Source: Fimbriiglobus ruber
GTDB taxonomy: Bacteria > Planctomycetota > Planctomycetia > Gemmatales > Gemmataceae
NCBI RefSeq assembly: GCF_002197845.1
Contig: NZ_NIDE01000002.1
Span: 62,001-126,000 of the forward strand
DNA length: 64,000 bases
Reading direction: 5' to 3'
In this document: in pieces, positions 1 through 64,000 of the stretch
How the letters are laid out: every line of letters starts with the position of its first letter
How positions within the stretch are numbered: the stretch's first letter is position 1
The notes under the pieces: generated by a model
Databases searched by the model: none
Told to the model about the DNA's origin: nothing
What the model saw: only the letters and a program-made list of their open reading frames with translations
Translations under genes and position numbers: made by a program

Positions 1-1
1 G

Positions 2-499
2 CCGACGGACGGCGTCGACCCGGTCGGCCGGAAAGAGATCCGCGACCTCCTGCAGCAGCTCAAGGCCGAAGGGCGGACGATCTTCTTTAACTCCCACCTG
101 CTCAGCGAAGTCGAGATGATTTCGGACCAAGTGGCCATCCTGCAAAAGGGCGAGATCGTCCGTCAGGGGACGGTGGCCGACCTGACCCGCCAGGAGGGCC
201 GGTTCGTGATCGGGCTGGCCCCCGGACAGGCGTTCCCGACCGAGGCGGTCGGCAAGATCGGGTACGCCGCGACCAGGAGCGGCGACCACTGGGAGGTCGT
301 CACTGGGGTCGGGGATCGGGGGATCGACGCGGTATTGGGCCTGCTCCACGAACAGGGACTCAGTCTGCGGCACCTGGTCGAGAAGAAACAAACGCTCGAA
401 GACGTGTTCGTATCCATGGTAGAGTCGGCCGAACCGGGCACCGACCGCCGCCCCGCCCGGGTGGCCCGGCCCGTCGCCGCGCGGAGGGCCGACCGATGA
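2..499 (+). CDS. ABC transporter ATP-binding protein (3' part)
   Basis: The reading frame is open from base 2 and lacks its N-terminus, so Walker A and the signature motif lie outside the window. The visible part begins with the post-Walker-B segment (PTDGVDPVGRKEIRDLL), followed by the H-loop NSHLLSEVE with its switch histidine. The regulatory C-terminal segment that follows is typical of ABC-2 exporters of the CcmA/NatA type. Its stop overlaps the next start (ATGA, 496-499), so it is translationally coupled to the permease and presumably powers export through it. The substrate cannot be told from sequence. Confidence 0.93.
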   Translation, partial: PTDGVDPVGRKEIRDLLQQLKAEGRTIFFNSHLLSEVEMISDQVAILQKGEIVRQGTVADLTRQEGRFVIGLAPGQAFPTEAVGKIGYAATRSGDHWEVVTGVGDRGIDAVLGLLHEQGLSLRHLVEKKQTLEDVFVSMVESAEPGTDRRPARVARPVAARRADR

Positions 500-1887
500 A
501 GTTTTACGCGTTCCTGAGAGACTCGTACCGCGAGGCGGTCAGCGGGTGGGTCCTCCAAATCATGCTGGCCCTGACCGTCATTCTGGTCCTGCTCGTGGCC
601 AGCGTGTCGTTCCGCCCGATCACCCTCAAGGACGACCTCGACACCCACCTCTTGTTGTTGAATTTCGCCCTGAGCCGGCAGCCGGACTCGGGCGTCCGGG
701 ACAGCAAGTACGCGATCGAAAACCTCGCCGCGAGCGACCCGAGCGAGCCGTGGAAATCGGACTACTCGTTCGATTTCGTCGTCAAAGCCCCGACCGCGGC
801 GGACCTGACCAAGGTGCGGCGGCTGGGCCTCCCGGTCGACCAGGAACAAGTCGAGGATTTCACGGCCCAGACCCTGAAGTTTCTGAGAAAGGTGCGGGTC
901 GCCGAGAAACCGCTGCCGTCGGCGGGCGAGGGACTTTTGGCGGTCGGCGGCGCGGTCCTCGCGCCGACCCGCCCCGGCGACCCGCCCGGGGAAGTCCGGT
1001 ACGTGGTCACCAGCAAGGGGACGAAGGCCGAGGACATGCTCGCGTGGCGGCACGTGCCCCGCGTCCTGTTCGCGTTCGAGCTGCCGGTCCCGATGTCGCT
1101 GCGGGAGGGGGTGTACACCCTGGAGAAGCGGTTGGTGAACGACGCCGGGATGTGGATCATGCTGCTGGTGAGCGTGGTCATCACGGCCGGATTCATCCCG
1201 CACATGCTGCAGAAGGGGGCGTTCGACCTGTACATCGTCAAGCCGATCAGCCGCCCGGCCCTGCTCGTGTGCAAGTACCTCGGCGGGCTGCTCTACATCA
1301 CCCTGTTGACGTCCGCCCTGGTGGGTGGGGTGTGGGTCGCGATTGGCCTGCGGACCGGGTTGTGGTCCGCGAACTTCCTGGCCCTGATCCCGCTGATGGT
1401 GTTCTACTTCGCCGTCCTGTATGCCGTATCCACGCTCGCCGCCGTCCTCACCCGGAGTACCATGGCCGCGATCGTGGCCACCGTGTTCGCGTGGGGGGTA
1501 TTCTTCCTGGCCGGCTTCTTGCACGACCAGGTACAGGAGTTTAAGCGAAACCGGGACGAGGCCCAGCAACAGATCGAGAAGGCGATCCCGGACCGCAGCG
1601 GCGCCGCCGCCCGCCCCGCCGGGCCGGGCCCGATCCCGGAGCCGGCCGGGTTCGCCACCTGGGATTACGCCACCTGGATCTCGCACGGCGTCCTGCCGCG
1701 GACGTACGACCTGGACGACCGCGCGATCCGGTTCATCGCCGAGGGGGTGCTGACCGCCGAGGAGCGGAAGCAGAAGAAGCTCGACCACGACCTCGTCCCG
1801 TGGCCCGAGACGATTGGCGTGTCGTTCGCCTTCATCGTACTCTGCCTCGGCCTCGCAAGTCTGCGGCTCCAGACGCGCGACGGGTAA
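496..1887 (+). CDS. ABC-2 type transporter permease
   Basis: A 463-residue integral membrane protein and partner of the ATPase whose stop it overlaps by 4 bp. An N-terminal membrane segment lies at about residues 18-37 (VLQIMLALTVILVLLVASVS). A large hydrophilic loop follows at about 40-210, then a run of hydrophobic helices from about 217 to 345, another soluble loop (about 347-435), and a last helix near the C-terminus. This layout, with a big loop after helix 1, fits ABC-2 permeases of the planctomycete type. Substrate unknown. A GC-rich hairpin follows the stop. Confidence 0.9.
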   Translation: MKFYAFLRDSYREAVSGWVLQIMLALTVILVLLVASVSFRPITLKDDLDTHLLLLNFALSRQPDSGVRDSKYAIENLAASDPSEPWKSDYSFDFVVKAPTAADLTKVRRLGLPVDQEQVEDFTAQTLKFLRKVRVAEKPLPSAGEGLLAVGGAVLAPTRPGDPPGEVRYVVTSKGTKAEDMLAWRHVPRVLFAFELPVPMSLREGVYTLEKRLVNDAGMWIMLLVSVVITAGFIPHMLQKGAFDLYIVKPISRPALLVCKYLGGLLYITLLTSALVGGVWVAIGLRTGLWSANFLALIPLMVFYFAVLYAVSTLAAVLTRSTMAAIVATVFAWGVFFLAGFLHDQVQEFKRNRDEAQQQIEKAIPDRSGAAARPAGPGPIPEPAGFATWDYATWISHGVLPRTYDLDDRAIRFIAEGVLTAEERKQKKLDHDLVPWPETIGVSFAFIVLCLGLASLRLQTRDG

Positions 1888-1915
1888 CGCCCCGGGACTG
1901 CGACGACAGCCACAA

Positions 1916-1955
1916 TCCGGGCCGGCCCGCATCGACGCGGCCGGCCCGGACTGTT
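1916..1955 (+). terminator. Likely intrinsic terminator of the ABC operon
   Basis: Perfect 12-bp stem (TCCGGGCCGGCC / GGCCGGCCCGGA, 1916-1927 and 1939-1950) with an 11-nt loop, followed by CTGTTT, 28 bp after the permease stop. The T-tract is short, so efficiency is uncertain. Confidence 0.6.
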
Positions 1956-2179
1956 TCACCCCCCACCTCTCGCGATCGGGCCGGTCGCGGTTGGTGGTCG
2001 GTCAATCTTCGCTTGTCAGGTTTTGCTTGGTGGGACCGCCGTCCCGGCGGTCTCTTGGACCGGCTGCACGGTGCCGGCTCCAGGGCGGCTGCTCGATTGG
2101 AAGTCTGTTATCTGAACGTGGTGACCCTACCCGGCGACTCACTCATGTCGCCGGTTCGCCTTCCAGCTCGGTCCGTCGC

Positions 2180-2665
2180 TCACATCACCAGCCGCCGGCG
2201 GGCGGCCCGGTCGGCGTTACATTCGGCACACGTCCCCCGGACGACCAGCGAGTGCCCGTCGGCGCGGAACTGGTGGGCGTTCGCGATCTCCCGCAGGGCG
2301 GCGTCGATCGCCGGGTGCTGGAACTCGATCATTTTTTTGCACGACTCGCAGACCAGGTGCTCGTGCTGGGGGTACCCGTAGTCGTGGTCGTAAACCGTCC
2401 GCGTGCCGATCTCGATCCGCCGCAACAGGCCCGCGTCGACCAGCTTGGACAGCGTCCGGTAAACGGTCGCCCGGCTCACCCGCTTGCCGGTCTGCTTCAG
2501 GTCGTCGAGCAGTTCGTCGGTGTCGAAGTGCTTGTGCTTGGCGAAAATGTGCCGGACGAGTTCACCCTGCTGGTCGGTGAACCGCTGGGGCTTCGGGCGG
2601 CTCGCGAGAAACTCCCGGAACCGTTCTTCGGGCGTCTGGGACACCGCGACCGCGGGCAGGCTCAC
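2180..2665 (-). CDS. Fur-family metal-responsive transcriptional regulator
   Basis: A 161-residue Fur/Zur/PerR-type repressor. The winged helix occupies about residues 20-90 (RVSRATVYRTLSKL is the recognition-helix region). The C-terminal dimerisation/metal domain carries the HEHLVCESCKK motif and a second CxxC (GTCAECN), i.e. the four-Cys structural zinc site. I chose the GTG at 2665 because AGGAGACGG sits just upstream and the N-terminus then matches family length; the frame is open further upstream but that stretch looks non-coding. The promoter about 100 bp upstream overlaps a GGTTAT-N6-ATAACC palindrome, which suggests autoregulation. The half-site resembles Zur boxes, so a zinc role is possible, but the metal is inference. 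Confidence 0.9.
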   Translation of the reverse strand: MSLPAVAVSQTPEERFREFLASRPKPQRFTDQQGELVRHIFAKHKHFDTDELLDDLKQTGKRVSRATVYRTLSKLVDAGLLRRIEIGTRTVYDHDYGYPQHEHLVCESCKKMIEFQHPAIDAALREIANAHQFRADGHSLVVRGTCAECNADRAARRRLVM

Positions 2666-2757
2666 ACTCCGTCTCCTGTCGAGTCCGCCGGAACGCGAAC
2701 CGGCCGGGGGTGCCCCGGCCGGTTCAGTCGAAATTCGGTATTCGGCACACTGACCGG

Positions 2758-2797
2758 CGGTTATGCCATTATAACCGGCCGGCGGCGGACCCGTCAG
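2758..2797 (-). promoter_or_regulatory. Promoter with overlapping palindrome upstream of the Fur-family gene
   Basis: On the minus strand a -35-like CTGACG (2792-2797) and a perfect -10 TATAAT (2768-2773) are 18 bp apart. The -10 lies inside a 7-bp inverted repeat, CGGTTAT-N6-ATAACCG (2758-2777). A repressor bound there would block the promoter. GTTAT/ATAAC half-sites resemble known Zur operators; binding is inferred. Confidence 0.6.
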
Positions 2798-3135
2798 CGG
2801 CGCTCCCGGGCGCGGGCGAACAGGGCTTCTTCCGCGGCCGCCCAACGGTCCGGGGTGTCGTACTCCCCGGCCGCGATGAGCCGCTGGATGTGGGCGACGA
2901 GCCCGTGCCGGACGCCGTCCGGGCCGGGGGCCTCGGCCTTGAGGGCGGCCGGGACGGCGGGGTCGGGCGCGGGCCGCTGGGGGCCGTGCGCGGGAGTGTT
3001 GGCGGGTCCGGCGGGCACGATGATCCGCTGTGTGAGGTCGTCGCGGGAGTGCAAGGCGTCGTGCCGTCGTACCGGCCGCCGGGGGCCGGGGGTCAATCGC
3101 CAGGTCTGCCAACGTCGCGGGGGCAACTGTCCCAT
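2794..3135 (-). CDS. Small hypothetical protein with FlgM-like C-terminus
   Basis: A 113-residue protein. The N-terminal half is Arg/Pro-rich and low in predicted structure. The last about 45 residues (VRHGLVAHIQRLIAAGEYDT followed by an amphipathic helix) resemble the anti-sigma-28 FlgM C-terminus, which has the pattern V..L...I..G.Y......A..LL. If that is right it would bind a flagellar-type sigma factor. Homology is by eye only and no flagellar genes are nearby. It lies directly upstream of the Fur-family gene on the same strand but is separated from it by the palindromic promoter. Confidence 0.55.
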   Translation of the reverse strand: MGQLPPRRWQTWRLTPGPRRPVRRHDALHSRDDLTQRIIVPAGPANTPAHGPQRPAPDPAVPAALKAEAPGPDGVRHGLVAHIQRLIAAGEYDTPDRWAAAEEALFARARERR

Positions 3136-3748
3136 GTTCCGTCGTCTCCCCTGCCGGGCCGGGGTCGAAACGACCGACCGGGGCGGCAGAAGCCAGTGTA
3201 CGTTGGGCGGGTCGCGGGGATCAACCCGACTCGTCGGTACGGGACGCCGTCTCGCCCGGGCCGCTGGTGAGGCCCGGGGCCGCCCGCCACTCCTGGCGGG
3301 CCGATCGGAGTCGCCCGCCCGGTCCGGGGCGGGCCAGGGATCACTTGTTCACCCCTGCCGAACCATTCTACGCTGTGTATCGTCGGGGGCGCGCCGGCGG
3401 GTAAAAGAAATCACCGGCCCCGCGCCCGCCTTCCAACGGTCCGGCGGCGCGGGGCGTGGGTTCAACGGGGGATGCCTCTCGAACCGCTCGCACGGGCACC
3501 GACTGCCCCCGTTTCCCCCCGACCCGCACCGAACCGCTCAAGCCGGCCCCGGTCCGCCCTTTGCGCCCGCCCGTTTTACCCCCTACCGACATTGCGTTCG
3601 CCCCCGGCTTGAGGCAATCTTCACATCCCGGTCGTGCGCCGGCGTGTGACGCACGGTGGTACGAATCGGCCGGGTTCTGCGCGCCGGCGCCGTTCGTTCG
3701 CGGGCGCACGTTCCCAGCGGGGTGGGTCATCGGATTCGCCCGAATTTA
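3136..3748. other. Intergenic region, no gene recognised
   Basis: About 610 bp of GC-rich sequence between two minus-strand genes. Open frames here lack protein-like composition and a ribosome-binding site. It must hold the promoter of the FlgM-like gene, but no convincing -35/-10 was seen. Confidence 0.5.
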
Positions 3749-4444
3749 TTAAACCACCGGCGGGTCCACCCGGCCGGCCGCCCGCGCCTGGTTCGCGGCC
3801 ATATGGGCGAGTCGAGTCGGGACCGGGTGCCGGTGCCCGCCGAGGACCACCCGCGTGACCGCCACCGCCCCGGCGACGTCGATCTTGTGACCGGGCGACA
3901 CGAACACCGGCCGTACCCCGGTCGCCGACCGAACCACCGCCCCGACCGGGACCCCGTCGACCGAGAGCGGGGCCGCGTCCCCGGCCGTCGGGCCGGGCTC
4001 GGCGTACTCGCCGACGAGCCACGTCTTCGCGCACCCGACAGTCGGCCGGTCGAGCCACAGCCCCAGGTGGCAGGCGAGCCCGAACCGCCGGGGGTGTGCG
4101 ATCCCCTGTCCATCGAGCATAACGAGATCGGGCTCCGAGCGCAAAGATTCCCAGGCGGATAACAGCGGCGGCACCTCGCGGAACGACAGTAAGCCCGGCA
4201 CATACGGGAACTTCACCCCCGCGCGGACGACCGCCGTCTCGACCGGCGCGAGGTCCGCGACCCGGACCACCACGACCGCGGCGTACAGGACCGGCTCGAC
4301 GAGGTCGTATGCGATGTCGCACCCGGCGATCAAATCGAACTTAGCTAACGTGGAACTGGTGTCGATCCGGCCGGCGAATTCGGCCTGGAGCAGAACGGCC
4401 TGATCGGGCGACACATCCCAGTCGTGGAGCGGGGTCGGCGACAT
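3749..4444 (-). CDS. nfi: Endonuclease V (deoxyinosine 3' endonuclease)
   Basis: A 231-residue protein that cleaves DNA at the second phosphodiester bond 3' to deoxyinosine, starting repair of deaminated adenine. Family motifs are in order: GCDIAYD near residue 44 with a catalytic Asp, FPYVPGLLSFREVPPLL near 99, VMLDGQGIAHPRRFGLA near 128 with the second catalytic Asp, and the C-terminal GHKIDV / GGHRHPVPTRLAH segment. Length matches the family. The start at 4444 gives the usual short N-terminal lead. It appears monocistronic. Confidence 0.95.
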   Translation of the reverse strand: MSPTPLHDWDVSPDQAVLLQAEFAGRIDTSSTLAKFDLIAGCDIAYDLVEPVLYAAVVVVRVADLAPVETAVVRAGVKFPYVPGLLSFREVPPLLSAWESLRSEPDLVMLDGQGIAHPRRFGLACHLGLWLDRPTVGCAKTWLVGEYAEPGPTAGDAAPLSVDGVPVGAVVRSATGVRPVFVSPGHKIDVAGAVAVTRVVLGGHRHPVPTRLAHMAANQARAAGRVDPPVV

Positions 4445-5009
4445 GGCACTTCTCGGGTCGGCGGCAATAGACTCGCCAAGACGGACAAGCGTCCCGCCCC
4501 GCGAGTTCGACCGGCGGGGTTATTGTGCCGCGGTTTCTCGGGCCGCAGTCCGGGCGCACGGTTGGCCCGCGGTACTCCGATCGCGCCGCGCGTGCCTGTC
4601 AGGACCATCTTCATCAGGGTTGCTGCCGGCTTCGAGGAGAACCGGGCCGGCGGCCGGCGTCCTTGGGTCTTTCACCAGAGAATGCGACCGGATCGAGCCA
4701 TGTACCGGGGCGTCGGCCACGATTGGCGTCCCCTTGTCCCCTTGTCCACTCGCCCGCGTGTTACGGGCTCAGGAGTCGCGGCCGGCGGTCCTGTCCGCGG
4801 ACGTACCGGCGGACTCGCGGGTGGCGGTTCCGGACGGGAAGTATCCCCGCGCGGTCGCAGAACCCGGTTGCGGTCGTGGAGCCCGATTCGGAGCCAGTCA
4901 CTGGAGACGGGAACTGGAGCCGAGATCGATCAAGGACTTACGTCATCCTTGAAAAATGTTGGATCGCGCCGGGAATAAAGCTCGCGACCGTCTGCCACCC
5001 CCAAGAGTG
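4445..5009. other. Intergenic region, no gene recognised
   Basis: About 565 bp between the endonuclease V start and the end of a proline-rich hypothetical gene. The overlapping open frames on both strands have Arg/Gly-rich, shadow-type translations. No RNA gene or strong hairpin was recognised. Confidence 0.5.
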
Positions 5010-5507
5010 TTAAGCGAACGGAGGGGGTGGTGGCGGCGGAAGAGACAGACCGCGCCCCTGCCGGCCGGGTGCGAGCGGCGCCGGCAGGGGCGCGAGTTCG
5101 CCCCCGCAACACGACATGCCACCGTCGACCTGGCCGGTGAAATTCACGGAGGAGAGTTCCTGCAACCGTCCACCGGCGTAATTCCAGAAAATCATCGTGT
5201 ACAGCGTGCCCGATCCGCTTCCCGAACCGGTACTACCCGGCACGGGAATGCCCTGGCCGAACCACGTCATGAGACCGGTATCAATGGCCACCGGCACCGC
5301 CGTCGAGATCGGGAATGGGGGGAGTGGCGACGGGGCTGGGTAAGCCACCACCGCGACGTAGGCTCCGTCGGGGACCGGCGTTCCGGCAGGCGGGGGTAGG
5401 GGCGACGGTGGCGGGTTTTGGCTGGAAATGAGCCCGAAGCCGCAAGTCATTCCTCCGCTAATCGTGTACGAAAATCCGGGTAACGCCGTCGGGCAATTGA
5501 TCGACAT
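5010..5507 (-). CDS. Proline-rich hypothetical protein coupled to a Ser/Thr kinase
   Basis: A 165-residue protein I do not recognise. It has no clear signal peptide. Two proline-rich stretches (about residues 32-60 and the PPPPPPP near the C-terminus) flank a Gly/Ser spacer and a hydrophobic segment around YTMIFWNYAGG. Two adjacent Cys lie in GGMSCCGGEL. Its Shine-Dalgarno GAGGAG overlaps the stop region of the upstream kinase gene, with 9 bp between the reading frames, so the two are very probably co-translated. It might be a kinase substrate or adaptor; that is inference from position only. Confidence 0.7.
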   Translation of the reverse strand: MSINCPTALPGFSYTISGGMTCGFGLISSQNPPPSPLPPPAGTPVPDGAYVAVVAYPAPSPLPPFPISTAVPVAIDTGLMTWFGQGIPVPGSTGSGSGSGTLYTMIFWNYAGGRLQELSSVNFTGQVDGGMSCCGGELAPLPAPLAPGRQGRGLSLPPPPPPPFA

Positions 5508-5516
5508 TCTGACTCC

Positions 5517-7529
5517 TCACTCGGTGGGCATAAACTTCGCATTCAAGACGGTGACGGACGTTCGCTCGAAATAGAGTCCGAATTCACCCTCGTAATCCGG
5601 GCGATTGAACTGCCTGTTGACCGTCAACAAAAGAGGACACTGGGACGCATTCCAGAACACCGACCTCAGCTCCAACGGGCTCACTTCGATCTCCAACCGC
5701 TGCTCGAACCTGGTCGGGGGATCGACCAGGGTGGCGACCAGATCCTGGGTAATGACCAGCGGCACGAACTCCGGGCGGCGCGTGACCTGTCCGCGGCCGC
5801 GCTGGAGGAGATACGTTTGGCGGGCGGAGACCTTCCCGCGCGCCGACAGGCGGAGGAACTGGTACTGGACGTCGTTTTCCTCAGGACCCCGCTTCCCACC
5901 TAAGAAGACGCCGAAGTCTCCGGACCAATCGGTTTGCTGGACGCCGACCTGGAGCTTGAACCCGCCCGCCCCCGCCCGCCCGAGGCTCAACAGTTGGGTG
6001 TTGAAACTCTGCATGCGGACGACCCGGCTGGCGGGGTCGTAGTTCCAGGCGGACATGCCGCCGTTGCTCCACCAGTGGAATTCCGTCGGCCGTACGTCGA
6101 GGACGTCAGTCCACTGACCCGGGACAAACGTCCGGGGCGCGGGGACCGGGGGGGCCGCGGCGAGTTGGACGGGCGGGTCGGGCGGGCCGGCCGGGACCGC
6201 GGGGGCCGGGTCGGCGTCCGCCCGCCGGGAAAACCAGAGCGTGCCCCCCACCGTGGCGGCCACGATTCCCGCCGCGACGACCGCGGTCAACCGGCCGCGG
6301 CGCCACCGCCGCGGGGCGGGCGGGCTCGCGGGCGGGGGGTCCGCCGTCGTGACGGTCGCGTGTTCCGCCGTCTCCCGCGCCGCGCCGCGCGCGAGGGCCG
6401 CCAGGATCAGCGCGGACAGGTCCGCGCCGCCGGCGAACGGCTCCAGGGCGGTCGCGACTTCGGCGGGGGTGGCCGGGCGGGCCGCCGGGTCTTTCGCGAG
6501 GAGGGCGTCGAGGACCGCGACCAGGCCGGGCGGCACGTCGGGCCGGACGGCCGCGACCCGCGGGACGGGCTTCGTCTTGTGGGCCGCCATCTTGTTGTAA
6601 ATAGACAGGTGGTCCGCGCTGCCGAACGGGGGCTGGCCGGCGAGCAGGGCGTACAGCGTACACCCGAGGCTGTACAGGTCGGCCCGGATGTCGACCGCGT
6701 GGCACGCGTCGAACTGCTCGGGGGCCATGTAGCTCGCCGTCCCCATCATCTGCCCGGTGGCGGTCAGGTCGTCCTCGTCGCGCGCGCCCGCGCGGAGCAG
6801 GGCCAGCCCCAGGTCGAGAACCTTCACCTCTCCCTTCCGCGAGAGCATCAGGTTTTGGGGCTTGACGTCCCGGTGGACGAGCCCGTGTTCGTGGGCGTGC
6901 TGGAGCCCCAGGGCGGCCCGCCGGGCGACCTCGCAGGCGTCGGCCACGGCGAGCGGGCGGCACCGCCGGTTGACGGCCCCCAGGTTGAGGCCGTCGACCA
7001 GTTCCATCGCCAGGAAGTAAACGCCGTTCGCGTCCCCGGCGTCGGTCGCCCGCACGATGTTCGGGTGGTCGAGGCGGCCGACGACGGCCATCTCCCGCTC
7101 GAACCGGCCGACGGCCCCCGGGTCGATCAGCCGGTCGGCCGCCAGGATCTTGACCGCCACCATCTTCTTGAGCCGCAAGTGCTCGGCCCGGTAAACCATC
7201 CCCATGCCGCCCAGGCCGATCTGCTCCACGAGCCGGTACTGGCCGACGAGTCGGTTGAGCGGGACCCGGGGAGGGAGCGGGCGGGGGACGAGCGGCGGGT
7301 GCGGCTCCACCACCGTTACCAGGCTCTCGAAGTCCGACCGGCGGCCCGGGACTTCGGTCCCCCGGCCGTCGGCCCGCAATTCCTGAACGGCGGATTCACA
7401 GAAGGAGCAACTCGACAGGTGGGACTCGATGTCCCGGACGGCCTCGGGCGGCAGCCGGTCGCGGAGGAAGCCGGCCAATTCGTCCCGGCTGGGGCACTCC
7501 CACTGGTCCGCCGGTCTCTGGTCCGCCAT
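5517..7529 (-). CDS. Transmembrane Hanks-type Ser/Thr protein kinase with N-terminal Cys module
   Basis: About 670 residues from the ATG at 7529, chosen because a G-rich Shine-Dalgarno precedes it and the protein then begins with the usual planctomycete pre-kinase module. That module (about 10-52, C41-x2-C44 in SSCSFCESA) resembles anti-sigma zinc fingers. The kinase domain spans about 97-365: glycine loop GLGGMGMVY, Lys127 in VAVK, catalytic HRDVKPQN at 219-226, DLG at 239-241 and the APEQ P+1 motif at 269-272. One membrane helix follows at about 412-432. An extracytoplasmic C-terminal domain of roughly 200 residues (FHWWSNGGMSAW and beyond) probably senses a ligand. The catalytic residues are intact. 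Confidence 0.93.
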   Translation of the reverse strand: MADQRPADQWECPSRDELAGFLRDRLPPEAVRDIESHLSSCSFCESAVQELRADGRGTEVPGRRSDFESLVTVVEPHPPLVPRPLPPRVPLNRLVGQYRLVEQIGLGGMGMVYRAEHLRLKKMVAVKILAADRLIDPGAVGRFEREMAVVGRLDHPNIVRATDAGDANGVYFLAMELVDGLNLGAVNRRCRPLAVADACEVARRAALGLQHAHEHGLVHRDVKPQNLMLSRKGEVKVLDLGLALLRAGARDEDDLTATGQMMGTASYMAPEQFDACHAVDIRADLYSLGCTLYALLAGQPPFGSADHLSIYNKMAAHKTKPVPRVAAVRPDVPPGLVAVLDALLAKDPAARPATPAEVATALEPFAGGADLSALILAALARGAARETAEHATVTTADPPPASPPAPRRWRRGRLTAVVAAGIVAATVGGTLWFSRRADADPAPAVPAGPPDPPVQLAAAPPVPAPRTFVPGQWTDVLDVRPTEFHWWSNGGMSAWNYDPASRVVRMQSFNTQLLSLGRAGAGGFKLQVGVQQTDWSGDFGVFLGGKRGPEENDVQYQFLRLSARGKVSARQTYLLQRGRGQVTRRPEFVPLVITQDLVATLVDPPTRFEQRLEIEVSPLELRSVFWNASQCPLLLTVNRQFNRPDYEGEFGLYFERTSVTVLNAKFMPTE

Positions 7530-7976
7530 GAACGTTTCCCCCCCCGCGCCGGGCCGCCCGATCCGGTCCGGACCCGGTCCGACTTCGGGCGACATCTCCC
7601 GTCCGGTTCGACCGCGGTTGCCGGCCGGAGACCGGGGGCGAAGCGGGCAGGACGCGAACACCACGGTGCGAAACCTTCAATCCGGACTCGGTATCGGGCA
7701 CGAGCCGACCCCGCACTCGGGCCGTGGACCGGGCGGGGAGTCAGTTCGGTCTGGTACCGGGGTCGGGATTTTTGAAACTGCTACCGCACTGCGAGAGATT
7801 GCGACACACGAATTCTCGCGGTTTTGAAAGACACCGTCAAGGAGACCGCGTCGCCGGTACGCTCCGCCACCGAGAAAATCTCGGGAGGCTGCTCCGGTTC
7901 GCGACCCGGGCCCGTTAAACCCGGCGCGAGGACCCCCCGCAACTTCTTTGGCACGCCCGGCCGGCGGGCGGGAGGG
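7530..7976. other. Intergenic region between two kinase genes
   Basis: About 450 bp separating two minus-strand kinase genes. No coding frame with protein-like composition is seen. It should contain the promoter of the first kinase, but no box is clear enough to call. Confidence 0.45.
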
Positions 7977-9517
7977 TTATTTGGTCATGAGAAGTGCGGC
8001 CGCGAGCCCGGCGATCGCCAGCAGGGCGATCAAGAGGGCGACGATCAAGGCGTACGTGAGCCACGGGCGCTGGTCATGGATCGCGACGCGGGAAGTGCGG
8101 CCGTCCGCGTATTCGAGCGTGGCCCGGATGTCGACCTCGCTGTCGCGGACGCCCCCGCCACTGTAATAGGCCCCGCCCCCGGGCGCCGCGGGGGTGAGCG
8201 ATACGTCGCTCCGCGGCGGGGACATGGGACTGGTCTCGGCCCCGGTCCGGGTCGGCACCTGGGCCTGGGTGCCGTCGGTCGAACTGCCGAGGACCGACCC
8301 GCTCCCCGGGCCGGTCTGGAGGACGTACGACGCCGAACTCCCGGACGAGCCGCCGTACCCCCCCCGGCTGCTGTTCACGGACAGGCGGGAGGCGCCCTTG
8401 GCCCGGTCGGCCGCGTGCCCGGTGAGGGCCAGCACGGCCGGGCAGAGGTCCGGCATTTCGTGGACCGGCGGCGGGATCGGCGCGTCGTCCACCCAGGGGG
8501 CCAGGGCGTCGAAAAGCTCGGACGGCGTCTGGAACCGCTCGTCCGGGTTCTTCCGCATCATCTTGTGCAGGACCGCGAGCAACTCGGGGGGACGTCCTTG
8601 CGGAACTCGGCGACCAGGCGGGGCTCCTGGCTCTGGTGCGCGAGTAGCTTGTGCGCGATCGTCCCGTCCGGGAACGGGGACTGCCCGGTGAGCAGGAAGT
8701 ACATGCTGCCGCCGAGGGCGTAAATGTCCGCCCGGATGTCGACGACGTTGCTCATCGCCTGTTCGGGGGCGAGGTAGTCGGCCGTCCCGAGGACGCAGTT
8801 GTTGTCGAACTTCTCGGTGACGTTATCCTTGGTCGGGTTGGCCTGGTCGAAGATGCGGGCCAGGCCCATGTCCAGGATCTTGACGACCCCGGTCCGCTCC
8901 AGCAGCAGGTTCCCGGGCTTGATGTCCCGGTGGACCATGGCGAGTTCGTTCGCGTGGTGCAGCCCGTGGGCGGCCTGGGCCACGTAGTTGGCGGCCCGGA
9001 TCGGGGAGAGCGGGCCGTGCCGGGCGACGATCTCCTGGAGACTCGTCCCGTCCACGTACTCCATGACCAGGAAGTGCATCGTCTCGAACTTGTCGATGTC
9101 GAACGCGCGGACGATGTTCGGGTGGTCGAGGGAGGCCACCATCCGGGCTTCCCGGTGGAACCGGAGGAGGGCGGACGGGTCCTGGAGCTTTTCGTTCGGG
9201 AGTACCTTGATCGCCATCAGGCGCTTCATGACGACATGTTCGCACAAATACACGGCGCCCATCCCGCCGACGCCGAGGAGTTCGAGCAGCCGGTATTTCC
9301 CGGCGATCTCGAACCGCTTGTACCGCCCGAGCTTGAGCTGTTTGGTCTGGAACCGGGTCAGGAGCCCGTTACGGACCATCGCCTGCGCAAATTGGTCGAC
9401 GGTCGCCGACGGGGCGGGGCCGAACCGCGTCAGTTGGGCGTCGAATTGATCGTCCGGCACGAGGCCGCTTTTCCGGACGACGTCGATGAATTCCGCCACG
9501 GTCGCGGGCGCGGGCAT
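7977..9517 (-). pseudogene. Hanks-type Ser/Thr kinase gene interrupted by a 1-nt frameshift
   Basis: Two overlapping minus-strand frames together make one kinase. The first (9517 to 8558) encodes an N-terminal helical module, the kinase core (GVGGMGAVY, Lys104 in AIK, HRDIKPGN, DMGLA, LAPEQ) up to FRKDVPP, then runs into a nonsense tail. The second frame resumes exactly where expected (LLAVLHKMMRKNPDERFQ, the end of the kinase fold). It continues with a Gly/Ser-rich linker and a C-terminal membrane helix (LTYALIVALLIALLAIAGL). The switch lies at a run of six G at 8586-8591; seven would restore one frame of about 510 codons. It could be a real inactivating mutation or a homopolymer error. Catalytic motifs precede the break. 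Confidence 0.75.
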
Positions 9518-9818
9518 ATTCCCGAACTCCCCTAAAACTCAGGAGCTCCGACTGTCTACGGAATTGGCACGAGCGCAAAGTCCACGGGTCATCATGAAAT
9601 TCTCGGCCCCCGACCGCAAGTGACCAGACTGATTTTTTTGCAGATTTCACCCGCGCGGATCTTTTTTCGCGCTGTAGTCCCATTTTTTTATGGTGTGCCG
9701 AGAGTCGACAAATGTGAAAGAGGGGCACGAAAAATCGATCTGATGATTGGCATAATTATGCTTGGACGAGCTTGGCCGGCGGTTTTGCCCGGTGCATATT
9801 GGGCACCCGTCTAAAACG
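9518..9818. other. AT-richer intergenic region
   Basis: About 300 bp upstream of the second kinase gene, noticeably richer in A/T than its surroundings (several TTTTTT runs near 9635-9690). It probably holds the kinase promoter; no box was assigned. No ORF is convincing. Confidence 0.4.
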
Positions 9819-9905
9819 GCGGGCGGCCGGGATCAGTCCCCTGAACCGGGCTCGGGGACTCCCACACCCCGATCCGATCGCAAGGGACTGACCCCGGCCG
9901 CCCGC
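9819..9905. repeat. Large imperfect inverted repeat downstream of the lipoprotein gene
   Basis: Arms at 9819-9841 and 9883-9905 pair at 21 of 23 positions (GCGGGCGGCCGGG..CAGTCCC against its complement). The spacer of about 40 nt contains a further GGGGACT-type half-site. It lies just after the stop of the minus-strand lipoprotein gene, so it may end that transcript. The size and internal symmetry are those of a dispersed palindromic repeat rather than a simple terminator. Confidence 0.65.
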
Positions 9906-9927
9906 GCGAACATTCGACCGGCCGGCG

Positions 9928-10116
9928 TTACGTTTTGGGTGGCGGCGGCGGGATCGTTTTCGCATCCGGGCCCGAGCCGGGTTGCATCTTCGTCGGTTGA
10001 AGCACCGGGGCCACGGATGTCGGGGCACTGCTGGACGAACCCCCACAGCCGACCGCACTTCCCACGCCCGCGGCGAGGATCGCGAGTAAACCAAGGCGAA
10101 TCACGAACTGATGCAT
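9928..10116 (-). CDS. Small lipoprotein encoded after a DUF1559 gene
   Basis: A protein of about 62 residues: a hydrophobic leader (VIRLGLLAILAAGVGSAVG) ending in a lipobox-like cysteine (SAVGC-GG), then a short Ser/Pro-rich tail with PPPPP near the end. It is probably lipid-anchored to the membrane. Two in-frame ATGs occur (10119 and 10116); GAGGAG is better spaced for the second. It follows the DUF1559 gene on the same strand. The same DUF1559-plus-small-lipoprotein order recurs at 16.4-18.0 kb, so the pairing is probably functional. Confidence 0.75.
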   Translation of the reverse strand: MHQFVIRLGLLAILAAGVGSAVGCGGSSSSAPTSVAPVLQPTKMQPGSGPDAKTIPPPPPKT

Positions 10117-10183
10117 CATCTCTCCTCAAGAACACGAATCGGGTCGCGGGCGAATGGCTCCCTGTCCCGGCGGGGACTTTCGG

Positions 10184-11149
10184 TTAGTTGAGCTGCGACC
10201 AGTCGATGACCTGGCCGTCGGCCATCCCGGCCGCCTGCTGGAACGCCCACCACTGGCTTGAGTAAAACCCGGCGTTCGAGCTGCCGAGGCTGCGGATCGG
10301 GCGGACCGACCCGTCGCAGAAGGTGAATTGGACGACCCCGGTGTGCTTACTCCCGAACGTCGCCCAAGTGGGCGGGACTTCGAGGTCGAAGCCCGAGATC
10401 ATGTACCCGGGGCTCATGTACGGGTACGTGTAGTCGCGGGGGCCGCCGATCCCGCCGTTGCCGCCGAGGGTCTCGGCGTACCCGATCGTGTTCGAGCTGC
10501 CGTCGGTGATGTCCGTGATGCGGGTCATGGAACCCCGGTAGAACGGGCCGCCGTAGGCACCGAAGTTGGGATCAGTCGAGTGGCCGAAGGCCCCGCCGTT
10601 GGCGATGTAGTTGGTCCGCCCGCAGGTGTTTCCGCCGCCGCCGAAGACGTACCCGATCCCGAGTCCGCCGGCCGTGTTGATGTTGTAGTTCAGGATCACC
10701 CCACCCGTTTCGCCGCCCGCGGCGACGTTGTCCGACGGGCACTGAAAGATCGAAATCTGCTGCTGGGCGGCGACGTTGTTCGTGGAGTCACCCCACCAGT
10801 TTTGTTGACCGGTCAGGACGGCCTGCGTGACCTGGCTGTAAGCGGCCGTTTGCTCGATGTACGGGAGGAGGAACGGCAGCGGGCCGACCCCGAGGAGGAC
10901 GGATGAGTTCGCCGGGGCGACTTCACCCGGCGGGAAGTAACCCATCGTGCCGTGGTAGTTGTGGAGGCCGATACCGATCTGCTTCATGTTGTTTTGGCAC
11001 TTGGCCCGGGCAGCCGCCTCGCGGACTTTCTGCACGGCCGGCAGCAGCAGGCCGATCAGGATGGCAATAATCGCGATCACCACCAACAGTTCGATCAGGG
11101 TGAACCCCGGGCGTGCCCGCCCTGGTTCGCGCGCGTCACGATAAAACAT
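10184..11149 (-). CDS. DUF1559 domain protein with type IV pilin-like leader
   Basis: A 321-residue secreted/membrane protein of the large planctomycete DUF1559 family. The N-terminus carries a prepilin-type cleavage and methylation motif (GFTLIELLVVIAIIAIL), then the diagnostic IGLLLPAVQKVREAAAR and N-N-MKQIG..HNYH. The C-terminus holds the HTG-x5-FCDGSVR motif corresponding to the H-x-DG tail. Members are thought to be processed by a prepilin peptidase; their role is not established. Start chosen at 11149, with AAGGAGA upstream. Confidence 0.92.
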   Translation of the reverse strand: MFYRDAREPGRARPGFTLIELLVVIAIIAILIGLLLPAVQKVREAAARAKCQNNMKQIGIGLHNYHGTMGYFPPGEVAPANSSVLLGVGPLPFLLPYIEQTAAYSQVTQAVLTGQQNWWGDSTNNVAAQQQISIFQCPSDNVAAGGETGGVILNYNINTAGGLGIGYVFGGGGNTCGRTNYIANGGAFGHSTDPNFGAYGGPFYRGSMTRITDITDGSSNTIGYAETLGGNGGIGGPRDYTYPYMSPGYMISGFDLEVPPTWATFGSKHTGVVQFTFCDGSVRPIRSLGSSNAGFYSSQWWAFQQAAGMADGQVIDWSQLN

Positions 11150-11798
11150 GCTGTCTCCTTCGACCCAAAGAGTGCGGCAATGCCTTTTCGTTCCCGGGAT
11201 GCCCAACAGCACAGAATAAAAGCCAGGGAACGTGCGGGATGACCCGCGTCCAAAAGCGTTTCAAAAGAGCCGGGGCGAAAGTGAAGACGGCAAATCCACG
11301 GCCACTCATCAGATCACCGGGAGAGATTGATCGATCAGATGAGGCCAATTGATAAACAGAGTATAAGTCCGAGTCTCATTTGATTCCAGAGGAATAACAA
11401 AAAAATGACTCGGTATAGAATTCCTTCTTGACCAGAACGAAAAGGGTAGGCAAATGTCTCTCGATATTAGCGGGTTCCTTGTGACCAGGCTGCCTGTCAG
11501 AAGGAACACGGGAGTTGTTGGGGCCGGGCAGTGTTTTTCCCTTCTCTCGATTCGTGGTGTGTCGGTTCTCTCGCGTTAAAGCTCTGATTTTGCGGTGGTT
11601 GCACCGGCTTTCTCGGGGTCGCGCCCGAGCCGCGGGTTCGGCCCCAGGTGTTCCCGGCACCCCGTCGAGAATGACTCGCTTCGACCGGGTCGCGCGGCCC
11701 ATCTCGGTCTCGTGAAAAACAATCGTGGCGTGATTGCCACCGTCCGTCTCACGGCTTTTTTTACCGGGAAATTGTTGACAAAGCGATTTCGAGACGAC
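11150..11798. other. Divergent intergenic region
   Basis: About 650 bp between the divergent DUF1559 and GntR-family genes. It contains AT-rich stretches around 11320-11480, and small ORFs there have shadow-type composition. A second TTGACA occurs at 11775-11780. I see no RNA gene. Confidence 0.45.
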
Positions 11799-11826
11799 TT
11801 GACTTCTGATCAATCAGAGGTATAAA
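11799..11826 (+). promoter_or_regulatory. Promoter with operator-like inverted repeat for the GntR-family gene
   Basis: -35 TTGACT (11799-11804) and -10 TATAAA (11821-11826) are separated by 16 bp. The spacer contains a perfect inverted repeat TCTGAT-CA-ATCAGA (11805-11818). An operator nested between the core boxes of the regulator's own promoter suggests autorepression by the FadR-type protein encoded 44 bp downstream. Binding is inferred. Confidence 0.7.
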
Positions 11827-11869
11827 AAATCATCCCTTACCACTTCGGCGTCAACTCGGCCCAACGACC

Positions 11870-12670
11870 ATGCAAAACACGACAGCCAAGATTCATCCCG
11901 ATGTCGCACGACTGATCGAGTACATCTCCAGTCGCAAATTGGCGGTCGGTGAGCGACTGCCGCCGATCAAGGAATTGGCGAAGGAGTTCGGCGTCCAACC
12001 CCACGCCGTCCGGGACTCCGTCCTCCAGGCCCAAACGATGGGCCTGCTGCACGTCCGCCCGCGGTCCGGGGTCTACGTCCGGTCGGTGAATTTCACGTCT
12101 CTGGTCGGCGCGTTTTCGCGGATGCTCCCGGTGGAGCTGGTCGAGAGGGATGCCAGCCTGCTCGACGTTCTGGAGGCCCGCCGGTTGATCGAGTCGGAAC
12201 TGGCCGGGGTGGCCGCGGCCCGCCGCCGGTTGACCGACCTCGTCCCCGTCCGGGACGCGCTCCAGCAGATGTACACCGACGTCGCCGACTACGAGCGGTA
12301 CGTTCAGTGCAACGAGGATTTCCACCTGCGGATCGCCGGGATCGCCGGCAACCAGGTGCTGCTGATCGTGCTCCGCCAGCTGACCAGCCTGATGCGGGGC
12401 GTGCTGCTCGAGCACCGACCGGCGAACTGGCAGGACGTGCGGAGCGCGAAGCGGGAGATCGACGTCCGGGAGCACGAGGCGATTTACAACGCCCTCCTGG
12501 CCGGCGACGCGCCCGCGGCCCGGGCCGCCATGCAGACCCACCTCCGCGACACGACCGAAAGTCTAGTACCCAAGTACGTCGAGTGCGGGGCGTCCGCGGT
12601 CGCCGGCTCGCCGTCGAATCTCCCCCAACCCGTTGCCCCGCAATCGAATAACCCGCAACCTGCCGCGTGA
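11870..12670 (+). CDS. GntR-family transcriptional regulator, FadR (FCD) subfamily
   Basis: A 266-residue regulator. The N-terminal winged helix (about 8-72) shows the GntR signature GERLPPIKELAKEFGVQPHA and the wing RSGVYVR. The C-terminal all-helical FCD domain (about 88-240) has the R..IE.E.A..AA pattern, the D..FH..I...AGN metal/ligand-binding motif and the terminal HEAIYNALLAGD...A...H. The ligand is probably a small carboxylate, as in FadR relatives; this is inference. A short Pro/Asn-rich tail follows. The nearby promoter carries an inverted repeat, so autoregulation is likely. Confidence 0.92.
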   Translation: MQNTTAKIHPDVARLIEYISSRKLAVGERLPPIKELAKEFGVQPHAVRDSVLQAQTMGLLHVRPRSGVYVRSVNFTSLVGAFSRMLPVELVERDASLLDVLEARRLIESELAGVAAARRRLTDLVPVRDALQQMYTDVADYERYVQCNEDFHLRIAGIAGNQVLLIVLRQLTSLMRGVLLEHRPANWQDVRSAKREIDVREHEAIYNALLAGDAPAARAAMQTHLRDTTESLVPKYVECGASAVAGSPSNLPQPVAPQSNNPQPAA

Positions 12671-12716
12671 CGGCCTCGTCCTGTGGGTGAAACCGCTCTT
12701 TACCAGAAAGGTCAGC

Positions 12717-13457
12717 ATGCGAAGCGCCAGGACGTGGTTCGTCGGCGGGCTCGCGGTCGCCCTCGCGGTCAGCTCCCTTTGTTCGGCGGCCCGCGCGGAG
12801 GACGCCCCGAAAAAGGCGATCGCCCCGGCGGCGAAGAAGGCCGCGCCGCCCGCCCTGGCGGTGACCATCGAGGGCCCGGTCGACCCGGCACTGGCCCCGG
12901 TCGCCGGCGACCTGATCAAACTGTTTTACGAGTGTTACCCGAAGCTCTTGACCCGCTTCGACCACCCGGACCGTCCGGCCCCCCGGCGGATTCGCATCGT
13001 GTTCGACGCGAAACTCGACATCCCGGCCTACTGCGCCGGCGATACGGTGACGGTCAGCGGCAAGTGGCTCCGGGAACACCCGGCCGACGTCGGTTTATTG
13101 ACCCACGAACTGACCCACGCGGTGCAGGCTTACCCGTCGCCCAACCCGGGATGGCTGACCGAGGGGATCGCGGACTACGCCCGGAACCTGTACGGCCCGA
13201 AAGAGCCAGCGAACGGCTGGCGACTGCCGCGGCTCCGCGGGGAGAAAGGGTACACGGCCGGGTACGGGGCGACGGCCAAGTTCCTGACGTGGGTGGAAGG
13301 CAAACACCCAGGGGCGGTCGACAAGCTGCACCGGGCGATGCAAGACGGGAAGTACGACCCCGCGATCTGGAAAGAAGTCACCGGCCAGGACATCGACACC
13401 CTCTGGGGCGAGTGCCTCCGCGACCAGCCCGAAAAAGCGGCACCCAAATCCCGCTGA
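12717..13457 (+). CDS. Secreted basic secretory protein (BSP)-type peptidase-like protein
   Basis: A 246-residue exported protein. A signal peptide (WFVGGLAVALAVSSLCSAARA) is followed by an Ala/Lys/Pro spacer. The BSP-family domain then shows HELTHAVQAY with the zinc-binding HExxH-like pair, GWLTEGIADYARN with the third ligand region, and the terminal W.......DIDTLW segment. Family members are metallopeptidase-like and extracytoplasmic. The ATG at 12717 was chosen because the signal peptide begins there. It lies 46 bp after the GntR gene on the same strand, so co-transcription is possible. Confidence 0.85.
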   Translation: MRSARTWFVGGLAVALAVSSLCSAARAEDAPKKAIAPAAKKAAPPALAVTIEGPVDPALAPVAGDLIKLFYECYPKLLTRFDHPDRPAPRRIRIVFDAKLDIPAYCAGDTVTVSGKWLREHPADVGLLTHELTHAVQAYPSPNPGWLTEGIADYARNLYGPKEPANGWRLPRLRGEKGYTAGYGATAKFLTWVEGKHPGAVDKLHRAMQDGKYDPAIWKEVTGQDIDTLWGECLRDQPEKAAPKSR

Positions 13458-13478
13458 CCGCGTGTCTCGATTCGGTTC

Positions 13479-13496
13479 CCCATTTCCAGAAATGGG
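13479..13496 (+). terminator. Short perfect hairpin after the peptidase-like gene
   Basis: CCCATTTC-CA-GAAATGGG, an 8-bp perfect stem, lies 22 bp after the stop. No T-tract follows, so termination is uncertain. It is immediately followed by the larger palindrome at 13499. Confidence 0.4.
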
Positions 13497-13498
13497 TT

Positions 13499-13530
13499 GA
13501 TGTAGGGCACGCGGCCGCGTGCCCTACATC
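13499..13530. repeat. Perfect 32-bp palindrome
   Basis: The sequence is fully self-complementary about its centre at GCGGCCGC: GATGTAGGGCACGCGG joined to its own complement. With no loop it would extrude as a cruciform or act as a two-fold protein site. It lacks a T-tract. Confidence 0.75.
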
Positions 13531-14725
13531 GTTTCACCACCAATTTCTGTGTCGGCGTGGGAGCCGATCGGCGAGCAACTGCCACCACCATTGGTTGCCA
13601 AAACCCCGGGTAGCTGGGCGGTTGAGCAGAAACTTGCCCACTGTTGAGTTGGGTACCGCTCAAAACGGCCTGCCTGGACACGGGTAGGTCAATTCTTTCC
13701 ATTCGCATCTCCGGCCCTTCCTTAGCCCGAGTACGAGTCCGTACCAACCGCTCTCACGCTTTTACTGCTATTGCCCCAAAAATGGAGGCTAACCGCGGGG
13801 CGGATGAGCCATTACGCGGCGTCATTCTCGGGTTTATGGCCGCACACAAGAGACTGCTCAGCAACGGGATACGATCAAAAATGCGAGATGACCCCCGCGC
13901 TGCCACTCTTGCGTCTGGGGTTTCAACCGCCACGTCATGAGCTGCTTCTCAAGTCAGCCGTCGACACGCGGAGAAGGCGGATCAAGACGAGTTGTTGGCG
14001 TGACAACCGATCATGCAACTTAGTTGTGTTTCACAGTTAGCCGCGTTCGGAAAATGAGATAAGCCCACAGCGGAATCGATCGGTTTCCGAGGCGAGACCG
14101 CGTGGTATGTGTACACCTCAATATCTTCGCCAAACCCAGTATCGATCCCCGGTTTATGCCGGGCAAAAACACCTTGGCCCCGCTCCGTCACGGTCCACCG
14201 GCTTCGTTCATGTTTGGGAAGTGAGATGTTCAAAATTGGCCATGCAGGCATTTCTGTCATGTCGATAATATTTCACTGGCAACTTATTAATGATAAGAAA
14301 TTCGTTCGTTGTTAATTTTTGTGAACTCTCGGCAACACGATCATCTTTTTAGCTCGAATTCCTGCTGAGAATGAAGAGTGATCGTTTTTGATTAATACGC
14401 ACTCATCCTGCAGATTGAATATTTGCGCGCAAACTAAAAATTAATTTCAATTCTCGTGCCGCTCGTGACATCAGCCTTTATTTTGCCATGAAATCGCATC
14501 TGACGTCTCAAATCGTTATTTTGAAAAACTTTGCGGAAGAATAAAAATTCAATTATTAATCCCTGTGTGTATGAAATTTGAGAGCGTTTTTATTGTGCTG
14601 CGCAATAAAACTCGCAGCGTAGAGCAGAATCGTTCTTGACACAAGCAGCTGACATCCCGATATTCACAAAAAGAAATGTCTGCCACAGGAATTTTCTTCT
14701 GCCCACTCGATTTGATGGAGCCCAC
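13531..14725. other. Long gene-poor, partly AT-rich region
   Basis: About 1.2 kb with no recognisable gene. GC content falls sharply from about 14240 to 14690. Open frames exist, e.g. 92 codons on the minus strand at 13982-14260 (MTEMPAWPILNISLPK...) and 97 codons on the plus strand at 13644-13940, but none has a good ribosome-binding site or a familiar motif. The AT-rich part probably contains the promoter of the small peptide gene at 14726. It could be the remains of a transferred segment. Confidence 0.5.
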
Positions 14726-14932
14726 ATGACGACCCGTTTCCGTCTGACGTTCAACGAAATGGAACTTCGAGCCAATCCGTCCGGACCCCAGCCGACCGAC
14801 CCGGTCGCCCCGACGGACCCGACCGAACCGGATCCGCCGCCTGTTGTGACCACGAGCCCCGCGCCAGCCCCGACCGATTCGACTGACGTGCCCGACGTGA
14901 CTTCGGTTGCGTCTGCCACTTGGTATTACTAA
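14726..14932 (+). CDS. Short planctomycete surface-type peptide with N-terminal sorting-like motif
   Basis: A 68-residue protein starting MTTRFRLTF. The FNEMELRANPSGP stretch resembles the conserved N-terminal tag (L-E-x-R-x-x-PS type) seen on many large Gemmataceae exported proteins. The rest is a low-complexity Pro/Thr/Asp linker ending in TWYY. The ATG at 14726 has GGAG upstream. A very strong terminator follows 38 bp after the stop, which supports an independent small gene. Function unknown; it looks like a tag-plus-linker with no domain attached. Confidence 0.6.
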   Translation: MTTRFRLTFNEMELRANPSGPQPTDPVAPTDPTEPDPPPVVTTSPAPAPTDSTDVPDVTSVASATWYY

Positions 14933-14969
14933 TAATTTCGTGCCTCAGACGAAGTTGTTTTGAAAGTTC

Positions 14970-15005
14970 ATAACACCCCCGCTTATGCGGGGGTGTTATC
15001 TTTTA
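14970..15005 (+). terminator. Strong intrinsic terminator
   Basis: Perfect 13-bp stem ATAACACCCCCGC / GCGGGGGTGTTAT with a TTAT tetraloop (14970-14999), followed by CTTTTAC. It ends the small-peptide transcript and shows that the downstream LRR gene must start after it. Confidence 0.88.
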
Positions 15006-15073
15006 CGCTCGGGCAGGATCATAAGTTTGGGGGTCCGGCCGGTCCGCCCGTCTTTCTCCACCGGGGTTCGTGT

Positions 15074-16384
15074 GTGGACGAACGGGACGCCTTGCTCCGG
15101 GTCGTGGTCGCGGCCCCGGACGACGATCTGCCGCGGCTCGTCCTGGCCGATTATCTGGAAGAACGAGGCGAAGAAGGCTACGCGGCGTTCATTCGCACGC
15201 AGGTCGAACTCGCCCGGGCGGCCGAGTGGGAACCGCCTGCCGTCGATTGTCGCCACCACCGCCGCGACGCACTGGCCCGCGGGACGCCCTGGCGGGGCTA
15301 CCTTCCCCCGGTCGACGGCGCCCGGCTGGAGTGGCACCCGGACGACGGGTTCCGCCGCGGATTCGGCTGGGGCCTGGTCGTCCGCGACATGGCCGCGTTC
15401 GCGTCCCACGCCGACCGGCTGTTCGCCGCCGCCCCGGTCGCCGCCTTGTACCTGCCGACGGCGACGCTCGACGACTGGCGGTGGTTCGCCGCCCAGCCGT
15501 GGCTCCCCCGCGTCAAGCGGATTCACTTCTACGGCCTCTCCACCCCGATCGAGCCGGTCCGCGAACTGAGCGCATCTCCCTTGGCGACCGGGGTCGAGGA
15601 TATGATGTTCGGGAAGGCGAGCAGCCCGGCGATGCCGGAGATTCTGGCCGGTCTGTTCCGGTCCCCGATCGGCGGGCGGCTCCGCCGGATCGCCCTCCAC
15701 GTCGCATCGGACGACCTGGACGAGTTGATCGACACGCTCGCCGAACTTCCGCCCGGAGCCCCGCTGGAACGGCTCGAACTGGTCACGGTCAGCCTGACGC
15801 CCGACCTCGCCCGGCGGCTGGCCGAACTGCCGGTGGTCCGCACGCTGGCCGAACTCGACGTCCGCAACTGCTGGCTGGCGACCGCCGGGGTGCGGGCGCT
15901 CGCCCGGGCCCTCGGGGCGGACCGCCCGGCGAATTCTCCCGCGACGGTCCTGCGGCTGAGCCACGCGCACGCGGCTAGTGATGGCGTGATCGCGCTCGCC
16001 CGGAGCGAGAATCTGGCCGGCTTACGGGCACTCGACTTGAGTGGGAACAGGCTGACCGGCCGGGCGCTGCGGGTCTTGTGCCGAGCGGACGCGCCGGCCG
16101 GCTTGCGGGCGTTGTCCGTGGCCACCAACCCGCTCGGGGACGAGGCCGTCGCTGCCGTCATTGCCGCGCGGTTCTGGCCGACCCTGGTCGAACTCGACCT
16201 GCGGCGGACGCGAATGACCGACACCGGGGCCGCGCGCCTGCTAGCGGCCCCGGTCCCGGCCGGCTTGACGGCCTTGTTGTTGGACGGAAATCCCGTCAGC
16301 CCGGAGATGTGTGCCGCGCTCCGCGGCCACTTCGGGGACCGCGTGAGCGTGGGTGCGACGGGCGCGGGGAACGGGCTCGATTGA
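15074..16384 (+). CDS. TIGR02996-domain leucine-rich-repeat protein
   Basis: A 436-residue protein. The N-terminal TIGR02996 domain (DERDALLRVVVAAPDDDLPR, then LADYLEERGE and AAFIRTQVELAR) is the planctomycete repeat-companion module. Irregular leucine-rich repeats of the ribonuclease-inhibitor type fill the C-terminal half (LRALDLSGNRLTGRAL, LVELDLRRTRMTDTGA, LTALLLDGNPVS). GTG at 15074 is chosen because the module begins there and because the upstream open frame runs through the terminator. Presumably a protein-interaction scaffold; partners unknown. Confidence 0.85.
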   Translation: MDERDALLRVVVAAPDDDLPRLVLADYLEERGEEGYAAFIRTQVELARAAEWEPPAVDCRHHRRDALARGTPWRGYLPPVDGARLEWHPDDGFRRGFGWGLVVRDMAAFASHADRLFAAAPVAALYLPTATLDDWRWFAAQPWLPRVKRIHFYGLSTPIEPVRELSASPLATGVEDMMFGKASSPAMPEILAGLFRSPIGGRLRRIALHVASDDLDELIDTLAELPPGAPLERLELVTVSLTPDLARRLAELPVVRTLAELDVRNCWLATAGVRALARALGADRPANSPATVLRLSHAHAASDGVIALARSENLAGLRALDLSGNRLTGRALRVLCRADAPAGLRALSVATNPLGDEAVAAVIAARFWPTLVELDLRRTRMTDTGAARLLAAPVPAGLTALLLDGNPVSPEMCAALRGHFGDRVSVGATGAGNGLD

Positions 16385-16393
16385 CGGCCGGGC

Positions 16394-16825
16394 TCAGTCG
16401 AGCGCGATGTCGATGACTTGACTGCCCTGGGTGACGTCGAAACTCAACTTCGATTCTTTATCGCCATACTTTCCCACGGCCACCGCCGTTTCTGGGGGGA
16501 GTTTCAATTTGCCGGCCCGGAAGTCCATGTCTTCTTGGGGGTTGTGGGAGCGGAATTGGAAATAAACCCTGTGCTTGCCGCCGATGGCGCCTTCGTTGTC
16601 CCGGTCGAACCGTAACTTGTATGCGCCGGATTCGTCCGTTGCTCCGGTACTTTCGTGTCCATCTCCCGGGACGAAGTGAACGATAACATTGGGCACGGGT
16701 TTGCCTTTGTATGTGACTTTTCCCGAAACCCGGTGGAGTTTTAATCCGCTGTCGCATCCGCCGGCCGTCAGGATGACCCCGGTAACGAAAGCGACAGCCC
16801 ATTCGCGCAGCGATATTTTCGGCAT
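16394..16825 (-). CDS. Lipoprotein with carboxypeptidase-regulatory-like fold
   Basis: A 143-residue protein. A signal peptide ends in the lipobox LTAGGC, giving a lipid-anchored product. The mature part (VSGKVTYKGKPVPNVIVHFVP, then SGAYKL) is the beta-sandwich carboxypeptidase-regulatory/transthyretin-like fold common in planctomycete lipoproteins. ATG at 16825 has GAGGACT upstream. It follows a DUF1559 gene at 167 bp, the same order as at 9.9-11.1 kb. Confidence 0.85.
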   Translation of the reverse strand: MPKISLREWAVAFVTGVILTAGGCDSGLKLHRVSGKVTYKGKPVPNVIVHFVPGDGHESTGATDESGAYKLRFDRDNEGAIGGKHRVYFQFRSHNPQEDMDFRAGKLKLPPETAVAVGKYGDKESKLSFDVTQGSQVIDIALD

Positions 16826-16992
16826 GCGTGAGTCCTCTCGATTGCGGACCGGGAAACCGGCGGGCCGATACCGATTCCCGGCGACCAACCGACGGGCTCG
16901 ACTTCGGCAAGAGATGCGGCCCGCCGGTGGCGTGGTACAACGCGCTGGGACGGTTGATTGTCAGTTGAAGAACAACTGGAAAGTTCGCTGAT

Positions 16993-17988
16993 TTAGTAGT
17001 TACCCAGAACCTCGCCACCGGCGCGCGTGAACAATGAGTTGTGGGTTACCGGATTAATGCTGTTCGAGATGAACTGGGCGTGCCCGTCTGCCATGGTCAC
17101 CATCACCCCGCCAGTGTGGTAGCCTTCCGTAGCGCGGTTGTTAAACGAGTCGACGTTGGGTGTGTATTGTGCCGCAGCCTGACCGCTTGCGTTCGTGGCG
17201 GGTTGCGACACGACGTACCCCTGGGACGGGTGGTGGACCCAGAAGAAGTGATTCGAGCCGTAGCCGTCGACCAACCAGCTGTGGTCCGGATAGTTGCTCT
17301 TTTCGAGGAGCATGTATGTGTTGCTCGTGCCGTCCGTGATGTCGGTCATTTTGATTTTTGCGTTGACAAAGGACAGCCCGTCGTTGCTGCTCTGAGTGCG
17401 CTCGGGGCAGCAAACGTTGTTCGTTCCACCATTGACCGCGTAGTCTTTGTGCGTTGTGGCCGACGGGTCCGAGGACCCACGACGGGAGGACGGGCACACG
17501 AACAGTTTGGGCATGTTCAAGGCGGCAGGCTTGTTCACCGTGCTGCCGGCTGGCCCCCGGTTGGACGGGGTACTGTTGGAACTCGATTCCCAAATCGAGT
17601 CCGCGTACGCGGGAACCGTGAAGTTGATCGAGTTGAACAGGTTCGTTTGCTCGACGAACGGCAGGATGACGGCCGCCCAGCTGAAGTGTCCCCACGGCAG
17701 GCTACTACCATAAGACGGGTCGGCAAACGCGGCCGGGAAAGAACCATCAGGGTTCATCGGTCCGCTGCTCCCCGGGGGGAGATAGCCGTAGACATCGTGG
17801 TAGCCGTGGAAGGCCAGGGACATTTGCTTGAGATTGTTCGTACACTGCGTCCGGGCAGCGGCCTCGCGGACTTTTTGGACCGCGGGCAAGAGGAGCCCGA
17901 TCAGGATCGCGATAATCGCGATCACCACCAACAATTCGATGAGTGTGAACCCGGCCCGACGACCGGTCCCGCGCAGTGTGGAGAACAT
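16993..17988 (-). CDS. DUF1559 domain protein with type IV pilin-like leader
   Basis: A 331-residue DUF1559 protein. Prepilin-type leader GFTLIELLVVIAIIAIL, then IGLLLPAVQKVREAAART and NNLKQMSLAFHGYHD. The C-terminus carries YHTGGVMVTMADGHAQFIS, the H...DG motif. It starts with ATG at 17988, and AGGGTGA lies just upstream. It is paralogous to the gene at 10184-11149, and both are followed by small lipoprotein genes. Confidence 0.93.
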   Translation of the reverse strand: MFSTLRGTGRRAGFTLIELLVVIAIIAILIGLLLPAVQKVREAAARTQCTNNLKQMSLAFHGYHDVYGYLPPGSSGPMNPDGSFPAAFADPSYGSSLPWGHFSWAAVILPFVEQTNLFNSINFTVPAYADSIWESSSNSTPSNRGPAGSTVNKPAALNMPKLFVCPSSRRGSSDPSATTHKDYAVNGGTNNVCCPERTQSSNDGLSFVNAKIKMTDITDGTSNTYMLLEKSNYPDHSWLVDGYGSNHFFWVHHPSQGYVVSQPATNASGQAAAQYTPNVDSFNNRATEGYHTGGVMVTMADGHAQFISNSINPVTHNSLFTRAGGEVLGNY

Positions 17989-18269
17989 GGGTCACCCTGA
18001 GAAAGAAAAGCAATCACGAATTCGAACGTACACGGTGCGAAGTCGAAAGAATAACGAGTGAGTCTGACTGTACCACGGCCGAATCGCACCGGCGAGAGTA
18101 AGACGTTGAAATTGATCAGGATTTTTTCACTTTCTGGAACTTTTTCGTTCTCGTCATCGCTATATCGGCAACTCTTGACCCGTGGGCTATCAACAAACGA
18201 GTAAAAAGCCGCTCTGAGACGGCGGTTTCTGTCGGCGGAAGGAGGATGGATTTCGGGAGGAAAGTCTCT

Positions 18270-18587
18270 TCAGTGCTCGATTTGGAACCAATCCGGTGAC
18301 GTGGCCTCGTACTTCGAGTAGGTGTCGTCCTCATCGATCGGGAGGAAGTCGACGCCCTGGCCCCCGAGTTCGCGAGTGAGCGCGGCGGTGCCGTCGACTT
18401 CCACCATATACTGCCGTGACACGACGCCCCCGGCGGTCTCGAACGCGGTCGCCTCGGCGTACACCTTTTCGTAATCGTCCGGGTGGGCGCGGAGCATGTG
18501 CGTCCAGAACGAGGCCAGCCGCGCCTTGAACGCGGCCTCGGATTCGCGCGGCTTACTTTGCAGCGTTACGCACACGTATTCGGTCAT
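18270..18587 (-). CDS. Hypothetical protein
   Basis: A 105-residue soluble protein beginning MTEYVCVTLQSKPRE. It has a helical N-terminal half (FKARLASFWTHMLRAHPDD) and an acidic, aromatic C-terminal half ending in SPDWFQIEH. No signal peptide or membrane segment. The ATG at 18587 was chosen because the upstream extension is Arg/Pro-rich and shadow-like. I do not recognise the family. It is monocistronic by position. Confidence 0.7.
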   Translation of the reverse strand: MTEYVCVTLQSKPRESEAAFKARLASFWTHMLRAHPDDYEKVYAEATAFETAGGVVSRQYMVEVDGTAALTRELGGQGVDFLPIDEDDTYSKYEATSPDWFQIEH

Positions 18588-18849
18588 CGCGGCGGTTCTC
18601 GGTCGGTTTCGTTCACGAGCGGCTGATACCTGGGATTGGTTTACGGACAGGGGCCGCGGGTAGAAGGCAGACGTGCGGCCCCAGCATCCGGATTGACGCA
18701 ATCGTTAACCGTTAAGGCACACGGTTTGACGAGCAAGTATGGGTCGGGTAGTCTGGCCAACCGACCGGCCGGTCGGAGCAACCCGACACGTTGTGAACGT
18801 CGCGGGCTTTGCGACCTTGTTTCCGTAACCCAGGCCAGGAATGCCATCC

Positions 18850-19323
18850 ATGCACAAAACCACCTCTCCCCGCGGTCTCCGGTTGGCCGTTGTTTTGGGG
18901 GTCTCGGCCCTCATGCTGCCGACCGGGATCGCGCTTTCACTCCGGGCCGACGACAAACCGGCTGCGGGAGCGAAGGCGCCGCCGGACCTCGCCAAGAACT
19001 TGATCGGCACATGGGTGCTGGTCGGCACGCCGGACAAGGTCGGCGAAGTGCCGAAAGCCGGCGGCCGCCTCAAGTTCTTCACCGGGAAACACTGGATCAT
19101 CACCCAGGCCGCCCCGGACACCGGCAAGGTTATCTTCCACCACGGAGGTACGTACACGCTCGACGGCGACATCTATGCGGGGACCATCGAGTACGCCAAC
19201 GAAAGCACGGCCGAACTCATCAAGAAAACGCACAAATTCAAGATTAAAGTGGAAGGCGACACGTACACGCAGATCGCCGTCGACGGCAACCCGTTTTCGG
19301 AGGTCTGGAAGCGGGTGAAGTGA
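18850..19323 (+). CDS. Secreted lipocalin-like hypothetical protein
   Basis: About 157 residues. A twin-basic then hydrophobic signal region (RGLRLAVVLGVSALMLPTG) ends near ALSLRADD. The mature part starts LIGTWVLVGTPD, a lipocalin-like 'GTW' opening, and alternates short beta strands (GRLKFFTGKHWIITQ, GGTYTLDGDIYAGT, FKIKVEGDTYTQ). Family assignment is by eye. ATG at 18850 is better spaced from AGGA than the ATG at 18841. Confidence 0.75.
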   Translation: MHKTTSPRGLRLAVVLGVSALMLPTGIALSLRADDKPAAGAKAPPDLAKNLIGTWVLVGTPDKVGEVPKAGGRLKFFTGKHWIITQAAPDTGKVIFHHGGTYTLDGDIYAGTIEYANESTAELIKKTHKFKIKVEGDTYTQIAVDGNPFSEVWKRVK

Positions 19324-19714
19324 CGCGGGCCGCAGCGCGATTTCCACCCGATCTTTCGCGGTCGGGCACACGGTTTTTGCAAAACGAAGCCAATTTGCAG
19401 CGACATGGACCGGCTTGTGGCCGTTGCCGGGAAGTCGCGGGCCCGTGTGCTCACCTGGCCGTTCTCCAGAAGTATCGAGATCACACGAACAGAATAACCG
19501 TGCCAGTTTGGCACCGAGAACAGCAAGAGTGGTCTGGTGTAGGGCTCGCTGCTGTGCGTCCTTGCCGGGGGCGGAACTGCGGCTCGGGATTAACGTGTTC
19601 AGGAGACAGCTCGACCCTCATGGTGTAGGGTAATTGAGGCGGTAATGACCGCGTCGCAGAGCCGTGCGGGCCACGGATGTTGAAAGCTTGTTCACCGGCT
19701 CCTCAAGGATTCTT
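19324..19714. other. Intergenic region, nothing recognised
   Basis: About 390 bp between plus-strand genes. There is no clear promoter, hairpin or coding frame. An AAGGA Shine-Dalgarno for the next gene is at its end. Confidence 0.4.
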
Positions 19715-20278
19715 ATGGCTTCCGATTCCGATGCCACGAACCCGATCTCGGTGAGCTTAACCCCGACATTCCCGGAATACCTACGAATTAATTGGTGGGT
19801 CACCTGGCGGCGGTTCCGGTTGCTCGTACCGTTCGCGGTATTGATGTTGATCGGGTTCGCGTTCATCCCAATGTTAGTTGGCGGACCCGAGACGCCGGCG
19901 GACCAATACGTCCGTCTTGCCCCGGCACTGATTCTGCCGGCGATCGTTTTCCTGTTGTTACCAATCACCATCTACCTGAGCGTTAGGAGGCGCTGGAAGA
20001 CGGCACCGGAACTTCGGGAACCAAGAACGTACACCATCAACAACGACGGGCTTCGGGTGGTCGGGGTATCGTTTGAGGGTTTCACAGCGTGGTCAAACAT
20101 CGTCAGCGCCGAGCGGGTAGGCAGCCAGATCTTGTTGGGTAACAGACAACAGCAATTTTTCTTGATACCCGACAGAGCAATGGAATCCGACGAACTTTGG
20201 CTTCGGTTCTGCCAGTTGGTTTCGACAAAGGTGAGTGGGAGTCGACTAAAAGCCGGGCGCCGAAGTCGTCACCGATGA
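19715..20278 (+). CDS. YcxB-like membrane protein
   Basis: A 187-residue protein. The N-terminal part is soluble, then two membrane helices (about residues 38-60, LLVPFAVLMLIGFAFIPMLV, and about 72-92, LILPAIVFLLLPITIYL). The C-terminal YcxB-type domain contains YTINNDGLRVVG, FTAWSNIVSAE and FFLIPDRAM. The start at 19715 has AAGGA upstream. YcxB-like proteins have no established role. Codon use is less GC-biased than that of the core genes around it, as in the next several genes. Confidence 0.75.
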   Translation: MASDSDATNPISVSLTPTFPEYLRINWWVTWRRFRLLVPFAVLMLIGFAFIPMLVGGPETPADQYVRLAPALILPAIVFLLLPITIYLSVRRRWKTAPELREPRTYTINNDGLRVVGVSFEGFTAWSNIVSAERVGSQILLGNRQQQFFLIPDRAMESDELWLRFCQLVSTKVSGSRLKAGRRSRHR

Positions 20279-20345
20279 CATCATCTCCAGCAGCAGTGGG
20301 CTGAGTTCTTGATGTCTGTGAATCGTGCAGACGAAGGAGGGCCGC

Positions 20346-21119
20346 GTGCGAAAACCTTCTCATTCCCTGCCGAAGTGGCTCCGGTGGCCGGTCCGCCGGT
20401 CCAATCAGGTTCTCTTCGCGGAAGCCCTGAGCCAGCTGTTGTCGGCCGGGGTGGAGCTGACGCGAGCCTTGCAAGCGGCCGGGGAAGCGAACCCGAGTTC
20501 CCGGTTCCGGGCCGCCCTGCTACGAATGAATTACCTCTGCCAGACGGGGAAAAGCCTGGCGGATAGCCTGTCCCAGACCAACGTCCGCGTGGCGGGCGGG
20601 CTGCTGACAGCCCTGGAAGTCGGAGAAGAGCGGGGATGTCTGGCCGAGCAGTTGGCCGCGTTCGCCCGCTGGCACGACCCGCAGGCCGGTGCGCGGCTGG
20701 CCGCGGAGGTTGGTCGATCGCCCGGGGCAGCGCGGTTCGCGGCGGCGCTGGCCACCTTGCTGTCGGACCGTCGGTTGACGGTATCCCTGGTGGAAGACGC
20801 CGGCCGTCTGGCGGGCGGTGGCAATCGATTCAATCAGACGATCGGGCGGCTCGCCACGTCCGTGCGAAACGGCGTCACGTTCACGGACGCCCTGGCGAGG
20901 GAAAAGGCCACGTTCGACCCGCTGTTCTGCCTCATGGTGAAGACTCCGGAGCACAGGAGCGAACTGCGCGCTGTCCTCGCGCGGCTGGGCGAAGACGTCC
21001 CGCTCCCGGCCCCAAGGTGGGTGCGCAAGGCGGTGCTTCTGTTCCTCTGGGTGTATGTCGTGTGCATCATAACCCTACTGATTTACGGCTGTCTGAAAGA
21101 ACTCGAATGGGTCGATTGA
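20346..21119 (+). CDS. Lone GspF-like (type II secretion/pilus platform) protein
   Basis: About 257 residues. It resembles one GspF/PilC cytoplasmic repeat: FAEALSQLLSAGVELTRALQ, LCQTGKSLADSL and GLLTALEVGEERGCLAEQLAAFA. A weaker second repeat (NGVTFTDALAREKATFDP) follows, then one C-terminal membrane helix (AVLLFLWVYVVCIITLLIYG). Full-length GspF is about 400 residues with three helices, so this is a shortened or diverged form, and no other secretion genes are adjacent. GTG at 20346 is preferred (AAGGAGG upstream). Confidence 0.65.
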   Translation: MRKPSHSLPKWLRWPVRRSNQVLFAEALSQLLSAGVELTRALQAAGEANPSSRFRAALLRMNYLCQTGKSLADSLSQTNVRVAGGLLTALEVGEERGCLAEQLAAFARWHDPQAGARLAAEVGRSPGAARFAAALATLLSDRRLTVSLVEDAGRLAGGGNRFNQTIGRLATSVRNGVTFTDALAREKATFDPLFCLMVKTPEHRSELRAVLARLGEDVPLPAPRWVRKAVLLFLWVYVVCIITLLIYGCLKELEWVD

Positions 21120-21151
21120 GTCGTAAGCAATGCCGGGAAGTGTGACATTTT

Positions 21152-21337
21152 ATGCGATTCTTCACGAAGGCATGGCTTACTAAAGAACTCACCGACGCGG
21201 CTTTTGAAGCGGCGCCGGGCGAATACCGCCTCCATCTCGCGTCGTTGCGGCTTCCGTCGGACGTACTCGTCCTTTCCGAGGTGAACATGCTGGGCGTCCT
21301 GACGGGACTCATCGCCCCCGGGATCTGCAGCAGGTAA
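21152..21337 (+). pseudogene. Truncated DUF4085-like gene
   Basis: A 61-codon ORF. Its first about 45 residues (MRFFTKAWLTKELTD...YRLHLASLRLPSDVLVLSEVN) look like the N-terminus of DUF4085-type proteins, which are usually several times longer. The sequence then becomes unrelated and stops. I read it as a decayed 5' end. The assignment is by eye and uncertain. Confidence 0.4.
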
Positions 21338-21445
21338 CCTACCTGCAAAGCAGCAGACACAAGGGCTGATTTTGCCGTAGCCGGGCGGAAGCAGCGAGCG
21401 TTAACGTACTAATGAGCGCCGAGTACCCCGCGGAAGGTCGCCCCA

Positions 21446-22000
21446 ATGCCGACCAGTGAAGAGTACGAAGCGAAGATTCAACCCCTCGGTTGGCCCGAGC
21501 TTCGGCTGTTGTGGAATCAGATCAAGGACCGGGACACTCCTGGTTGGGACGCGGGAAAGGCGTTCGAGTACCTCGTACTGCGCGCTTTCCAAATCGATGG
21601 TGCCGTGGTTCGATGGCCATACGGAGTGTCCCTGTACGGAATGGCTGAGGTCGTAGAGGAGATTGACGGCTCGGTGCGAGTGGGTGGGTTGTACAGCCTC
21701 GTCGAGAGCAAGGACGAAGACGGTAACATCGCCATCGCGCCGATCGCAAAATTGCGGAACCAACTGTTGCGTCGGCCCGCCGGGACATTCGGGATGGTTT
21801 TCAGTTCGCGTGGGTTTACCGAGCCGGCGATCCAACTCGCCCACTTTGCGTTACCTCAATCCATCCTGCTTTGGACCGGAACGCAGGTAGAGTACGCCTT
21901 GGACAACCGCAACATCTGCACGCTCTGCGAGCAAAAATACCGCATGTGTGTGGACTACGGCTTGCTCGATTTCGATGTCACGACGGGGGCGATCGCGTGA
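21446..22000 (+). CDS. PD-(D/E)XK nuclease-like protein, partner of a TOPRIM protein
   Basis: A 184-residue soluble protein. The arrangement GKAFEYLVLRAFQ (Glu41), an Asp around residue 74, ESK at 87-89 in YSLVESKDEDG, and a following helix KLRNQLLRR matches a restriction-endonuclease-like (PD-(D/E)XK/Mrr type) core. A strand FGMVFSSRGFTEPA follows, as in Mrr-like domains that read 'ITT-G'. The C-terminus has a cluster of Cys (ICTLCEQKYRMC). Its stop overlaps the next start (GTGA), so the two products are made together. Function as a defence or DNA-processing nuclease is inference. Confidence 0.65.
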   Translation: MPTSEEYEAKIQPLGWPELRLLWNQIKDRDTPGWDAGKAFEYLVLRAFQIDGAVVRWPYGVSLYGMAEVVEEIDGSVRVGGLYSLVESKDEDGNIAIAPIAKLRNQLLRRPAGTFGMVFSSRGFTEPAIQLAHFALPQSILLWTGTQVEYALDNRNICTLCEQKYRMCVDYGLLDFDVTTGAIA

Positions 22001-22554
22001 AAACTTATCTTCTGGTGGAAGGGCAAGCGGATCTGGAGATCTTGCGGCGGCTACTCCCGTCCGACATTGAGCAGCAGACCACCATCGCCGCTGCGGGCGG
22101 GCGGAGCAATATCACGTCGATGGCCCGCTCGCTCCTGGTGACGAAGCGAAAACCGCTGGCCCTGGTCATGGACGCGGATGCCGTGGAAGACGGTGCCGTG
22201 CGGCAGCAACGCCAGATCTCCGAAGAACTACTCCGGTCCGTATCCGCGGGGGTTCCCTTCAAGGTCATTCTGATGGTGCCGGAGATCGAGGCGTGGTTCT
22301 TCTTGGTCCCCGATGCTCTTGAACGACTTAGCGGAGAGAACCTCACTACTGACCTGAAGGCGTTAGCCGTGTCGCGGCCGAAGGAAGTTCTGGCACAACT
22401 TTTCAAGAGTCGTGGAGGCTCGCCGATCACTTTGCTTGCGAACGGCATGACTGAGGACGAAATTCAGTCACTCCGAGAAACGCCGCCGGGCAAAGAACTT
22501 CTCGCGTTTTTGAGTGATCCAGTCGCGAACAAAATCCAACCGCTGCTAGTGTGA
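21997..22554 (+). CDS. TOPRIM-domain protein coupled to the nuclease-like gene
   Basis: A 185-residue protein starting at GTG 21997, overlapping the upstream stop by 4 bp. It has the TOPRIM hallmarks: Glu8 in LLVEGQAD, and the D-x-D pair in LVMDADAVED (59-61). EIEAWFF (about 96-102) follows, as in OLD-like and DUF4276-like TOPRIM nucleases. These acidic residues bind Mg2+ for phosphoryl transfer. No ATPase domain is present, unlike OLD proteins. With the upstream nuclease-like gene it forms a compact two-gene cassette. Confidence 0.72.
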   Translation: MKTYLLVEGQADLEILRRLLPSDIEQQTTIAAAGGRSNITSMARSLLVTKRKPLALVMDADAVEDGAVRQQRQISEELLRSVSAGVPFKVILMVPEIEAWFFLVPDALERLSGENLTTDLKALAVSRPKEVLAQLFKSRGGSPITLLANGMTEDEIQSLRETPPGKELLAFLSDPVANKIQPLLV

Positions 22555-22608
22555 TGGACAGCTACGTCCTGTCGCGTTGACCCGACCCGAAAACAGGAAT
22601 CTCGATCT

Positions 22609-22839
22609 ATGGCGTCGCTCATGCAGGAACTCGGGGTCGACCGACTCAGTCGCGAGCAACGCATCACGCTCGTCCAGGAAATTTGGGATACTATCGCGGC
22701 CGAGTCGACCCAACCCTTACTGACCGAGGCACAGCGCCGCGAACTGAAACGCCGGGTCGCGGACGACGACGCCAACCCAGGCGACGGCGTTCCCTGGGAA
22801 CAGGTCAAAGCACAGACGCTGGCTCGGCTGAAACCGTGA
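22609..22839 (+). CDS. Addiction-module antitoxin (PF09720-type)
   Basis: A 76-residue protein with the family pattern: LSREQRITLVQEIWDTIA, then LTEAQRRELKRRVADDDANPGDG and VPWEQVKAQTLARL. Such proteins neutralise ParE/RelE toxins encoded immediately downstream with a 1-4 bp overlap. Here the GTGA overlap and the first residues of a ParE-type toxin are present but the toxin is broken, so this is an orphan antitoxin. Confidence 0.85.
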   Translation: MASLMQELGVDRLSREQRITLVQEIWDTIAAESTQPLLTEAQRRELKRRVADDDANPGDGVPWEQVKAQTLARLKP

Positions 22840-22955
22840 GCCTACCTCTCATCTTCCGTCCCGCAGCAATTCGTTTCCCGGCACGCGCGGCCGGCCGTTG
22901 CTCACAAACCGCGCATTACTCTTGCCTTCCGCGAACGCATAAGCCACAATCCTAA
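22836..22955 (+). pseudogene. ParE-type toxin stump
   Basis: GTG at 22836 overlaps the antitoxin stop (GTGA). The first residues V-SLPLIFRPAAIRF match the usual start of ParE toxins (LPL.FRPAA..EF), then the sequence turns into unrelated text and stops after 39 codons; ParE is normally about 95-100 residues. The toxin appears to have been truncated by deletion. Confidence 0.6.
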
Positions 22956-23035
22956 TTACCTGCCAGAACCCCGGCCCCGCGGCCGTAGTGTCGGATCCTG
23001 CCCGAACGCGCTTCGCCTCTTCGAGGATGCCTCCC

Positions 23036-25576
23036 ATGCCGACCCTTCGCACGGCCGCCGCGGCCACCGTCCTCGCATCACTCGTCGTCTTCTCCGCACA
23101 ACTCGCTCGCGCCGCCGAAGCAGTCGTTCCCGTGGCCGACGTGCCGCCGCCGTCGCCAGGCGAAGTGACCGCGCTGGCCGTGTACCCGGCCAAGGTCGCG
23201 CTGCGGAGCGGGGACGAGTCGGCGCAACTCGTCGTCACCGCCACGCTTGCCGATGGCCGGCTCCGCGATCTGACGCACGACGTCAAGTACGCGGTCGGGG
23301 ACGGCAAGACGGTGTCGGTGTCCAGCACCGGCCGCGTCCTGCCACTGGCGAACGGCACGACCGAGATCGTCGCGACCTACGGCGGCAAGTCGGTGAAGCT
23401 GCCCGCGTCGGCCGAACACTTCGGCGAAGACCTGCCGATCAACTTCCCGAACCAGGTCGTGCCCGTGTTCACCAAGCTCGGCTGTAACAGCGGCGGGTGC
23501 CACGGGAAGGCGTCCGGGCAGAACGGGTTCAAACTGTCGCTACTCGGGTTCGAGCCGGACTTCGACTATGTCACGCTCGTGAAGGAAGCCCGCGGCCGCC
23601 GGCTCTTCCCGGCCGCCCCGGACCAGTCGCTCTTCTTGATGAAGGCGACCGGCGTGACCCCGCACGGCGGCGGCAAGAAGATGGAGCCGGGCAGCGAGGA
23701 ATACAAGATCGTCCGCCGGTGGATCGGGGCCGGCACCCCGTTCGGCAAGGAGACCGACCCGGTCGTCACCAACATCAGCGTGTTCCCCGAACACCGGATC
23801 ATGGCCCGGCACACCAAACAGCAGTTCGCCGCTTACGCCCACTACTCGGACGGCACGGTCGAAGACATCACCCGCCGCGCCCAGTACGAGAGCAACGAAG
23901 GCGAGATCGCGGGCGTGGACGGCAACGGGCTGGTGCAGACGCACGGGATGAGCGGCGAGGCGGCCATCATGGCCCGCTTCCAGGGCCGCGTGGCCGTGTT
24001 CCGGGCGACCGTCCCGCTCGGCACGAAGACGCCCGCGTGGCAGTTCGCCGAGAAGGGCGTGGTCGACAAGCTCGTCGCCAAGAAGTGGCGGGAGCTGAAC
24101 CTCGTCCCGTCCGAAATCTGCTCGGACGCCCAGTTCGCCCGCCGCGCCTACCTCGACGTGACCGGCACCCTGCCGACCCCGCAACAACTGCGAGCGTTCG
24201 AGGCCGATACGAGCGCGGACAAGCGGGACAAGCTGGTCGACGCCCTGCTCGAAACGCCCGAATACACCTACTTCTTCGCGAACAAGTGGGCGGACATCCT
24301 CCGTGTGAAACGGCGGGGCGAGGCGCAGCGGGCGGCCGGGACGTTCGCGTTCCACTCGTGGATCAAGGAAGCGGTCGCGACCGACATGCCGTACAGCGAT
24401 TTCGTCCGCGGCATCCTCGGGGCGACCGGCGACGAGACCAAGAACCCGCCGACCGTCTGGTACAAGGAACTGGAGAAGCCCGAGCAGTTCGTGGACGACA
24501 CGGCCCAGGTGTTTCTCGGCCAGCGGCTCGCCTGTGCGAACTGCCACCACCACCCGTACGAGAAGTGGAGCCAGGACGATTACTGGGGTCTGGCCGCGTT
24601 CTTCGGCCGGCTCGGGCGGAAGCAGGTCCAGCAGCCCGGCTTCGACGCGCAGCGGGGCCAGGGGCTCACCGTCCAGGTGGTATACACCACGGCGACCGGG
24701 ACCGTGACCAACAAGCGGACGAACAAGAAGGCTCTCGTCAAGCCGCTCGACGGCGAGCCGATGGACATCGCCGTCGAGGACGACCCGCGGCAAAAACTCG
24801 TCGACTGGATGGTCGAGCCGAAGAACCCGTTCTTCGCGAAGGCGGTGGCCAACCGGTACTGGGCGCACTTCTTCGGCCGCGGCATCGTCGACCCGCTCGA
24901 CGACATGCGGGTGACGAATCCGCCGAGCAACCCGGAACTGCTGGACGTCCTGGCACAAACCCTGGTCGACAACAAGTACAGTCTGAAGTCGCTGATCAAG
25001 GTGATCTGCAAGAGCCGGGCGTACCAGCTGTCGGCCGTCCCGAACGAGTTCAACAAGCACGACAAGCAGACTTATGCCCGGTACTACCCGCGGCGGCTGA
25101 GCGCGGAAGTGTTGCTCGACGCGGTGAACCAGGTGGCCCACAGCCCGCAAGCGTTCAACGGCTTACCGAAAGACAAGAACGCGCCGGCCCGAGCGATCCA
25201 GCTGCCGGACGAGTCGTTCAGTTCGTACTTCCTGGAAGTGTACGGCCGGCCGCAGCGGATCAGTGCCTGTGAGTGCGAGCGGGTGAGCGAGGCGAACCTG
25301 GCCCAGGCGCTGCACATGCTGAACAGCGACGATGTTCAGGGCAAGATCACCCGCTCCGGCGGCCGAGCCGACCTGCTGGCCCGGGCGGACGACAAGCGGC
25401 CGGACGCCGAGAAGGTCGAGGACTTGTTCCTGTGGGCGTTCGGCCGCAAGCCGAGCCCGGACGACCTGAAGGCGGCCCTCGACCACGTCCACAAGAACGA
25501 GAAGACCAAGAAGGTGGCGTTCGAGAACATCCTGTGGGCGTTGCTGAACACGAAGGAGTTCGTGTTCAACCAGTGA
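23036..25576 (+). CDS. DUF1549/DUF1553 protein with Big2-like domain and heme-like CxxCH motifs
   Basis: An 846-residue exported protein. A signal peptide ends near ARA. A Big2-like domain (about 33-125) is followed by a c-type-like segment LGCNSGGCHGK, a second Big2-like region (about 235-330), DUF1549 (about 350-560, with ACANCHHHPYEKW) and DUF1553 (about 600-840, RLSAEVLLDAVNQV, LNSDDVQGKI, FVFNQ at the end). These proteins are abundant in planctomycetes and extracytoplasmic; biochemical role unproven. ATG at 23036 is preferred because GAGG is well spaced (an earlier in-frame ATG is at 23027). The last 173 bp recur exactly at 26973-27145. Confidence 0.92.
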   Translation: MPTLRTAAAATVLASLVVFSAQLARAAEAVVPVADVPPPSPGEVTALAVYPAKVALRSGDESAQLVVTATLADGRLRDLTHDVKYAVGDGKTVSVSSTGRVLPLANGTTEIVATYGGKSVKLPASAEHFGEDLPINFPNQVVPVFTKLGCNSGGCHGKASGQNGFKLSLLGFEPDFDYVTLVKEARGRRLFPAAPDQSLFLMKATGVTPHGGGKKMEPGSEEYKIVRRWIGAGTPFGKETDPVVTNISVFPEHRIMARHTKQQFAAYAHYSDGTVEDITRRAQYESNEGEIAGVDGNGLVQTHGMSGEAAIMARFQGRVAVFRATVPLGTKTPAWQFAEKGVVDKLVAKKWRELNLVPSEICSDAQFARRAYLDVTGTLPTPQQLRAFEADTSADKRDKLVDALLETPEYTYFFANKWADILRVKRRGEAQRAAGTFAFHSWIKEAVATDMPYSDFVRGILGATGDETKNPPTVWYKELEKPEQFVDDTAQVFLGQRLACANCHHHPYEKWSQDDYWGLAAFFGRLGRKQVQQPGFDAQRGQGLTVQVVYTTATGTVTNKRTNKKALVKPLDGEPMDIAVEDDPRQKLVDWMVEPKNPFFAKAVANRYWAHFFGRGIVDPLDDMRVTNPPSNPELLDVLAQTLVDNKYSLKSLIKVICKSRAYQLSAVPNEFNKHDKQTYARYYPRRLSAEVLLDAVNQVAHSPQAFNGLPKDKNAPARAIQLPDESFSSYFLEVYGRPQRISACECERVSEANLAQALHMLNSDDVQGKITRSGGRADLLARADDKRPDAEKVEDLFLWAFGRKPSPDDLKAALDHVHKNEKTKKVAFENILWALLNTKEFVFNQ

Positions 25577-25577
25577 G
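25405..25577 (+). repeat. 173-bp direct repeat, copy 1 (3' end of the DUF1549/1553 gene)
   Basis: Covers the last 57 codons, the stop and one further base of the DUF1549/1553 gene. By base-by-base reading it is identical to 26973-27145 (offset 1568); the bases on either side differ (A/C before, T/C after). The two copies flank the GTPase cassette. Confidence 0.95.
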
Positions 25578-25603
25578 TTGTGTACCGCATCCGGTCAACC
25601 GTG

Positions 25604-25638
25604 CCGCCCGCGAACTTTGTGTTCGCGGGCGGTTTTTG
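25604..25638 (+). terminator. Intrinsic terminator after repeat copy 1
   Basis: Perfect 12-bp stem CCGCCCGCGAAC / GTTCGCGGGCGG with a TTTGT loop, followed by TTTTTGC. It ends the DUF1549/1553 transcript before the GTPase cassette, which therefore needs its own promoter. Confidence 0.9.
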
Positions 25639-25717
25639 CTTTATGTGGCCAGATGTTTACCTGTACAAATAGGAGGGACCGGCAAAACTTCCTGAAAATT
25701 GCGAAAGGAAATAGGTC

Positions 25718-26566
25718 ATGGCAGATGAAGAACCAACGAACTTGGAGGAGCCTACCCGAAGTATCATTCGCGGCGTTCTCAAAGGCTTTTGGGATTGGTG
25801 GACCAGCGACCGGCGCACCTCCGAAAATCATCTTGAGCCGACCCGCGGAGTACTGATCCTCGGCCCCGGGGGAACCGGGAAGACGACCTTCGCACGTCTC
25901 ATGTCCGGTAAGATTGACTGGCTCGACGAGTTCTCGGGCAGGTATACTGAGAGTGTTGAACTTGAACAGTTTACACTTTTGGACGATCCGGATGTTGAAG
26001 TCGTTGTTGCTCCGGGCCAGCAGTATCGTAGGGCTTCGACATGGCCTGAACTGTTGAGGCAGGTGGCCGCCGGCGACTACCGGGGACTCGTACTGGTGAA
26101 CGCTTACGGTTACCATACTTTCAGTACACCGAGCTACAAATATCACCGGCTTTTCACGGGCTCAAAGCCGGACTTTTTGAAGGCGTATTTTGACGACCGG
26201 AGGACCGATGAGCTTCGAGTTTTGCGGGAAGTTGTTCCCCACCTCTCAATTTGTCCCAAGAAAATTTGGGTTCTTTCCGTCGTTACCAAACAAGACCTCT
26301 GGGCCAGCCAGCAGCAAGCGGTCGAGACCCATTACCAGATCGGGGAATACGCGGCAGAAATCCAGACCGTAGCCGCAGCTTTGGGAGCGCAGCGATTCCG
26401 TCATGAGATCGTGTTCCTGTCGCTCGTGTTGCGAAACTTGGAAACATTGGCGAACGAGCCGCTTCAATCGACCGAAGCTGGGTACGACATGCGACGATTG
26501 ACAAACTCGATCCAGAACATGAGTCAAATTGTCGAAGGATTGAAGAGTTGGGAGGAGAAGCAGTGA
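25718..26566 (+). CDS. P-loop GTPase-like protein of a two-gene inserted cassette
   Basis: A 282-residue soluble protein. Walker A is GPGGTGKT (49-56). VVVAPGQQYR (95-104) stands at the DxxG/switch II position, with the Asp replaced by Ala (A-P-G-Q). The guanine-specificity motif appears as TKQD at 190-193 after three hydrophobic residues. The core resembles small TRAFAC GTPases (Gtr1/SRPRB-like 'PGQ' types). The N-terminus carries an aromatic helix (GVLKGFWDWWTSD) that could touch membrane or partner. AAAGGAAAT precedes the start. The stop overlaps the next start (GTGA). Base composition is less GC-rich than the flanks. Function unknown; a signalling or conflict role is inference. Confidence 0.75.
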   Translation: MADEEPTNLEEPTRSIIRGVLKGFWDWWTSDRRTSENHLEPTRGVLILGPGGTGKTTFARLMSGKIDWLDEFSGRYTESVELEQFTLLDDPDVEVVVAPGQQYRRASTWPELLRQVAAGDYRGLVLVNAYGYHTFSTPSYKYHRLFTGSKPDFLKAYFDDRRTDELRVLREVVPHLSICPKKIWVLSVVTKQDLWASQQQAVETHYQIGEYAAEIQTVAAALGAQRFRHEIVFLSLVLRNLETLANEPLQSTEAGYDMRRLTNSIQNMSQIVEGLKSWEEKQ

Positions 26567-26934
26567 CTGTATCTACCGAACTTGATAGCCCGGGCATGTT
26601 TATTGAGCGGGCAGTGCCATTACTCAAAGAGTATCTAAATAAGGTCACTGGCGTTCAAAAACAAATCCGCGATCTTCGCAACGAATACGAACAATCGAAT
26701 GGCGTTTACGGTGCCGATACGAATGCAATATATAAAGCCGAATTCGATTCTTTGCAGCAATACTTTAATCGACTCAATCCGGCCTTGGATTTTTTTTCCC
26801 AACAAGTGTCGGGTATGATTGAACAGGGACAAGTAGACCCGCTTACGAGAGTCGAGCTGCAAATGCGTCTGGCAGAATTGGAGTCAGCCCTGCTTCAAAT
26901 TCCCTATCTACTCCAAGCGTATCGTATTCGGTAA
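26563..26934 (+). CDS. Small helical partner protein of the inserted GTPase
   Basis: A 123-residue, all-helical protein from GTG 26563, translated through a GTGA overlap with the GTPase. Charged/hydrophobic heptads (LLKEYLNKVTGVQKQIRDLR, then LQMRLAELESALLQIPYLL) suggest a coiled coil. No catalytic motif, signal or membrane segment. GC is visibly lower than anywhere else in coding sequence nearby (many ATT, AAA, AAT codons), a sign of foreign origin. The tight coupling suggests a stoichiometric complex with the GTPase, perhaps as effector or regulator. I do not recognise the family. Confidence 0.7.
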   Translation: MTVSTELDSPGMFIERAVPLLKEYLNKVTGVQKQIRDLRNEYEQSNGVYGADTNAIYKAEFDSLQQYFNRLNPALDFFSQQVSGMIEQGQVDPLTRVELQMRLAELESALLQIPYLLQAYRIR

Positions 26935-26972
26935 CACTCCCGAGACCAACTGCTGGCAACGACCGAAAAGAC

Positions 26973-27145
26973 CGCCGAGAAGGTCGAGGACTTGTTCCTG
27001 TGGGCGTTCGGCCGCAAGCCGAGCCCGGACGACCTGAAGGCGGCCCTCGACCACGTCCACAAGAACGAGAAGACCAAGAAGGTGGCGTTCGAGAACATCC
27101 TGTGGGCGTTGCTGAACACGAAGGAGTTCGTGTTCAACCAGTGAG
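26973..27145 (+). repeat. 173-bp direct repeat, copy 2 (duplicated 3' end of the DUF1549/1553 gene)
   Basis: Identical to 25405-25577, including the TGA stop. It has no start of its own and is not a gene. It is preceded by cassette sequence and followed by a large hairpin terminator. It marks the distal boundary of the inserted segment. Confidence 0.95.
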
Positions 27146-27177
27146 CCGGACGGCGCCGGCAAAATGATCGAAGGAAT

Positions 27178-27235
27178 CCGGGGCGGGAGCGACGGGGTGA
27201 AAGTTTCACCCCGTCGCTCCCGCCCCGGGTATTTT
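27178..27235 (+). terminator. Large perfect hairpin terminator after repeat copy 2
   Basis: A perfect 25-bp stem (27178-27202 with 27204-27228; core GGGCGGGAGCGACGGGGTG) with essentially no loop, followed by GTATTTTGTGG. It is probably the original terminator of the DUF1549/1553 gene, now 1.6 kb away from it. Confidence 0.85.
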
Positions 27236-27499
27236 GTGGGGAACACAGCTCTCGCTACGCCTTCGGCGTATTAAGAGCGCAGACACTGTTGTCGCGTTGA
27301 GTTCAATCGTGATCTTCTCTGGGCTGGGCATTATTCACCCGGATCGAAGTTGACGAACACTCATACAATCACAAAATCGCTGCCGCCTTGCCTGGAGCTT
27401 GGACTTCTCGGTAAAATGGTACACGCGACGGCGGCTCCGGGTTCCCGAACCGCTTTTGTCGCCCACCGATTACCGATGATCGCGCATATAGGGGCAACA

Positions 27500-28225
27500 A
27501 TGGCTCACGACCTGACTTACGGCGAAGCCCGCGCTGACGCCGCGGCCCAGATGGTCGAGAACGCGCGGGCCGCGTTCATCCGCCGCACCTACGGCCACCT
27601 CACCGGCGCTATCCTGGCGTTCGTCGCGGCCGAGACGGCCCTGTTCGCGACCGGATCGGCCCAGGATTTCTGCCAGGAGCTGTTCTCGACGCGATACGGC
27701 ATGCTGTTCCTCATGCTCGCGTTCATGGTCGGCGGCTACGGAGCCCGAGTGGTCGCGCACGCGTCGCTGTCGCCGGCCGTCCAGTACCTCTGCCTGGGGC
27801 TCTACGTCGCCCTCGAAGTGGTCATCTTCCTGCCGATGCTTTACGCCGCGGATCGGTTCTTCCCGGGGCAATACGTGGCCGTGAAGGCCGGGATCGTGAC
27901 ACTCTCGGCCCTCGCCGGGTTGACGATCGGGGTGTACATGTCCGGGGTCAACTTCTCGTTCCTCGGACCGATCCTGTGGGTACTCTCGTTCGTCGCCCTC
28001 GGGGCGATCGTGGCGTCCGCCATCTTCGGGTTCCAGTTGAACATCCTGTTCTCGGTCGCGATGGTGGTCTTGACCGCCGGGTTCATCGTGTACACCACCT
28101 CGAACGTACTCCACGAATACCGCGCCGACCAGCACGTGGCTGCGGCCCTTGAGCTGTTCGCGTCGGTCGCCCTCATGTTCTGGTACGTCTTGCGGATCTT
28201 CATGTCCTTCGGCCGGAACGACTGA
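27500..28225 (+). CDS. Bax inhibitor-1/YccA family membrane protein
   Basis: A 241-residue polytopic protein. A short soluble N-terminus (AHDLTYGEARADAAAQ) is followed by an R-R-x-YGHL.GA opening and seven hydrophobic helices, ending in YVLRIFMSF. It has the BI-1/TMBIM size and layout: a pH-sensitive Ca2+ leak channel fold in characterised homologues. The start at 27500 has GGGG upstream and gives the standard length; the frame is open 50 codons further but without family features. Confidence 0.9.
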   Translation: MAHDLTYGEARADAAAQMVENARAAFIRRTYGHLTGAILAFVAAETALFATGSAQDFCQELFSTRYGMLFLMLAFMVGGYGARVVAHASLSPAVQYLCLGLYVALEVVIFLPMLYAADRFFPGQYVAVKAGIVTLSALAGLTIGVYMSGVNFSFLGPILWVLSFVALGAIVASAIFGFQLNILFSVAMVVLTAGFIVYTTSNVLHEYRADQHVAAALELFASVALMFWYVLRIFMSFGRND

Positions 28226-28231
28226 GTCGGG

Positions 28232-28339
28232 AGTCATCAAGTCGCAAGTCATCAGGTCTTCAAGTCAACACCCGTCGCTCAGCAATCGGCGGCAATGGGT
28301 GCTGACTTGAAGACCTGATGACTTGACGACTTGATGACT
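28232..28339. repeat. Long inverted repeat between convergent genes
   Basis: Arms at 28232-28267 (36 nt) and 28303-28339 (37 nt) pair throughout except one short mismatch/bulge region. Each arm is itself built from AGTCATCA / AAGTC units. It starts 6 bp after the BI-1 stop and ends 7 bp before the stop of the convergent gene, so it probably acts as a bidirectional terminator. The internally repeated build suggests a mobile-type palindromic repeat. Confidence 0.85.
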
Positions 28340-28346
28340 AGAATTT

Positions 28347-29012
28347 TCAGACGCAGACTTCGAGTGTCAGGAAGTTGTCCGGCTCTTTCGCGTACAGTTC
28401 GCAGGCGCGGCGGAGCGTCTTGATCCGGTCCGCGTGCCACGGGTTTTCCAGGTTCGGGAGCGTGTCCGGGTACGGGAACGCGGTCAGGTGATCGACCCGG
28501 ACCAGCATCGCCCGGACCTTGCGAATCCGCTCGTCGCCGACCACCTCGCAGGTCAAGAACAGTGTGTATTTGATCTTGGTGACGGGCAAGCCGGCGTCCA
28601 GCCTGATCTGCCCGGCCGCGAAGTGTTCGGCCACCGCGTTGAGGGCGAAGTTCAGCAGATACCACCGGTCGGCCTTGGCGATCGGCAGGATCGGCTCGTC
28701 CGGCGTACACGCTCGCGCCGCGGTCAAGACTTTGTCGATCGCCACCTGGTTCAGAAACACTTCTTCCAGCGACCGCTCCAACACCGTGCGAATTTTCAGA
28801 TAGCCGTCGGCGAAGATGTTCAGACTGACGATGACGCGGTTCAGGAACTCCTTCGAGTGCCACTCGCGGTGCGCCTTGTACCATCCCCAGTACCGCCCGA
28901 CGACGAACGACGCAACCGTCGACGCGACCCCGACGATGGCCGCCACGACCAATTTCTTGCCCGAGTCGGTGGCGATCTGGTCGAGCGGTTCGACTCCGAA
29001 GAGGGACAGCAT
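28347..29012 (-). CDS. Hypothetical single-pass membrane protein
   Basis: About 221 residues. One N-terminal membrane helix (LVVAAIVGVASTVASFVVG) is followed by a basic/aromatic stop-transfer (RYWGWYKAHREW). A cytoplasmic, mainly helical domain of about 180 residues contains RWYLLNFALNAVAEHFAAG and KYTLFLTCEVVGDERIRKVR. I do not recognise the family. Two adjacent ATGs (29015, 29012); GGAG is better spaced for 29012. Monocistronic between two repeats. Confidence 0.75.
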   Translation of the reverse strand: MLSLFGVEPLDQIATDSGKKLVVAAIVGVASTVASFVVGRYWGWYKAHREWHSKEFLNRVIVSLNIFADGYLKIRTVLERSLEEVFLNQVAIDKVLTAARACTPDEPILPIAKADRWYLLNFALNAVAEHFAAGQIRLDAGLPVTKIKYTLFLTCEVVGDERIRKVRAMLVRVDHLTAFPYPDTLPNLENPWHADRIKTLRRACELYAKEPDNFLTLEVCV

Positions 29013-29085
29013 CATGCACTCCGGGACCGGCGAGCGGGAATTCCGTCCCGTCATTTTAGAAATTAGAGACCCGACATCGATGACC

Positions 29086-29217
29086 GGCGAGCGGGGGGCG
29101 TTAGCCCCCTGATTCTGGAGACTGCATTCAGCGGTAGGCAGTCCCCTGATTCTGGAGACGAACGTCCCCGCTCGCCGGTAAAAGGCAGAATCAGGGGGCT
29201 AACGCCCCCCGCTCGCC
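29086..29217. repeat. Dispersed palindromic element, copy A
   Basis: Perfect 32-bp inverted repeat (29086-29117 / 29186-29217). The arm begins GGCGAGCGGGGGGCGTTAG and ends CCCCCTGATTCTG. The 68-nt interior contains a second CCCCTGATTCTGGAGAC unit and another CCCCGCTCGCC half. The distal arm ends 3 bp before the stop of the oxidoreductase gene. The same element, with three base differences per arm, occurs at 36700-36858. Confidence 0.9.
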
Positions 29218-29220
29218 TAC

Positions 29221-30684
29221 TTACACTTCCAGCTTCCACGGCGCCCGCATCTCGCGGGCGATCATCTTGTTGCCCAGGTCGGCGTTGTCGCCGGTGAAGG
29301 TGTGGGCCTTCGGGTCCCAGGTGAACTTCTTGCCGGTCCGCAGGGCGATCACGCCCAGGTGGCAGACGATCACCGACCCGCCGCCGACGGTCGCGCTGCA
29401 GATCGGCGCCTCGCGGGTCTTGATGCACTCCAGGAAGTTGCCGACGTGGTTGGTCGGCCGGCTCGGGTAGAGCTTCGGGTCATCCTTGAGCGGCTCGGAC
29501 AGGATCTTGGCGTCGCTCGCCACGACCATGCCGCGGTTCACAAACACCGTCCCCTTCTCGCCGAACACCATCACGCCGTTCTCGTCGCCGTTGATCCCGT
29601 CGAGTTCGACCTCCTCGACCTTGCCGTCCTTCTTGACCTTCTTGGTGAGCGGCTTGCCGTCGGCCCGGTAGAGTTCCTTGACCTTGGTCCCGCGGCCGTC
29701 CATCGCGATTACCTCGGCGCCGCTCGCGTAGGTGTACTTCACCTTGAACGTGGGGTGGCAGTTGTACCCGTCGCCCTTGGCGTAGGGGGCGGCCGCCTCG
29801 ATCACTTCCACGCCGGTCGGCCCGTCGCCGTCCATGCCCAGGCACCACTGGGCGATGTCCAGGTGGTGGGCGCCCCAGTCGGTCATCTTCCCGCCGCTGT
29901 ACTCGTACCACCAGCGGAACTCGTAGTGGCAGTTCGTCTTGCCGCCGTCGAGCCGGTACGGGACTTCGGCGGTCGGGCCGAGCCAGAATTCCCAGTCGAG
30001 TTCTTTCGGCGGCTCGACGGCCTTAATCGGGCCGCTGGTCGGGTTGCCGCCGATGCGGCACTCGATCTTCTTGACCTTGCCGATCCGGCCGGCCCGGATG
30101 ACGTCGGCCGCGAGCCGGAACTGCGGCATCTCGCTCCGCTGCTGGCTCCCGGTCTGGAGAACTTTGCCGGTCTCCTTCACGACCTTCTGGAGGGCCAGCG
30201 ATTCCTCGATCGTGAGGGTCAGCGGCTTCTCGCAGTAGACGTCCTTGCCCTTGCGGAGGGCCTCGATGGCGACGAGCGCGTGCCAGTGGTCCGGGGTGGC
30301 GACGACGACCACGTCCAGGTCCTTGCGGTCGGTCAGCTTGCGGAAGTCGTGGTACGCTTCCGCGTCGTGGCCGTTCTTCTTGAACTCTTCCTGGGCCCGC
30401 TTGACGTGCCGGGCGTCGACGTCGCACGCGGCCACGTGGGCGAGTTGCTTGAAGCCCTTGGTGGTCCCGTAGATGCCGAACGCGCGGCTCTGCGCGCTGC
30501 CGATGCCGATCCAGCCGAAGTTCAGCTTGCCGTTGGCGGCGACCGGCTTGGCCGCGGCCGCGCGGGCCGTTTCCTCGGCCCCGTGAACGTCCCGGGCGTA
30601 CCACAGGGGCAGGCCGGCCGCGGTCATGCCGGCCAGCGATTGTCGCATAAACCCACGGCGGGAAAGGTTGCCGCGCTCGCTCAT
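29221..30684 (-). CDS. Tat-exported Gfo/Idh/MocA-family oxidoreductase
   Basis: A 487-residue NAD(P)-dependent oxidoreductase, probably acting on sugars or inositol-like substrates. N-terminal Tat signal [19 protein letters not shown]. The Rossmann fold begins at [30 protein letters not shown] and DVYCEKPLT carry the catalytic Lys of the EKP motif. The C-terminal beta domain contains [17 protein letters not shown], typical of the planctomycete subgroup. ATG at 30684, with GGAGCGACG upstream. The stop abuts palindromic element copy A. Confidence 0.93.
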
Positions 30685-31148
30685 CGTCGCTCCTCGCGTC
30701 TCGGGGGGAAGGGTGTACGGGCGGGAAAGGTCCGAACCGTTCGAGTATCTTAAACCCACGAGTACGGTGGGGTAAACGAGAAAAGCGGGAGGCGGAGTGT
30801 ATCAAATGAAACGCCTCGGAAACGCCCGACCCGTTTCACGCGCCGCAAGTGGACCGAGGCCCGCGGCGGCGACCGCGACACTCGTAAGACACTACCGCAC
30901 TCCTGCGCATTCTTTTAGAATCCTCTCAGAACAAAATCTCCGGCAGCCTCCCATCGTGACCCACAGCGAGGCCCGGTTACTTCAACTGGAAGGGGCGGCG
31001 CAACCGTTTACCGTCACCATTCGCGTCGCGGTCCCAATATCGGGCACGTTGTAAGCCGCCCACTTCGGAAATCCCCGCGCGTTTTCCTTGCGGCGGGCAC
31101 GTTCGGGTGCAACACTGAGAGGACTTCCAGAGTACGACGGTTGCCGTG
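30685..31148. other. Divergent intergenic region
   Basis: About 460 bp between the oxidoreductase and CPBP protease genes, transcribed away from each other. No ORF with protein-like composition and no strong hairpin. The promoters of both genes should lie here; none is clear enough to call. Confidence 0.45.
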
Positions 31149-32108
31149 ATGGACGATCTGTCCCCCGAACAATCCGCCTCGACCTCCTCTCCCTACCCCA
31201 CGCCGGGGGCACTGGCCCGCGCCAAGCCCGTGGCCCCGTCGTTCGTGTCCGTCCCGGCCGACGCCAGTATCTGTGAAGTCGCCCCCGTCCCACCGCGGCG
31301 CGTCGTCCGCCCGACGGTGGTCGCCCCGCCGCCACTCCCGCGGGCGAGTCGCGTCGACACCGATTCGTCGCGAACGGCCGACCGGCCCGAACGACGTCCG
31401 AAATCCCGCCCGAAGATCGTGCCGGTCACGCGGCTCTTGCTGGTGCTGGGGTGCTTCGCGGGCATGATGGCGGTGTCGTTCGGTCAACTGGTCCAGGCCC
31501 TCGTGACGGACGCCACGGAAGTGTCGGAGTTGCCAGAGGCGATCCTCCGCGAGCAGATCATCCGCCACACGGTCCTGTTCGAGGGCTTGGACACGCTGAT
31601 CGTGGTCGCCGGGCTGGTCATCGCCGGCCGCCCGCCGGCCCGCTCGGCCGTCCTCCACCGCGGGTTGACGTGGGCATCGGCCGGACCCGCGCTCCTGCTG
31701 CTGCTCGGGGTGAACATCGGATACCACCTGTTCCTCCGCAACCTGTTCAAACCTTACTCGGACGGGGACGGGGACGTGCAGGTCGTGGATCTCGGCCTGG
31801 CCCACCAGTGGTGGTGGGCGATTTTGCTCGTCTGCGTCCAGCCGGCGGTCGTGGAAGAGCTGATGTTCCGCCACCTCCTGCTCGGGCACCTGCGGCCGCA
31901 CCTCGGCCTGCACGGGGCGGTCTGGATCTCGGGCGTCGTCTTCGGCATGGCCCACCTGGGCAACATCGTGGGTTGGCCGGTGTTGATGCTGCTCGGGGCC
32001 GCGTTCGGGTACGCCCGGGCGTGCAGCGGCTCGCTGGCGTTGCCGATCGCCCTCCACTTCCTGCACAACTTCGCCGTCCTCGGCATCGAAGCGTACACTT
32101 CCAAGTGA
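31149..32108 (+). CDS. CPBP-family intramembrane metalloprotease
   Basis: A 319-residue membrane protein. A long Pro/Arg-rich cytoplasmic N-terminus (1-95) precedes several helices. The CPBP (Abi/CAAX protease) motifs are complete: EELMFRHLLLGHL (motif 1, EExxxR), SGVVFGMAHLGN (motif 2, FxxxH) and LALPIALHFLHN (motif 3, HxxxN). These residues bind the catalytic metal. Substrate unknown. GTG at 31146 and ATG at 31149 are adjacent; ATG is taken. The next gene follows after 26 bp on the same strand. Confidence 0.92.
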   Translation: MDDLSPEQSASTSSPYPTPGALARAKPVAPSFVSVPADASICEVAPVPPRRVVRPTVVAPPPLPRASRVDTDSSRTADRPERRPKSRPKIVPVTRLLLVLGCFAGMMAVSFGQLVQALVTDATEVSELPEAILREQIIRHTVLFEGLDTLIVVAGLVIAGRPPARSAVLHRGLTWASAGPALLLLLGVNIGYHLFLRNLFKPYSDGDGDVQVVDLGLAHQWWWAILLVCVQPAVVEELMFRHLLLGHLRPHLGLHGAVWISGVVFGMAHLGNIVGWPVLMLLGAAFGYARACSGSLALPIALHFLHNFAVLGIEAYTSK

Positions 32109-32134
32109 CGACGGGCACCCGCCCGGGAGTAGCC

Positions 32135-33070
32135 GTGCTTCGCCTGACCCTGTTCGCGTGTGTGGCGACCGGCCTCGCGGCCGCGGTCGCGGCGGCCCCG
32201 CCCCTTGACCCGCGGGCGGCCCGGCCCGAACTCCGCCTGCTCCTGCCGATGTACGTCTTCCCGAACCCGGACCCGGCGTCGGCCGAGTACAAGGCGTGGC
32301 AGGAATTGATCGACGCCCGCGGGGCGCCGGTGGTCGTGGTCCTGAACCCGAACAGCGGCCCGGTCGTCGACCGCAACCCGGCCGTTCCCGCGCAGAAAAT
32401 CAACCGCGAGTGTTACGACAAGGTCCTCGCCCGGGCGAAGGCGAACCCGGACCTGTCGTTCGTCGGGTACGTGACCCTGAGCGACAACAAGTCCGAGCCG
32501 CGGAACGGGCAGCCCGAGTGGATCACCCGCGACCCGAAGGCGATCGCCCGGGACGTCGACCTGTGGTACTCGATCTACGGGAAGGACAACCCCCGGTTCC
32601 GCGGCATTTTCTTCGACCTCCAACCGGCCTTCGACCCCGAGCAACTCTCCGCGGCGAACAAAGCTGTGGAACACGTCTACCGCACGCACCCGACGGCCCT
32701 CGTGGTCCGGAACGCGGGCCGGGTGCCCGACTCCCCGGACGTCTTGAAGCCGGCCGCGGACGACGTGGTGTGCCTGTGGGAGAAGGACGCGAAGGCCGAC
32801 CCGTTCGAGGCGTTCGCCCTGCCGGCGTGGGCGGGGAAGAAGGCGGCGGACAGCCGTCCCGTGTACGGACCGGACCGGTTCCTGGCCCTGATCTACCACC
32901 AGCCCGAGGCCGAGGTGAAGTACGTGCGGGCCGTCCGCGACAAGGGCGTCGGCTGGCTGTGCGTGACCGACGGAAGTGGCGACTGGAACCGCCTGCCGTC
33001 GTACTGGAAGGATCTGGTCAAGGCGGTGGCCGCGGTCAACGCGGAAGGGCCGCCGAAGGCGGGGAAGTGA
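32135..33070 (+). CDS. Secreted spherulin-4-like (spherulation-specific family 4) protein
   Basis: A 311-residue exported protein with signal peptide (LRLTLFACVATGLAAAVAAA). The mature part has the spherulin-4/GH114-GH135-like barrel pattern: LLPMYVFPNPD, VVVLNPNSGP, FVGYVTLSDN, IFFDLQPAF and ALVVRNAGRVPD. Related enzymes cleave galactosaminogalactan-type polymers, but activity here is inferred. GTG at 32135 has GGGAG upstream and begins the signal peptide. It is 26 bp after the CPBP gene. The last 35 bp overlap the end of the convergent acyltransferase gene. Confidence 0.82.
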   Translation: MLRLTLFACVATGLAAAVAAAPPLDPRAARPELRLLLPMYVFPNPDPASAEYKAWQELIDARGAPVVVVLNPNSGPVVDRNPAVPAQKINRECYDKVLARAKANPDLSFVGYVTLSDNKSEPRNGQPEWITRDPKAIARDVDLWYSIYGKDNPRFRGIFFDLQPAFDPEQLSAANKAVEHVYRTHPTALVVRNAGRVPDSPDVLKPAADDVVCLWEKDAKADPFEAFALPAWAGKKAADSRPVYGPDRFLALIYHQPEAEVKYVRAVRDKGVGWLCVTDGSGDWNRLPSYWKDLVKAVAAVNAEGPPKAGK

Positions 33071-34226
33071 TTTCGGACGAGCGCGCCGGCGCCGGGACAA
33101 TGGCGGCCGGGTTCTTCCGCACCCTGGCGAGCCGGAGCAAGGGGCGCTCGACGGCGTAGTGGAACAGGAAGCCGCCGCCCACACAGGCGGCGAAGGTGGC
33201 CAGCAACCAGCCGAGGTGCGGCGGCGGGCTGTGGGGGATGTAGCACCCGTAGGCGATGGCCACCGGCCCGACCGGACCGTGCCACAGGTAGATCGAGTAC
33301 GAGGCGTCGCCCACCACCCGCATCCACCGCGGCCCGAGGGTCCACCCGCCGATCTCGGCGGCCACCACCCCGTACACGATCAGCACGGCCGCCGGCCCGA
33401 AGATCAGGACCCGGCTCGCGTGGGAACTGAGAACGACCTCCCAATCCTTGTATTCCCTGGTGTCCGCGGCCATCAGGGCCCCGACGGCAACGGCGTACAC
33501 CACCCCGGCCGCGATGGCCGGCCGGCCGAATCGGCACCACCCGCGGCGGAGCAGGGCTGCCACTACCACCCCGCCGAGGAATTCCAGCACGAGCGGATCG
33601 ACCGCCGCGGCCAGGAACGGGTCGGTCGGGACCGGGCAGACCGCGGCGGCCGCCGCCACCACCGCCCACCCGGCGAGTACCATCCACCCCCTCCGCCGCG
33701 GGAGAACGACCAGTGCGGCGAGCGCGAGGTAAAACATCATTTCGTACGTCAGCGTCCAGGCCGGCGGTACCCAGGCGTTCGTCGGCTCATCGGGGAGCAA
33801 GGTCAGCCAGTACCACCGGATGCTCGTCGGTGCGCCCGGGTTGAGGGGCTGCCAGCCGAGGGTCATCCACCCGACGACGCCCGTGATGACCATGACGGCC
33901 CAGAACGGCGGGTAGAGCCGCCAGAACCGGCGGAAGAGGTAGCCGGTCACGAGCCGCGGCTGCCCGAACTGGTCCCAGTGGCTGTGGGCGATCACGAACC
34001 CCGACAGGACGAAGAACAGGTCGACCCCGGCGAACGCGAACCACCGGTATTCCCGCAGCACGGGGGTGTGGGTGCCGTACAGGGTCTCCCACTGACCCAG
34101 GTGGAAGATCACCACGAGCAGGCAGGCGCCCCCGCGGAGGGCTCGGAGGCCGTGAAAGGTCTTGAGCATCGCCCGCGGACTCCAGCTGCCATGTTCGCCG
34201 CCCCGGCGGGCGTTTTTCACGGTCAT
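33036..34226 (-). CDS. Acyltransferase 3 family membrane protein
   Basis: A 396-residue polytopic acyltransferase (OafA/OPG C type), transferring acyl groups to carbohydrate or lipid head groups. It opens with FHGLRALRGGACLLVVIFHLGQ, holding the conserved R-A...V...H, then FAFAGVDLFFVLSGFVIAHS and the RRFWRLYP motif. About ten helices follow, ending in the conserved SYSIYLWHGPV and AVERPL. The tail overlaps the 3' end of the convergent spherulin-4-like gene by 35 bp. Confidence 0.92.
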   Translation of the reverse strand: MTVKNARRGGEHGSWSPRAMLKTFHGLRALRGGACLLVVIFHLGQWETLYGTHTPVLREYRWFAFAGVDLFFVLSGFVIAHSHWDQFGQPRLVTGYLFRRFWRLYPPFWAVMVITGVVGWMTLGWQPLNPGAPTSIRWYWLTLLPDEPTNAWVPPAWTLTYEMMFYLALAALVVLPRRRGWMVLAGWAVVAAAAAVCPVPTDPFLAAAVDPLVLEFLGGVVVAALLRRGWCRFGRPAIAAGVVYAVAVGALMAADTREYKDWEVVLSSHASRVLIFGPAAVLIVYGVVAAEIGGWTLGPRWMRVVGDASYSIYLWHGPVGPVAIAYGCYIPHSPPPHLGWLLATFAACVGGGFLFHYAVERPLLRLARVRKNPAAIVPAPARSSEITSPPSAALPR

Positions 34227-34381
34227 CGCGTCCGACGGCCGTCAGGCGGGGTGTTTGCCGCGATGGCTTGATCGTTAAGGTCGGCTGCCAGTGTGCCGAG
34301 AAGTCGCTCGCGACGCAACCGGAATCGGTCGGCCGCCGGTCGCGGGACACGGTCCGGCTCGGGAACAGGTTCGGCGAACCT

Positions 34382-34855
34382 TTACAATTGTGTCGTCTTG
34401 TAGGTGTACGAAATCCGTTCGTCTTTTTTGGGGCCGGTAATCGTCCAGTTCAAGTACACGGCGGACGCCCCGTATTCCATACGGGCCGCGTACAAGTCTG
34501 CTTGGCACACGTGGGGGTCTGCTGATTCCAAAATGTGGTCTGCCGTGGGAACCAGATCGAACAGGTAAACGGGCTGGTCCGCACCGAATCGCAGGTGTTC
34601 GAGACGAATGAAGTGCCCGGCCGGATCGGCCGTCCAGCGGAAGACGTTGCTGAAACGATTCTCGCGGCCGCCCTCGCGCGTCCACGCCCCGGTTTCGTCA
34701 AAGATCAAAATCGTTGGACCGACCGGCTCGGTGCGAACGATCCCGCGGCCGGTTCCGCCCCACCCAGTGTATGTGGGCGAATGGGAGTGGGTCGCAAACG
34801 TTAATTCGCGGACCGCGCCGAGGCATTCCCACGCCGCCCAAATGCTCACGCCCAT
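34382..34855 (-). CDS. DUF6314 family protein
   Basis: A 157-residue soluble protein. It shows the DUF6314 run of beta strands: TYTGWGGTGRGIV, ILIFDETGAWTREGGRE, FSNVFRWTADPAGHFIRLEH, QPVYLFDLVPT, C-x-ADLY and the ending KDERISYTYK. The fold is probably a small beta-barrel; function is unknown. It is upstream of the acyltransferase on the same strand (155 bp gap). Confidence 0.8.
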   Translation of the reverse strand: MGVSIWAAWECLGAVRELTFATHSHSPTYTGWGGTGRGIVRTEPVGPTILIFDETGAWTREGGRENRFSNVFRWTADPAGHFIRLEHLRFGADQPVYLFDLVPTADHILESADPHVCQADLYAARMEYGASAVYLNWTITGPKKDERISYTYKTTQL

Positions 34856-35069
34856 GTTTCACGCTCTCATTGATCCGTCGCGATTTCCCACATTACCCCG
34901 CCGGGGCCGGCGTTGACGACGGGCGTGTCGCCGACGCGCTCGACTTTCATCGGCTAAGGGGAGCCGCCGCGCGGCGTGCAGGTCGCTGAAGAGGAGTAGT
35001 TTCATGGCTCGCTTTTTCTACACGAATTTGCCACGAGCACACGGTCTTTTGCGATATCGCAGGGCTCTT
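34856..35069. other. Intergenic sequence before an inverted repeat
   Basis: About 210 bp. An open frame of 60 codons (35004-35186, MARFFYTNLPRAHGLL) has GAGGAG upstream but runs straight through the inverted repeat, so I do not call it a gene. Confidence 0.4.
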
Positions 35070-35204
35070 CATTTGGAGTGCGGCGCTTTACCGCCGCTTT
35101 TGTTTTTTTCTGACAAAGCCGTGATCGAGCGGGACATGGACACGGGCGACCTGGGGTGTCGAATACCGAAACAAAAGCGGCGGTAAAGCGCCGCACTCCA
35201 AATG
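35070..35204. repeat. MITE-like element with perfect 36-bp inverted repeats
   Basis: Arms 35070-35105 and 35169-35204 are exact complements (outer end CATTTGGAGTGCGGCG, then CTTTACCGCCGCTTTTG). They enclose a 63-nt unique core. Each arm contains a smaller GCGGCG..CGCCGC palindrome. Perfect, long and without a coding core, it resembles a miniature inverted-repeat element; target duplication is not evident. Confidence 0.85.
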
Positions 35205-35293
35205 GCCGCCCCGACTGGGGTGCCGCATATCGACACGTCTGACGAGAAAATTCTAAAATCAGAGAATAACCAGTTCGCCGCGGCGGCCCTTCG

Positions 35294-36349
35294 TTATTTC
35301 GCCGGCCGGTAGCCAGGCGGCGGGGTGACGACCTCGAAGTCCGAGCCCTTCACCTTCCGCAGTTCTTCGTGAATGATCGGGATGCGCTCGTCCGGGGCAC
35401 AAGACAGAGCCCAGTCGAGGCCGTTGTCGGCCACGAACATGCCGTAAGTCTTGAGTGCTTCAAGGACAGTTTTGACCTCGGGCGAGAACCCCGACGTGTC
35501 GAAGTCCTTGCGGAGCCGGAGGCGCTCGCCCATCCGCGGCAGGTTCGTATCCGTCAGGCGGCTCGCGAAGTGGGTGGCCGGGTAGGCGTACGCTTTACGA
35601 GATTTGACCACCGTGAACCGCAGCGCGTGTTCGATCTTCCCGCGCTTCAGTTCGTCGTACCGGATGATCGACGGGAAGATCGGCAGGCCGGCCGCGTCGG
35701 TCGACGTCCACCCGTCCGGGCGGAGTTTGTTCGACTTGAGGTCGAACACGGCGGAGCAGGCTGCTTGCCACCCGGCGTCCGTCTTCTTGATCTGGTAGAA
35801 CTCGTACAGCTTCCGGCCGACCGGGTCGACCACAACCGCGTGTCGGTCGCCGTCTTCCTTTAGCTTGTCGCGCTGGATGTCGTCGAGCGTGACGGCCGCG
35901 TGCTTCGGGTTCCGCTTGTAGTTCGCCGGCCACCCCTCGATCGGGATGACGTCCGGCACCGGGAACGGCCCCTTGTCGGATTCGTCCGGGTAGCTCACCA
36001 GTTTCACGTCGACTTTCTTCTGCCCCGGCGGGACGAGGACGAAGCCCATGTCCGGGTTGTACCGCAGTGGCTTGTTCGCGCCGATGCTCGCGACGATCGC
36101 CTTGGAACTCGGGTGGACCGGCCATTCGTCCACGAGCAGGTTCCACGGGTTGTCCGGCGGGAACACTTCGAGAGCAGAGCAGATCGCGTCGGCTTCCGGC
36201 GTGTTGAACGGGACGGGCGCCTTGATGGCGGGCATAGTCGCGGCCCGGATGCGGGCGAGCCGGGCCGGGTCCGTTTTGACGCCCGGGTCCGCGGCGAACG
36301 CACCAACCGATCCGCAGCCGACGACGAGTACGAGGAGCCAACGGATCAC
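35294..36349 (-). CDS. Secreted hypothetical protein
   Basis: A 351-residue exported protein with signal peptide (MIRWLLVLVVGCGSVGAFA). The mature part contains EVFPPDNPWNLLVDEWPVHPSS, LRYNPDMGFVLVP and HAVVVDPVGRKLYEFY, a pattern I have seen in secreted proteins of planctomycetes and acidobacteria but for which I know no function. The C-terminus (YGMFVADNGLDWALS) suggests a compact globular enzyme-like fold. Confidence 0.8.
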   Translation of the reverse strand: MIRWLLVLVVGCGSVGAFAADPGVKTDPARLARIRAATMPAIKAPVPFNTPEADAICSALEVFPPDNPWNLLVDEWPVHPSSKAIVASIGANKPLRYNPDMGFVLVPPGQKKVDVKLVSYPDESDKGPFPVPDVIPIEGWPANYKRNPKHAAVTLDDIQRDKLKEDGDRHAVVVDPVGRKLYEFYQIKKTDAGWQAACSAVFDLKSNKLRPDGWTSTDAAGLPIFPSIIRYDELKRGKIEHALRFTVVKSRKAYAYPATHFASRLTDTNLPRMGERLRLRKDFDTSGFSPEVKTVLEALKTYGMFVADNGLDWALSCAPDERIPIIHEELRKVKGSDFEVVTPPPGYRPAK

Positions 36350-36377
36350 GGGAAGCTCCGAAGTGAAGGTGAGGGCG

Positions 36378-36680
36378 TCACGCCCGCGGGGGTGGGGAAT
36401 TTGCGTATCGAGTCCAGGCCGAGTGGAAGTCGTTCTGAATCAGAGAGACGGCCGCACGGAGTAGGCGTATTTCGTCCCCGGCGCGGAGCCCGGCGGCTTC
36501 GTCCAGCGCCCGCGTAGCGTCCGAGGTCCGCCCCGCGACCGCGGACCGGGCCGCCTCGGTGATCAGGAACGCGCGGCGGCGCTCCACGGCGAACAGCGGG
36601 GCAAGATCCGCCTTACAACGGCGGCAGGCGGGGCCGGTGTCGTTCGATGCGCGGCAGCAGGGGCAGGTGACGGGGGGCAT
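36378..36680 (-). CDS. Small zinc-ribbon hypothetical protein
   Basis: A 100-residue protein. The N-terminal CPCC-x8-C-x2-C cluster (TCPCCRASNDTGPACRRCKAD) should bind one zinc. The remainder is a helical, Ala-rich TPR-like segment (EAARSAVAGRTSDATRALDE and on). It starts at ATG 36680 and lies upstream of the secreted hypothetical gene, 28 bp away, so the two may be co-transcribed. Confidence 0.7.
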   Translation of the reverse strand: MPPVTCPCCRASNDTGPACRRCKADLAPLFAVERRRAFLITEAARSAVAGRTSDATRALDEAAGLRAGDEIRLLRAAVSLIQNDFHSAWTRYANSPPPRA

Positions 36681-36699
36681 GGGCGAAAGTCCAGTGGAA

Positions 36700-36858
36700 G
36701 GCGAGCGGGGGACGTTAGTCCCCTGATTCTCAAAACGACTCCCTGATTCTGGATGTTTCCCGAAAATCAGGGACGAGGAACGGAAAATCCGGCACCTATC
36801 TCACGCAATCAGGGGGACGATGACCGGAGAATCAGGGGACTAACGTCCCCCGCTCGCC
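36700..36858. repeat. Dispersed palindromic element, copy B
   Basis: Perfect 32-bp inverted repeat (36700-36731 / 36827-36858), outer end GGCGAGCGGGGGACGTTAG and inner end CCCCTGATTCTC. It is the same family as 29086-29217. The interior again holds extra CCCTGATTCT/AATCAGGG units. The distal arm overlaps the Hsp70 stop codon by 1 bp. Confidence 0.9.
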
Positions 36859-38690
36859 TACGCATCTTCCAGGTAAAACAGCACGTCCGTTAGCTCGTTG
36901 CTGGCCACGGTCAGGTCGCCCCAAGCGCGGTCGGTGAGGGCGACGCGGACCCGCTCGGTCAGGCGGTCGAGTTCCGTCCGGTCCTCGGCCGACACCTTTT
37001 CGCGAACCCGCTCGGCCTTCTCCAGTAACGCCCGGGCCTGCACCGTTTCGCGCTGGCCCTCGGCCGGGCCGGTGGCGAGTTGCGGGGCGTCGAGGCTGCC
37101 CGCGAACGCCTCGGCGCCGACCGGGGCGTCGGCGGCCGTGTCACCGTCCTCCGTCATCGGTTCGTCACTGCTCCAAAGCCGGTCGAGCCGTGACCGGGCC
37201 GCTTCCCGCTCTTCGACAGCGAACCGGGCCAGCGCATTCTCGATCGCGATCTGCTTCTGCATCCCGGTCGCCTTCTCGCGGGCGGACACCTTGAGCGTCC
37301 CGTCCAGCGTCAGGTCGAGTTGAACGACGAGCTGGTTCCCGGCTGGCACCCGGGCCAGGCCCTCGATCAAGAACTTGCCGACGCGGTGGTTCCGCCGGAC
37401 ATCTTCGCTCTCGCCCTGGTAGACATCGATCTCGACGGTCGGCTGCGAGTCCGAGACGGTGCAAAAGATCTCGCTCCGGGACGCCGGGAGTGGCGTGTTC
37501 CGACGAATGATCGGGGCGAACTTGAACTCGTTCGGCCGGAACGTGAACTCGTCCGGGTAATCCAGGCACTTGATCCCGAGGGAGTGCGGGCTGATATCGA
37601 CCAGGACCGCGCCGACGTTCTGCCCGGCGACGATGGCCGCCTGGACGGCCGCCCCCATCGCCACACACAGGTCCGGGTGGACCTCCCGGTGGGCCGGCTG
37701 GCCGAGGCGGGCTTCGAGGAGCTGGCCAATTAGTGGCGTCCGCGTGCTGCCCCCGACCAACACCACCCGGGCGACCTGGGAGGCCGTCAGCCGGGCGTCG
37801 TCGAGCGACCGCTGGACGCATTCCATCGTCCGGTCGATCAGCGGCCGAATCAGCGTCTCGTACTCGGGCCGCTCGATCTCGGTACTCAGGTGCAGCGGGA
37901 CGCCATCCTTCTCGGCGATGAACTCTTCCTCGACCTTGGCGAACGCGTGGTCGGAGAGTTGCCGCTTGGCCGCCTCGGCCGCCCGGAGCAGCCGGGCCTT
38001 GGCCACGCGGTCTTCCCGCAGGTCGATCGCGTACATCTCCTTGAATTCGTCTGCCAGGTGGTTGAGCAGGAGGTCGTCGAAGTCGTCGCCGCCGAGGTGC
38101 GTGTCGCCGTGGCTGGCGAGAACCTCGAACACCCCGCCCTCGGCCTGAACAATCGACACGTCGAACGTCCCGCCCCCGAGGTCGTAGACCAGGAACCGCT
38201 CGGTGCCGGTCGGGTTCGGGGTGTACGTCAGGGCCGCGGCGGTCGGCTCGTTCAGGATGCGGACGACGTCCAGGCCGGCCAGCGCCCCGGCCTCCCGGGT
38301 GGCCTGCCGCTGGGAGTCGTTGAAGTACGCCGGGACGGTGATGACGGCTTTCACGACCGGCTTGCCGAGTTCCTGCTCGGCCGCGTCCTTGAGACGCCGG
38401 AGGATCATGGCCGAAATTTCTTGCGGGCGGAACTTCTGGTCCCCGATGTCGACCGTCACGTCCTCGCCCATCTTCCGCTTGATCGATTTGACGGTCCGGT
38501 CCGGGGCCAGGACGTACTGGTTCCGCGCGGCCTTACCCACGAGCAACCGGCCATCCTCGGCGATCCCGACGACCGACGGCAGGATCGGGTCGCCGTCCAC
38601 GTTCAACACCCGCGGCCGTCCGTCCTCGACGATCGCCACTTCGCTGTTCGTCGTCCCGAGGTCGATCCCGACGATGATGTCATCTGCCAT
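36858..38690 (-). CDS. Hsp70-family chaperone of a dedicated chaperone operon
   Basis: A 610-residue DnaK-like ATPase. The nucleotide-binding domain opens VGIDLGTTNSEVAIVEDG; it has the phosphate-2 loop VYDLGGGTFDVSI and adenosine motif VVLVGGSTRTPLI. The substrate domain follows (HSLGIKCLDYPD, IIRRNTPLPASRSEIFCTV, DLTLDGTLKVSAREKATG). The helical lid is short and there is no EEVD-like or Gly-rich tail, so it is slightly smaller than housekeeping DnaK. The HSLGI segment, unlike DnaK's LSLGIET, marks it as a divergent paralogue. ATG at 38690 with AGGACAC upstream. It is the last gene of a TPR-J-GrpE-Hsp70 operon. Confidence 0.92.
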   Translation of the reverse strand: MADDIIVGIDLGTTNSEVAIVEDGRPRVLNVDGDPILPSVVGIAEDGRLLVGKAARNQYVLAPDRTVKSIKRKMGEDVTVDIGDQKFRPQEISAMILRRLKDAAEQELGKPVVKAVITVPAYFNDSQRQATREAGALAGLDVVRILNEPTAAALTYTPNPTGTERFLVYDLGGGTFDVSIVQAEGGVFEVLASHGDTHLGGDDFDDLLLNHLADEFKEMYAIDLREDRVAKARLLRAAEAAKRQLSDHAFAKVEEEFIAEKDGVPLHLSTEIERPEYETLIRPLIDRTMECVQRSLDDARLTASQVARVVLVGGSTRTPLIGQLLEARLGQPAHREVHPDLCVAMGAAVQAAIVAGQNVGAVLVDISPHSLGIKCLDYPDEFTFRPNEFKFAPIIRRNTPLPASRSEIFCTVSDSQPTVEIDVYQGESEDVRRNHRVGKFLIEGLARVPAGNQLVVQLDLTLDGTLKVSAREKATGMQKQIAIENALARFAVEEREAARSRLDRLWSSDEPMTEDGDTAADAPVGAEAFAGSLDAPQLATGPAEGQRETVQARALLEKAERVREKVSAEDRTELDRLTERVRVALTDRAWGDLTVASNELTDVLFYLEDA

Positions 38691-38798
38691 GATGTGTCCT
38701 GTGAATATCTCGCTGTGGAGTCCGCGGGTCGCGTTCAACTTTTTTGAGGACGGGTGGGTCGGCGTTTCGGGCGACGGTGCCCGAGGCGAGTCCGATGC

Positions 38799-39704
38799 TC
38801 ATCTTACAACTTTCACCTGCGCGAATCGGAACAGTTTACCGCGCCACCGGTAGCCGCGGCGAACCTCCTCGGCCACCGTCCCGGACGGCTGATCGGGATC
38901 GGTGAGGACTTCGAGGACTTCCATCAACTCGGGGTCGAACACTTGCCCCACGCAGTCGATCGGCTCGATGTCGAACTGCGGCAACACGCGGTCGACGCGG
39001 CGGAGGCTCATCGCGTACCCGTCGCCCAGTCCGGCGAGCAGGGGTCGCAATTTCTCGTCCGCGGCCTCGGCTCGCTGGGCCCGCTCCGCGTCGGCCGCCT
39101 CGACGTCCTCGGCCCACTGGACCCACGCACCGTCGTTACCCGCCGGTGGTCGACCTGGCGCAGGAGCAGCTCCGAACATTCGCGCGAAGAATCCGGGGCG
39201 GTCCGTGGCTTCGGGGGCCGCGGGCTCGTCCGCCGGCGGCAGGTCCGGTGGCTCCGGGAGCGACGAGCCGGTCAGGTCTTCGAGCAGCGGTTCGAGGGCG
39301 GTCCGCGTCCGCTCGACCTGTCGGCCGGCGATCGTGAGGGCGTCCGCGATGTCGATTAGCGCCTTGACGAACGGGCGGACCGGCTCGTCCGGGTCGGCGG
39401 CTGGCTTCGCGGGCTGGTTTAGCAGCTTGAGGGCTTCGCAGGTCTGTTCGACGGCCGTGCGGGCCGCCCGCGTCTGCAAGTTGACCTCGTGCCGCAGCGC
39501 CACGAACTGCGCGACCACCGCGGCCAGGTCGACCGGCTCCGGGGCGAGTGCGGGTTCGCTCTCTGGGGGGGCGGCCGCCAGCGCGGTGAGCCACCCGCGG
39601 AAGTCGGCCAGGACGGCGTCGATCCGGTCGGGGGTCAGCGGGGCAGCTTCCCGGCGGCCGTCAGCAGAGAATTCAGCCCGAACCGGCGGCGCGGCGTCCG
39701 ACAT
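38799..39704 (-). CDS. GrpE-like nucleotide exchange factor with long N-terminal extension
   Basis: A 301-residue protein. The last about 60 residues carry the GrpE beta-wing signature: IEPIDCVGQVFDPELMEVLE, then GTVAEEVRRGYRWRGKLFRFAQVKV. Before it lies the expected long helical region (FVALRHEVNLQTRAARTAVEQ). An unusual acidic/proline-rich insertion around residues 150-200 contains GFFARMFG. Canonical GrpE is about 180-200 residues, so this form is enlarged. GAGGAGGTGAC is a strong ribosome-binding site inside the upstream J-protein gene, which it overlaps by 70 bp. It should recharge the adjacent Hsp70. Confidence 0.85.
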   Translation of the reverse strand: MSDAAPPVRAEFSADGRREAAPLTPDRIDAVLADFRGWLTALAAAPPESEPALAPEPVDLAAVVAQFVALRHEVNLQTRAARTAVEQTCEALKLLNQPAKPAADPDEPVRPFVKALIDIADALTIAGRQVERTRTALEPLLEDLTGSSLPEPPDLPPADEPAAPEATDRPGFFARMFGAAPAPGRPPAGNDGAWVQWAEDVEAADAERAQRAEAADEKLRPLLAGLGDGYAMSLRRVDRVLPQFDIEPIDCVGQVFDPELMEVLEVLTDPDQPSGTVAEEVRRGYRWRGKLFRFAQVKVVR

Positions 39705-39934
39705 GTCACCTCCTCGATGAGCCCTTCGATCGTGTCGCCGGCGCCCGTCTCGAACAGGCGGTATTTCGTCCGGGCGTCGACGTCCTTGATTTTCTCGTAC
39801 GCGGCCCGGATCGCCGCGAACCGCTCCGGGTGGTGTTCCGGGGTGAACTCCCGGATCAGCTCCAGGTACCGCTTGCGGAGCACGTCGTCCGTCGCGTCGA
39901 TCGGGACGCCGAGTGTTTCATACGGATCGGACAT
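39635..39934 (-). CDS. Minimal J-domain protein lacking the HPD motif
   Basis: A 99-residue protein: an almost bare J domain. Helix I (DPYETLGVPIDATDDVLRKR), helix II (YLELIREF) and helix III (PERFAAIRAAYEKIKD) are recognisable. The catalytic loop HPD, needed by known J proteins to trigger Hsp70 ATPase, reads T31-P32-E33. The short tail has no G/F or zinc domain. It lies 16 bp after the TPR gene and overlaps the GrpE-like gene by 70 bp. Either it works with a co-evolved Hsp70, or it binds without stimulating hydrolysis. Confidence 0.83.
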   Translation of the reverse strand: MSDPYETLGVPIDATDDVLRKRYLELIREFTPEHHPERFAAIRAAYEKIKDVDARTKYRLFETGAGDTIEGLIEEVTCRTPRRRFGLNSLLTAAGKLPR

Positions 39935-39950
39935 GGGTCGTGTCGCCTTA

Positions 39951-42065
39951 TTAAAACCCGCCGAAGAAGCGGCCGAAGTAATTCGGCGTAGCCTGTTCTT
40001 GGAGTTCCTGGATGCGGGCGAGGAGTTCCTTGTGCCGCGGCTCGGTACTCCGCTCCGCCAGGATCTTGGCGAGGGCCAGCACGTCGATCACCTTGTACGG
40101 CCGCGGCGCGTCGTCCGCCTTGGCGAACTCCACCTCGGCTTGCAGGAGGGGGAACACGGGGCTGGTCGGGAACCGCTGGCGGAGCTTGGTCGCGATCTTC
40201 GGCAACGCGGCCCACGCGCGCCGGTGGGCGAACGACTGGGCCAGGATCTCGAAATCGAGCAGCGGCCCCTCGCCGCTGGTGGCGGCGGTCAGCGCGAGGG
40301 TCTGGATCTTCTTCTCCTGCGTCTTCTGCCCGCGATACGTGAGCCCTTCCAGGAAATACTGGTCCCACGCGCCGTACAGCAAACTGACTTCCCGCGGCGT
40401 GGCCGAACCGGCCAGGGCAGCGGTGAGTGCCTGGTCGAACGGCTTCTTCGCCGCGGGCTTGAGTTTCGCGAGCGCGGCGTCGGCGGCCATGTACAGTGTG
40501 GCCGCGAGCCGCCCGCCGGGGGCACCCACGGCCCGGGCGCGGAACTCCTCGGCCGTGTCCGCCCGCCCCCTCTTGAGGGCGGTGATCGCCCGCAGCGAGA
40601 AATACCCGGCCGGCATGAACTCCTCGCACAGCTCGCGGCCCGCGTCCAACGTTTCGTCCGCGGCCGCCGGCGGGCCGTCGACCATCTGCCGCCGGGCCGC
40701 CGCGAGGTGTGCGAAGGCGGTGAGCGCGCGGAGAGTTCTGTCGAGCGGGTTGATCGCCAGCGCCCGCTTCCGCAGTTCGAGCGCTTCGGCCGCGTGGCCG
40801 GACTTGCCCAGCAGCTCGGCGAGCGAACTCGTCATCCCGATCGCGGTCGGGTTGTGTTCCAGGAACTTGCGGGCGACGGCCTCGGCCGAGGCGGGGATTT
40901 CCTCGTCCATGTACCAGTCGAACAACTCGCGGGCGGGCAGTTCCCAGGCCGGCGCCAGCTCGGCCGCCCGGCGCCAGTAGCCCGTGGGGTCCGGCGGTGC
41001 GGGTGGCGGCGGGCGGCGACCGCCACGGCCCCCGCGCCGCCCGCCGAACATGAACATGTAATCGTCTTCGTCGTCGTACCCGTCGTCGTAATCGCCGACC
41101 TCGACCGCGAGCTGGCCGAGCCGCTGGAGGATCGCGGCCCGCGCCCGCGCCAACACGTCCGCCGGCCACCCGGGCGGCCCCTTGGCCAGCCACGCCTCGT
41201 ACGCCGCCCAGTGCTTGATCGCTTCCTCTTGTGCCCCGTTCGCCTCGTAAATTTGCCCTTCGAGCCGGTGGAAGTCGGGGTCGTCGGTCGGCGGGCCGAA
41301 CGCCCGCCGGTACTTCGGCATGTCGGCCGGTTCGCCGTGGGTCAGGATCGCGCGGTAGAAGCAGCCCGCGAGCTTCGGGATCAGGGGGGCCAGCCCCTTG
41401 TTCATGCGGAAGAGCGGCAGGAGCTTGTCGACCTGGCGGAACGCGGACGCCAGCGGCTTGTCCCGGCTCAGGTCCGCGCGGAGTTGCCGCAGGCCGTCGG
41501 CGAGCGGGTCGGGGTGAAGGGCCAGGAATTGTTTCTCGATCGCCGCGGCGGCTTCCGGTCGTTGCGCGTCCTTGAACGCCTTATCGACCGCGGCCCGGAG
41601 CGGGGCCGCGAGGGCCGCCGGCATGCGGTCCGGGTTCAGCCGCTGGAAGTTCTCGATCGCCCGGGCGGTGTCGTTCGCCGCGTACGCCATCAATCCCCGG
41701 AGGAGAACCTTCCATTCGAGGAACGGCGATGTCAGTCCAATGGCCTGCAGTGCGTTCCGGGCGGCCTCGTCGTCGCCGGCTTCGTACTTGATGAACGCGA
41801 GCACGACGGCGTCGTACCCGCCGAGCATATCGGGGGGGACGTTGGACCGGATGCGACCGGCGATCGCCACGTCCGCCGGGTGCGGCGGCGGTGGGGGCGG
41901 CGGGGGCGGGACCGGGGGGCCGGCGGGTCGTTCGGGGGTGCGGGGGCGGGTGCGTGCCAAATTCGCGGCCTCGGGCCGTGTCTCGCTGCGGGATGGCGGG
42001 CGGTTCCGCGTCCCCCCTGTACTATAATTAAATCCCGCCACCCGACTACGGGCCAGATGCGACAT
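39951..42065 (-). CDS. Large TPR protein heading the chaperone operon
   Basis: Up to 704 residues, nearly all helical, with degenerate tetratricopeptide-like repeats (e.g. ALELRKRALAINPLDRTLRAL, LAKILAERSTEPRHKELLAR). It has a proline tract near residue 55, an acidic Asp/Tyr patch (DYDDGYDDEDDYMF, about 345) and a Gly/Arg patch right after it. No signal peptide. The start at 42065 shares CATG with the divergent gene at 42064, and its first about 15 codons contain a -10-like box, so the true start is probably further in; candidates include GTG/ATG codons around residues 66-80. Likely a client-recruiting or scaffold subunit for the Hsp70 set; inference from context. Confidence 0.8.
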   Translation of the reverse strand: MSHLARSRVAGFNYSTGGTRNRPPSRSETRPEAANLARTRPRTPERPAGPPVPPPPPPPPPHPADVAIAGRIRSNVPPDMLGGYDAVVLAFIKYEAGDDEAARNALQAIGLTSPFLEWKVLLRGLMAYAANDTARAIENFQRLNPDRMPAALAAPLRAAVDKAFKDAQRPEAAAAIEKQFLALHPDPLADGLRQLRADLSRDKPLASAFRQVDKLLPLFRMNKGLAPLIPKLAGCFYRAILTHGEPADMPKYRRAFGPPTDDPDFHRLEGQIYEANGAQEEAIKHWAAYEAWLAKGPPGWPADVLARARAAILQRLGQLAVEVGDYDDGYDDEDDYMFMFGGRRGGRGGRRPPPPAPPDPTGYWRRAAELAPAWELPARELFDWYMDEEIPASAEAVARKFLEHNPTAIGMTSSLAELLGKSGHAAEALELRKRALAINPLDRTLRALTAFAHLAAARRQMVDGPPAAADETLDAGRELCEEFMPAGYFSLRAITALKRGRADTAEEFRARAVGAPGGRLAATLYMAADAALAKLKPAAKKPFDQALTAALAGSATPREVSLLYGAWDQYFLEGLTYRGQKTQEKKIQTLALTAATSGEGPLLDFEILAQSFAHRRAWAALPKIATKLRQRFPTSPVFPLLQAEVEFAKADDAPRPYKVIDVLALAKILAERSTEPRHKELLARIQELQEQATPNYFGRFFGGF
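42023..42028 (+). promoter_or_regulatory. -10 box of the GH38-like gene
   Basis: Perfect TATAAT within an AT-rich island (ACTATAATTAAA) in otherwise GC-rich sequence, 35 bp before the ATG at 42064. No good -35 is visible. It overlaps the annotated N-terminal codons of the divergent TPR gene. Confidence 0.5.
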
Positions 42066-44892
42066 GACCGAAGCCCATTTGCTTTCCCCGTACCGCCCGC
42101 CGACCTCGTACCCCGTGAGCCTGAGCGCGGACGAGACCGCCGCCTGGTTGAACGGGTACTTCGCGCTCTGGCACCCGGCCGTCCTCGCGCGGATCGGGCG
42201 GGTCCCGGCCGCGGCGTCGTCCTACGATCACGACTCGCCCGGCGAGGGGAACGTGTACGTCGTCCCCGAAGGACCACACCTGTACCAGCCGGACGACTGG
42301 GCGACGCGGGTGACGGACGCCCGGGCCGTCGCCTTCCGCGCGACCGCCGATAGCGCGGCCACACGCGACAACCTGCTCCGCGCCCTCCGCGACGCCGGCG
42401 AGACGAGCCCGCTCCTCGACGCCCCGGCGGATGCTATCCGGACGTTCGCTGGGCTCGGGTACGGCTATCTGATCGTCGATGGCTTGTTCGACGCGGCCGA
42501 CCACGAAAAGCTACTCGACGCGGACGGCTTCTGGGCGGACATCACCGCGGCCGTGGGTGCCCTGTCCGCCCCGGACGCGGCCTCGACCGTAACGGCCCAC
42601 CTGCGCACCGCGGCGGAGAAACTTCGTTCGGCCCGCGAGGCCCTGAACTCGAACACGATTCACCTCCTGGACTGGGCGATCCCGGACCCGGCGAACCTCG
42701 GCGCCGCCTGGCCCGCGGCGCTCGGCCGCGGCCTGCCGCTGACCGTCCTGGCGTCGGGCGAACTCCTCGAACGGCTCGCGGCCGAGTTCCCGGCCCGGTT
42801 CGCGGAACTGAAGGCGAAGTTTCTGCCCGACCTACCGGGGGCAATCGACCTCGCGTGTGGTGCGTACGCCGAGCGGGAAGACGCACTGCTGCCGCCCGAA
42901 TCACAGTGGTGGAACCTGGCGAAGGCCCGGGCGACGGTCCGCACGCTGTTCGGGGTGGAGACTGAAGTCTTCGCCCGCAAGCGGTCCGCCAACCACCCAC
43001 AAATCCCGGCGTGGGTACAGCATTTCGGCTACAAGAAGGCGGTGCTGGTGAGCTTCGACGGGGCACTTGCCCCGGCCCGGACGGGAGCCGTCGTCACGTG
43101 GCCCGGGCCGGACGGCAAAACGATCGACGCCTTCGCCCGCGAGCCGCAGTCGGCGTCCGACCCGCTCACGTTCTTCAACGTCGTCTACACGCTCCACCAG
43201 GCGATGACGCAAGACTCGATCCCGACGCTCGCACTCGCCCACAAAGGCGCGGCGCCGGCCGTCGGGTACGAGGAACTGGTCGCGCTGGCCGAACTCGCGT
43301 CGGCCGTCGGGGAGTTCAGCGGACTCGGCCGCTATTTGGCCGAACATCACTACGGCGAATACCTCGGCACGTCGACCGCGGACGACTTCTTCGCCGACTA
43401 TCTCGACGAGCGGGTGACGACACTCCACCGCCCGGACCCGGTGAGCGGGTTCCCCGCGCACCTGCGGTTACGTCGCCGGCTCGATTCCGCCTTCGCGCTC
43501 GCCGCCTTGCACCGCAGCCTCACCCCGCCGACCGCGGACGAGGACGTTTCACTCCAGAAACTGACCGCCCTGGAAGACGCGATCGAGCATGCAGGGGCAT
43601 CGGCTGCCCTTCCGGAATCGGGGACGGACTTTGAAGGCTCGCTCGTCGCGCTCGAATCCGAATGGGCGAAGAAGCTGGCCGACCGCATCCAGGCCCGCGC
43701 GACCGCGGGGCAGCCGGGGTTGATGGTGCTGAACCCGTGCGGCTTCACCCGCCGCGTGGCCCTGGAACTCGACAACTTCGGCGGCCCCATCCCGGTCACC
43801 GATCCGGTCAAGGCCGCACAGTTCGACGGGGCGACCGCGAAGCTGGTCGTCGAGGTGCCGGCGCTCGGGTTCGCGTGGGTGCCGCGGACCGCGCCGGCCG
43901 GCACGCAGCCGCCCAAGCCGCGGATGAAGACGGCCGACGGGACGTCCGTCCGGAACGAGTTCTTCGAAGCCGAACTCGACCCGGCGACTGGCGGCCTGCG
44001 GGCGTTCCGCGACGCCCGCACGCGGCTCAACCGGCTCGGCATGCAGCTCGTCTTCAACCCCGGCAGCAAGACCAAGGCACGCTCGATTAAGGTCACGCAG
44101 TCCGGGACCGCGCTCGGCGAGATCGTCGCCGAGGGAGAGATCCTGGACGAACACGACGCCGTACTAGCGACGTTCCGCCACCGCGTTCGCGCGTGGGTGG
44201 GGCGGCCGGCGCTGGAGGTGTTAATCGAGATCGACCCCGGCCACGCCCCGAGCGGGTACGCGTGGCACGCCTACTACGGCGCCCGGTTCGGCTGGCGGGA
44301 CGAGCGGGCGGCCCTGTTCCGCGGGGTGAACGGGGCGAACGTCCACACGAGCTACACCCGGCCGGTCTCCGCCGACTACCTGGAAACGCGACTGGGCTCC
44401 GAGCGGACGTTCGTGTTCACCGGTGGCCTGCCGTTTATCCAGCGGCACGGGACGCGGATGGCGGACGTGATCCTGATCCCCGAGGGCGAGCGGGGCCGCC
44501 GCTTCGAGTTCTTGATCGCGGCCGACCGCGACTACCCGATGCAGACGGCCGCCGGGTGGGTGGCCCCGGCCCCGGTGGTGGTCACCGACCGCAGCCCGCC
44601 GCCGGTCGGCCCGAGCAGCTGGCTGGCCCACGTCGACCTGCCGAGCCTGCTGATGACGAGCCTGCGGCCGTGCCCGCCGGGTGAGGGAATGGGCCGGGCC
44701 GTGGCCGCCCGGTTCATCGAGTGCGCCGGGTTCGGCGGGGCGGCCGACTTGCAATTCGCCCGGACGCCGGACAAGGCGGCCGCGGTCGACGGCGAGGGCC
44801 ACCAGACCCAGGAGATCATCCTCGCGGGCCACGCCATCCCGCTGGAGTTTTCCGCGGGCGAGGCGTTCCGCGTGCGGGCGGAGTGGGCGTAA
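42064..44892 (+). CDS. GH38-like glycoside hydrolase/alpha-mannosidase-related protein
   Basis: A 942-residue soluble protein. The second half resembles the GH38 C-terminal beta domains: GLMVLNPCGFTRRVALELD, VPALGFAWVPR, VRNEFFEAELDPATGGLRAF, GRPALEVLIEIDP and WHAYYGARFGWRDERAAL. The first half is a diverged barrel-like region (LIVDGLFDAADHEKLLDAD, TIHLLDWAIPDP), and I cannot point to the usual catalytic aspartate motif. No signal peptide. It is divergent from the chaperone operon. Confidence 0.6.
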   Translation: MTEAHLLSPYRPPTSYPVSLSADETAAWLNGYFALWHPAVLARIGRVPAAASSYDHDSPGEGNVYVVPEGPHLYQPDDWATRVTDARAVAFRATADSAATRDNLLRALRDAGETSPLLDAPADAIRTFAGLGYGYLIVDGLFDAADHEKLLDADGFWADITAAVGALSAPDAASTVTAHLRTAAEKLRSAREALNSNTIHLLDWAIPDPANLGAAWPAALGRGLPLTVLASGELLERLAAEFPARFAELKAKFLPDLPGAIDLACGAYAEREDALLPPESQWWNLAKARATVRTLFGVETEVFARKRSANHPQIPAWVQHFGYKKAVLVSFDGALAPARTGAVVTWPGPDGKTIDAFAREPQSASDPLTFFNVVYTLHQAMTQDSIPTLALAHKGAAPAVGYEELVALAELASAVGEFSGLGRYLAEHHYGEYLGTSTADDFFADYLDERVTTLHRPDPVSGFPAHLRLRRRLDSAFALAALHRSLTPPTADEDVSLQKLTALEDAIEHAGASAALPESGTDFEGSLVALESEWAKKLADRIQARATAGQPGLMVLNPCGFTRRVALELDNFGGPIPVTDPVKAAQFDGATAKLVVEVPALGFAWVPRTAPAGTQPPKPRMKTADGTSVRNEFFEAELDPATGGLRAFRDARTRLNRLGMQLVFNPGSKTKARSIKVTQSGTALGEIVAEGEILDEHDAVLATFRHRVRAWVGRPALEVLIEIDPGHAPSGYAWHAYYGARFGWRDERAALFRGVNGANVHTSYTRPVSADYLETRLGSERTFVFTGGLPFIQRHGTRMADVILIPEGERGRRFEFLIAADRDYPMQTAAGWVAPAPVVVTDRSPPPVGPSSWLAHVDLPSLLMTSLRPCPPGEGMGRAVAARFIECAGFGGAADLQFARTPDKAAAVDGEGHQTQEIILAGHAIPLEFSAGEAFRVRAEWA

Positions 44893-44987
44893 GCGGTGAG
44901 GAATGCTGGTACAATTCTCGGAGTCGCAGACGTGACCGGCGGCGATCGGACGACCCACATCTGCCACAGACAGGACGAGGGTTGCAC

Positions 44988-45386
44988 ATGTCGCTGGCCC
45001 GGCGTGATCGCGTGGTGGGCCTTCTCGGTGCCGCGGTCGGCGCGACCGCGGGCTGGGTTTTGCTGTTGGAAGTTGTGCAGTGGCTCGATTTCAAGAATCC
45101 TGTTTACGTGGTAACTCCGCCAAGAGTTTCAAGACTGATGCCGCGAGGAATGCAACCGCCGGCCAGTCAGCCGGACAATCGCGATTCCATCGTCGTCGAA
45201 TACGGTCGGTGGAACCTCTCGCGGAAGGCCCCCAGTCCGGAAGTGGCCGGTTTCGTGCGGCACGCCCTGCCGGTTATCAGTTTCGTCGCCCCTTTCGCCG
45301 CCGTGGGCCTGGGGGCGTGGTGTGGGGTTGTGGCGGTGAGAATCTTCAATCGACACGCGGGCAAGCGATTCCAATACCGAACGTAG
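44988..45386 (+). CDS. Hypothetical membrane protein, two predicted helices
   Basis: A 132-residue protein. Helices at about 8-28 (VVGLLGAAVGATAGWVLLLEVV) and 92-117 (VISFVAPFAAVGLGAWCGVVAV) flank a 60-residue extracytoplasmic loop. GAGG precedes the ATG at 44988. I do not recognise the family. It is 95 bp downstream of the GH38-like gene. Confidence 0.65.
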   Translation: MSLARRDRVVGLLGAAVGATAGWVLLLEVVQWLDFKNPVYVVTPPRVSRLMPRGMQPPASQPDNRDSIVVEYGRWNLSRKAPSPEVAGFVRHALPVISFVAPFAAVGLGAWCGVVAVRIFNRHAGKRFQYRT

Positions 45387-45519
45387 GCTCCCATCGCCAC
45401 CGAAAAGCAGCCACACTTCTGCCGATCTGCCGATTGGACTCGCGCCCGGTGTTGTCCTGGGTACGTGAATGTCGGTTCCTTTCCTGTGAGATGGAGAAAC
45501 GCCAAACGGGGGTACCAGC

Positions 45520-46275
45520 ATGAAGATTCCCGTCATTCGCGGCCTCATCGACCGGCGGATTCTCGTCAACTACCGCGTGGCCCCCGACATCCTCGCTGCC
45601 CTTTTGCCGGCCCCGTTTCGCCCGAAACTTCATCGCGGCTACGGCTGGGTCGGCATTTGCCTCATCCGGTTGCGGCACGTGCGGCCCGCGTTCCTTCCCT
45701 CGTGGCTCGGCATCGCCTCGGAAAATGCGGCCCACCGGACCGCCGTCGAGTGGGACGAGGACGGGCACGTCCGCGAGGGTGTGTACGTCCGCCGACGGGA
45801 CACCAGTTCGCGGCTCAACGCGCTGGCCGGCGGCCGCTTGTTCCCCGGCATCCACTCGCACGCAAAGTTCACGGTCGACGAAACCGAGAAGCATTTGGAG
45901 GTCCGGGTGACGAGCGACGACGGCGCGACGAGGCTTTCCGTCGTCGGCGACGTCGCGACCGAACTGCCTGCGACGTCCGTCTTCGGTTCACTCGCGGAAG
46001 CCTCGGCTTTTTTCCAGGCGGGTTCCTTGGGTTATTCGGCCACGCCCGACCCGCGGACATTCCAGGGATTGGAGTTGCGGTGCCACCGTTGGCAGGTCGA
46101 GCCGTTGCACGTCTCCTCGGTGGAGTCCAACTTCTTCGACGACCGCGGGATCTTCCCGCCGGGGTCCATCGAGTTCGATTGCGCGCTGCTGATGCGGGAC
46201 ATCCAACACGAATGGCACGGGCGGGCCGACCTTTGCTGCGCGGGCGAGACTTCCCCTGTGAAGCTCGGAGCGTAG
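45520..46275 (+). CDS. DUF2071 family protein
   Basis: A 251-residue soluble protein. The DUF2071 (YqjF-like) pattern is clear: VNYRVAPDILAALLPAPFRPKLHRG, GWVGICLIRLRHVRPAFLP, REGVYVRRRDTSSRLNAL, LFPGIHSHAKF and the C-terminal SVESNFFDD. The fold is related to acetoacetate decarboxylase-like proteins; activity unknown. Confidence 0.88.
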   Translation: MKIPVIRGLIDRRILVNYRVAPDILAALLPAPFRPKLHRGYGWVGICLIRLRHVRPAFLPSWLGIASENAAHRTAVEWDEDGHVREGVYVRRRDTSSRLNALAGGRLFPGIHSHAKFTVDETEKHLEVRVTSDDGATRLSVVGDVATELPATSVFGSLAEASAFFQAGSLGYSATPDPRTFQGLELRCHRWQVEPLHVSSVESNFFDDRGIFPPGSIEFDCALLMRDIQHEWHGRADLCCAGETSPVKLGA

Positions 46276-46332
46276 CCGGATTCTCCGTCAGCAAGCTGTG
46301 GCGGCTGCGACAGTTTTTTGAGGCTTACGCCG

Positions 46333-46374
46333 CCGCGCCAAAAACTCTCAGCAGTGCTGAGAGTTTTGGCGCGG
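46333..46374. repeat. Hairpin, 20-bp stem with one bulge
   Basis: CCGCGCCAAAAACTCTCAGCA is followed immediately by its complement, with one extra A in the left arm. It lies 58 bp after the DUF2071 stop. Transcriptional terminator or palindromic repeat. Confidence 0.65.
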
Positions 46375-46424
46375 AGACACTGATTGTCCCGAAGCGACCG
46401 AAACGCTCGTAGACCAAGCGCATC

Positions 46425-46457
46425 GTCACTTCTCTCACCGCTGGTGAGAGAAGTGAC
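46425..46457. repeat. Perfect 15-bp hairpin
   Basis: GTCACTTCTCTCACC-GCT-GGTGAGAGAAGTGAC. It lies 50 bp after the previous hairpin, in the same intergenic region. No T-tract follows. Confidence 0.65.
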
Positions 46458-46658
46458 CTGAACCCACGCCAGCTTACCTTGAACAGCCGTCAGCGCTAGG
46501 GCATTCCTCGGTTGGGAGGTCGGTTGCCGTGCCAGGCGTAGCCTTGCTCGCGTCAATCGCCACGACCTGGTCCTTTGAGATGCGCGACGTCGGTGATAAG
46601 CTCAACGAGTAACCCGCGCTTGCCGGCCCGCGCCCAGTCATCTGCCGCCCGGACGACC

Positions 46659-49136
46659 ATGAACGAGACCGACATCTTCTTTTCGACGAACCCGGCCGAG
46701 CCGTGGTCGTTTTACCCGCTCGGCAGCGCGGCCCTCGCGCTGGTCGCGGCCGGGTTGATCGGGCTCACGCTCTGGACGTACCTCGGGCACCCACAGGCGA
46801 GCCGCCGGCGGGTGGCGCTCGTCCTCGCCCTCCGGCTCGTCGCACTCGTCGTCGCGCTGCTCACCGCCCTGCGGCCCAGCGTCGGCATCCAGGAAGACCC
46901 GAAACTGCCGTCCACGCTGCTCATCGGGATCGACATGTCCGAGAGCATGACGGTCCCGGACGAGTTGAACAACCAGACCCGCATCGCCGCCGTCCGCAAG
47001 ACGCTCGACCGCTGCAGTGGCGTACTCGACGAACTGCGAACCGAGCAGAACGTCAACGTCGTGATGTACGGCTTCGGGCCGGCGGACTTCAACGAGGCCG
47101 TTCACAAGTACGACCCGGCCGCCCCGCCCAAGTTCAACAAATCGGACTACGGGATCTACCTCAACAAGACGTTCGAACGGTGGCAGGGCGAACGGTTCGT
47201 CCGCGGGCACCTCATCATCGGCGACGGCCAGGACAACGGGACTGGCCCTCGCCCGGAAGCCGAGGCCGCGCGGTGGCGGCAGGCCGGGCGACAGGTCCAC
47301 ACCTTCGCCGTCGGCCAGCCGACCACCGACTCGGACGCCAAGGACGTGGCCGTGAAGTCGGTTTCCGTCGTCTCCGGCAACCCGGACGGGTCGGTGTTCA
47401 TCAAGACCGATTTCACACTCCGGGTCGTCCTCGACGCCCGCGGGTTCGACGGGGCCACGGTTCCGGTCGAAGCCAGTTTCGACACCGGCGACGGCTACAA
47501 GCGCGAACTCGTCCAGCCGACAAAGCTGATTTCGGGCAAAGAAGTCGTGGTGGAGCTGAAGCTCAAGGCGCCGGACCGGCCGGGGGAGATCAAGATCAAG
47601 GTCGAGGTGCCGCCCGCCAGCGTCCCGGGGGACGTGGCCCCGTCCAACAACACCATCGAGACTTACCTGACGGTGACGAAAGAGGGCGTCCGGGTGCTGC
47701 TCGTCAACCGGCTCACTTACGAACACGCGTTCATCCGCAACGCCCTGGCCGCCGACCCCCGCATCGACCTGTACGTCGTCACCCGCCAGACCGACGAACC
47801 GGCCACGCCACAGGAGCAGGAAGACTTCGATTTCGACAACCGGGCGTACGATGTCATCATTCTCGGCAACGTCTCCGCCCGCCAGCTCCAGGCGATCGAT
47901 CCGGCTTTGCCGGCCAAGATCCGCGACCAGGTGATGAAAAAGGGCGTCGGCCTGCTCATGACCGGCGGGCACGCCACCTTCCGCGGCACCCAGGGCATCG
48001 CGGACGCGGGCGGCTGGCGGGGCGTCAAGGAAATCACGGACATCCTGCCCGTCGACCTCGACAAGACACCGCCGGTGCCCGATACGGTGTTTACCGACGC
48101 GGGCGCCCGGTTCCAGTTCCTGCCGACCTTCCAGAGTCTGAACCCCGCGGGTGGGACGCAGGACTATCTCGTCCGCCTCGCCGACAAGCCCGACGCGACC
48201 GCCGAACTCTGGAACCGGCTCAACGCCCGCCAGAGCCGGTCCCGGTTCACCGGCCTGAACCGGATCGGCACACCGAAATCGACGGCCACCCTCTTCGCGG
48301 TGGCGTCGCCCGAGACGGGCGACCACCCGCTGCCGCTCAAGCCGGGTGAGGAACGGCAATACGCCCCGGTGCTGGTCGGCCACCAGCCGGGCGGGACCGG
48401 GAGCAACGGCCGGGTGCTGGTGCTGGCGGCCCAGGACACGTTCCTCTGGCGGCGACTCGGCCTGCCCGAGACGAACGACGGGATACAGATCCACGCCCGG
48501 TTTTGGCGGCAGATGGTCCGGTGGCTCGCCCACCAGGAGGACGAGGAGGGGGCGGCGTTCGCCAAGCCCGAACTCCGGCGACTCCCGCTCGGCGGCAAGA
48601 ACACGATCCGCGTCGGCCTCCGGCAGTCCGGCGGCGCGGCCGCCCACGACCCGAAGTTCGACGTGAAAGTGATTGCCCCGGGCGAGTCCGAAGAAGCCGC
48701 CCGGCCGCGGACCGTGGTCCCCGACCCGGACGGCGGCTTCAAGTTGACTTACGACCCCACGGCCGCCGGTGAATACGTGGTGAAGGTGACGGCGACGGGT
48801 AAGGACGGGACGGGCAAGGACGTGAAGGGCGAGGCGTCCGCGCGGTTCCTGGCGTACCCCGAGGCGTCCGACGAGATGCTCCGCAAGGCGGCCAACCCCG
48901 AGACGTTGAAGCGGATCGCGACCGCGGGCGGCGGCCAGTTCTACCGGCTCGAAGACCTGCCAACGTTCCTGAAAGACTTGAAAGCCCAACCGCTCGAAGC
49001 CGTCAAACCCCGCCCCCGCTACATCCCCGACTGGCGCCGCGACCACTCGAAGGGCTTCCTCCCCGGGTGGCTCGTCGTGTTCGTCACCCTCCTGGGCACC
49101 GAGTGGGCTCTGCGGCGGCTGTGGGGGATGGTGTAG
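46659..49136 (+). CDS. Membrane-anchored VWA-domain protein (glutamine-amidotransferase-like type)
   Basis: An 825-residue protein. Two N-terminal membrane helices (about 20-75, LVAAGLIGLTLWTYL and VALVLALRLVALVVALLTAL) precede a VWA-like domain with a MIDAS start DMSESM and later IGDGQDNGTGP. Then come a beta-rich segment, a DUF4159/class I amidotransferase-like fold (VRVLLVNRLTYEHAFIRNAL, YDVIILGNVSA, GVGLLMTGGHATF), a C-terminal beta domain and a last membrane helix (GWLVVFVTLLGTEWAL). It matches the large planctomycete VWA proteins found near BatA/MoxR systems; role unknown. ATG at 46659 chosen at the first plausible N-terminus. Confidence 0.85.
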   Translation: MNETDIFFSTNPAEPWSFYPLGSAALALVAAGLIGLTLWTYLGHPQASRRRVALVLALRLVALVVALLTALRPSVGIQEDPKLPSTLLIGIDMSESMTVPDELNNQTRIAAVRKTLDRCSGVLDELRTEQNVNVVMYGFGPADFNEAVHKYDPAAPPKFNKSDYGIYLNKTFERWQGERFVRGHLIIGDGQDNGTGPRPEAEAARWRQAGRQVHTFAVGQPTTDSDAKDVAVKSVSVVSGNPDGSVFIKTDFTLRVVLDARGFDGATVPVEASFDTGDGYKRELVQPTKLISGKEVVVELKLKAPDRPGEIKIKVEVPPASVPGDVAPSNNTIETYLTVTKEGVRVLLVNRLTYEHAFIRNALAADPRIDLYVVTRQTDEPATPQEQEDFDFDNRAYDVIILGNVSARQLQAIDPALPAKIRDQVMKKGVGLLMTGGHATFRGTQGIADAGGWRGVKEITDILPVDLDKTPPVPDTVFTDAGARFQFLPTFQSLNPAGGTQDYLVRLADKPDATAELWNRLNARQSRSRFTGLNRIGTPKSTATLFAVASPETGDHPLPLKPGEERQYAPVLVGHQPGGTGSNGRVLVLAAQDTFLWRRLGLPETNDGIQIHARFWRQMVRWLAHQEDEEGAAFAKPELRRLPLGGKNTIRVGLRQSGGAAAHDPKFDVKVIAPGESEEAARPRTVVPDPDGGFKLTYDPTAAGEYVVKVTATGKDGTGKDVKGEASARFLAYPEASDEMLRKAANPETLKRIATAGGGQFYRLEDLPTFLKDLKAQPLEAVKPRPRYIPDWRRDHSKGFLPGWLVVFVTLLGTEWALRRLWGMV

Positions 49137-49273
49137 GTGGCGAGGGTCACGGGTTCCGATCAGTGCGCGTCACAAGAGTGGGTGGCAAGTTTTGGGTGGG
49201 TCGTAGCCCCTGGTTTTCTGCTGTCTATTACCAACTGAATTCACGGCCGGGAAGGCCTTACCACGAGGCCGTC

Positions 49274-49395
49274 GAGCCGTGGCGCGTGGGGCATTTTTTG
49301 CATTTATTGCGCTGGAACCCCCCGTTTTGGGACGGGCGCGTCTCCGCGACTGCCGAGCCGTGGCCGATGTCGAGCATTTTTTGCATTTATTGCGC
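49274..49395 (+). repeat. Two-copy direct repeat with AT-rich core
   Basis: GAGCCGTGG (49274, 49355) is followed about 8-10 nt later by the 22-bp sequence GCATTTTTTGCATTTATTGC-GC (49291-49312 and 49374-49395). The spacing between copies is 81-83 bp. The 22-mers are identical. They lie between the VWA gene and the fic pseudogene and could be paired regulatory sites or an old tandem duplication. Confidence 0.7.
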
Positions 49396-49504
49396 CTGAT
49401 GTCGGTCGGTTTACAGCGCCGTAATCACCAGTTAAAGACGATTTAAAAACACTTTATTGACGGTTTCTTGCCGATCGGCTACGGTCCCCCGACCGGAGGA
49501 CCGA

Positions 49505-50356
49505 ATGTTCCAGCCCCGCTTTACCATCACGCCAGCGATTACCAAGGCCCTCATGGAGATCGAGGCCAACCGCCAGATGGTGGCTGGATTGCCCCTGACC
49601 GCCAAGATGCTCGACTCCCTGCGCCGCACCGCCCGCTTGCTTTCCACCCACTATTCCACCCAGATCGAGGGTAACCAACTTTCCCCCGCCCAGGTCCAGG
49701 CCGTCATCGCCGGCGAGGGAGGATTTTCCCGGCCGGGAACGCGACGAGGCCGAGGTCAAGCACTACTACCACGCCCTCGAACACGTCGAGGCTTTGGGCC
49801 GACGGAAAGCGACCATCAACGAGCGGGTCATCCGTACCGTCCACGGCCTGGTTATGACCGGACAGGCCAAGCCCACGCCTTACCGGGACGGGCAGAATGT
49901 CATCCGCGACAACCGCACCGCTTCCATCGTCTACCTGCCGCCGGAGGCGAAAGACGTGCCCGTGCTGATGCGGGAGCTGGTCGCGTGGAATACTGAAGCC
50001 TTGACCCAGCAAGAATTGCCCATCCCGATCGTCGCGGCCCTCGCCCACTATCAGTTCGCCACCATCCACCCCTATTTCGACGGCAACGGCCGCACCGCCC
50101 GCTCACCACCCTGATCCGGCACCAGACCGGCTACGGGTTGAACGGCATCTACTCGCTGGAGGAGTATTACGCCGCCAACCTGGAGGGGTATTACCGCGCG
50201 CTGGCCGTCGGCGACAGCCACAACTATTACTTCGGCCGCGCTGAAGGGGATGTTACCGCCTTCGTGGGGTACTTCTGCCGCGGCATAGCCGACGCCTTCG
50301 CCAAAGTCCGCGGCCGGGCCGAGCAAGCGAGGCAGGAAGGATCGCTCGACCAGTAG
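49505..50356 (+). pseudogene. fic (Fic/DOC AMP-transferase) pseudogene, frameshifted and IS-interrupted
   Basis: Three consecutive frames together encode a Fic protein. The N-terminal part has the inhibitory-helix motif STQIEGN, then GEGGF. Frame 2 resumes at ERDEAEVKHYYHALEHVEAL and holds the intact catalytic loop HPYFDGNGRTAR. Frame 3 gives LNGIYSLEEYYAANLEGYY to EGSLDQ. The first shift is at TTTT 49724-49727 (three T would restore it). The second is at about 50098-50104, right after the Fic motif (one or four bases missing). The C-terminus, normally a winged helix, is cut at 50353 by the IS, whose first bases supply a stop. Confidence 0.85.
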
Positions 50357-52057
50357 GCTGATCGGAAGTTGGGGTTGTTGGTTGTTTGAGTTCATCCTGG
50401 ATTTGGTACGGTTTGTTCCGGGGGAGTGTCGGTCCGGGCAAACTGGCGACGCAACCATTGGACCGTTGGTCCGAACATCCGCTGGGTCCAGTTCTGGACG
50501 ACTTTCTCGGGCACGCGATCCATGTCCGCGAGTGTCTGCTCGGGGTCGCGGTTCCGATCATCGCGCCCACACCCAAGCTCAACCCGGTGAACCCGCTCGC
50601 GGCTTGATCCCGGGACAACCGCTTCTGGAGGCCGAACGCCGATTCCAGGATCTCGGTACTCCCGATCAACCGCTCACCCGGGTGGGCGGCCCGGCTCCAC
50701 CGGTCGACGTACGCCCGCAACCGATTCCGCAACCGGACGGTGGTCGGGTGGTCGGAGAGGGTGAGGCGAGCCCACTCGTCGTCCACGAGTGTCGGGGTGC
50801 GGGCGAACAACCCCTCGACCCGCACGATCCGGAGGGTCGCCTGGACGAGGGCGTGTTGCTCGTGCCACACGGTCAACGCGTCGGCATACGCGGCCACCCA
50901 CCCGTAGTGCGTCACGACCTCCGGGTCGGGCGTTGCGGCCCGGAGTTTGGCCGCCACGAGGCGACCGAACCGGACGAACGTGGCCACACTCATGTACCGG
51001 GCCTTGGCCCGCAGCTTCGGGGCCACCAGATGGGCGGCCCGGGTTTGGCGAAGGGTGGCGGCCGTCGCCGTCATCCGGCCGACGAACGCCGTCCACTGGG
51101 GGTCGGCCTCCCAGTAGTGCTTGAGCAAGTTGGCCACGTGATGGGCCACATCCGGGACCCCGAGGGTGTCCGGATGCCGGGCTCGGAAGTCCTGGATTCC
51201 CTTGCACAGATCGGTCGCCCCGTCGGACACGATCTGCCGCGGGGGACCGGTTCGGGCAACCGCCCGCTGCAACGCGGCGTCGACCCGCGCATGGTTCGAG
51301 GTGTCCATCGGAACCAAGTCGACCAGGTGCAGATCCGCCCGCTCCAGGGGGCGGACGCCGAACGGGGCGTGGTCGAGGACCACGCCGACAATGGCGAGCA
51401 ACTTCTGGGATCCGATCTGGATGGTGTGGTCAACGAGCCACGCCCACCGGTGGTCGTGACTCAGGGGGCGGGTGAGTTGGGCGTACCCGAGGCGGAGGAC
51501 CCACGACCGCACGGTCGTCGCACACGGCACCCGCTCGGCCGCGAGGGTCGGGTTCCCGAGGGCGGCCACGACGGCCAGGGTGGCGGCCGTCCCGCGGAAC
51601 GACAGGCCGGCTTGGCGGACGAGCGTTACGGCGAGGTGGACAACGCCGAGGGGGAAATGCCCACCCCGGGGGGCGGTACTTTTTTTGGGCCGTCCGGGAT
51701 CACCAGGGGGGCGGTCGACGGATCGCCCGCCACGCCCGGTCGGAGGCCGAGTTGTGCGACCTGCTGCTCGAGTTGTGCGACCTGTTGGGCGAGTTGGTCG
51801 GCCCGCTGGCGGTGGTGCTCGCGCGAGCGTTCGAGATCCCGGACGCGGATCGCCAGGGCTTTGCGGTCGGCTTTGCGGGCCGTGGCCTTGGCTTTCCAGG
51901 CGTCCCGGGATCGTACCAGCTTGGGGATCAGAATCCGGGGCGGGGTCTGGAAGGTGGTCGCCGTACTCATAGGGCCTCCGGCCCGGTGGGACGAAACACT
52001 TTTCCCGAGTAGAACCGAACAAATATCGGGATGCCAGCCCAACTTCCGATCACTCTA
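50354..52057 (-). mobile_element. Insertion sequence, 1704 bp, with TIRs and 9-bp target duplication
   Basis: The ends are imperfect terminal inverted repeats: TAGGCTGATCGGAAGTTGGG at 50354 and, on the other strand from 52057, TAGAGTGATCGGAAGTTGGG (18/20). The flanks carry a direct 9-bp target duplication CTCGACCAG (50345-50353 and 52058-52066). One transposase gene, reading leftward, fills the element. Clean ends and an exact duplication indicate a recent insertion, into or beside the fic pseudogene. Confidence 0.93.
50392..51970 (-). pseudogene. DDE-type transposase of the IS, reading frame changes twice
   Basis: Start ATG 51970 (GGAGG upstream). Frame 1 (to 51626) encodes a basic helical N-terminus and a coiled coil (DQLAQQVAQLEQQVAQL). 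Translation must shift -1 to reach the catalytic part: LVDHTIQIG (first Asp), IVSDGATDLCKGI (second Asp) and ESAFGLQK (Glu). The shift could occur at an in-register A-AAA-AAA heptamer (51680-51686) or reflect a lost C in the C6 run just after it. Near 50542-50545 a C4 run (five expected) moves the frame again; the other frame gives DPEQTLADMDRVPEKVVQNW and a stop at 50392. Probably defective, unless these are homopolymer errors. Confidence 0.75.
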
Positions 52058-52312
52058 CTCGACCAGTCTCCCCGCCTGCGCCAGCTCACGCCCCAGCACC
52101 GTCTCGGTCGCGTCCGTCAGCCACTCCGGCCCGTCGGGCGGGGCGGCGGGGAACAGGAGAACGAGCGCGGCGGCCGCGGGTTCGTCGGGCGACGGGGCCG
52201 CCGCGAGGTGGAGGTGGGCGGGCGGCGCGCCGCGCTTCACCCGCAGCCGTTCGTACACCGCGTTGACGCGGCGGTATCCGGCCGCGCGCTCGTTCAGGTC
52301 CTTTCGGGCCAT
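52055..52312 (-). CDS. Small hypothetical protein truncated at its 3' end by the IS
   Basis: An 85-residue ORF: a basic N-terminus (MARKDLNERAAGYRRVNAVY), then Ala/Pro-rich hydrophobic sequence and an acidic helix (WLTDATETVLGRELAQAGRLVE). The stop codon TAG consists of the first three bases of the IS, so the original C-terminus is lost or altered. Composition is protein-like but the family is unknown. Across the target duplication it runs antisense to the fic 3' end, so one of the two readings must be secondary. Confidence 0.5.
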   Translation of the reverse strand: MARKDLNERAAGYRRVNAVYERLRVKRGAPPAHLHLAAAPSPDEPAAAALVLLFPAAPPDGPEWLTDATETVLGRELAQAGRLVE

Positions 52313-52538
52313 AGTCGAACCTGCCTCCGCAATCTGGGTATCCCGCCTTCTTACCCGACCCGACCCGGCACCACAACGGCGGTCGCCGCGGAGGAGCCGC
52401 CGCCAGCCGAATAATATGTCTGGCCGACTTGAGATAGTTTTGGCCGATACATTTTGTCGACTGTTCGACTGGCGTTGCCGTCGCGTCCGGGTTAGCTTTT
52501 TCCCGGTCGTTTCCCGCTTCGGCCCCCGGAAGGATTCC

Positions 52539-54236
52539 ATGCACACCGCTTTACTCCTGACCGCGGCCCTCGCGATCGCCGCTCCGGTCCCGGCCGCGGA
52601 ACTTCCGCCGGTCGTAGTGCAGGTCAAACCTGTCGGGCCACTGCTGGACAATCTCCGGGCAATCGACAAGGCGTTTGCAAGCCTCCCGGACGACGTGAGC
52701 TTCGACGGCGCTATTAAGAGATGGCTGGGCGAAAAAGGGTTCGAGGGATTGGACCTGAAGCGACCCATTACGGGCTACCTGATCCTACCCAAGGACATCC
52801 AGGACCTCGACCTGTTCGGCGACAAGGGCGAATCGAATCTCCCGCTCGTCATCGTCGTTCCGGTCACTGGCGAGAGCAAATTCCTCGGATTCCTCGAACG
52901 GATCGAGCGGACGGCGGTTCCCGTACCCGGCCGGAAGGGGCTGTACAAACTGCCGTTCCACGCGAAATCCGCTGCGCTGCTGGCCAGCGCCGGAGGAAAA
53001 GCCGAATCCCGAGCCCTCCGGTTTCACAACGGGTACGCGTACGTAACCCCGGAGTCGCACGCGGCCGTCCTCGACGACACGGACCGTTTGATCCCGGGGG
53101 ACCGGCTGGCGATGCCGGACGAAAAGGCTTTGTTGACTATCCGGATTTATGCCGAACGGTTGTCACTCGCTGTCCGGAAACAGCTCGCCGACAAAATCCA
53201 GAACGCACTCTTGAAGCCCGAGAATTCGCTCCTGCCGGACAGGGTCGGCGAGGTCGTCAAGAAGGCCGAAGCACTCGGCCGCCAGATCACCGCCCGGTAT
53301 CTGGCCAAGATCCCGGACCCGGACTTGGCCTCGGTGACGCAGCGTTTGACCTTCAACCCGGAGACGCTCGAAGTCGGAACGGAACTGGTCCTCACCCCCA
53401 AACCCGGGACCGCCCTGGCGAAAGAGTTTGCGGCCCGCGAGCCCGTCACGAACACGTTCGCCGGGCTGGTCGGGAAGAACGCGATCGGCTGGCTGAAAAC
53501 GTCGTTCCCGCCCGGCGAGCCCGAGAGCCGGGAGATCCTGTCGTCGCTCTTGAAGGAGGCGGAGAAGGAACTCCGGGACGTGCCCGAAGTGGCGAGGCCG
53601 GCCCGCGATGCGTTTCTCAAATGCGTGACCCGGACGATTAAAACCGAAAACGTGGATGTCGCGGTCGCGCTCAACGGGCCGGACAAGGACGGCCGCCATG
53701 CCGTCGTCGGTGCGTTCACCCTCGCCGGTGCGGCGGATCTCGACAAGGATTTCCGCAAGGCGTGCGACGAAATGGTCCCGCCCGCCGAGAAAGCGCGGGT
53801 CGTGCTGGACGCCGCCAAAGTCGGGACGACGGCGATTCACGTGTACAAGCCCGGCGACCAGGCGCCGCCGTGGGCCCAAGCGATGTCCGGAAAGGACGCG
53901 GCGGTGGGAATCGCGCTCGCTCCGACCGGCGTTTATTTCGCCTACGGCCCCGACCCGGTCGCCGAGTTGAAGGCGGCGCTGGCCCAGGAGCCGCGAGAGG
54001 CCTGCGTGTTTGAACTCGTCATGAACCCCACAGGCGTCCGGAAACTGGCCGCGACGATCGACCAGCGAGCCACCGTCCTGGCCGACATGATCCTCGACGC
54101 CAGGGACACACCCGTCCCCCTGATCACAATGGGGCTGGCCGGAGGAAAGGAACTCCACGTCCGGTGCGGGATCAACCTCCGACTGCTCTTTGTCATGTCC
54201 GGTGGCAGGCCCGAGCCCGCCCCGGCGAAGAAGTGA
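52539..54236 (+). CDS. Secreted hypothetical protein, tandem paralogue 1 of 3
   Basis: A 565-residue exported protein. Signal peptide MHTALLLTAALAIAAPVPAAE. The mature part starts PPVVVQVKPVGPLLDNL and contains the family-specific LGEKGFEGLDLKRPITGYLI, VIVVPVTGESKFLGFLERIE, FHNGYAYVTPESHAAVLD, VALNGPDKDG and a closing LITMGLAGGKEL. I do not recognise a characterised family. The ATG at 52539 has GGAAGG upstream and the open frame runs far upstream only by chance. This copy has diverged most from the other two. Confidence 0.8.
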   Translation: MHTALLLTAALAIAAPVPAAELPPVVVQVKPVGPLLDNLRAIDKAFASLPDDVSFDGAIKRWLGEKGFEGLDLKRPITGYLILPKDIQDLDLFGDKGESNLPLVIVVPVTGESKFLGFLERIERTAVPVPGRKGLYKLPFHAKSAALLASAGGKAESRALRFHNGYAYVTPESHAAVLDDTDRLIPGDRLAMPDEKALLTIRIYAERLSLAVRKQLADKIQNALLKPENSLLPDRVGEVVKKAEALGRQITARYLAKIPDPDLASVTQRLTFNPETLEVGTELVLTPKPGTALAKEFAAREPVTNTFAGLVGKNAIGWLKTSFPPGEPESREILSSLLKEAEKELRDVPEVARPARDAFLKCVTRTIKTENVDVAVALNGPDKDGRHAVVGAFTLAGAADLDKDFRKACDEMVPPAEKARVVLDAAKVGTTAIHVYKPGDQAPPWAQAMSGKDAAVGIALAPTGVYFAYGPDPVAELKAALAQEPREACVFELVMNPTGVRKLAATIDQRATVLADMILDARDTPVPLITMGLAGGKELHVRCGINLRLLFVMSGGRPEPAPAKK

Positions 54237-54479
54237 TTCGCCCGGAGAGCAAGATCCTCGGCAAATCGGAAACCCGAGGCGCCCGTGCCGGGTATGCTGT
54301 CCGCCTGACAGTGGTTGGGGGTATGTGTAAGATTTCCCCCGGTCGTTTCCCGCTTCAACTCCCGGAAGTGATTCCATGCACGCTGCGTTACTCCTGACCG
54401 CGGCCCTCGCGGTCGCCGCCCCGGTCCCGGCCGCGGAGCTGCCGCCGGTCGTGATGTACATCAAACCCGTCGGCCAGAT
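54216..54479 (+). repeat. 264-bp junction repeat, copy 1
   Basis: Spans the last codons of paralogue 1, the intergenic region, and the first 34 codons of paralogue 2. It matches 56074-56337 at an offset of 1858 bp with a single difference seen (C at 54243, T at 56101). It includes the promoter region, Shine-Dalgarno and signal-peptide codons. Confidence 0.88.
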
Positions 54480-56094
54480 GCTGGACGACTCCCGGGCCTG
54501 CGCGAAGGCGATCGGTCGCCCGGAGGCCGTCCAGTTATTTGACGCCGTCATCAAAGACAAGTTGGGGGAAAAAGGGTTCGGGGGGCTGGACCTGAAGCGG
54601 CCCATTACAGGGTATCTCCTCCTGCCGCCGACAGCCGAACTGATCGAAGACGGTAAAAGCGATTTTCCTTTCGTCATGGTCGTACCAGTGACGGGCGAGG
54701 AGGCGTTCCTCGACTTCATCGGGCGGCTCGACGAGAAGCACGAGAAGCCGGAGCCGGTGAAAGGGAAGAAGGGGGTTTACAAGCTCCCGGTCCACCCGAA
54801 GCCGATGGCCCCGGCGAAGGACGGGGAGGCGCAAGCGAAACCTTCGGAGCCGACGATTCTCCGGTTCCATAATGGATACGCGTACTTCATTGAAGGGTCG
54901 AAGGCGGCCGCGCTCGACAAGCCGGACAACCTGATCTCGGGCGAATCGCTCGCCATCCCGGGCGAAACGGGGTGGCTGACGGTCCGGGTCTACGTCGACC
55001 GGCTGCCGCGCCAGGTCCGGGACAAGATCGGCGAGCAGATCGAGGAGGTGGTCCGGAAAGCGAAGTCCGCCCCCCTCCCCGAAGGAGCGGACGAGGTCGC
55101 CAGGAAGGCCGAGGAACTCGGCCGTAAACTGGCCGCCCGGTATCTGGCCAAGCTCAAGGACGTGAGCGAGGCAGCCGTCCGCCTCACCTTCGACCCGAAG
55201 ACGGCCGACGGCGGGTACGAACTGGTCGTCACACCGAAGCCCGGGTCCGCCGTGGCGAAGGAGATTGCCGGGTGGTCGCCGAACACGAATCAGTTCGGCG
55301 GGCTGGTCGGGAAGACGTCCGTGGCCGGGCTGAAACTGTCCGTCCCGCTCGGCGGCGCCGAGAGCCGGGAAATCCTCCTCCTGAGCCTGGAAAAAGCCCA
55401 GAAGCAATCGATCCTCCCCGAGTTCGCCAAGCCGGCGGAGGACGAACTCTTCAAGGGCCTGGCCCGGACGATCAAGGCCGGCGACGTCGACGCCGCGCTT
55501 TCCCTCGACGGCCCGGACAAGGACGGCTTTTACGGCGTGGTCGCCGCGGTCACGTTCGCCGACCCGTCCGGGGTCGAGAAGGAACTCCGCACGCTGTACG
55601 ACGACATGGCCCCGCCGGAAGTCAAGGAGATGGTCAAACTGGACGCGGCCAAGGTCGGGAAGACGGCGATCCACCTGATCAAGCCCGGCGAACACCTGCC
55701 GGAGCAAGTGCAAACGTTTTTTGGGAAAGACGCGGCCGGCGCGATCGCGTTCGCCCCGGCCGGCGTGTACGTCGCGTTCGGCCCGGACCCGGTGGCCACG
55801 CTGAAGGCGGTCCTGGCCCTCAAGCCGCAGGAAGCCCGGGCGTTCGAGCTGGTGGTGAACCCGGCCCGGGTCGGGAAGTTGGCCGCCAGCGTCGGCGGGC
55901 CGGACGCCGCGGCCAAGGCGGCCGAGGTGATCGGCACCGACGACGCGCCGATCACAATCATCACAATGGGGCTGGCCGGCGGCAAGGAACTCAAAGCCCG
56001 GCTTGGGATCAATCAAAGGCTGTTCCTCCAGGCGAGCCTGGAGGCGTTGAAGAACGGCGCGGATCCAGTGCCACCCGCCCCGGCGAAGAAGTGA
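54376..56094 (+). CDS. Secreted hypothetical protein, tandem paralogue 2 of 3
   Basis: A 572-residue exported protein, signal peptide MHAALLLTAALAVAAPVPAAE. Same family as its neighbours (LGEKGFGGLDLKRPITGYLL, MVVPVTGEEAFLDFIGRLDE, FHNGYAYFIEGSKAAALDKPD, TFDPKTADGGYELVVTPKPG, ITMGLAGGKELKARLGINQ). The mature domain is a long alternation of beta strands and helices with no visible catalytic motif. The 5' end and upstream region are almost identical to those of paralogue 3, whereas the interior has diverged. Confidence 0.82.
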   Translation: MHAALLLTAALAVAAPVPAAELPPVVMYIKPVGQMLDDSRACAKAIGRPEAVQLFDAVIKDKLGEKGFGGLDLKRPITGYLLLPPTAELIEDGKSDFPFVMVVPVTGEEAFLDFIGRLDEKHEKPEPVKGKKGVYKLPVHPKPMAPAKDGEAQAKPSEPTILRFHNGYAYFIEGSKAAALDKPDNLISGESLAIPGETGWLTVRVYVDRLPRQVRDKIGEQIEEVVRKAKSAPLPEGADEVARKAEELGRKLAARYLAKLKDVSEAAVRLTFDPKTADGGYELVVTPKPGSAVAKEIAGWSPNTNQFGGLVGKTSVAGLKLSVPLGGAESREILLLSLEKAQKQSILPEFAKPAEDELFKGLARTIKAGDVDAALSLDGPDKDGFYGVVAAVTFADPSGVEKELRTLYDDMAPPEVKEMVKLDAAKVGKTAIHLIKPGEHLPEQVQTFFGKDAAGAIAFAPAGVYVAFGPDPVATLKAVLALKPQEARAFELVVNPARVGKLAASVGGPDAAAKAAEVIGTDDAPITIITMGLAGGKELKARLGINQRLFLQASLEALKNGADPVPPAPAKK

Positions 56095-56337
56095 TTCGCC
56101 TGGAGAGCAAGATCCTCGGCAAATCGGAAACCCGAGGCGCCCGTGCCGGGTATGCTGTCCGCCTGACAGTGGTTGGGGGTATGTGTAAGATTTCCCCCGG
56201 TCGTTTCCCGCTTCAACTCCCGGAAGTGATTCCATGCACGCTGCGTTACTCCTGACCGCGGCCCTCGCGGTCGCCGCCCCGGTCCCGGCCGCGGAGCTGC
56301 CGCCGGTCGTGATGTACATCAAACCCGTCGGCCAGAT
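56074..56337 (+). repeat. 264-bp junction repeat, copy 2
   Basis: Spans the end of paralogue 2 and the start of paralogue 3. See 54216-54479 for the comparison. Its presence at both junctions points to unequal crossing-over or gene conversion. Confidence 0.88.
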
Positions 56338-57976
56338 CCTGGACGACCTCCGGGCTGGCGCGAAGACCGTCGGCGGCCCGCCGGCCGTCCAGATGCTCGA
56401 CGGCGCGATCAAGCAGAAGTTGGGAGAGAAGGGGTTCGACGGCCTGGACCTGAAGCGGCCCATCGTCGGCTACCCGATCCTGCCGCCCGCCGCCGAGCTG
56501 GTCGAGGACGGCAAGAAAGACTTCCCGTTCGTCGTGGCCGTCCCGGTAACGAGCGAGGAAGCGTTCCTCGGGTTCGTCGAGCGGATGGACGACAAGAACG
56601 AGAAGGCAGAGCCGGTCGAAGGGAAGAAGGGGCTCTATAAGCTCCCGTTCCACCCTAACGCGGCGGCCCCGGCGAAGGACGGCGAAGCCAAGGCCAAAGC
56701 GTCCGAGCCGCAGGTCTTTCGGTTCAAGAAGGGGTACGCGTACATCATCGACGAGTCGAAGGCGGCCGCGCTCGACAAGCCGGATCACCTGATCCCGGGC
56801 GAAGTGCTCGCCATGCCGGGTGAAACGGGGTGGCTGACGTTCCGATTCTACATCGACCGGCTGCCGGCCAAATTCCGCGAAAAGATGGGTGAGAAGATCG
56901 AAGAGGCGATTCAACAAGCGAAAGCCGGTCCGCTTACCCTTACGGAAGAAGCCGATGCCGTCGCCAAGAAGGCGGAAGAACTCGGCCGCAAGGTGGCCGC
57001 CCAGTACCTGGCCAAGCTCAAGGACGTGAGCGAGGGAGCCTTCCGCGTCACCTTCAACCCGGAGACGGCCGACCTCGGGTTCGAGCTGGTCGTCACGCCG
57101 AAGCCCGGGTCCGCGGTGGCGAAAGAGATCGCCGGCCGGTCGCCGAACACGAATCAGTTCGGCGGGCTGGTCGGGAAGAAGTCCGTGGCCGGGCTGAAGC
57201 TGTCCATCCCGTTCGGGGGCGAGGACAGCCGGGAGATCCTCCTCCTGGGCCTGGAAAACGCCAAGAAGAAGTCCGCCGCCCCCGAGTTCGCCAAGCCGGC
57301 CGAGGAGGAACTCATCAAGGGCCTGGCCCGCACGATCAAGGCGGGCGGCCTGGACACCGCGGTCGCCCTGGACGGACCGGATAAGGACGGCCTTTACACT
57401 GTGGTCGCCGCGGTGACGTTCGCCGACCCGTCCGGGGTCGAGAAGGAACTCCGCACGCTGTACGACGACATGGCCCCGCCGGAAGTCAAGGAGATGGTCA
57501 AGCTGGACGCGGCCAAGGTCGGCAAAACGGCGATTCACGTGATCAAGCCCGGCGAGCACCTGCCGCCGCAGGTGCAGCCGTTCTTCGGGAAAGACGCGGC
57601 CGTCGGGGTGGCGTTCGCCCCGACCGGGGTGTACGTCGCGTTCGGCCCGGACCCGGTGGCCACGCTGAAGGCGGCCCTGGCCCTCAAGCCGCAGGAAGCC
57701 CGGGCGTTCGAGCTAGTGGTGAACCCGGCCCGGATCGGGAAGTTGGCCGGCAGCGTCGGCGGGCCGGACGTCGCCGCCAAGGCGGCCGAGGTGATCGGCA
57801 CCGACGACGCGCCGCTCGCGGTGATCACGATGGGGCTGGCCGGAGGCAAGGAACTCAAGGCCCAGCTCGGGATCAACACCAAGATCTTCTTCCATGCGGG
57901 CATGATGGGATTCAGGAGCAGCACGGCCCCGGCGCCGCCCGCCGCGGCGAAGAAGGTGCCGGCGGTGAAGGAGTAG
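56234..57976 (+). CDS. Secreted hypothetical protein, tandem paralogue 3 of 3
   Basis: A 580-residue exported protein with the same signal peptide as paralogue 2. Conserved segments are in the same order (LGEKGFDGLDLKRPIVGYPI, VAVPVTSEEAFLGFVERMDD, FKKGYAYIIDESKAAALDKP, SPNTNQFGGLVGKKSVAG, VITMGLAGGKELKAQLGINT). The C-terminus is slightly longer (AAKKVPAVKE). The stretch from FADPSGVEKELRTLYDDMAP to VGKTAIH is shared residue for residue with paralogue 2. Function unknown; export and copy number suggest a cell-envelope role. Confidence 0.82.
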   Translation: MHAALLLTAALAVAAPVPAAELPPVVMYIKPVGQILDDLRAGAKTVGGPPAVQMLDGAIKQKLGEKGFDGLDLKRPIVGYPILPPAAELVEDGKKDFPFVVAVPVTSEEAFLGFVERMDDKNEKAEPVEGKKGLYKLPFHPNAAAPAKDGEAKAKASEPQVFRFKKGYAYIIDESKAAALDKPDHLIPGEVLAMPGETGWLTFRFYIDRLPAKFREKMGEKIEEAIQQAKAGPLTLTEEADAVAKKAEELGRKVAAQYLAKLKDVSEGAFRVTFNPETADLGFELVVTPKPGSAVAKEIAGRSPNTNQFGGLVGKKSVAGLKLSIPFGGEDSREILLLGLENAKKKSAAPEFAKPAEEELIKGLARTIKAGGLDTAVALDGPDKDGLYTVVAAVTFADPSGVEKELRTLYDDMAPPEVKEMVKLDAAKVGKTAIHVIKPGEHLPPQVQPFFGKDAAVGVAFAPTGVYVAFGPDPVATLKAALALKPQEARAFELVVNPARIGKLAGSVGGPDVAAKAAEVIGTDDAPLAVITMGLAGGKELKAQLGINTKIFFHAGMMGFRSSTAPAPPAAAKKVPAVKE

Positions 57977-57993
57977 CCCTGTGGGCGATTGAT

Positions 57994-58031
57994 CCGGTGC
58001 TGGCGCCCCACTCGTGGGGCGCCAGCACCGG
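57994..58031 (+). terminator. Perfect 18-bp hairpin after the paralogue array
   Basis: CCGGTGCTGGCGCCCCAC-TC-GTGGGGCGCCAGCACCGG, starting 18 bp after the stop of paralogue 3. No T-tract follows; it is a strong structural barrier or a palindromic repeat. Confidence 0.65.
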
Positions 58032-58222
58032 CGATTTGATAACGTCGCCGGTTCGCCTGCCGATCGCAGCATGGGATCGGTGGCACCACACACAATCTGT
58101 CGCATGGAGCGAGATGTCGGGGGCTATCGCGCGGAATTCACCTCCGGCGGTCGTTGACATCCGGCCCGCGCCGGCGGACACTCAAGCTGTCGGCCGGCCC
58201 TCACCTCTCGGGGAACTCCACC

Positions 58223-58480
58223 ATGTCCCGCTTCCTCACCTGCCTGGTCGTGATCGCCCTCGCGGCCGCCCCGGCGGTCGCTTGCATTAACGACAGCGAA
58301 CTCCAGTCGCACGAGCGCGAGTTCCGCTCCCAGTACGGCAAGCCCGCCCCCGTGGCGGCCCCGCCAGCCAACCCGCCGTCCTCGTCCCCGTCGTCCGGCA
58401 CGATCGCCGGCGGGGCAGGCGTTCTCCTGCTCCTCGGGGCCACGGTGGTCGCCTGGCGGGGGTCGACGAACCGTGCATAG
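58223..58480 (+). CDS. Small secreted/membrane hypothetical protein
   Basis: An 85-residue protein: a cleavable-type signal (FLTCLVVIALAAAPAVA), a short acidic segment (CINDSELQSHEREFRSQYGK), a Pro/Ser linker and a C-terminal membrane helix (IAGGAGVLLLLGATVVAW) with a basic end. The Cys after AVA could be a lipobox cysteine. The stop overlaps the next start by 8 bp. Confidence 0.72.
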   Translation: MSRFLTCLVVIALAAAPAVACINDSELQSHEREFRSQYGKPAPVAAPPANPPSSSPSSGTIAGGAGVLLLLGATVVAWRGSTNRA

Positions 58481-59948
58481 CCGCTTCGGCCGGCTGTTGC
58501 TCACCGCGATCGCCGCGGGGATCGGGTTCGGCGTCGGGGTCGTGGCCGCGCTGATCGCGATGGCCAAGCCGGTCCGGGATGCCGCGCACTACGCCCCATT
58601 CCCGCATAGCGTTCCGAAGTACCCCGGCGGCGTGGCGTTCCGGTTCGCGATGGCCCACGATGTCGTCCACGAGCGGTTCCCCAGGCACGGCCCGGCATAC
58701 TACACCGAGCGGAACCGGCTCACTCGCGCGAAGCTGGCCGCTCTCCCGTCCGACGACCCGGCCGCGTTCCCCCTGGCCGACGACCTGGGCGTCGGACTGG
58801 AACGGCTCGGGCGGTCCGACGACGCGGCCGCCGTCTTGCGGGACAAGCTCGCCCGCCAGCAGGCCCGCGGGTTGACCGGCCGCGACCTGTACACGTCCTA
58901 CGCTAACCTGGGCACCTTCCTCGTCCACGCCAACTTCCAGAAGGCTCTGGCCGGCGACCCCGCGGCTAAGGCACGATTTCACGAAGGGCTGGATCTCGTC
59001 AAGAAGTCCGTCGAGGTCAACCCGGAAGCCCACTTCGGCCGGGAGGCGTGGCAGGTCGCCATCGGTCAATTCCTCCTCGCGGCAGCGAACGACCCGAGCC
59101 GGCTGAAAGCGACCGATTTCCTGGGCAACAAGCTGGACGAATCCGTCGTCCCGACCGAGGGCCGGCCCCTCACGAAGTACAGCGGATATTCGTACATTCT
59201 GCGGAAGTACTCCGATGCCCTGGCGGACCCCGGCGCCCTGACCGACGAGACCGTGCGCCAGTCCATTCGCGCCAGCATTAGCGCAGTTGGTAGTCAGGAG
59301 AAAGTCGATGTGTCGTCCGGACGGTGGCACGTTGACGCGGTCCCATTCGACGAGCCGATGCTGGGCATCATTGGGATGTGGCGGCAGGGCGGCGGGGCCA
59401 ACCCGCACTTCGCTCTGGCGATCGGCGAGATCATGCTCCGGGTCGGCCAGCGGTACATCGCGTGGGCCGCGTTCGAGCGGGCGCACCAGTTGGCCGGCCG
59501 GTTCTGGCCGGACCCGGCCCTCCAGCAGTTCCTCCGCGACCACTGCCGGCAGCGGCAAGCCACGATCGAAGAAACGCTCCCGCCGGAAGAGGTGGCCGAC
59601 TTGCGGCCGCGGTTCGAGGCGGAGTTGGCCCACGGCGAAGCGTATCAGCGAGCGTACCAGGAGTACGAAGCGAAGAAGCTGGCGGCCGGCATACCCCTGA
59701 ACGACGAGCACCTGTTCGACGAGTTCCATGCGACCCACCCACCCATCGCGTCCGCGACCGGGCCGGAAGAGTGGTATGCTTACCAAGAGGAAGCGTTCCA
59801 GCAGCTTCCCAAGTTATTCGGCGAGGCGGTCAAGTGGGGATGCCTCGCGGCCGGGGTGACAGCATTGCTGGCAGCCTGGGCGCTACGGCCGCGGGTTCGC
59901 GCGACGCTCACACCCGTCGAAGTGGAGAAGCACGCGAGTCCCGGGTAA
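58473..59948 (+). CDS. Hypothetical membrane protein with helical-repeat ectodomain
   Basis: A 491-residue protein from GTG 58473, overlapping the previous gene by 8 bp. An N-terminal membrane helix (LLLTAIAAGIGFGVGVVAALIAM) anchors a large helical domain. TPR-like repeats are visible (LADDLGVGLERLGRSDDAAAV, LYTSYANLGTFLVHANFQKAL, ALAIGEIMLRVGQRYIAWAAF), and a second membrane helix is near the C-terminus (LAAGVTALLAAWAL). I do not recognise the family. Coupled expression suggests it works with the small membrane protein. Confidence 0.78.
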   Translation: MHSRFGRLLLTAIAAGIGFGVGVVAALIAMAKPVRDAAHYAPFPHSVPKYPGGVAFRFAMAHDVVHERFPRHGPAYYTERNRLTRAKLAALPSDDPAAFPLADDLGVGLERLGRSDDAAAVLRDKLARQQARGLTGRDLYTSYANLGTFLVHANFQKALAGDPAAKARFHEGLDLVKKSVEVNPEAHFGREAWQVAIGQFLLAAANDPSRLKATDFLGNKLDESVVPTEGRPLTKYSGYSYILRKYSDALADPGALTDETVRQSIRASISAVGSQEKVDVSSGRWHVDAVPFDEPMLGIIGMWRQGGGANPHFALAIGEIMLRVGQRYIAWAAFERAHQLAGRFWPDPALQQFLRDHCRQRQATIEETLPPEEVADLRPRFEAELAHGEAYQRAYQEYEAKKLAAGIPLNDEHLFDEFHATHPPIASATGPEEWYAYQEEAFQQLPKLFGEAVKWGCLAAGVTALLAAWALRPRVRATLTPVEVEKHASPG

Positions 59949-60110
59949 CAGCTTCGGCTCGCGAACGATTCCGTGGGTCGGATGATCCGAAACATCGGAG
60001 ACTTCTCGGTGGACACGACACGGCGTGGGCCGTGAGCCCGGGGCTCCCCGAGCCCGAGTCTCATTCGATGCAATCGATCGCGTGTAGCGTGTTTTGGTCG
60101 CTGCAAGGTG

Positions 60111-60155
60111 CTATGTAACGGCGCCTCTATCGCCTAGCGCGTCCGCATAAATCAC
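60111..60155 (-). pseudogene. PIN-type toxin stump
   Basis: GTG at 60155 overlaps the antitoxin stop (GTGA) and opens V-IYADAL, the typical first strand of PIN (VapC) toxins with the first catalytic Asp. A TAG follows after 14 codons, where a toxin of about 130 residues is expected. It is very short, so the match could be chance. Confidence 0.45.
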
Positions 60156-60361
60156 GAGTCACCCCAGGCGGCCCGCTCGTCTTGAATTTGTTTCGCGATG
60201 TCGTCACCACTCCGAAGGTGTGGGGCTTTCCCAAAAAGGTCGAACACCGACGGCGCGGGAGCGGCCGACACGGTCCCCTTTTCTCGAAGTAAGTTGACCA
60301 AGGATTCCACGGCTCGGACCGCTTCCGGCGAGAGCCCGGTTACGTCGATGGCCTGCGGCAT
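60152..60361 (-). CDS. VapB-type antitoxin
   Basis: A 69-residue protein starting MPQAIDVTGLSPEAVRAVESL, with a following helix VNLLREKG and a C-terminal toxin-binding tail (FDLFGKAPHLRSGDDIAKQI, then DERAAWGDS). This pattern is typical of antitoxins paired with PIN-domain ribonucleases. GGAGGGGC precedes the ATG at 60361. The toxin gene expected downstream is reduced to a stump. Confidence 0.8.
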   Translation of the reverse strand: MPQAIDVTGLSPEAVRAVESLVNLLREKGTVSAAPAPSVFDLFGKAPHLRSGDDIAKQIQDERAAWGDS

Positions 60362-60573
60362 GATAGCCCCTCCGATCTTCCCCGATTTGCACACGCCCAG
60401 AATACCACACCGGCCGTCACTTGTGGGCCACGGATGTCGTTCAGTCCGGCGTCTTGCAGCGCGGCTGAATCCGTCGCTGCGCCGGACCCGCCGGGCAAGT
60501 AGGCTCTCCTACTTCATGGCCCTTCGAACCCGCCAGCTTGGTGTGCTGGGTCGTCTGTGCCATTCCTCGCCGT

Positions 60574-61062
60574 TCACCCGCCCGCCACCACGTTCGCCTT
60601 GCCCGGCAGCGGGTACATGCCGAGCAGGTGGTACGGCTCCTCTTCCATCCCGATGGCGCGGTACGTTGCCTGGGCGGCGGCGTTGTCGCGGTCGACGTAG
60701 AGGCGGAGGCCGATGACCGTCGGGTCGGCGGTGGCGGCCGCCTTCAGGTGGTCGAACAGCGCGCGAAACACTCCCCCGCGCCGGCCGTTCGCGTGGACGT
60801 ACACGCTCTGAATCCACCAGTACCACCCGTTCCGCCAGTCGCTCCACTCGTACGTCACCAGCACCTGCCCGACCACGTCCCCGCCGTCCCGCTCGGCCAG
60901 CGTGTAGAACCCCTTGTGGGCGTCCGCCAGCACCGCCCGGACGCCCAAGCGGAGCGTTTCCTCGTCGAGCCGCTTGTGCTCGGACTCCCAGGCGAGCGCC
61001 GCGTTGAACCGGGCGACGACGTCCACGTCGGCCGGGGTCGCCCGGCGGATCGACAGTCCCAT
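60574..61062 (-). CDS. GNAT-family N-acetyltransferase
   Basis: A 162-residue enzyme transferring acetyl from acetyl-CoA to an unknown amine. GNAT motifs: IRRATPADVDVVARF at the N-terminus, the strand VVGQVLVTYEW, acetyl-CoA loop IQSVYVHANGRRGGVFRAL (R-x-x-G-x-G/V type) and the C-terminal IGLRLYVDRDNAAAQATYRAIGM. The start at 61062 is set by the domain; the open frame continues upstream into the divergent apt gene by chance. Confidence 0.92.
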   Translation of the reverse strand: MGLSIRRATPADVDVVARFNAALAWESEHKRLDEETLRLGVRAVLADAHKGFYTLAERDGGDVVGQVLVTYEWSDWRNGWYWWIQSVYVHANGRRGGVFRALFDHLKAAATADPTVIGLRLYVDRDNAAAQATYRAIGMEEEPYHLLGMYPLPGKANVVAGG

Positions 61063-61170
61063 GAGTTGCCCTGCCTCGCTTGCCAGATACGATGAGTCTT
61101 TAAGTCGTCGCGTCCTTCGACCGCGGACACCGCCCGGGGCGGCGGACCGGCCCGACGATCGGAGGATTGT

Positions 61171-61683
61171 ATGGATCTTTCCCGGTACATTCGCGACGTC
61201 TCCGATTTCCCCAAACCGGGCATCCTCTTCAAAGACATTACCCCCCTGCTCGCCGACCCGGCGGCGTTCGAGGCCGCGGTGATCCAACTCGCCGACCACT
61301 ACGCGGCGGCCGATGTCGGGGCGATCGCGGCGGCCGAGGCCCGCGGGTTCCTGTTCGCCGCCCCGGTCGCGCTCCGGCTCCGCAAGCCCCTCGTCCCCCT
61401 GCGGAAGCCGGGCAAGCTCCCGTACCACACGCACAGCTTGAAGTACGACCTGGAATACGGCCAGACCGAACTGCACATGCACACGGACGGGGTCGCGCCC
61501 GGGACGAAAGTCCTCATGATCGACGACGTACTCGCCACCGGCGGCACGATGGCCGCCGGGTGTCGGCTGGTCGAGCGGGCCGGCGGGGTCGTCGTCGGGT
61601 GCGCGTTCCTGATCGAACTCGGGTTCCTGAACGGCCGCGCCAAGCTGGCCGGGCACGACGTCTTCAGCCTGTTGATGTACTGA
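61171..61683 (+). CDS. apt: Adenine phosphoribosyltransferase
   Basis: A 170-residue enzyme of purine salvage: adenine + PRPP to AMP + PPi, cytosolic. DFPKPGILFKDITPLLADP at the N-terminus is diagnostic of APRT. AAEARGFLFAAPVALRL, LRKPGKLPYHTHSLKYDLEYG and the PRPP-binding loop VLMIDDVLATGGTMAA follow. Length is standard. GGAGG precedes the ATG. It is divergent from the GNAT gene. Confidence 0.97.
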   Translation: MDLSRYIRDVSDFPKPGILFKDITPLLADPAAFEAAVIQLADHYAAADVGAIAAAEARGFLFAAPVALRLRKPLVPLRKPGKLPYHTHSLKYDLEYGQTELHMHTDGVAPGTKVLMIDDVLATGGTMAAGCRLVERAGGVVVGCAFLIELGFLNGRAKLAGHDVFSLLMY

Positions 61684-61748
61684 GCCCCGCGTCCGCGGAT
61701 TTCGGGCAAACGACCCTGGAACCGCACTCCCCACTGCCAAGGTGACCA

Positions 61749-62324
61749 ATGGCCCGCGACCGCGACGACGACTCCGACCGCCGCGACGACGACGACTCGT
61801 TCGACCGGCCGCGCGGCCGGTCGGACGGGAGCCGGGTACGTAGCAAGGTCAGTGGCCCCGCGATCGGCCTGATCGCCGTCGGCGTCATCTCACTCTTGAT
61901 GATCGCCCTCGGTATCGTGCAGTACCCGGGCATCGCCGCCCAAATCGAGGCCGCCAAGAAGCAGGTGGATGATGACCCGAAGATGCCGGCGGACCAGAAG
62001 GAGATGACGAAGAAGATCTTCGACAGCTACGGGCAGGCGTTGGCGTATCTGCCCGTTCAATGGGTCGTCGCCGGGCTGGCGAGCGTGGTCGTCATCGTCG
62101 GCGGCGTGAAGATGAAAAACCTGACCAGCCTCGCTTGGGCCCGCTGGGCTTCGGTCCTGGCGATGATTCCGTGCGTGAGCGGGTGCTGCTTGCTCGGCCT
62201 TCCGATCGGCATCTGGGCATTGACGGTACTCGCGGCTCCCGAGGTCAAAGCGGCGTTCGCCGGCCGATCGGGTGCCGCGGGCGCCGCGGACGAACAAGAC
62301 GACTGGGGCGACGGCGCCCGTTAA
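61749..62324 (+). CDS. Hypothetical membrane protein with Asp/Arg-rich N-terminus
   Basis: A 191-residue protein. A low-complexity charged N-terminus (RDRDDDSDRRDDDDSFDRP) precedes four hydrophobic helices (about 38-58, 100-118, 127-140, 146-163). The last two carry the segment MIPCVSGCCLLGLPIGIWAL. The same C-C-x6-P-x-GIWxL pattern occurs in the next gene (MQVLPCAGVCCIVTLPVGIWGL), and a related layout in the third, so the three are likely paralogues. Function unknown. Confidence 0.78.
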   Translation: MARDRDDDSDRRDDDDSFDRPRGRSDGSRVRSKVSGPAIGLIAVGVISLLMIALGIVQYPGIAAQIEAAKKQVDDDPKMPADQKEMTKKIFDSYGQALAYLPVQWVVAGLASVVVIVGGVKMKNLTSLAWARWASVLAMIPCVSGCCLLGLPIGIWALTVLAAPEVKAAFAGRSGAAGAADEQDDWGDGAR

Positions 62325-62356
62325 CGCGGGCGAACTCACCCGAACGGGAGATGCCG

Positions 62357-63109
62357 ATGCCGGTTGTTCGCTGCCCGGTCTGCCGGGCCGAGTCCCAGGT
62401 CGACGCCGCGGACCTGGGGTATCAGGTCGCGTGCCCCGGGTGCGGGGAGTCGTTCGTCGCGCGGACGGGCGACGCCGGCCCGCCGCCCGAGCGGTCGCGC
62501 CGCCGGCACGACGACGAGGATCGCCGGCCCGATGACGAGGACAGGTCCCCCCGCCGGCGGTATAACGAAGATGATTACGACGATTACGACGACGGCCCGC
62601 GGCGGCGGTTCCGCGACCCGGAAGACGACGTCGAACGCGCCCGAGCGGCCGTCCATCCGGTGGCCATTATTTCGATCGTCGTCTGTTCACTGGTCATCTT
62701 CATCGGCATTGTGGAGTTCGCGTGGACCCTCGTGAACCCGCAAGCGGTCAACAACAACCCATTCAATTTTGGGAAAGCCCCGGGCCAGGCTCAGGGACAA
62801 GCTCAGGGACAAGCTCACTTCGTCGGGTTCTTGACGGGGCGGGCGTGCGTCGTGTTCCTGCAACTCGTAGTCCTGGCCGGGTCGATCGCAATGCTACGGC
62901 TCAAGAGCCGACCGCTCGCGATCACCGCAATGGTGATGCAGGTTCTCCCGTGTGCGGGCGTTTGCTGCATTGTCACCCTCCCGGTCGGCATTTGGGGGCT
63001 CGTGGTGCTCTTCCGGCCGGACGTGGTCGAAGCTTTTAACGCGGAGATCGATCGCCCGCGGCGACGACGGCGCACCCGCGACGGGGACGACGACGACCGC
63101 TACCGGTAA
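62357..63109 (+). CDS. Membrane protein with N-terminal zinc ribbon
   Basis: A 250-residue protein. An N-terminal CxxC...CxxC zinc ribbon (VRCPVCRAESQVDAADLGYQ, then CPGCGESF) and a long acidic/basic low-complexity linker (RRRHDDEDRRPDDEDRSP and on) are followed by four helices. The GQAQGQAQGQA repeat lies before helix 2. C-terminal Arg-rich tail. GGGAG precedes ATG 62357. It lies 32 bp after the related upstream gene. Confidence 0.8.
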   Translation: MPVVRCPVCRAESQVDAADLGYQVACPGCGESFVARTGDAGPPPERSRRRHDDEDRRPDDEDRSPRRRYNEDDYDDYDDGPRRRFRDPEDDVERARAAVHPVAIISIVVCSLVIFIGIVEFAWTLVNPQAVNNNPFNFGKAPGQAQGQAQGQAHFVGFLTGRACVVFLQLVVLAGSIAMLRLKSRPLAITAMVMQVLPCAGVCCIVTLPVGIWGLVVLFRPDVVEAFNAEIDRPRRRRRTRDGDDDDRYR

Positions 63110-63145
63110 ACCGACCCCCGTGGATCACGATTGCGAGACCCGACG

Positions 63146-63856
63146 ATGCCCGTTGTCCGTTGCCCGGCGTGCGACAGCATGGCCCAAGTGGACGAAGCCG
63201 ACCTCGGCCACCGCGTCGCGTGCCCGGCCTGTGGCGAACATTACACGGCCGAAGTGGACCGCCGGGGCGACTTACCCGAGCCGGAAACAACGGGTACGCG
63301 GTCCCGCCGCCGGTACGACGACGACCGCCCCCGGCGGAGCCGGTATGACGACGACGACGATGACGACGACCGCCCGTACCGCCGAAGGCGGCGGATCACA
63401 CGGGAGGAAGCCGTCCAGCGTCTCTCGGCCCCGGCCCTCGGACTGATCTGGACGGGGTGGATCGGCCTGGTGTTGTGCCTGGTGGTGGGCATCGGGTGCG
63501 CCGCGGTCGGGATTCAGAACCTCAACGACCGCGACAAGCAAGTGCGGGACGACGCGCCCGGGCTGATCTTTGTCGGCGCGTTCGCGGCGGTCATCGGGTG
63601 CCCCTGCCACGCGGTCATGGCGATCGGCGGGCATAAGATGAGAGGTCTTACCGGGACCGGGTGGATGTACGCGAGTGCGTGCGTCGGGATCGCCTCCCTG
63701 GTCGTCTGTGGGATTTGTTCGCCGACGACCTGGACCGGGTTCGGGTTCGGGCTCTGGGCACTGATCGCGATGAACCAGTCGGACGTACGCGCCGTCCTTG
63801 AGGCCGAGAAGCGGCGCGACCGCGACTGGCGACGGGATCGCGACTGGCAGGATTAA
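63146..63856 (+). CDS. Membrane protein with N-terminal zinc ribbon, paralogue of the preceding gene
   Basis: A 236-residue protein. The zinc ribbon VRCPACDSMAQVDEADLGHR / CPACGEHY is nearly the same as in the preceding gene. A charged linker with an eight-Asp run precedes four helices (ALGLIWTGWIGLVLCLVVGI first). It ends with a Glu/Arg/Trp-rich tail (RRDRDWRRDRDWQD). It is 36 bp after the previous gene, so an operon with it is likely. Function unknown. Confidence 0.8.
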   Translation: MPVVRCPACDSMAQVDEADLGHRVACPACGEHYTAEVDRRGDLPEPETTGTRSRRRYDDDRPRRSRYDDDDDDDDRPYRRRRRITREEAVQRLSAPALGLIWTGWIGLVLCLVVGIGCAAVGIQNLNDRDKQVRDDAPGLIFVGAFAAVIGCPCHAVMAIGGHKMRGLTGTGWMYASACVGIASLVVCGICSPTTWTGFGFGLWALIAMNQSDVRAVLEAEKRRDRDWRRDRDWQD

Positions 63857-63910
63857 TCGGCCCGCCCGCCGCCCCGACCGAAGACCGACGATTCGCACCG
63901 AGGAGTGACC

Positions 63911-64000
63911 GTGAACGCGGACGTGTTGAATTTCGAGAAGGCCGGCGGGCTGGTCGCCGCGATCGCCCAGGACGCGGACACCGGCGACGTCCTGATGATC
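63911..64000 (+). CDS. hisI: Phosphoribosyl-AMP cyclohydrolase, 5' part
   Basis: Only the first 30 codons lie in the window: VNADVLNFEKAGGLVAAIAQ followed by DADTGDVLMI. The L-x-F-x-K-x-GL-V-x-A-IAQDA-x-TG-x-VLM pattern is the conserved N-terminus of HisI, which opens the purine ring of PR-AMP in histidine biosynthesis. GAGGAG precedes the GTG at 63911. Whether it is fused to HisE cannot be seen. Confidence 0.85.
   Translation, partial: MNADVLNFEKAGGLVAAIAQDADTGDVLMI

What the first reader, a model, noticed from the sequence alone, without database searches (positions are those of the whole stretch)
21446..22554. Coupled PD-(D/E)XK-like + TOPRIM gene pair
Two small proteins, one with a restriction-endonuclease-like core (E41, ESK 87-89) and one with TOPRIM acid residues (E8, DAD 59-61), share a GTGA overlap. 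They sit in an accessory stretch with a decayed gene upstream and a broken toxin-antitoxin locus downstream. OLD-type defence systems combine TOPRIM with an ATPase; this pair has no ATPase, so it would be a different architecture.
Basis: partly seen in the sequence, partly recalled or inferred. Interest (0 to 1): 0.72.

Follow-up and report, generated by a model that had tools for sequence, protein, structure and literature searches.

The report
Paired restriction-type nuclease and TOPRIM gene
Two tightly linked small bacterial genes, a DNA-cutting-enzyme relative and a partner with the TOPRIM fold, recur together in scattered bacteria and plasmids; the pair looks like an unnamed, probably defensive nuclease module, but its function is untested.

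Summary
The pair is real. ORF A (21446-22000) is an Mrr-type PD-(D/E)XK protein; ORF B (21997-22554) has the TOPRIM fold of OLD/Gabija/PARIS proteins; they share a 4-nt GTGA overlap. I found 21 loci (window included) in Planctomycetota, one cyanobacterial strain's plasmids and a Rhizobium plasmid. All 20 compact A genes found by A searches have B directly downstream; 10 A-like domains inside larger proteins have none in the DNA held. No OLD-type ATPase was found in the DNA held.

One point changes the picture. A's catalytic residues are kept in 17 of 17 unbroken A genes, but B keeps an acid at all three TOPRIM positions in only 12 of 21 loci. So A is the likely effector, and B more likely gates, guides or inhibits it than serves as an obligatory second nuclease. 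A is broken in 4 of 21 loci; B is open in all.

A defence role is inferred from patchy spread, plasmid carriage and defence genes near three pairs. Planctomycete neighbourhoods look mostly ordinary and my defence-neighbour control was uninformative. New variant of a known kind.

The parts
21446..22000 (+). ORF A, 184 aa: Mrr-type PD-(D/E)XK nuclease domain protein. Catalytic codons E41 21566-21568, D74 21665-21667, E87 21704-21706, K89 21710-21712
   Evidence: Pfam Mrr_cat 21.2 bits, cut-off 21; 6 of 7 scanned members match Mrr_cat at E up to 1, best 7.1e-9; E41/D74/[EQ]87/K89 in 17 of 17 unbroken paired A
21997..22554 (+). ORF B, 185 aa, GTG start: TOPRIM-fold protein of OLD/DUF4276/DUF3226 type. 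Acid codons E8 22018-22020, D59 22171-22173, D61 22177-22179
   Evidence: AlphaFold2 pLDDT 87; VIA-align Z up to 12.1 to OLD and 11.2 to Gabija GajA, 9.2 to a chain of the PARIS complex; HEC-01B 5.4e-7
21997..22000 (+). GTGA: start of B overlaps stop of A (translational coupling inferred)
   Evidence: sequence; a start codon at the same 4-nt overlap is available in 13 of 21 loci

Best explanation
A and B form one co-translated, two-subunit nuclease module. Shown: the two domains, strict linkage, purifying selection, conserved catalytic residues in A, no linked OLD-type ATPase in the DNA held. Inferred: A is the effector and cuts DNA by the metal-dependent PD-(D/E)XK chemistry of Mrr enzymes. 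B, derived from an OLD-type TOPRIM nuclease, binds A and/or DNA and gates or guides it; in some members B may still nick nucleic acid, but its own chemistry is dispensable. The module probably acts against foreign DNA (phage or plasmid) and is carried as an accessory, mobile two-gene unit.
For: 20 of 20 compact A genes found by A searches have B directly downstream, and one more locus found by B has a remnant of A upstream; 0 of 10 A-like domains in larger open frames (309-525 codons) have B in the DNA held. Paired A fall on one side of a branch from five fused A (support 93/91, not starred; long branches warned of). A and B distance matrices correlate (r 0.88; 30 of 5040 permutations as high; 7 pairs). 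A's catalytic residues kept in 17 of 17 unbroken A, B's three acids in 12 of 21 loci and in 8 of those 17; the label needs 5 changes on the A tree, 3 forced by starred branches. B fold: TOPRIM of OLD type. No match to the ATPase of L025 in 21 loci. Mobility: two Leptolyngbya plasmids and one Rhizobium plasmid; several copies in one genome (G000 2, G498 3, G474 2). Defence neighbours, from 10 proteins that I picked at 4 loci: SIR2 and short Argonaute near one Leptolyngbya pair (3.1e-107, 1.2e-228), PDC-S02 near another, an hsdR fragment near L009, a QueC-model match near the Rhizobium pair.
Against: Planctomycete copies sit mostly among ordinary-looking genes. PADLOC scans of 91 neighbour and 91 control ORFs were uninformative. 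No A or B in phage records; no A in viral contigs (B was not scanned there). A is broken in 4 of 21 loci while B stays open, which also fits a toxin-inhibitor pair. No assay and no complex prediction; A's AlphaFold model is poor. B in L041, L049 and L051 is matched weakly and in part. Outside the window's phylum only plasmid records were sampled.
Confidence: 0.5

Rival explanations
1. Toxin-inhibitor pair: A is a DNase toxin and B binds and restrains it; loss of A is tolerated, loss of B is not.
For: A is disrupted in 4 of 21 loci (stop in L009, frameshift in L011, short insertion with frame change in L012, C-terminal remnant in G136/L024), B in 0 of 21 across its matched part. B acids often lost.
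Against: 4 of 21 against 0 of 21 is a small difference. A TOPRIM-fold antitoxin is not known to me (recalled). 12 of 21 B keep all three acids, unexpected for a pure inhibitor.
Confidence: 0.22
2. Two-nuclease defence complex: both A and B cut (DNA and DNA, or DNA and RNA as AriB of PARIS cuts tRNA), both needed.
For: Window B keeps E8, D59, D61; 12 of 21 B keep an acid at all three positions. AriB is an active TOPRIM nuclease (PMC12409363, passages).
Against: 9 of 21 B lack at least one acid, including the second copy in the same genome (R8, N61), with A unbroken in all nine.
Confidence: 0.18
3. A DNA repair or recombination accessory pair, not defence.
For: TOPRIM also occurs in RecR and primases (PMC10568477, passages); one pair lies by a gene annotated recombinase D and a putative SNF2 helicase.
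Against: Rare and patchy: pairs in 10 of 397 genomes of the class; several copies per genome and plasmid-borne.
Confidence: 0.08

Closest known systems
OLD nucleases, classes 1-3, and Gabija GajA
   Same: B has the TOPRIM fold of their C-terminal region over nearly its full length (Z 8.3 to 12.1)
   Different: they carry an ABC ATPase in the same protein (PMC10568477, passages); none was found here, and the partner is an Mrr-type nuclease
PARIS (AriA ATPase + AriB TOPRIM)
   Same: TOPRIM encoded as a separate small gene in a two-gene unit; B aligns to a chain of the PARIS complex at Z 9.2
   Different: partner is a PD-(D/E)XK protein, not an ATPase; B acids often lost
HEC-01 (PADLOC candidate; HEC-01B) and MADS protein MAD4
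   Same: window B resembles HEC-01B weakly (5.4e-7) and MAD4 (0.0017); best MAD4 match among 10 B is 3.5e-7
   Different: 0 of 7 A proteins match any PADLOC model at 0.01; the NCBIfam MAD4 model scores 18.7 bits against a cut-off of 160
Mrr type IV restriction enzymes
   Same: Mrr_cat nuclease domain with E, D and [EQ]xK residues
   Different: no second Pfam domain in A; strict linkage to B
HEPN/Toprim-NTD1 proteins (PMC3710099, passages)
   Same: a family of N-terminal domains found fused either to TOPRIM or to an Mrr-like REase
   Different: there TOPRIM and Mrr are alternatives on one N-terminal domain; here they occur together as separate genes

Membership tests
OLD family nuclease | TOPRIM fold | tested here: met
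   Z 12.1, 168 residues aligned, rmsd 3.8
OLD family nuclease | ABC ATPase in cis or in the adjacent gene | tested here: not met
   window neighbours; no tblastn match of the ATPase of L025 in 21 loci; Walker A motifs in ORFs of 150 codons or more within 4 kb in 5 of 21 loci, in different proteins (several loci are short contigs)
OLD family nuclease | intact TOPRIM acid residues | tested here: inconclusive
   present in the window; all three in 12 of 21 loci
PARIS | AriA ATPase next to the TOPRIM gene | tested here: not met
   adjacent genes in the window are A and an antitoxin
HEC-01 | HEC-01A partner next to HEC-01B | tested here: not met
   adjacent genes are A, with no PADLOC match, and an antitoxin
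Mrr_cat / PD-(D/E)XK nuclease | profile match and E-D-[EQ]xK residues | tested here: met
   (0.2 bits over cut-off)
Mrr_cat / PD-(D/E)XK nuclease | restriction-endonuclease-like fold by structure prediction | tested here: inconclusive
   pLDDT 55 from 3 sequences; the 11 best Foldseek rows are chains of two enzymes, MspJI and Nt.BspD6I, all with E above 0.1
Toxin-antitoxin | one gene toxic alone and neutralised by the other | not testable with these tools
   needs expression
Anti-phage defence system | protection against phage or plasmid | not testable with these tools
   needs infection or transformation assay
Anti-phage defence system | enrichment near known defence genes | tested here: inconclusive
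   positive at picked loci; planctomycete neighbours versus controls uninformative

The most novel reading that the evidence does not exclude
An OLD-type TOPRIM nuclease has been captured, without its ATPase, as a fixed partner of an Mrr-type restriction nuclease and is turning repeatedly into a non-catalytic regulator: an ATPase-free defence module in which a TOPRIM pseudoenzyme controls a restriction enzyme.
Probability: 0.35. Interest if true: 0.68.

Novelty: new variant of a known kind. Interest (0 to 1): 0.5.

Why it matters
In the known OLD, Gabija and PARIS systems a TOPRIM nuclease works with an ATPase. A conserved pair without that ATPase, coupled to a restriction-type nuclease, would show that the TOPRIM part can work under another partner. 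Because natural members differ in which TOPRIM acids they keep, the question whether TOPRIM acts as enzyme or as scaffold is directly testable within one family.

Tried and rejected
Rejected: (1) Chance ORFs: conserved pairs and purifying selection. (2) Membership in OLD, PARIS or HEC-01: no ATPase or HEC-01A partner found. (3) 'Decayed gene upstream' for the 61-aa ORF: no relative. (4) Phage or viral home: no A or B in phage records, no A in viral contigs.

Led nowhere: profile search of solved structures (0 matches for A; 3 matches for B, E 0.73 to 0.97, of unrelated names); AlphaFold of A and its fold search; empty-site comparison, since the upstream neighbour was found only in the own genome of 31 searched and the downstream search failed on my wrong frame; defence-neighbour control; repeats within 21100-22700, where two weak repeat pairs looked like chance; alignment of the DNA upstream of A; Rfam over 19000-25000 (none). 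The genome-contig scan used two narrow patterns, and the genome surveys could be centred only on genomes of the window's phylum, so other phyla are sampled only through plasmid records. In some searches at most 8 candidates per genome were scored, so counts of genomes are lower bounds.

Literature: no paper that I saw describes this pair; searches. Of the papers listed I looked at passages of five and only the listing of the rest. The library held no paper with DUF3226, or with DUF4276 plus TOPRIM or defense, so this absence is weak.

Full report
Observation. The window comes from a 12.36-Mb genome (contig C2), by its relatives a planctomycete (the three loci bear planctomycete names).

Domains. 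A reaches the Pfam Mrr_cat cut-off by 0.2 bits (21.2 against 21, residues 37-148); 6 of 7 members scanned match that family at E up to 1, best 7.1e-9. B matches DUF4276 (1.3e-4) and DUF3226 (6.3e-4), both below cut-off, and HEC-01B of PADLOC at 5.4e-7. Across 10 B members, at E up to 1, DUF3226 is matched by 5 (best 7.7e-7) and OLD-like_TOPRIM by 4 (best 4.1e-5). AlphaFold2 gives B a confident model (pLDDT 87, four sequences), with E8 at the end of strand 1 and D59/D61 at and just after the end of strand 3, as in TOPRIM domains (recalled). VIA-align ranks OLD and Gabija GajA chains first (Z 12.1 to 10.1), then a hypothetical Pyrococcus protein (10.0), more Gabija rows and a chain of the PARIS complex (9.2); unrelated folds begin at 8.0. 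Foldseek's only hit below 0.001 is an OLD protein (5.1e-5). A's model is poor in the core (pLDDT 55, three sequences). Its 11 best Foldseek rows are chains of two enzymes, MspJI and Nt.BspD6I, all with E above 0.1. A's fold therefore rests on profiles and residues.

Survey. Single-protein searches of 59 related genomes: A in 3, B in 2. Profile of A: 17 of 397 genomes of the class, at 22 places; 7 of 95 of the family; 4 of 392 in a phylum-wide draw with an earlier five-row profile. A B profile in the same phylum draw: 4 of 392. It brought in one locus with a remnant of A just upstream of B (G136) and one that is a DUF4276 gene beside an AAA_21 ATPase, a different arrangement (L025). Of the 22 class places, 14, in 10 genomes, are pairs and 8 are A-like domains alone. 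Plasmid records add three pairs on two plasmids of Leptolyngbya sp. NIES-3755 and one in Rhizobium beringeri, and one A-like domain without B in R. leguminosarum. The genome-contig scan adds L009; L008 and L010 of that scan are the same loci as G550 and G013. G307 comes from the phylum draw. In all there are 21 distinct loci.

Linkage. I scanned these loci in six frames with A and B profiles. All 20 compact A genes found by A searches have B directly 3' on the same strand; the 21st locus (G136) was found by B and has only a remnant of A. In 13 of 21 a start codon is available at the same 4-nt overlap as in the window; elsewhere the genes are a few bases apart or overlap more. Ten further A-like domains (L006, L016, L017, L032, L042, L043, L045, L046, L047, L050) lie in open frames of 309-525 codons and have no B in the DNA held, which for L043 reaches only 0.3 kb downstream. 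Unbroken paired A lie in frames of 177-259 codons, except L038, whose 628-codon frame extends over apparently non-coding upstream sequence; L048 begins at the edge of its contig. In a tree of 22 A rows (17 unbroken paired, 5 of the fused ones) the paired rows fall on one side of a branch (93/91, not starred; the program warns of long branches). B in L041, L049 and L051 is weakly matched (1.6e-11, 4.6e-5, 1.5e-4) and only in part.

Active sites. In the 17 unbroken A genes E41, D74, E or Q87 and K89 are all kept, Q once. In B an acid at all three positions (8, 59, 61) is kept in 12 of 21 loci. It is lost in nine: L018, L035, L036, L037, L039, L041, L048, L049, L051; position 8 could not be aligned in L041 and L049, and the alignment there is uncertain. 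All nine have an unbroken A. The second copy in the window's own genome (contig C4) has R8 and N61. On the A tree the intact/lost label needs at least 5 changes, of which starred branches force 3; 32 of 500 shuffles do as well. So the loss seems to have happened more than once. B evolves faster than A: against L008 dN is 0.385 for B and 0.122 for A (dS is high, 1.0 and 2.2). This is why I take A for the effector and B for a partner whose chemistry is dispensable.

Broken copies. A is interrupted in 4 of 21 loci: a stop codon at the place of the catalytic lysine (L009), a one-base frameshift (L011), a short insertion with frame change (L012), and a C-terminal remnant (G136). B is open across its matched part in all 21. 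An unbroken copy of A exists on the same Leptolyngbya plasmid as L012 (L019). The asymmetry is small but is what a toxin-inhibitor pair would show, so I keep that rival at 0.22.

Context. The ATPase of L025 has no tblastn match (1e-3) in any of 21 loci. Walker A motifs in ORFs of 150 codons or more within 4 kb occur in 5 of 21 loci, in different proteins; several loci are short contigs, so flanks are incomplete. Ten neighbour proteins that I picked at four loci were scanned against PADLOC: a SIR2 protein and a short Argonaute near one pair on Leptolyngbya plasmid 1 (3.1e-107, 1.2e-228), a PDC-S02 candidate on plasmid 3, an hsdR fragment beside L009, a QueC-model match near the Rhizobium pair; the other five had no match. 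In planctomycete genomes the neighbours look mostly ordinary by eye. For a control I scanned 91 neighbour ORFs from 10 loci (of 112 called there; the 20 A and B and one ORF overlapping B left out) and 91 of 92 ORFs from other stretches of the same seven genomes. Neighbours matched 15 PADLOC models (among them mad3, PDC-S03, PDC-S04, SoFic, Cas3, capH), at most two proteins per model. Controls matched 39 models (25 listed), nearly all of those listed PD-T4-6 kinases, two proteins each. The test does not discriminate, and the ORF calls are crude.

Literature. The OLD review (PMC10568477, passages) describes OLD proteins of classes 1-3 as ABC ATPase plus Toprim, and PARIS, a proposed class 4, with the two on separate genes; it also notes JetD of Wadjet. 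PMC12409363 (passages) shows AriB cutting tRNA. PMC12839542 (passages) reports OLD ATPases paired with other nucleases, including PD-(D/E)XK, that is, the ATPase kept and the TOPRIM replaced. The present pair is the converse: TOPRIM and PD-(D/E)XK together, ATPase absent. PMC3710099 (passages) has an N-terminal domain fused to TOPRIM or to an Mrr-like REase in different proteins. The passages of PMC10853773 had nothing on this pair. I found no description of the pair in the searches listed under Tried and rejected.

Verdict. A true, conserved and apparently unnamed two-gene module: new variant of a known kind. Anatomy and linkage are well supported within what was sampled; the defence role and the regulator role of B are inferences.

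Noticed in passing
window 25405-25577 and 26973-27145: A perfect 173-nt direct repeat (end of the large gene 22988-25576) flanks a P-loop gene (25718-26566) and a small ORF (26548-26934); possible insertion, duplication or assembly effect. The P-loop gene has no second copy in the genome.
   Followed up: partly
window 22609-22839: Orphan TIGR02574/Unstab_antitox gene with no clear toxin ORF before the next gene.
   Followed up: partly
window 20325-21119: Short protein with T2SSF matches, found only in the own genome among 31 genomes searched at E 1e-20.
   Followed up: no
L012 about 8285-8308 and the A gene of L019: Short insertions in two paralogous Leptolyngbya A genes at different sites share, by eye, a 10-nt word in opposite orientation, like a small dispersed repeat; in one the frame is lost, in the other it is kept.
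   Followed up: no
L016 931-1935, L017 988-1962: Planctomycete proteins with the A-like Mrr domain at the C-terminus and a shared N-terminal region that resembles an effector-associated domain (name recalled, not tested).
   Followed up: partly
L012 4095-6955: SIR2 plus short Argonaute genes about 1 kb from a pair on Leptolyngbya plasmid 1.
   Followed up: partly
L025 1414-3191: DUF4276 gene beside an AAA_21 ATPase in another genome of the phylum, an arrangement with the ATPase, useful as a contrast.
   Followed up: partly
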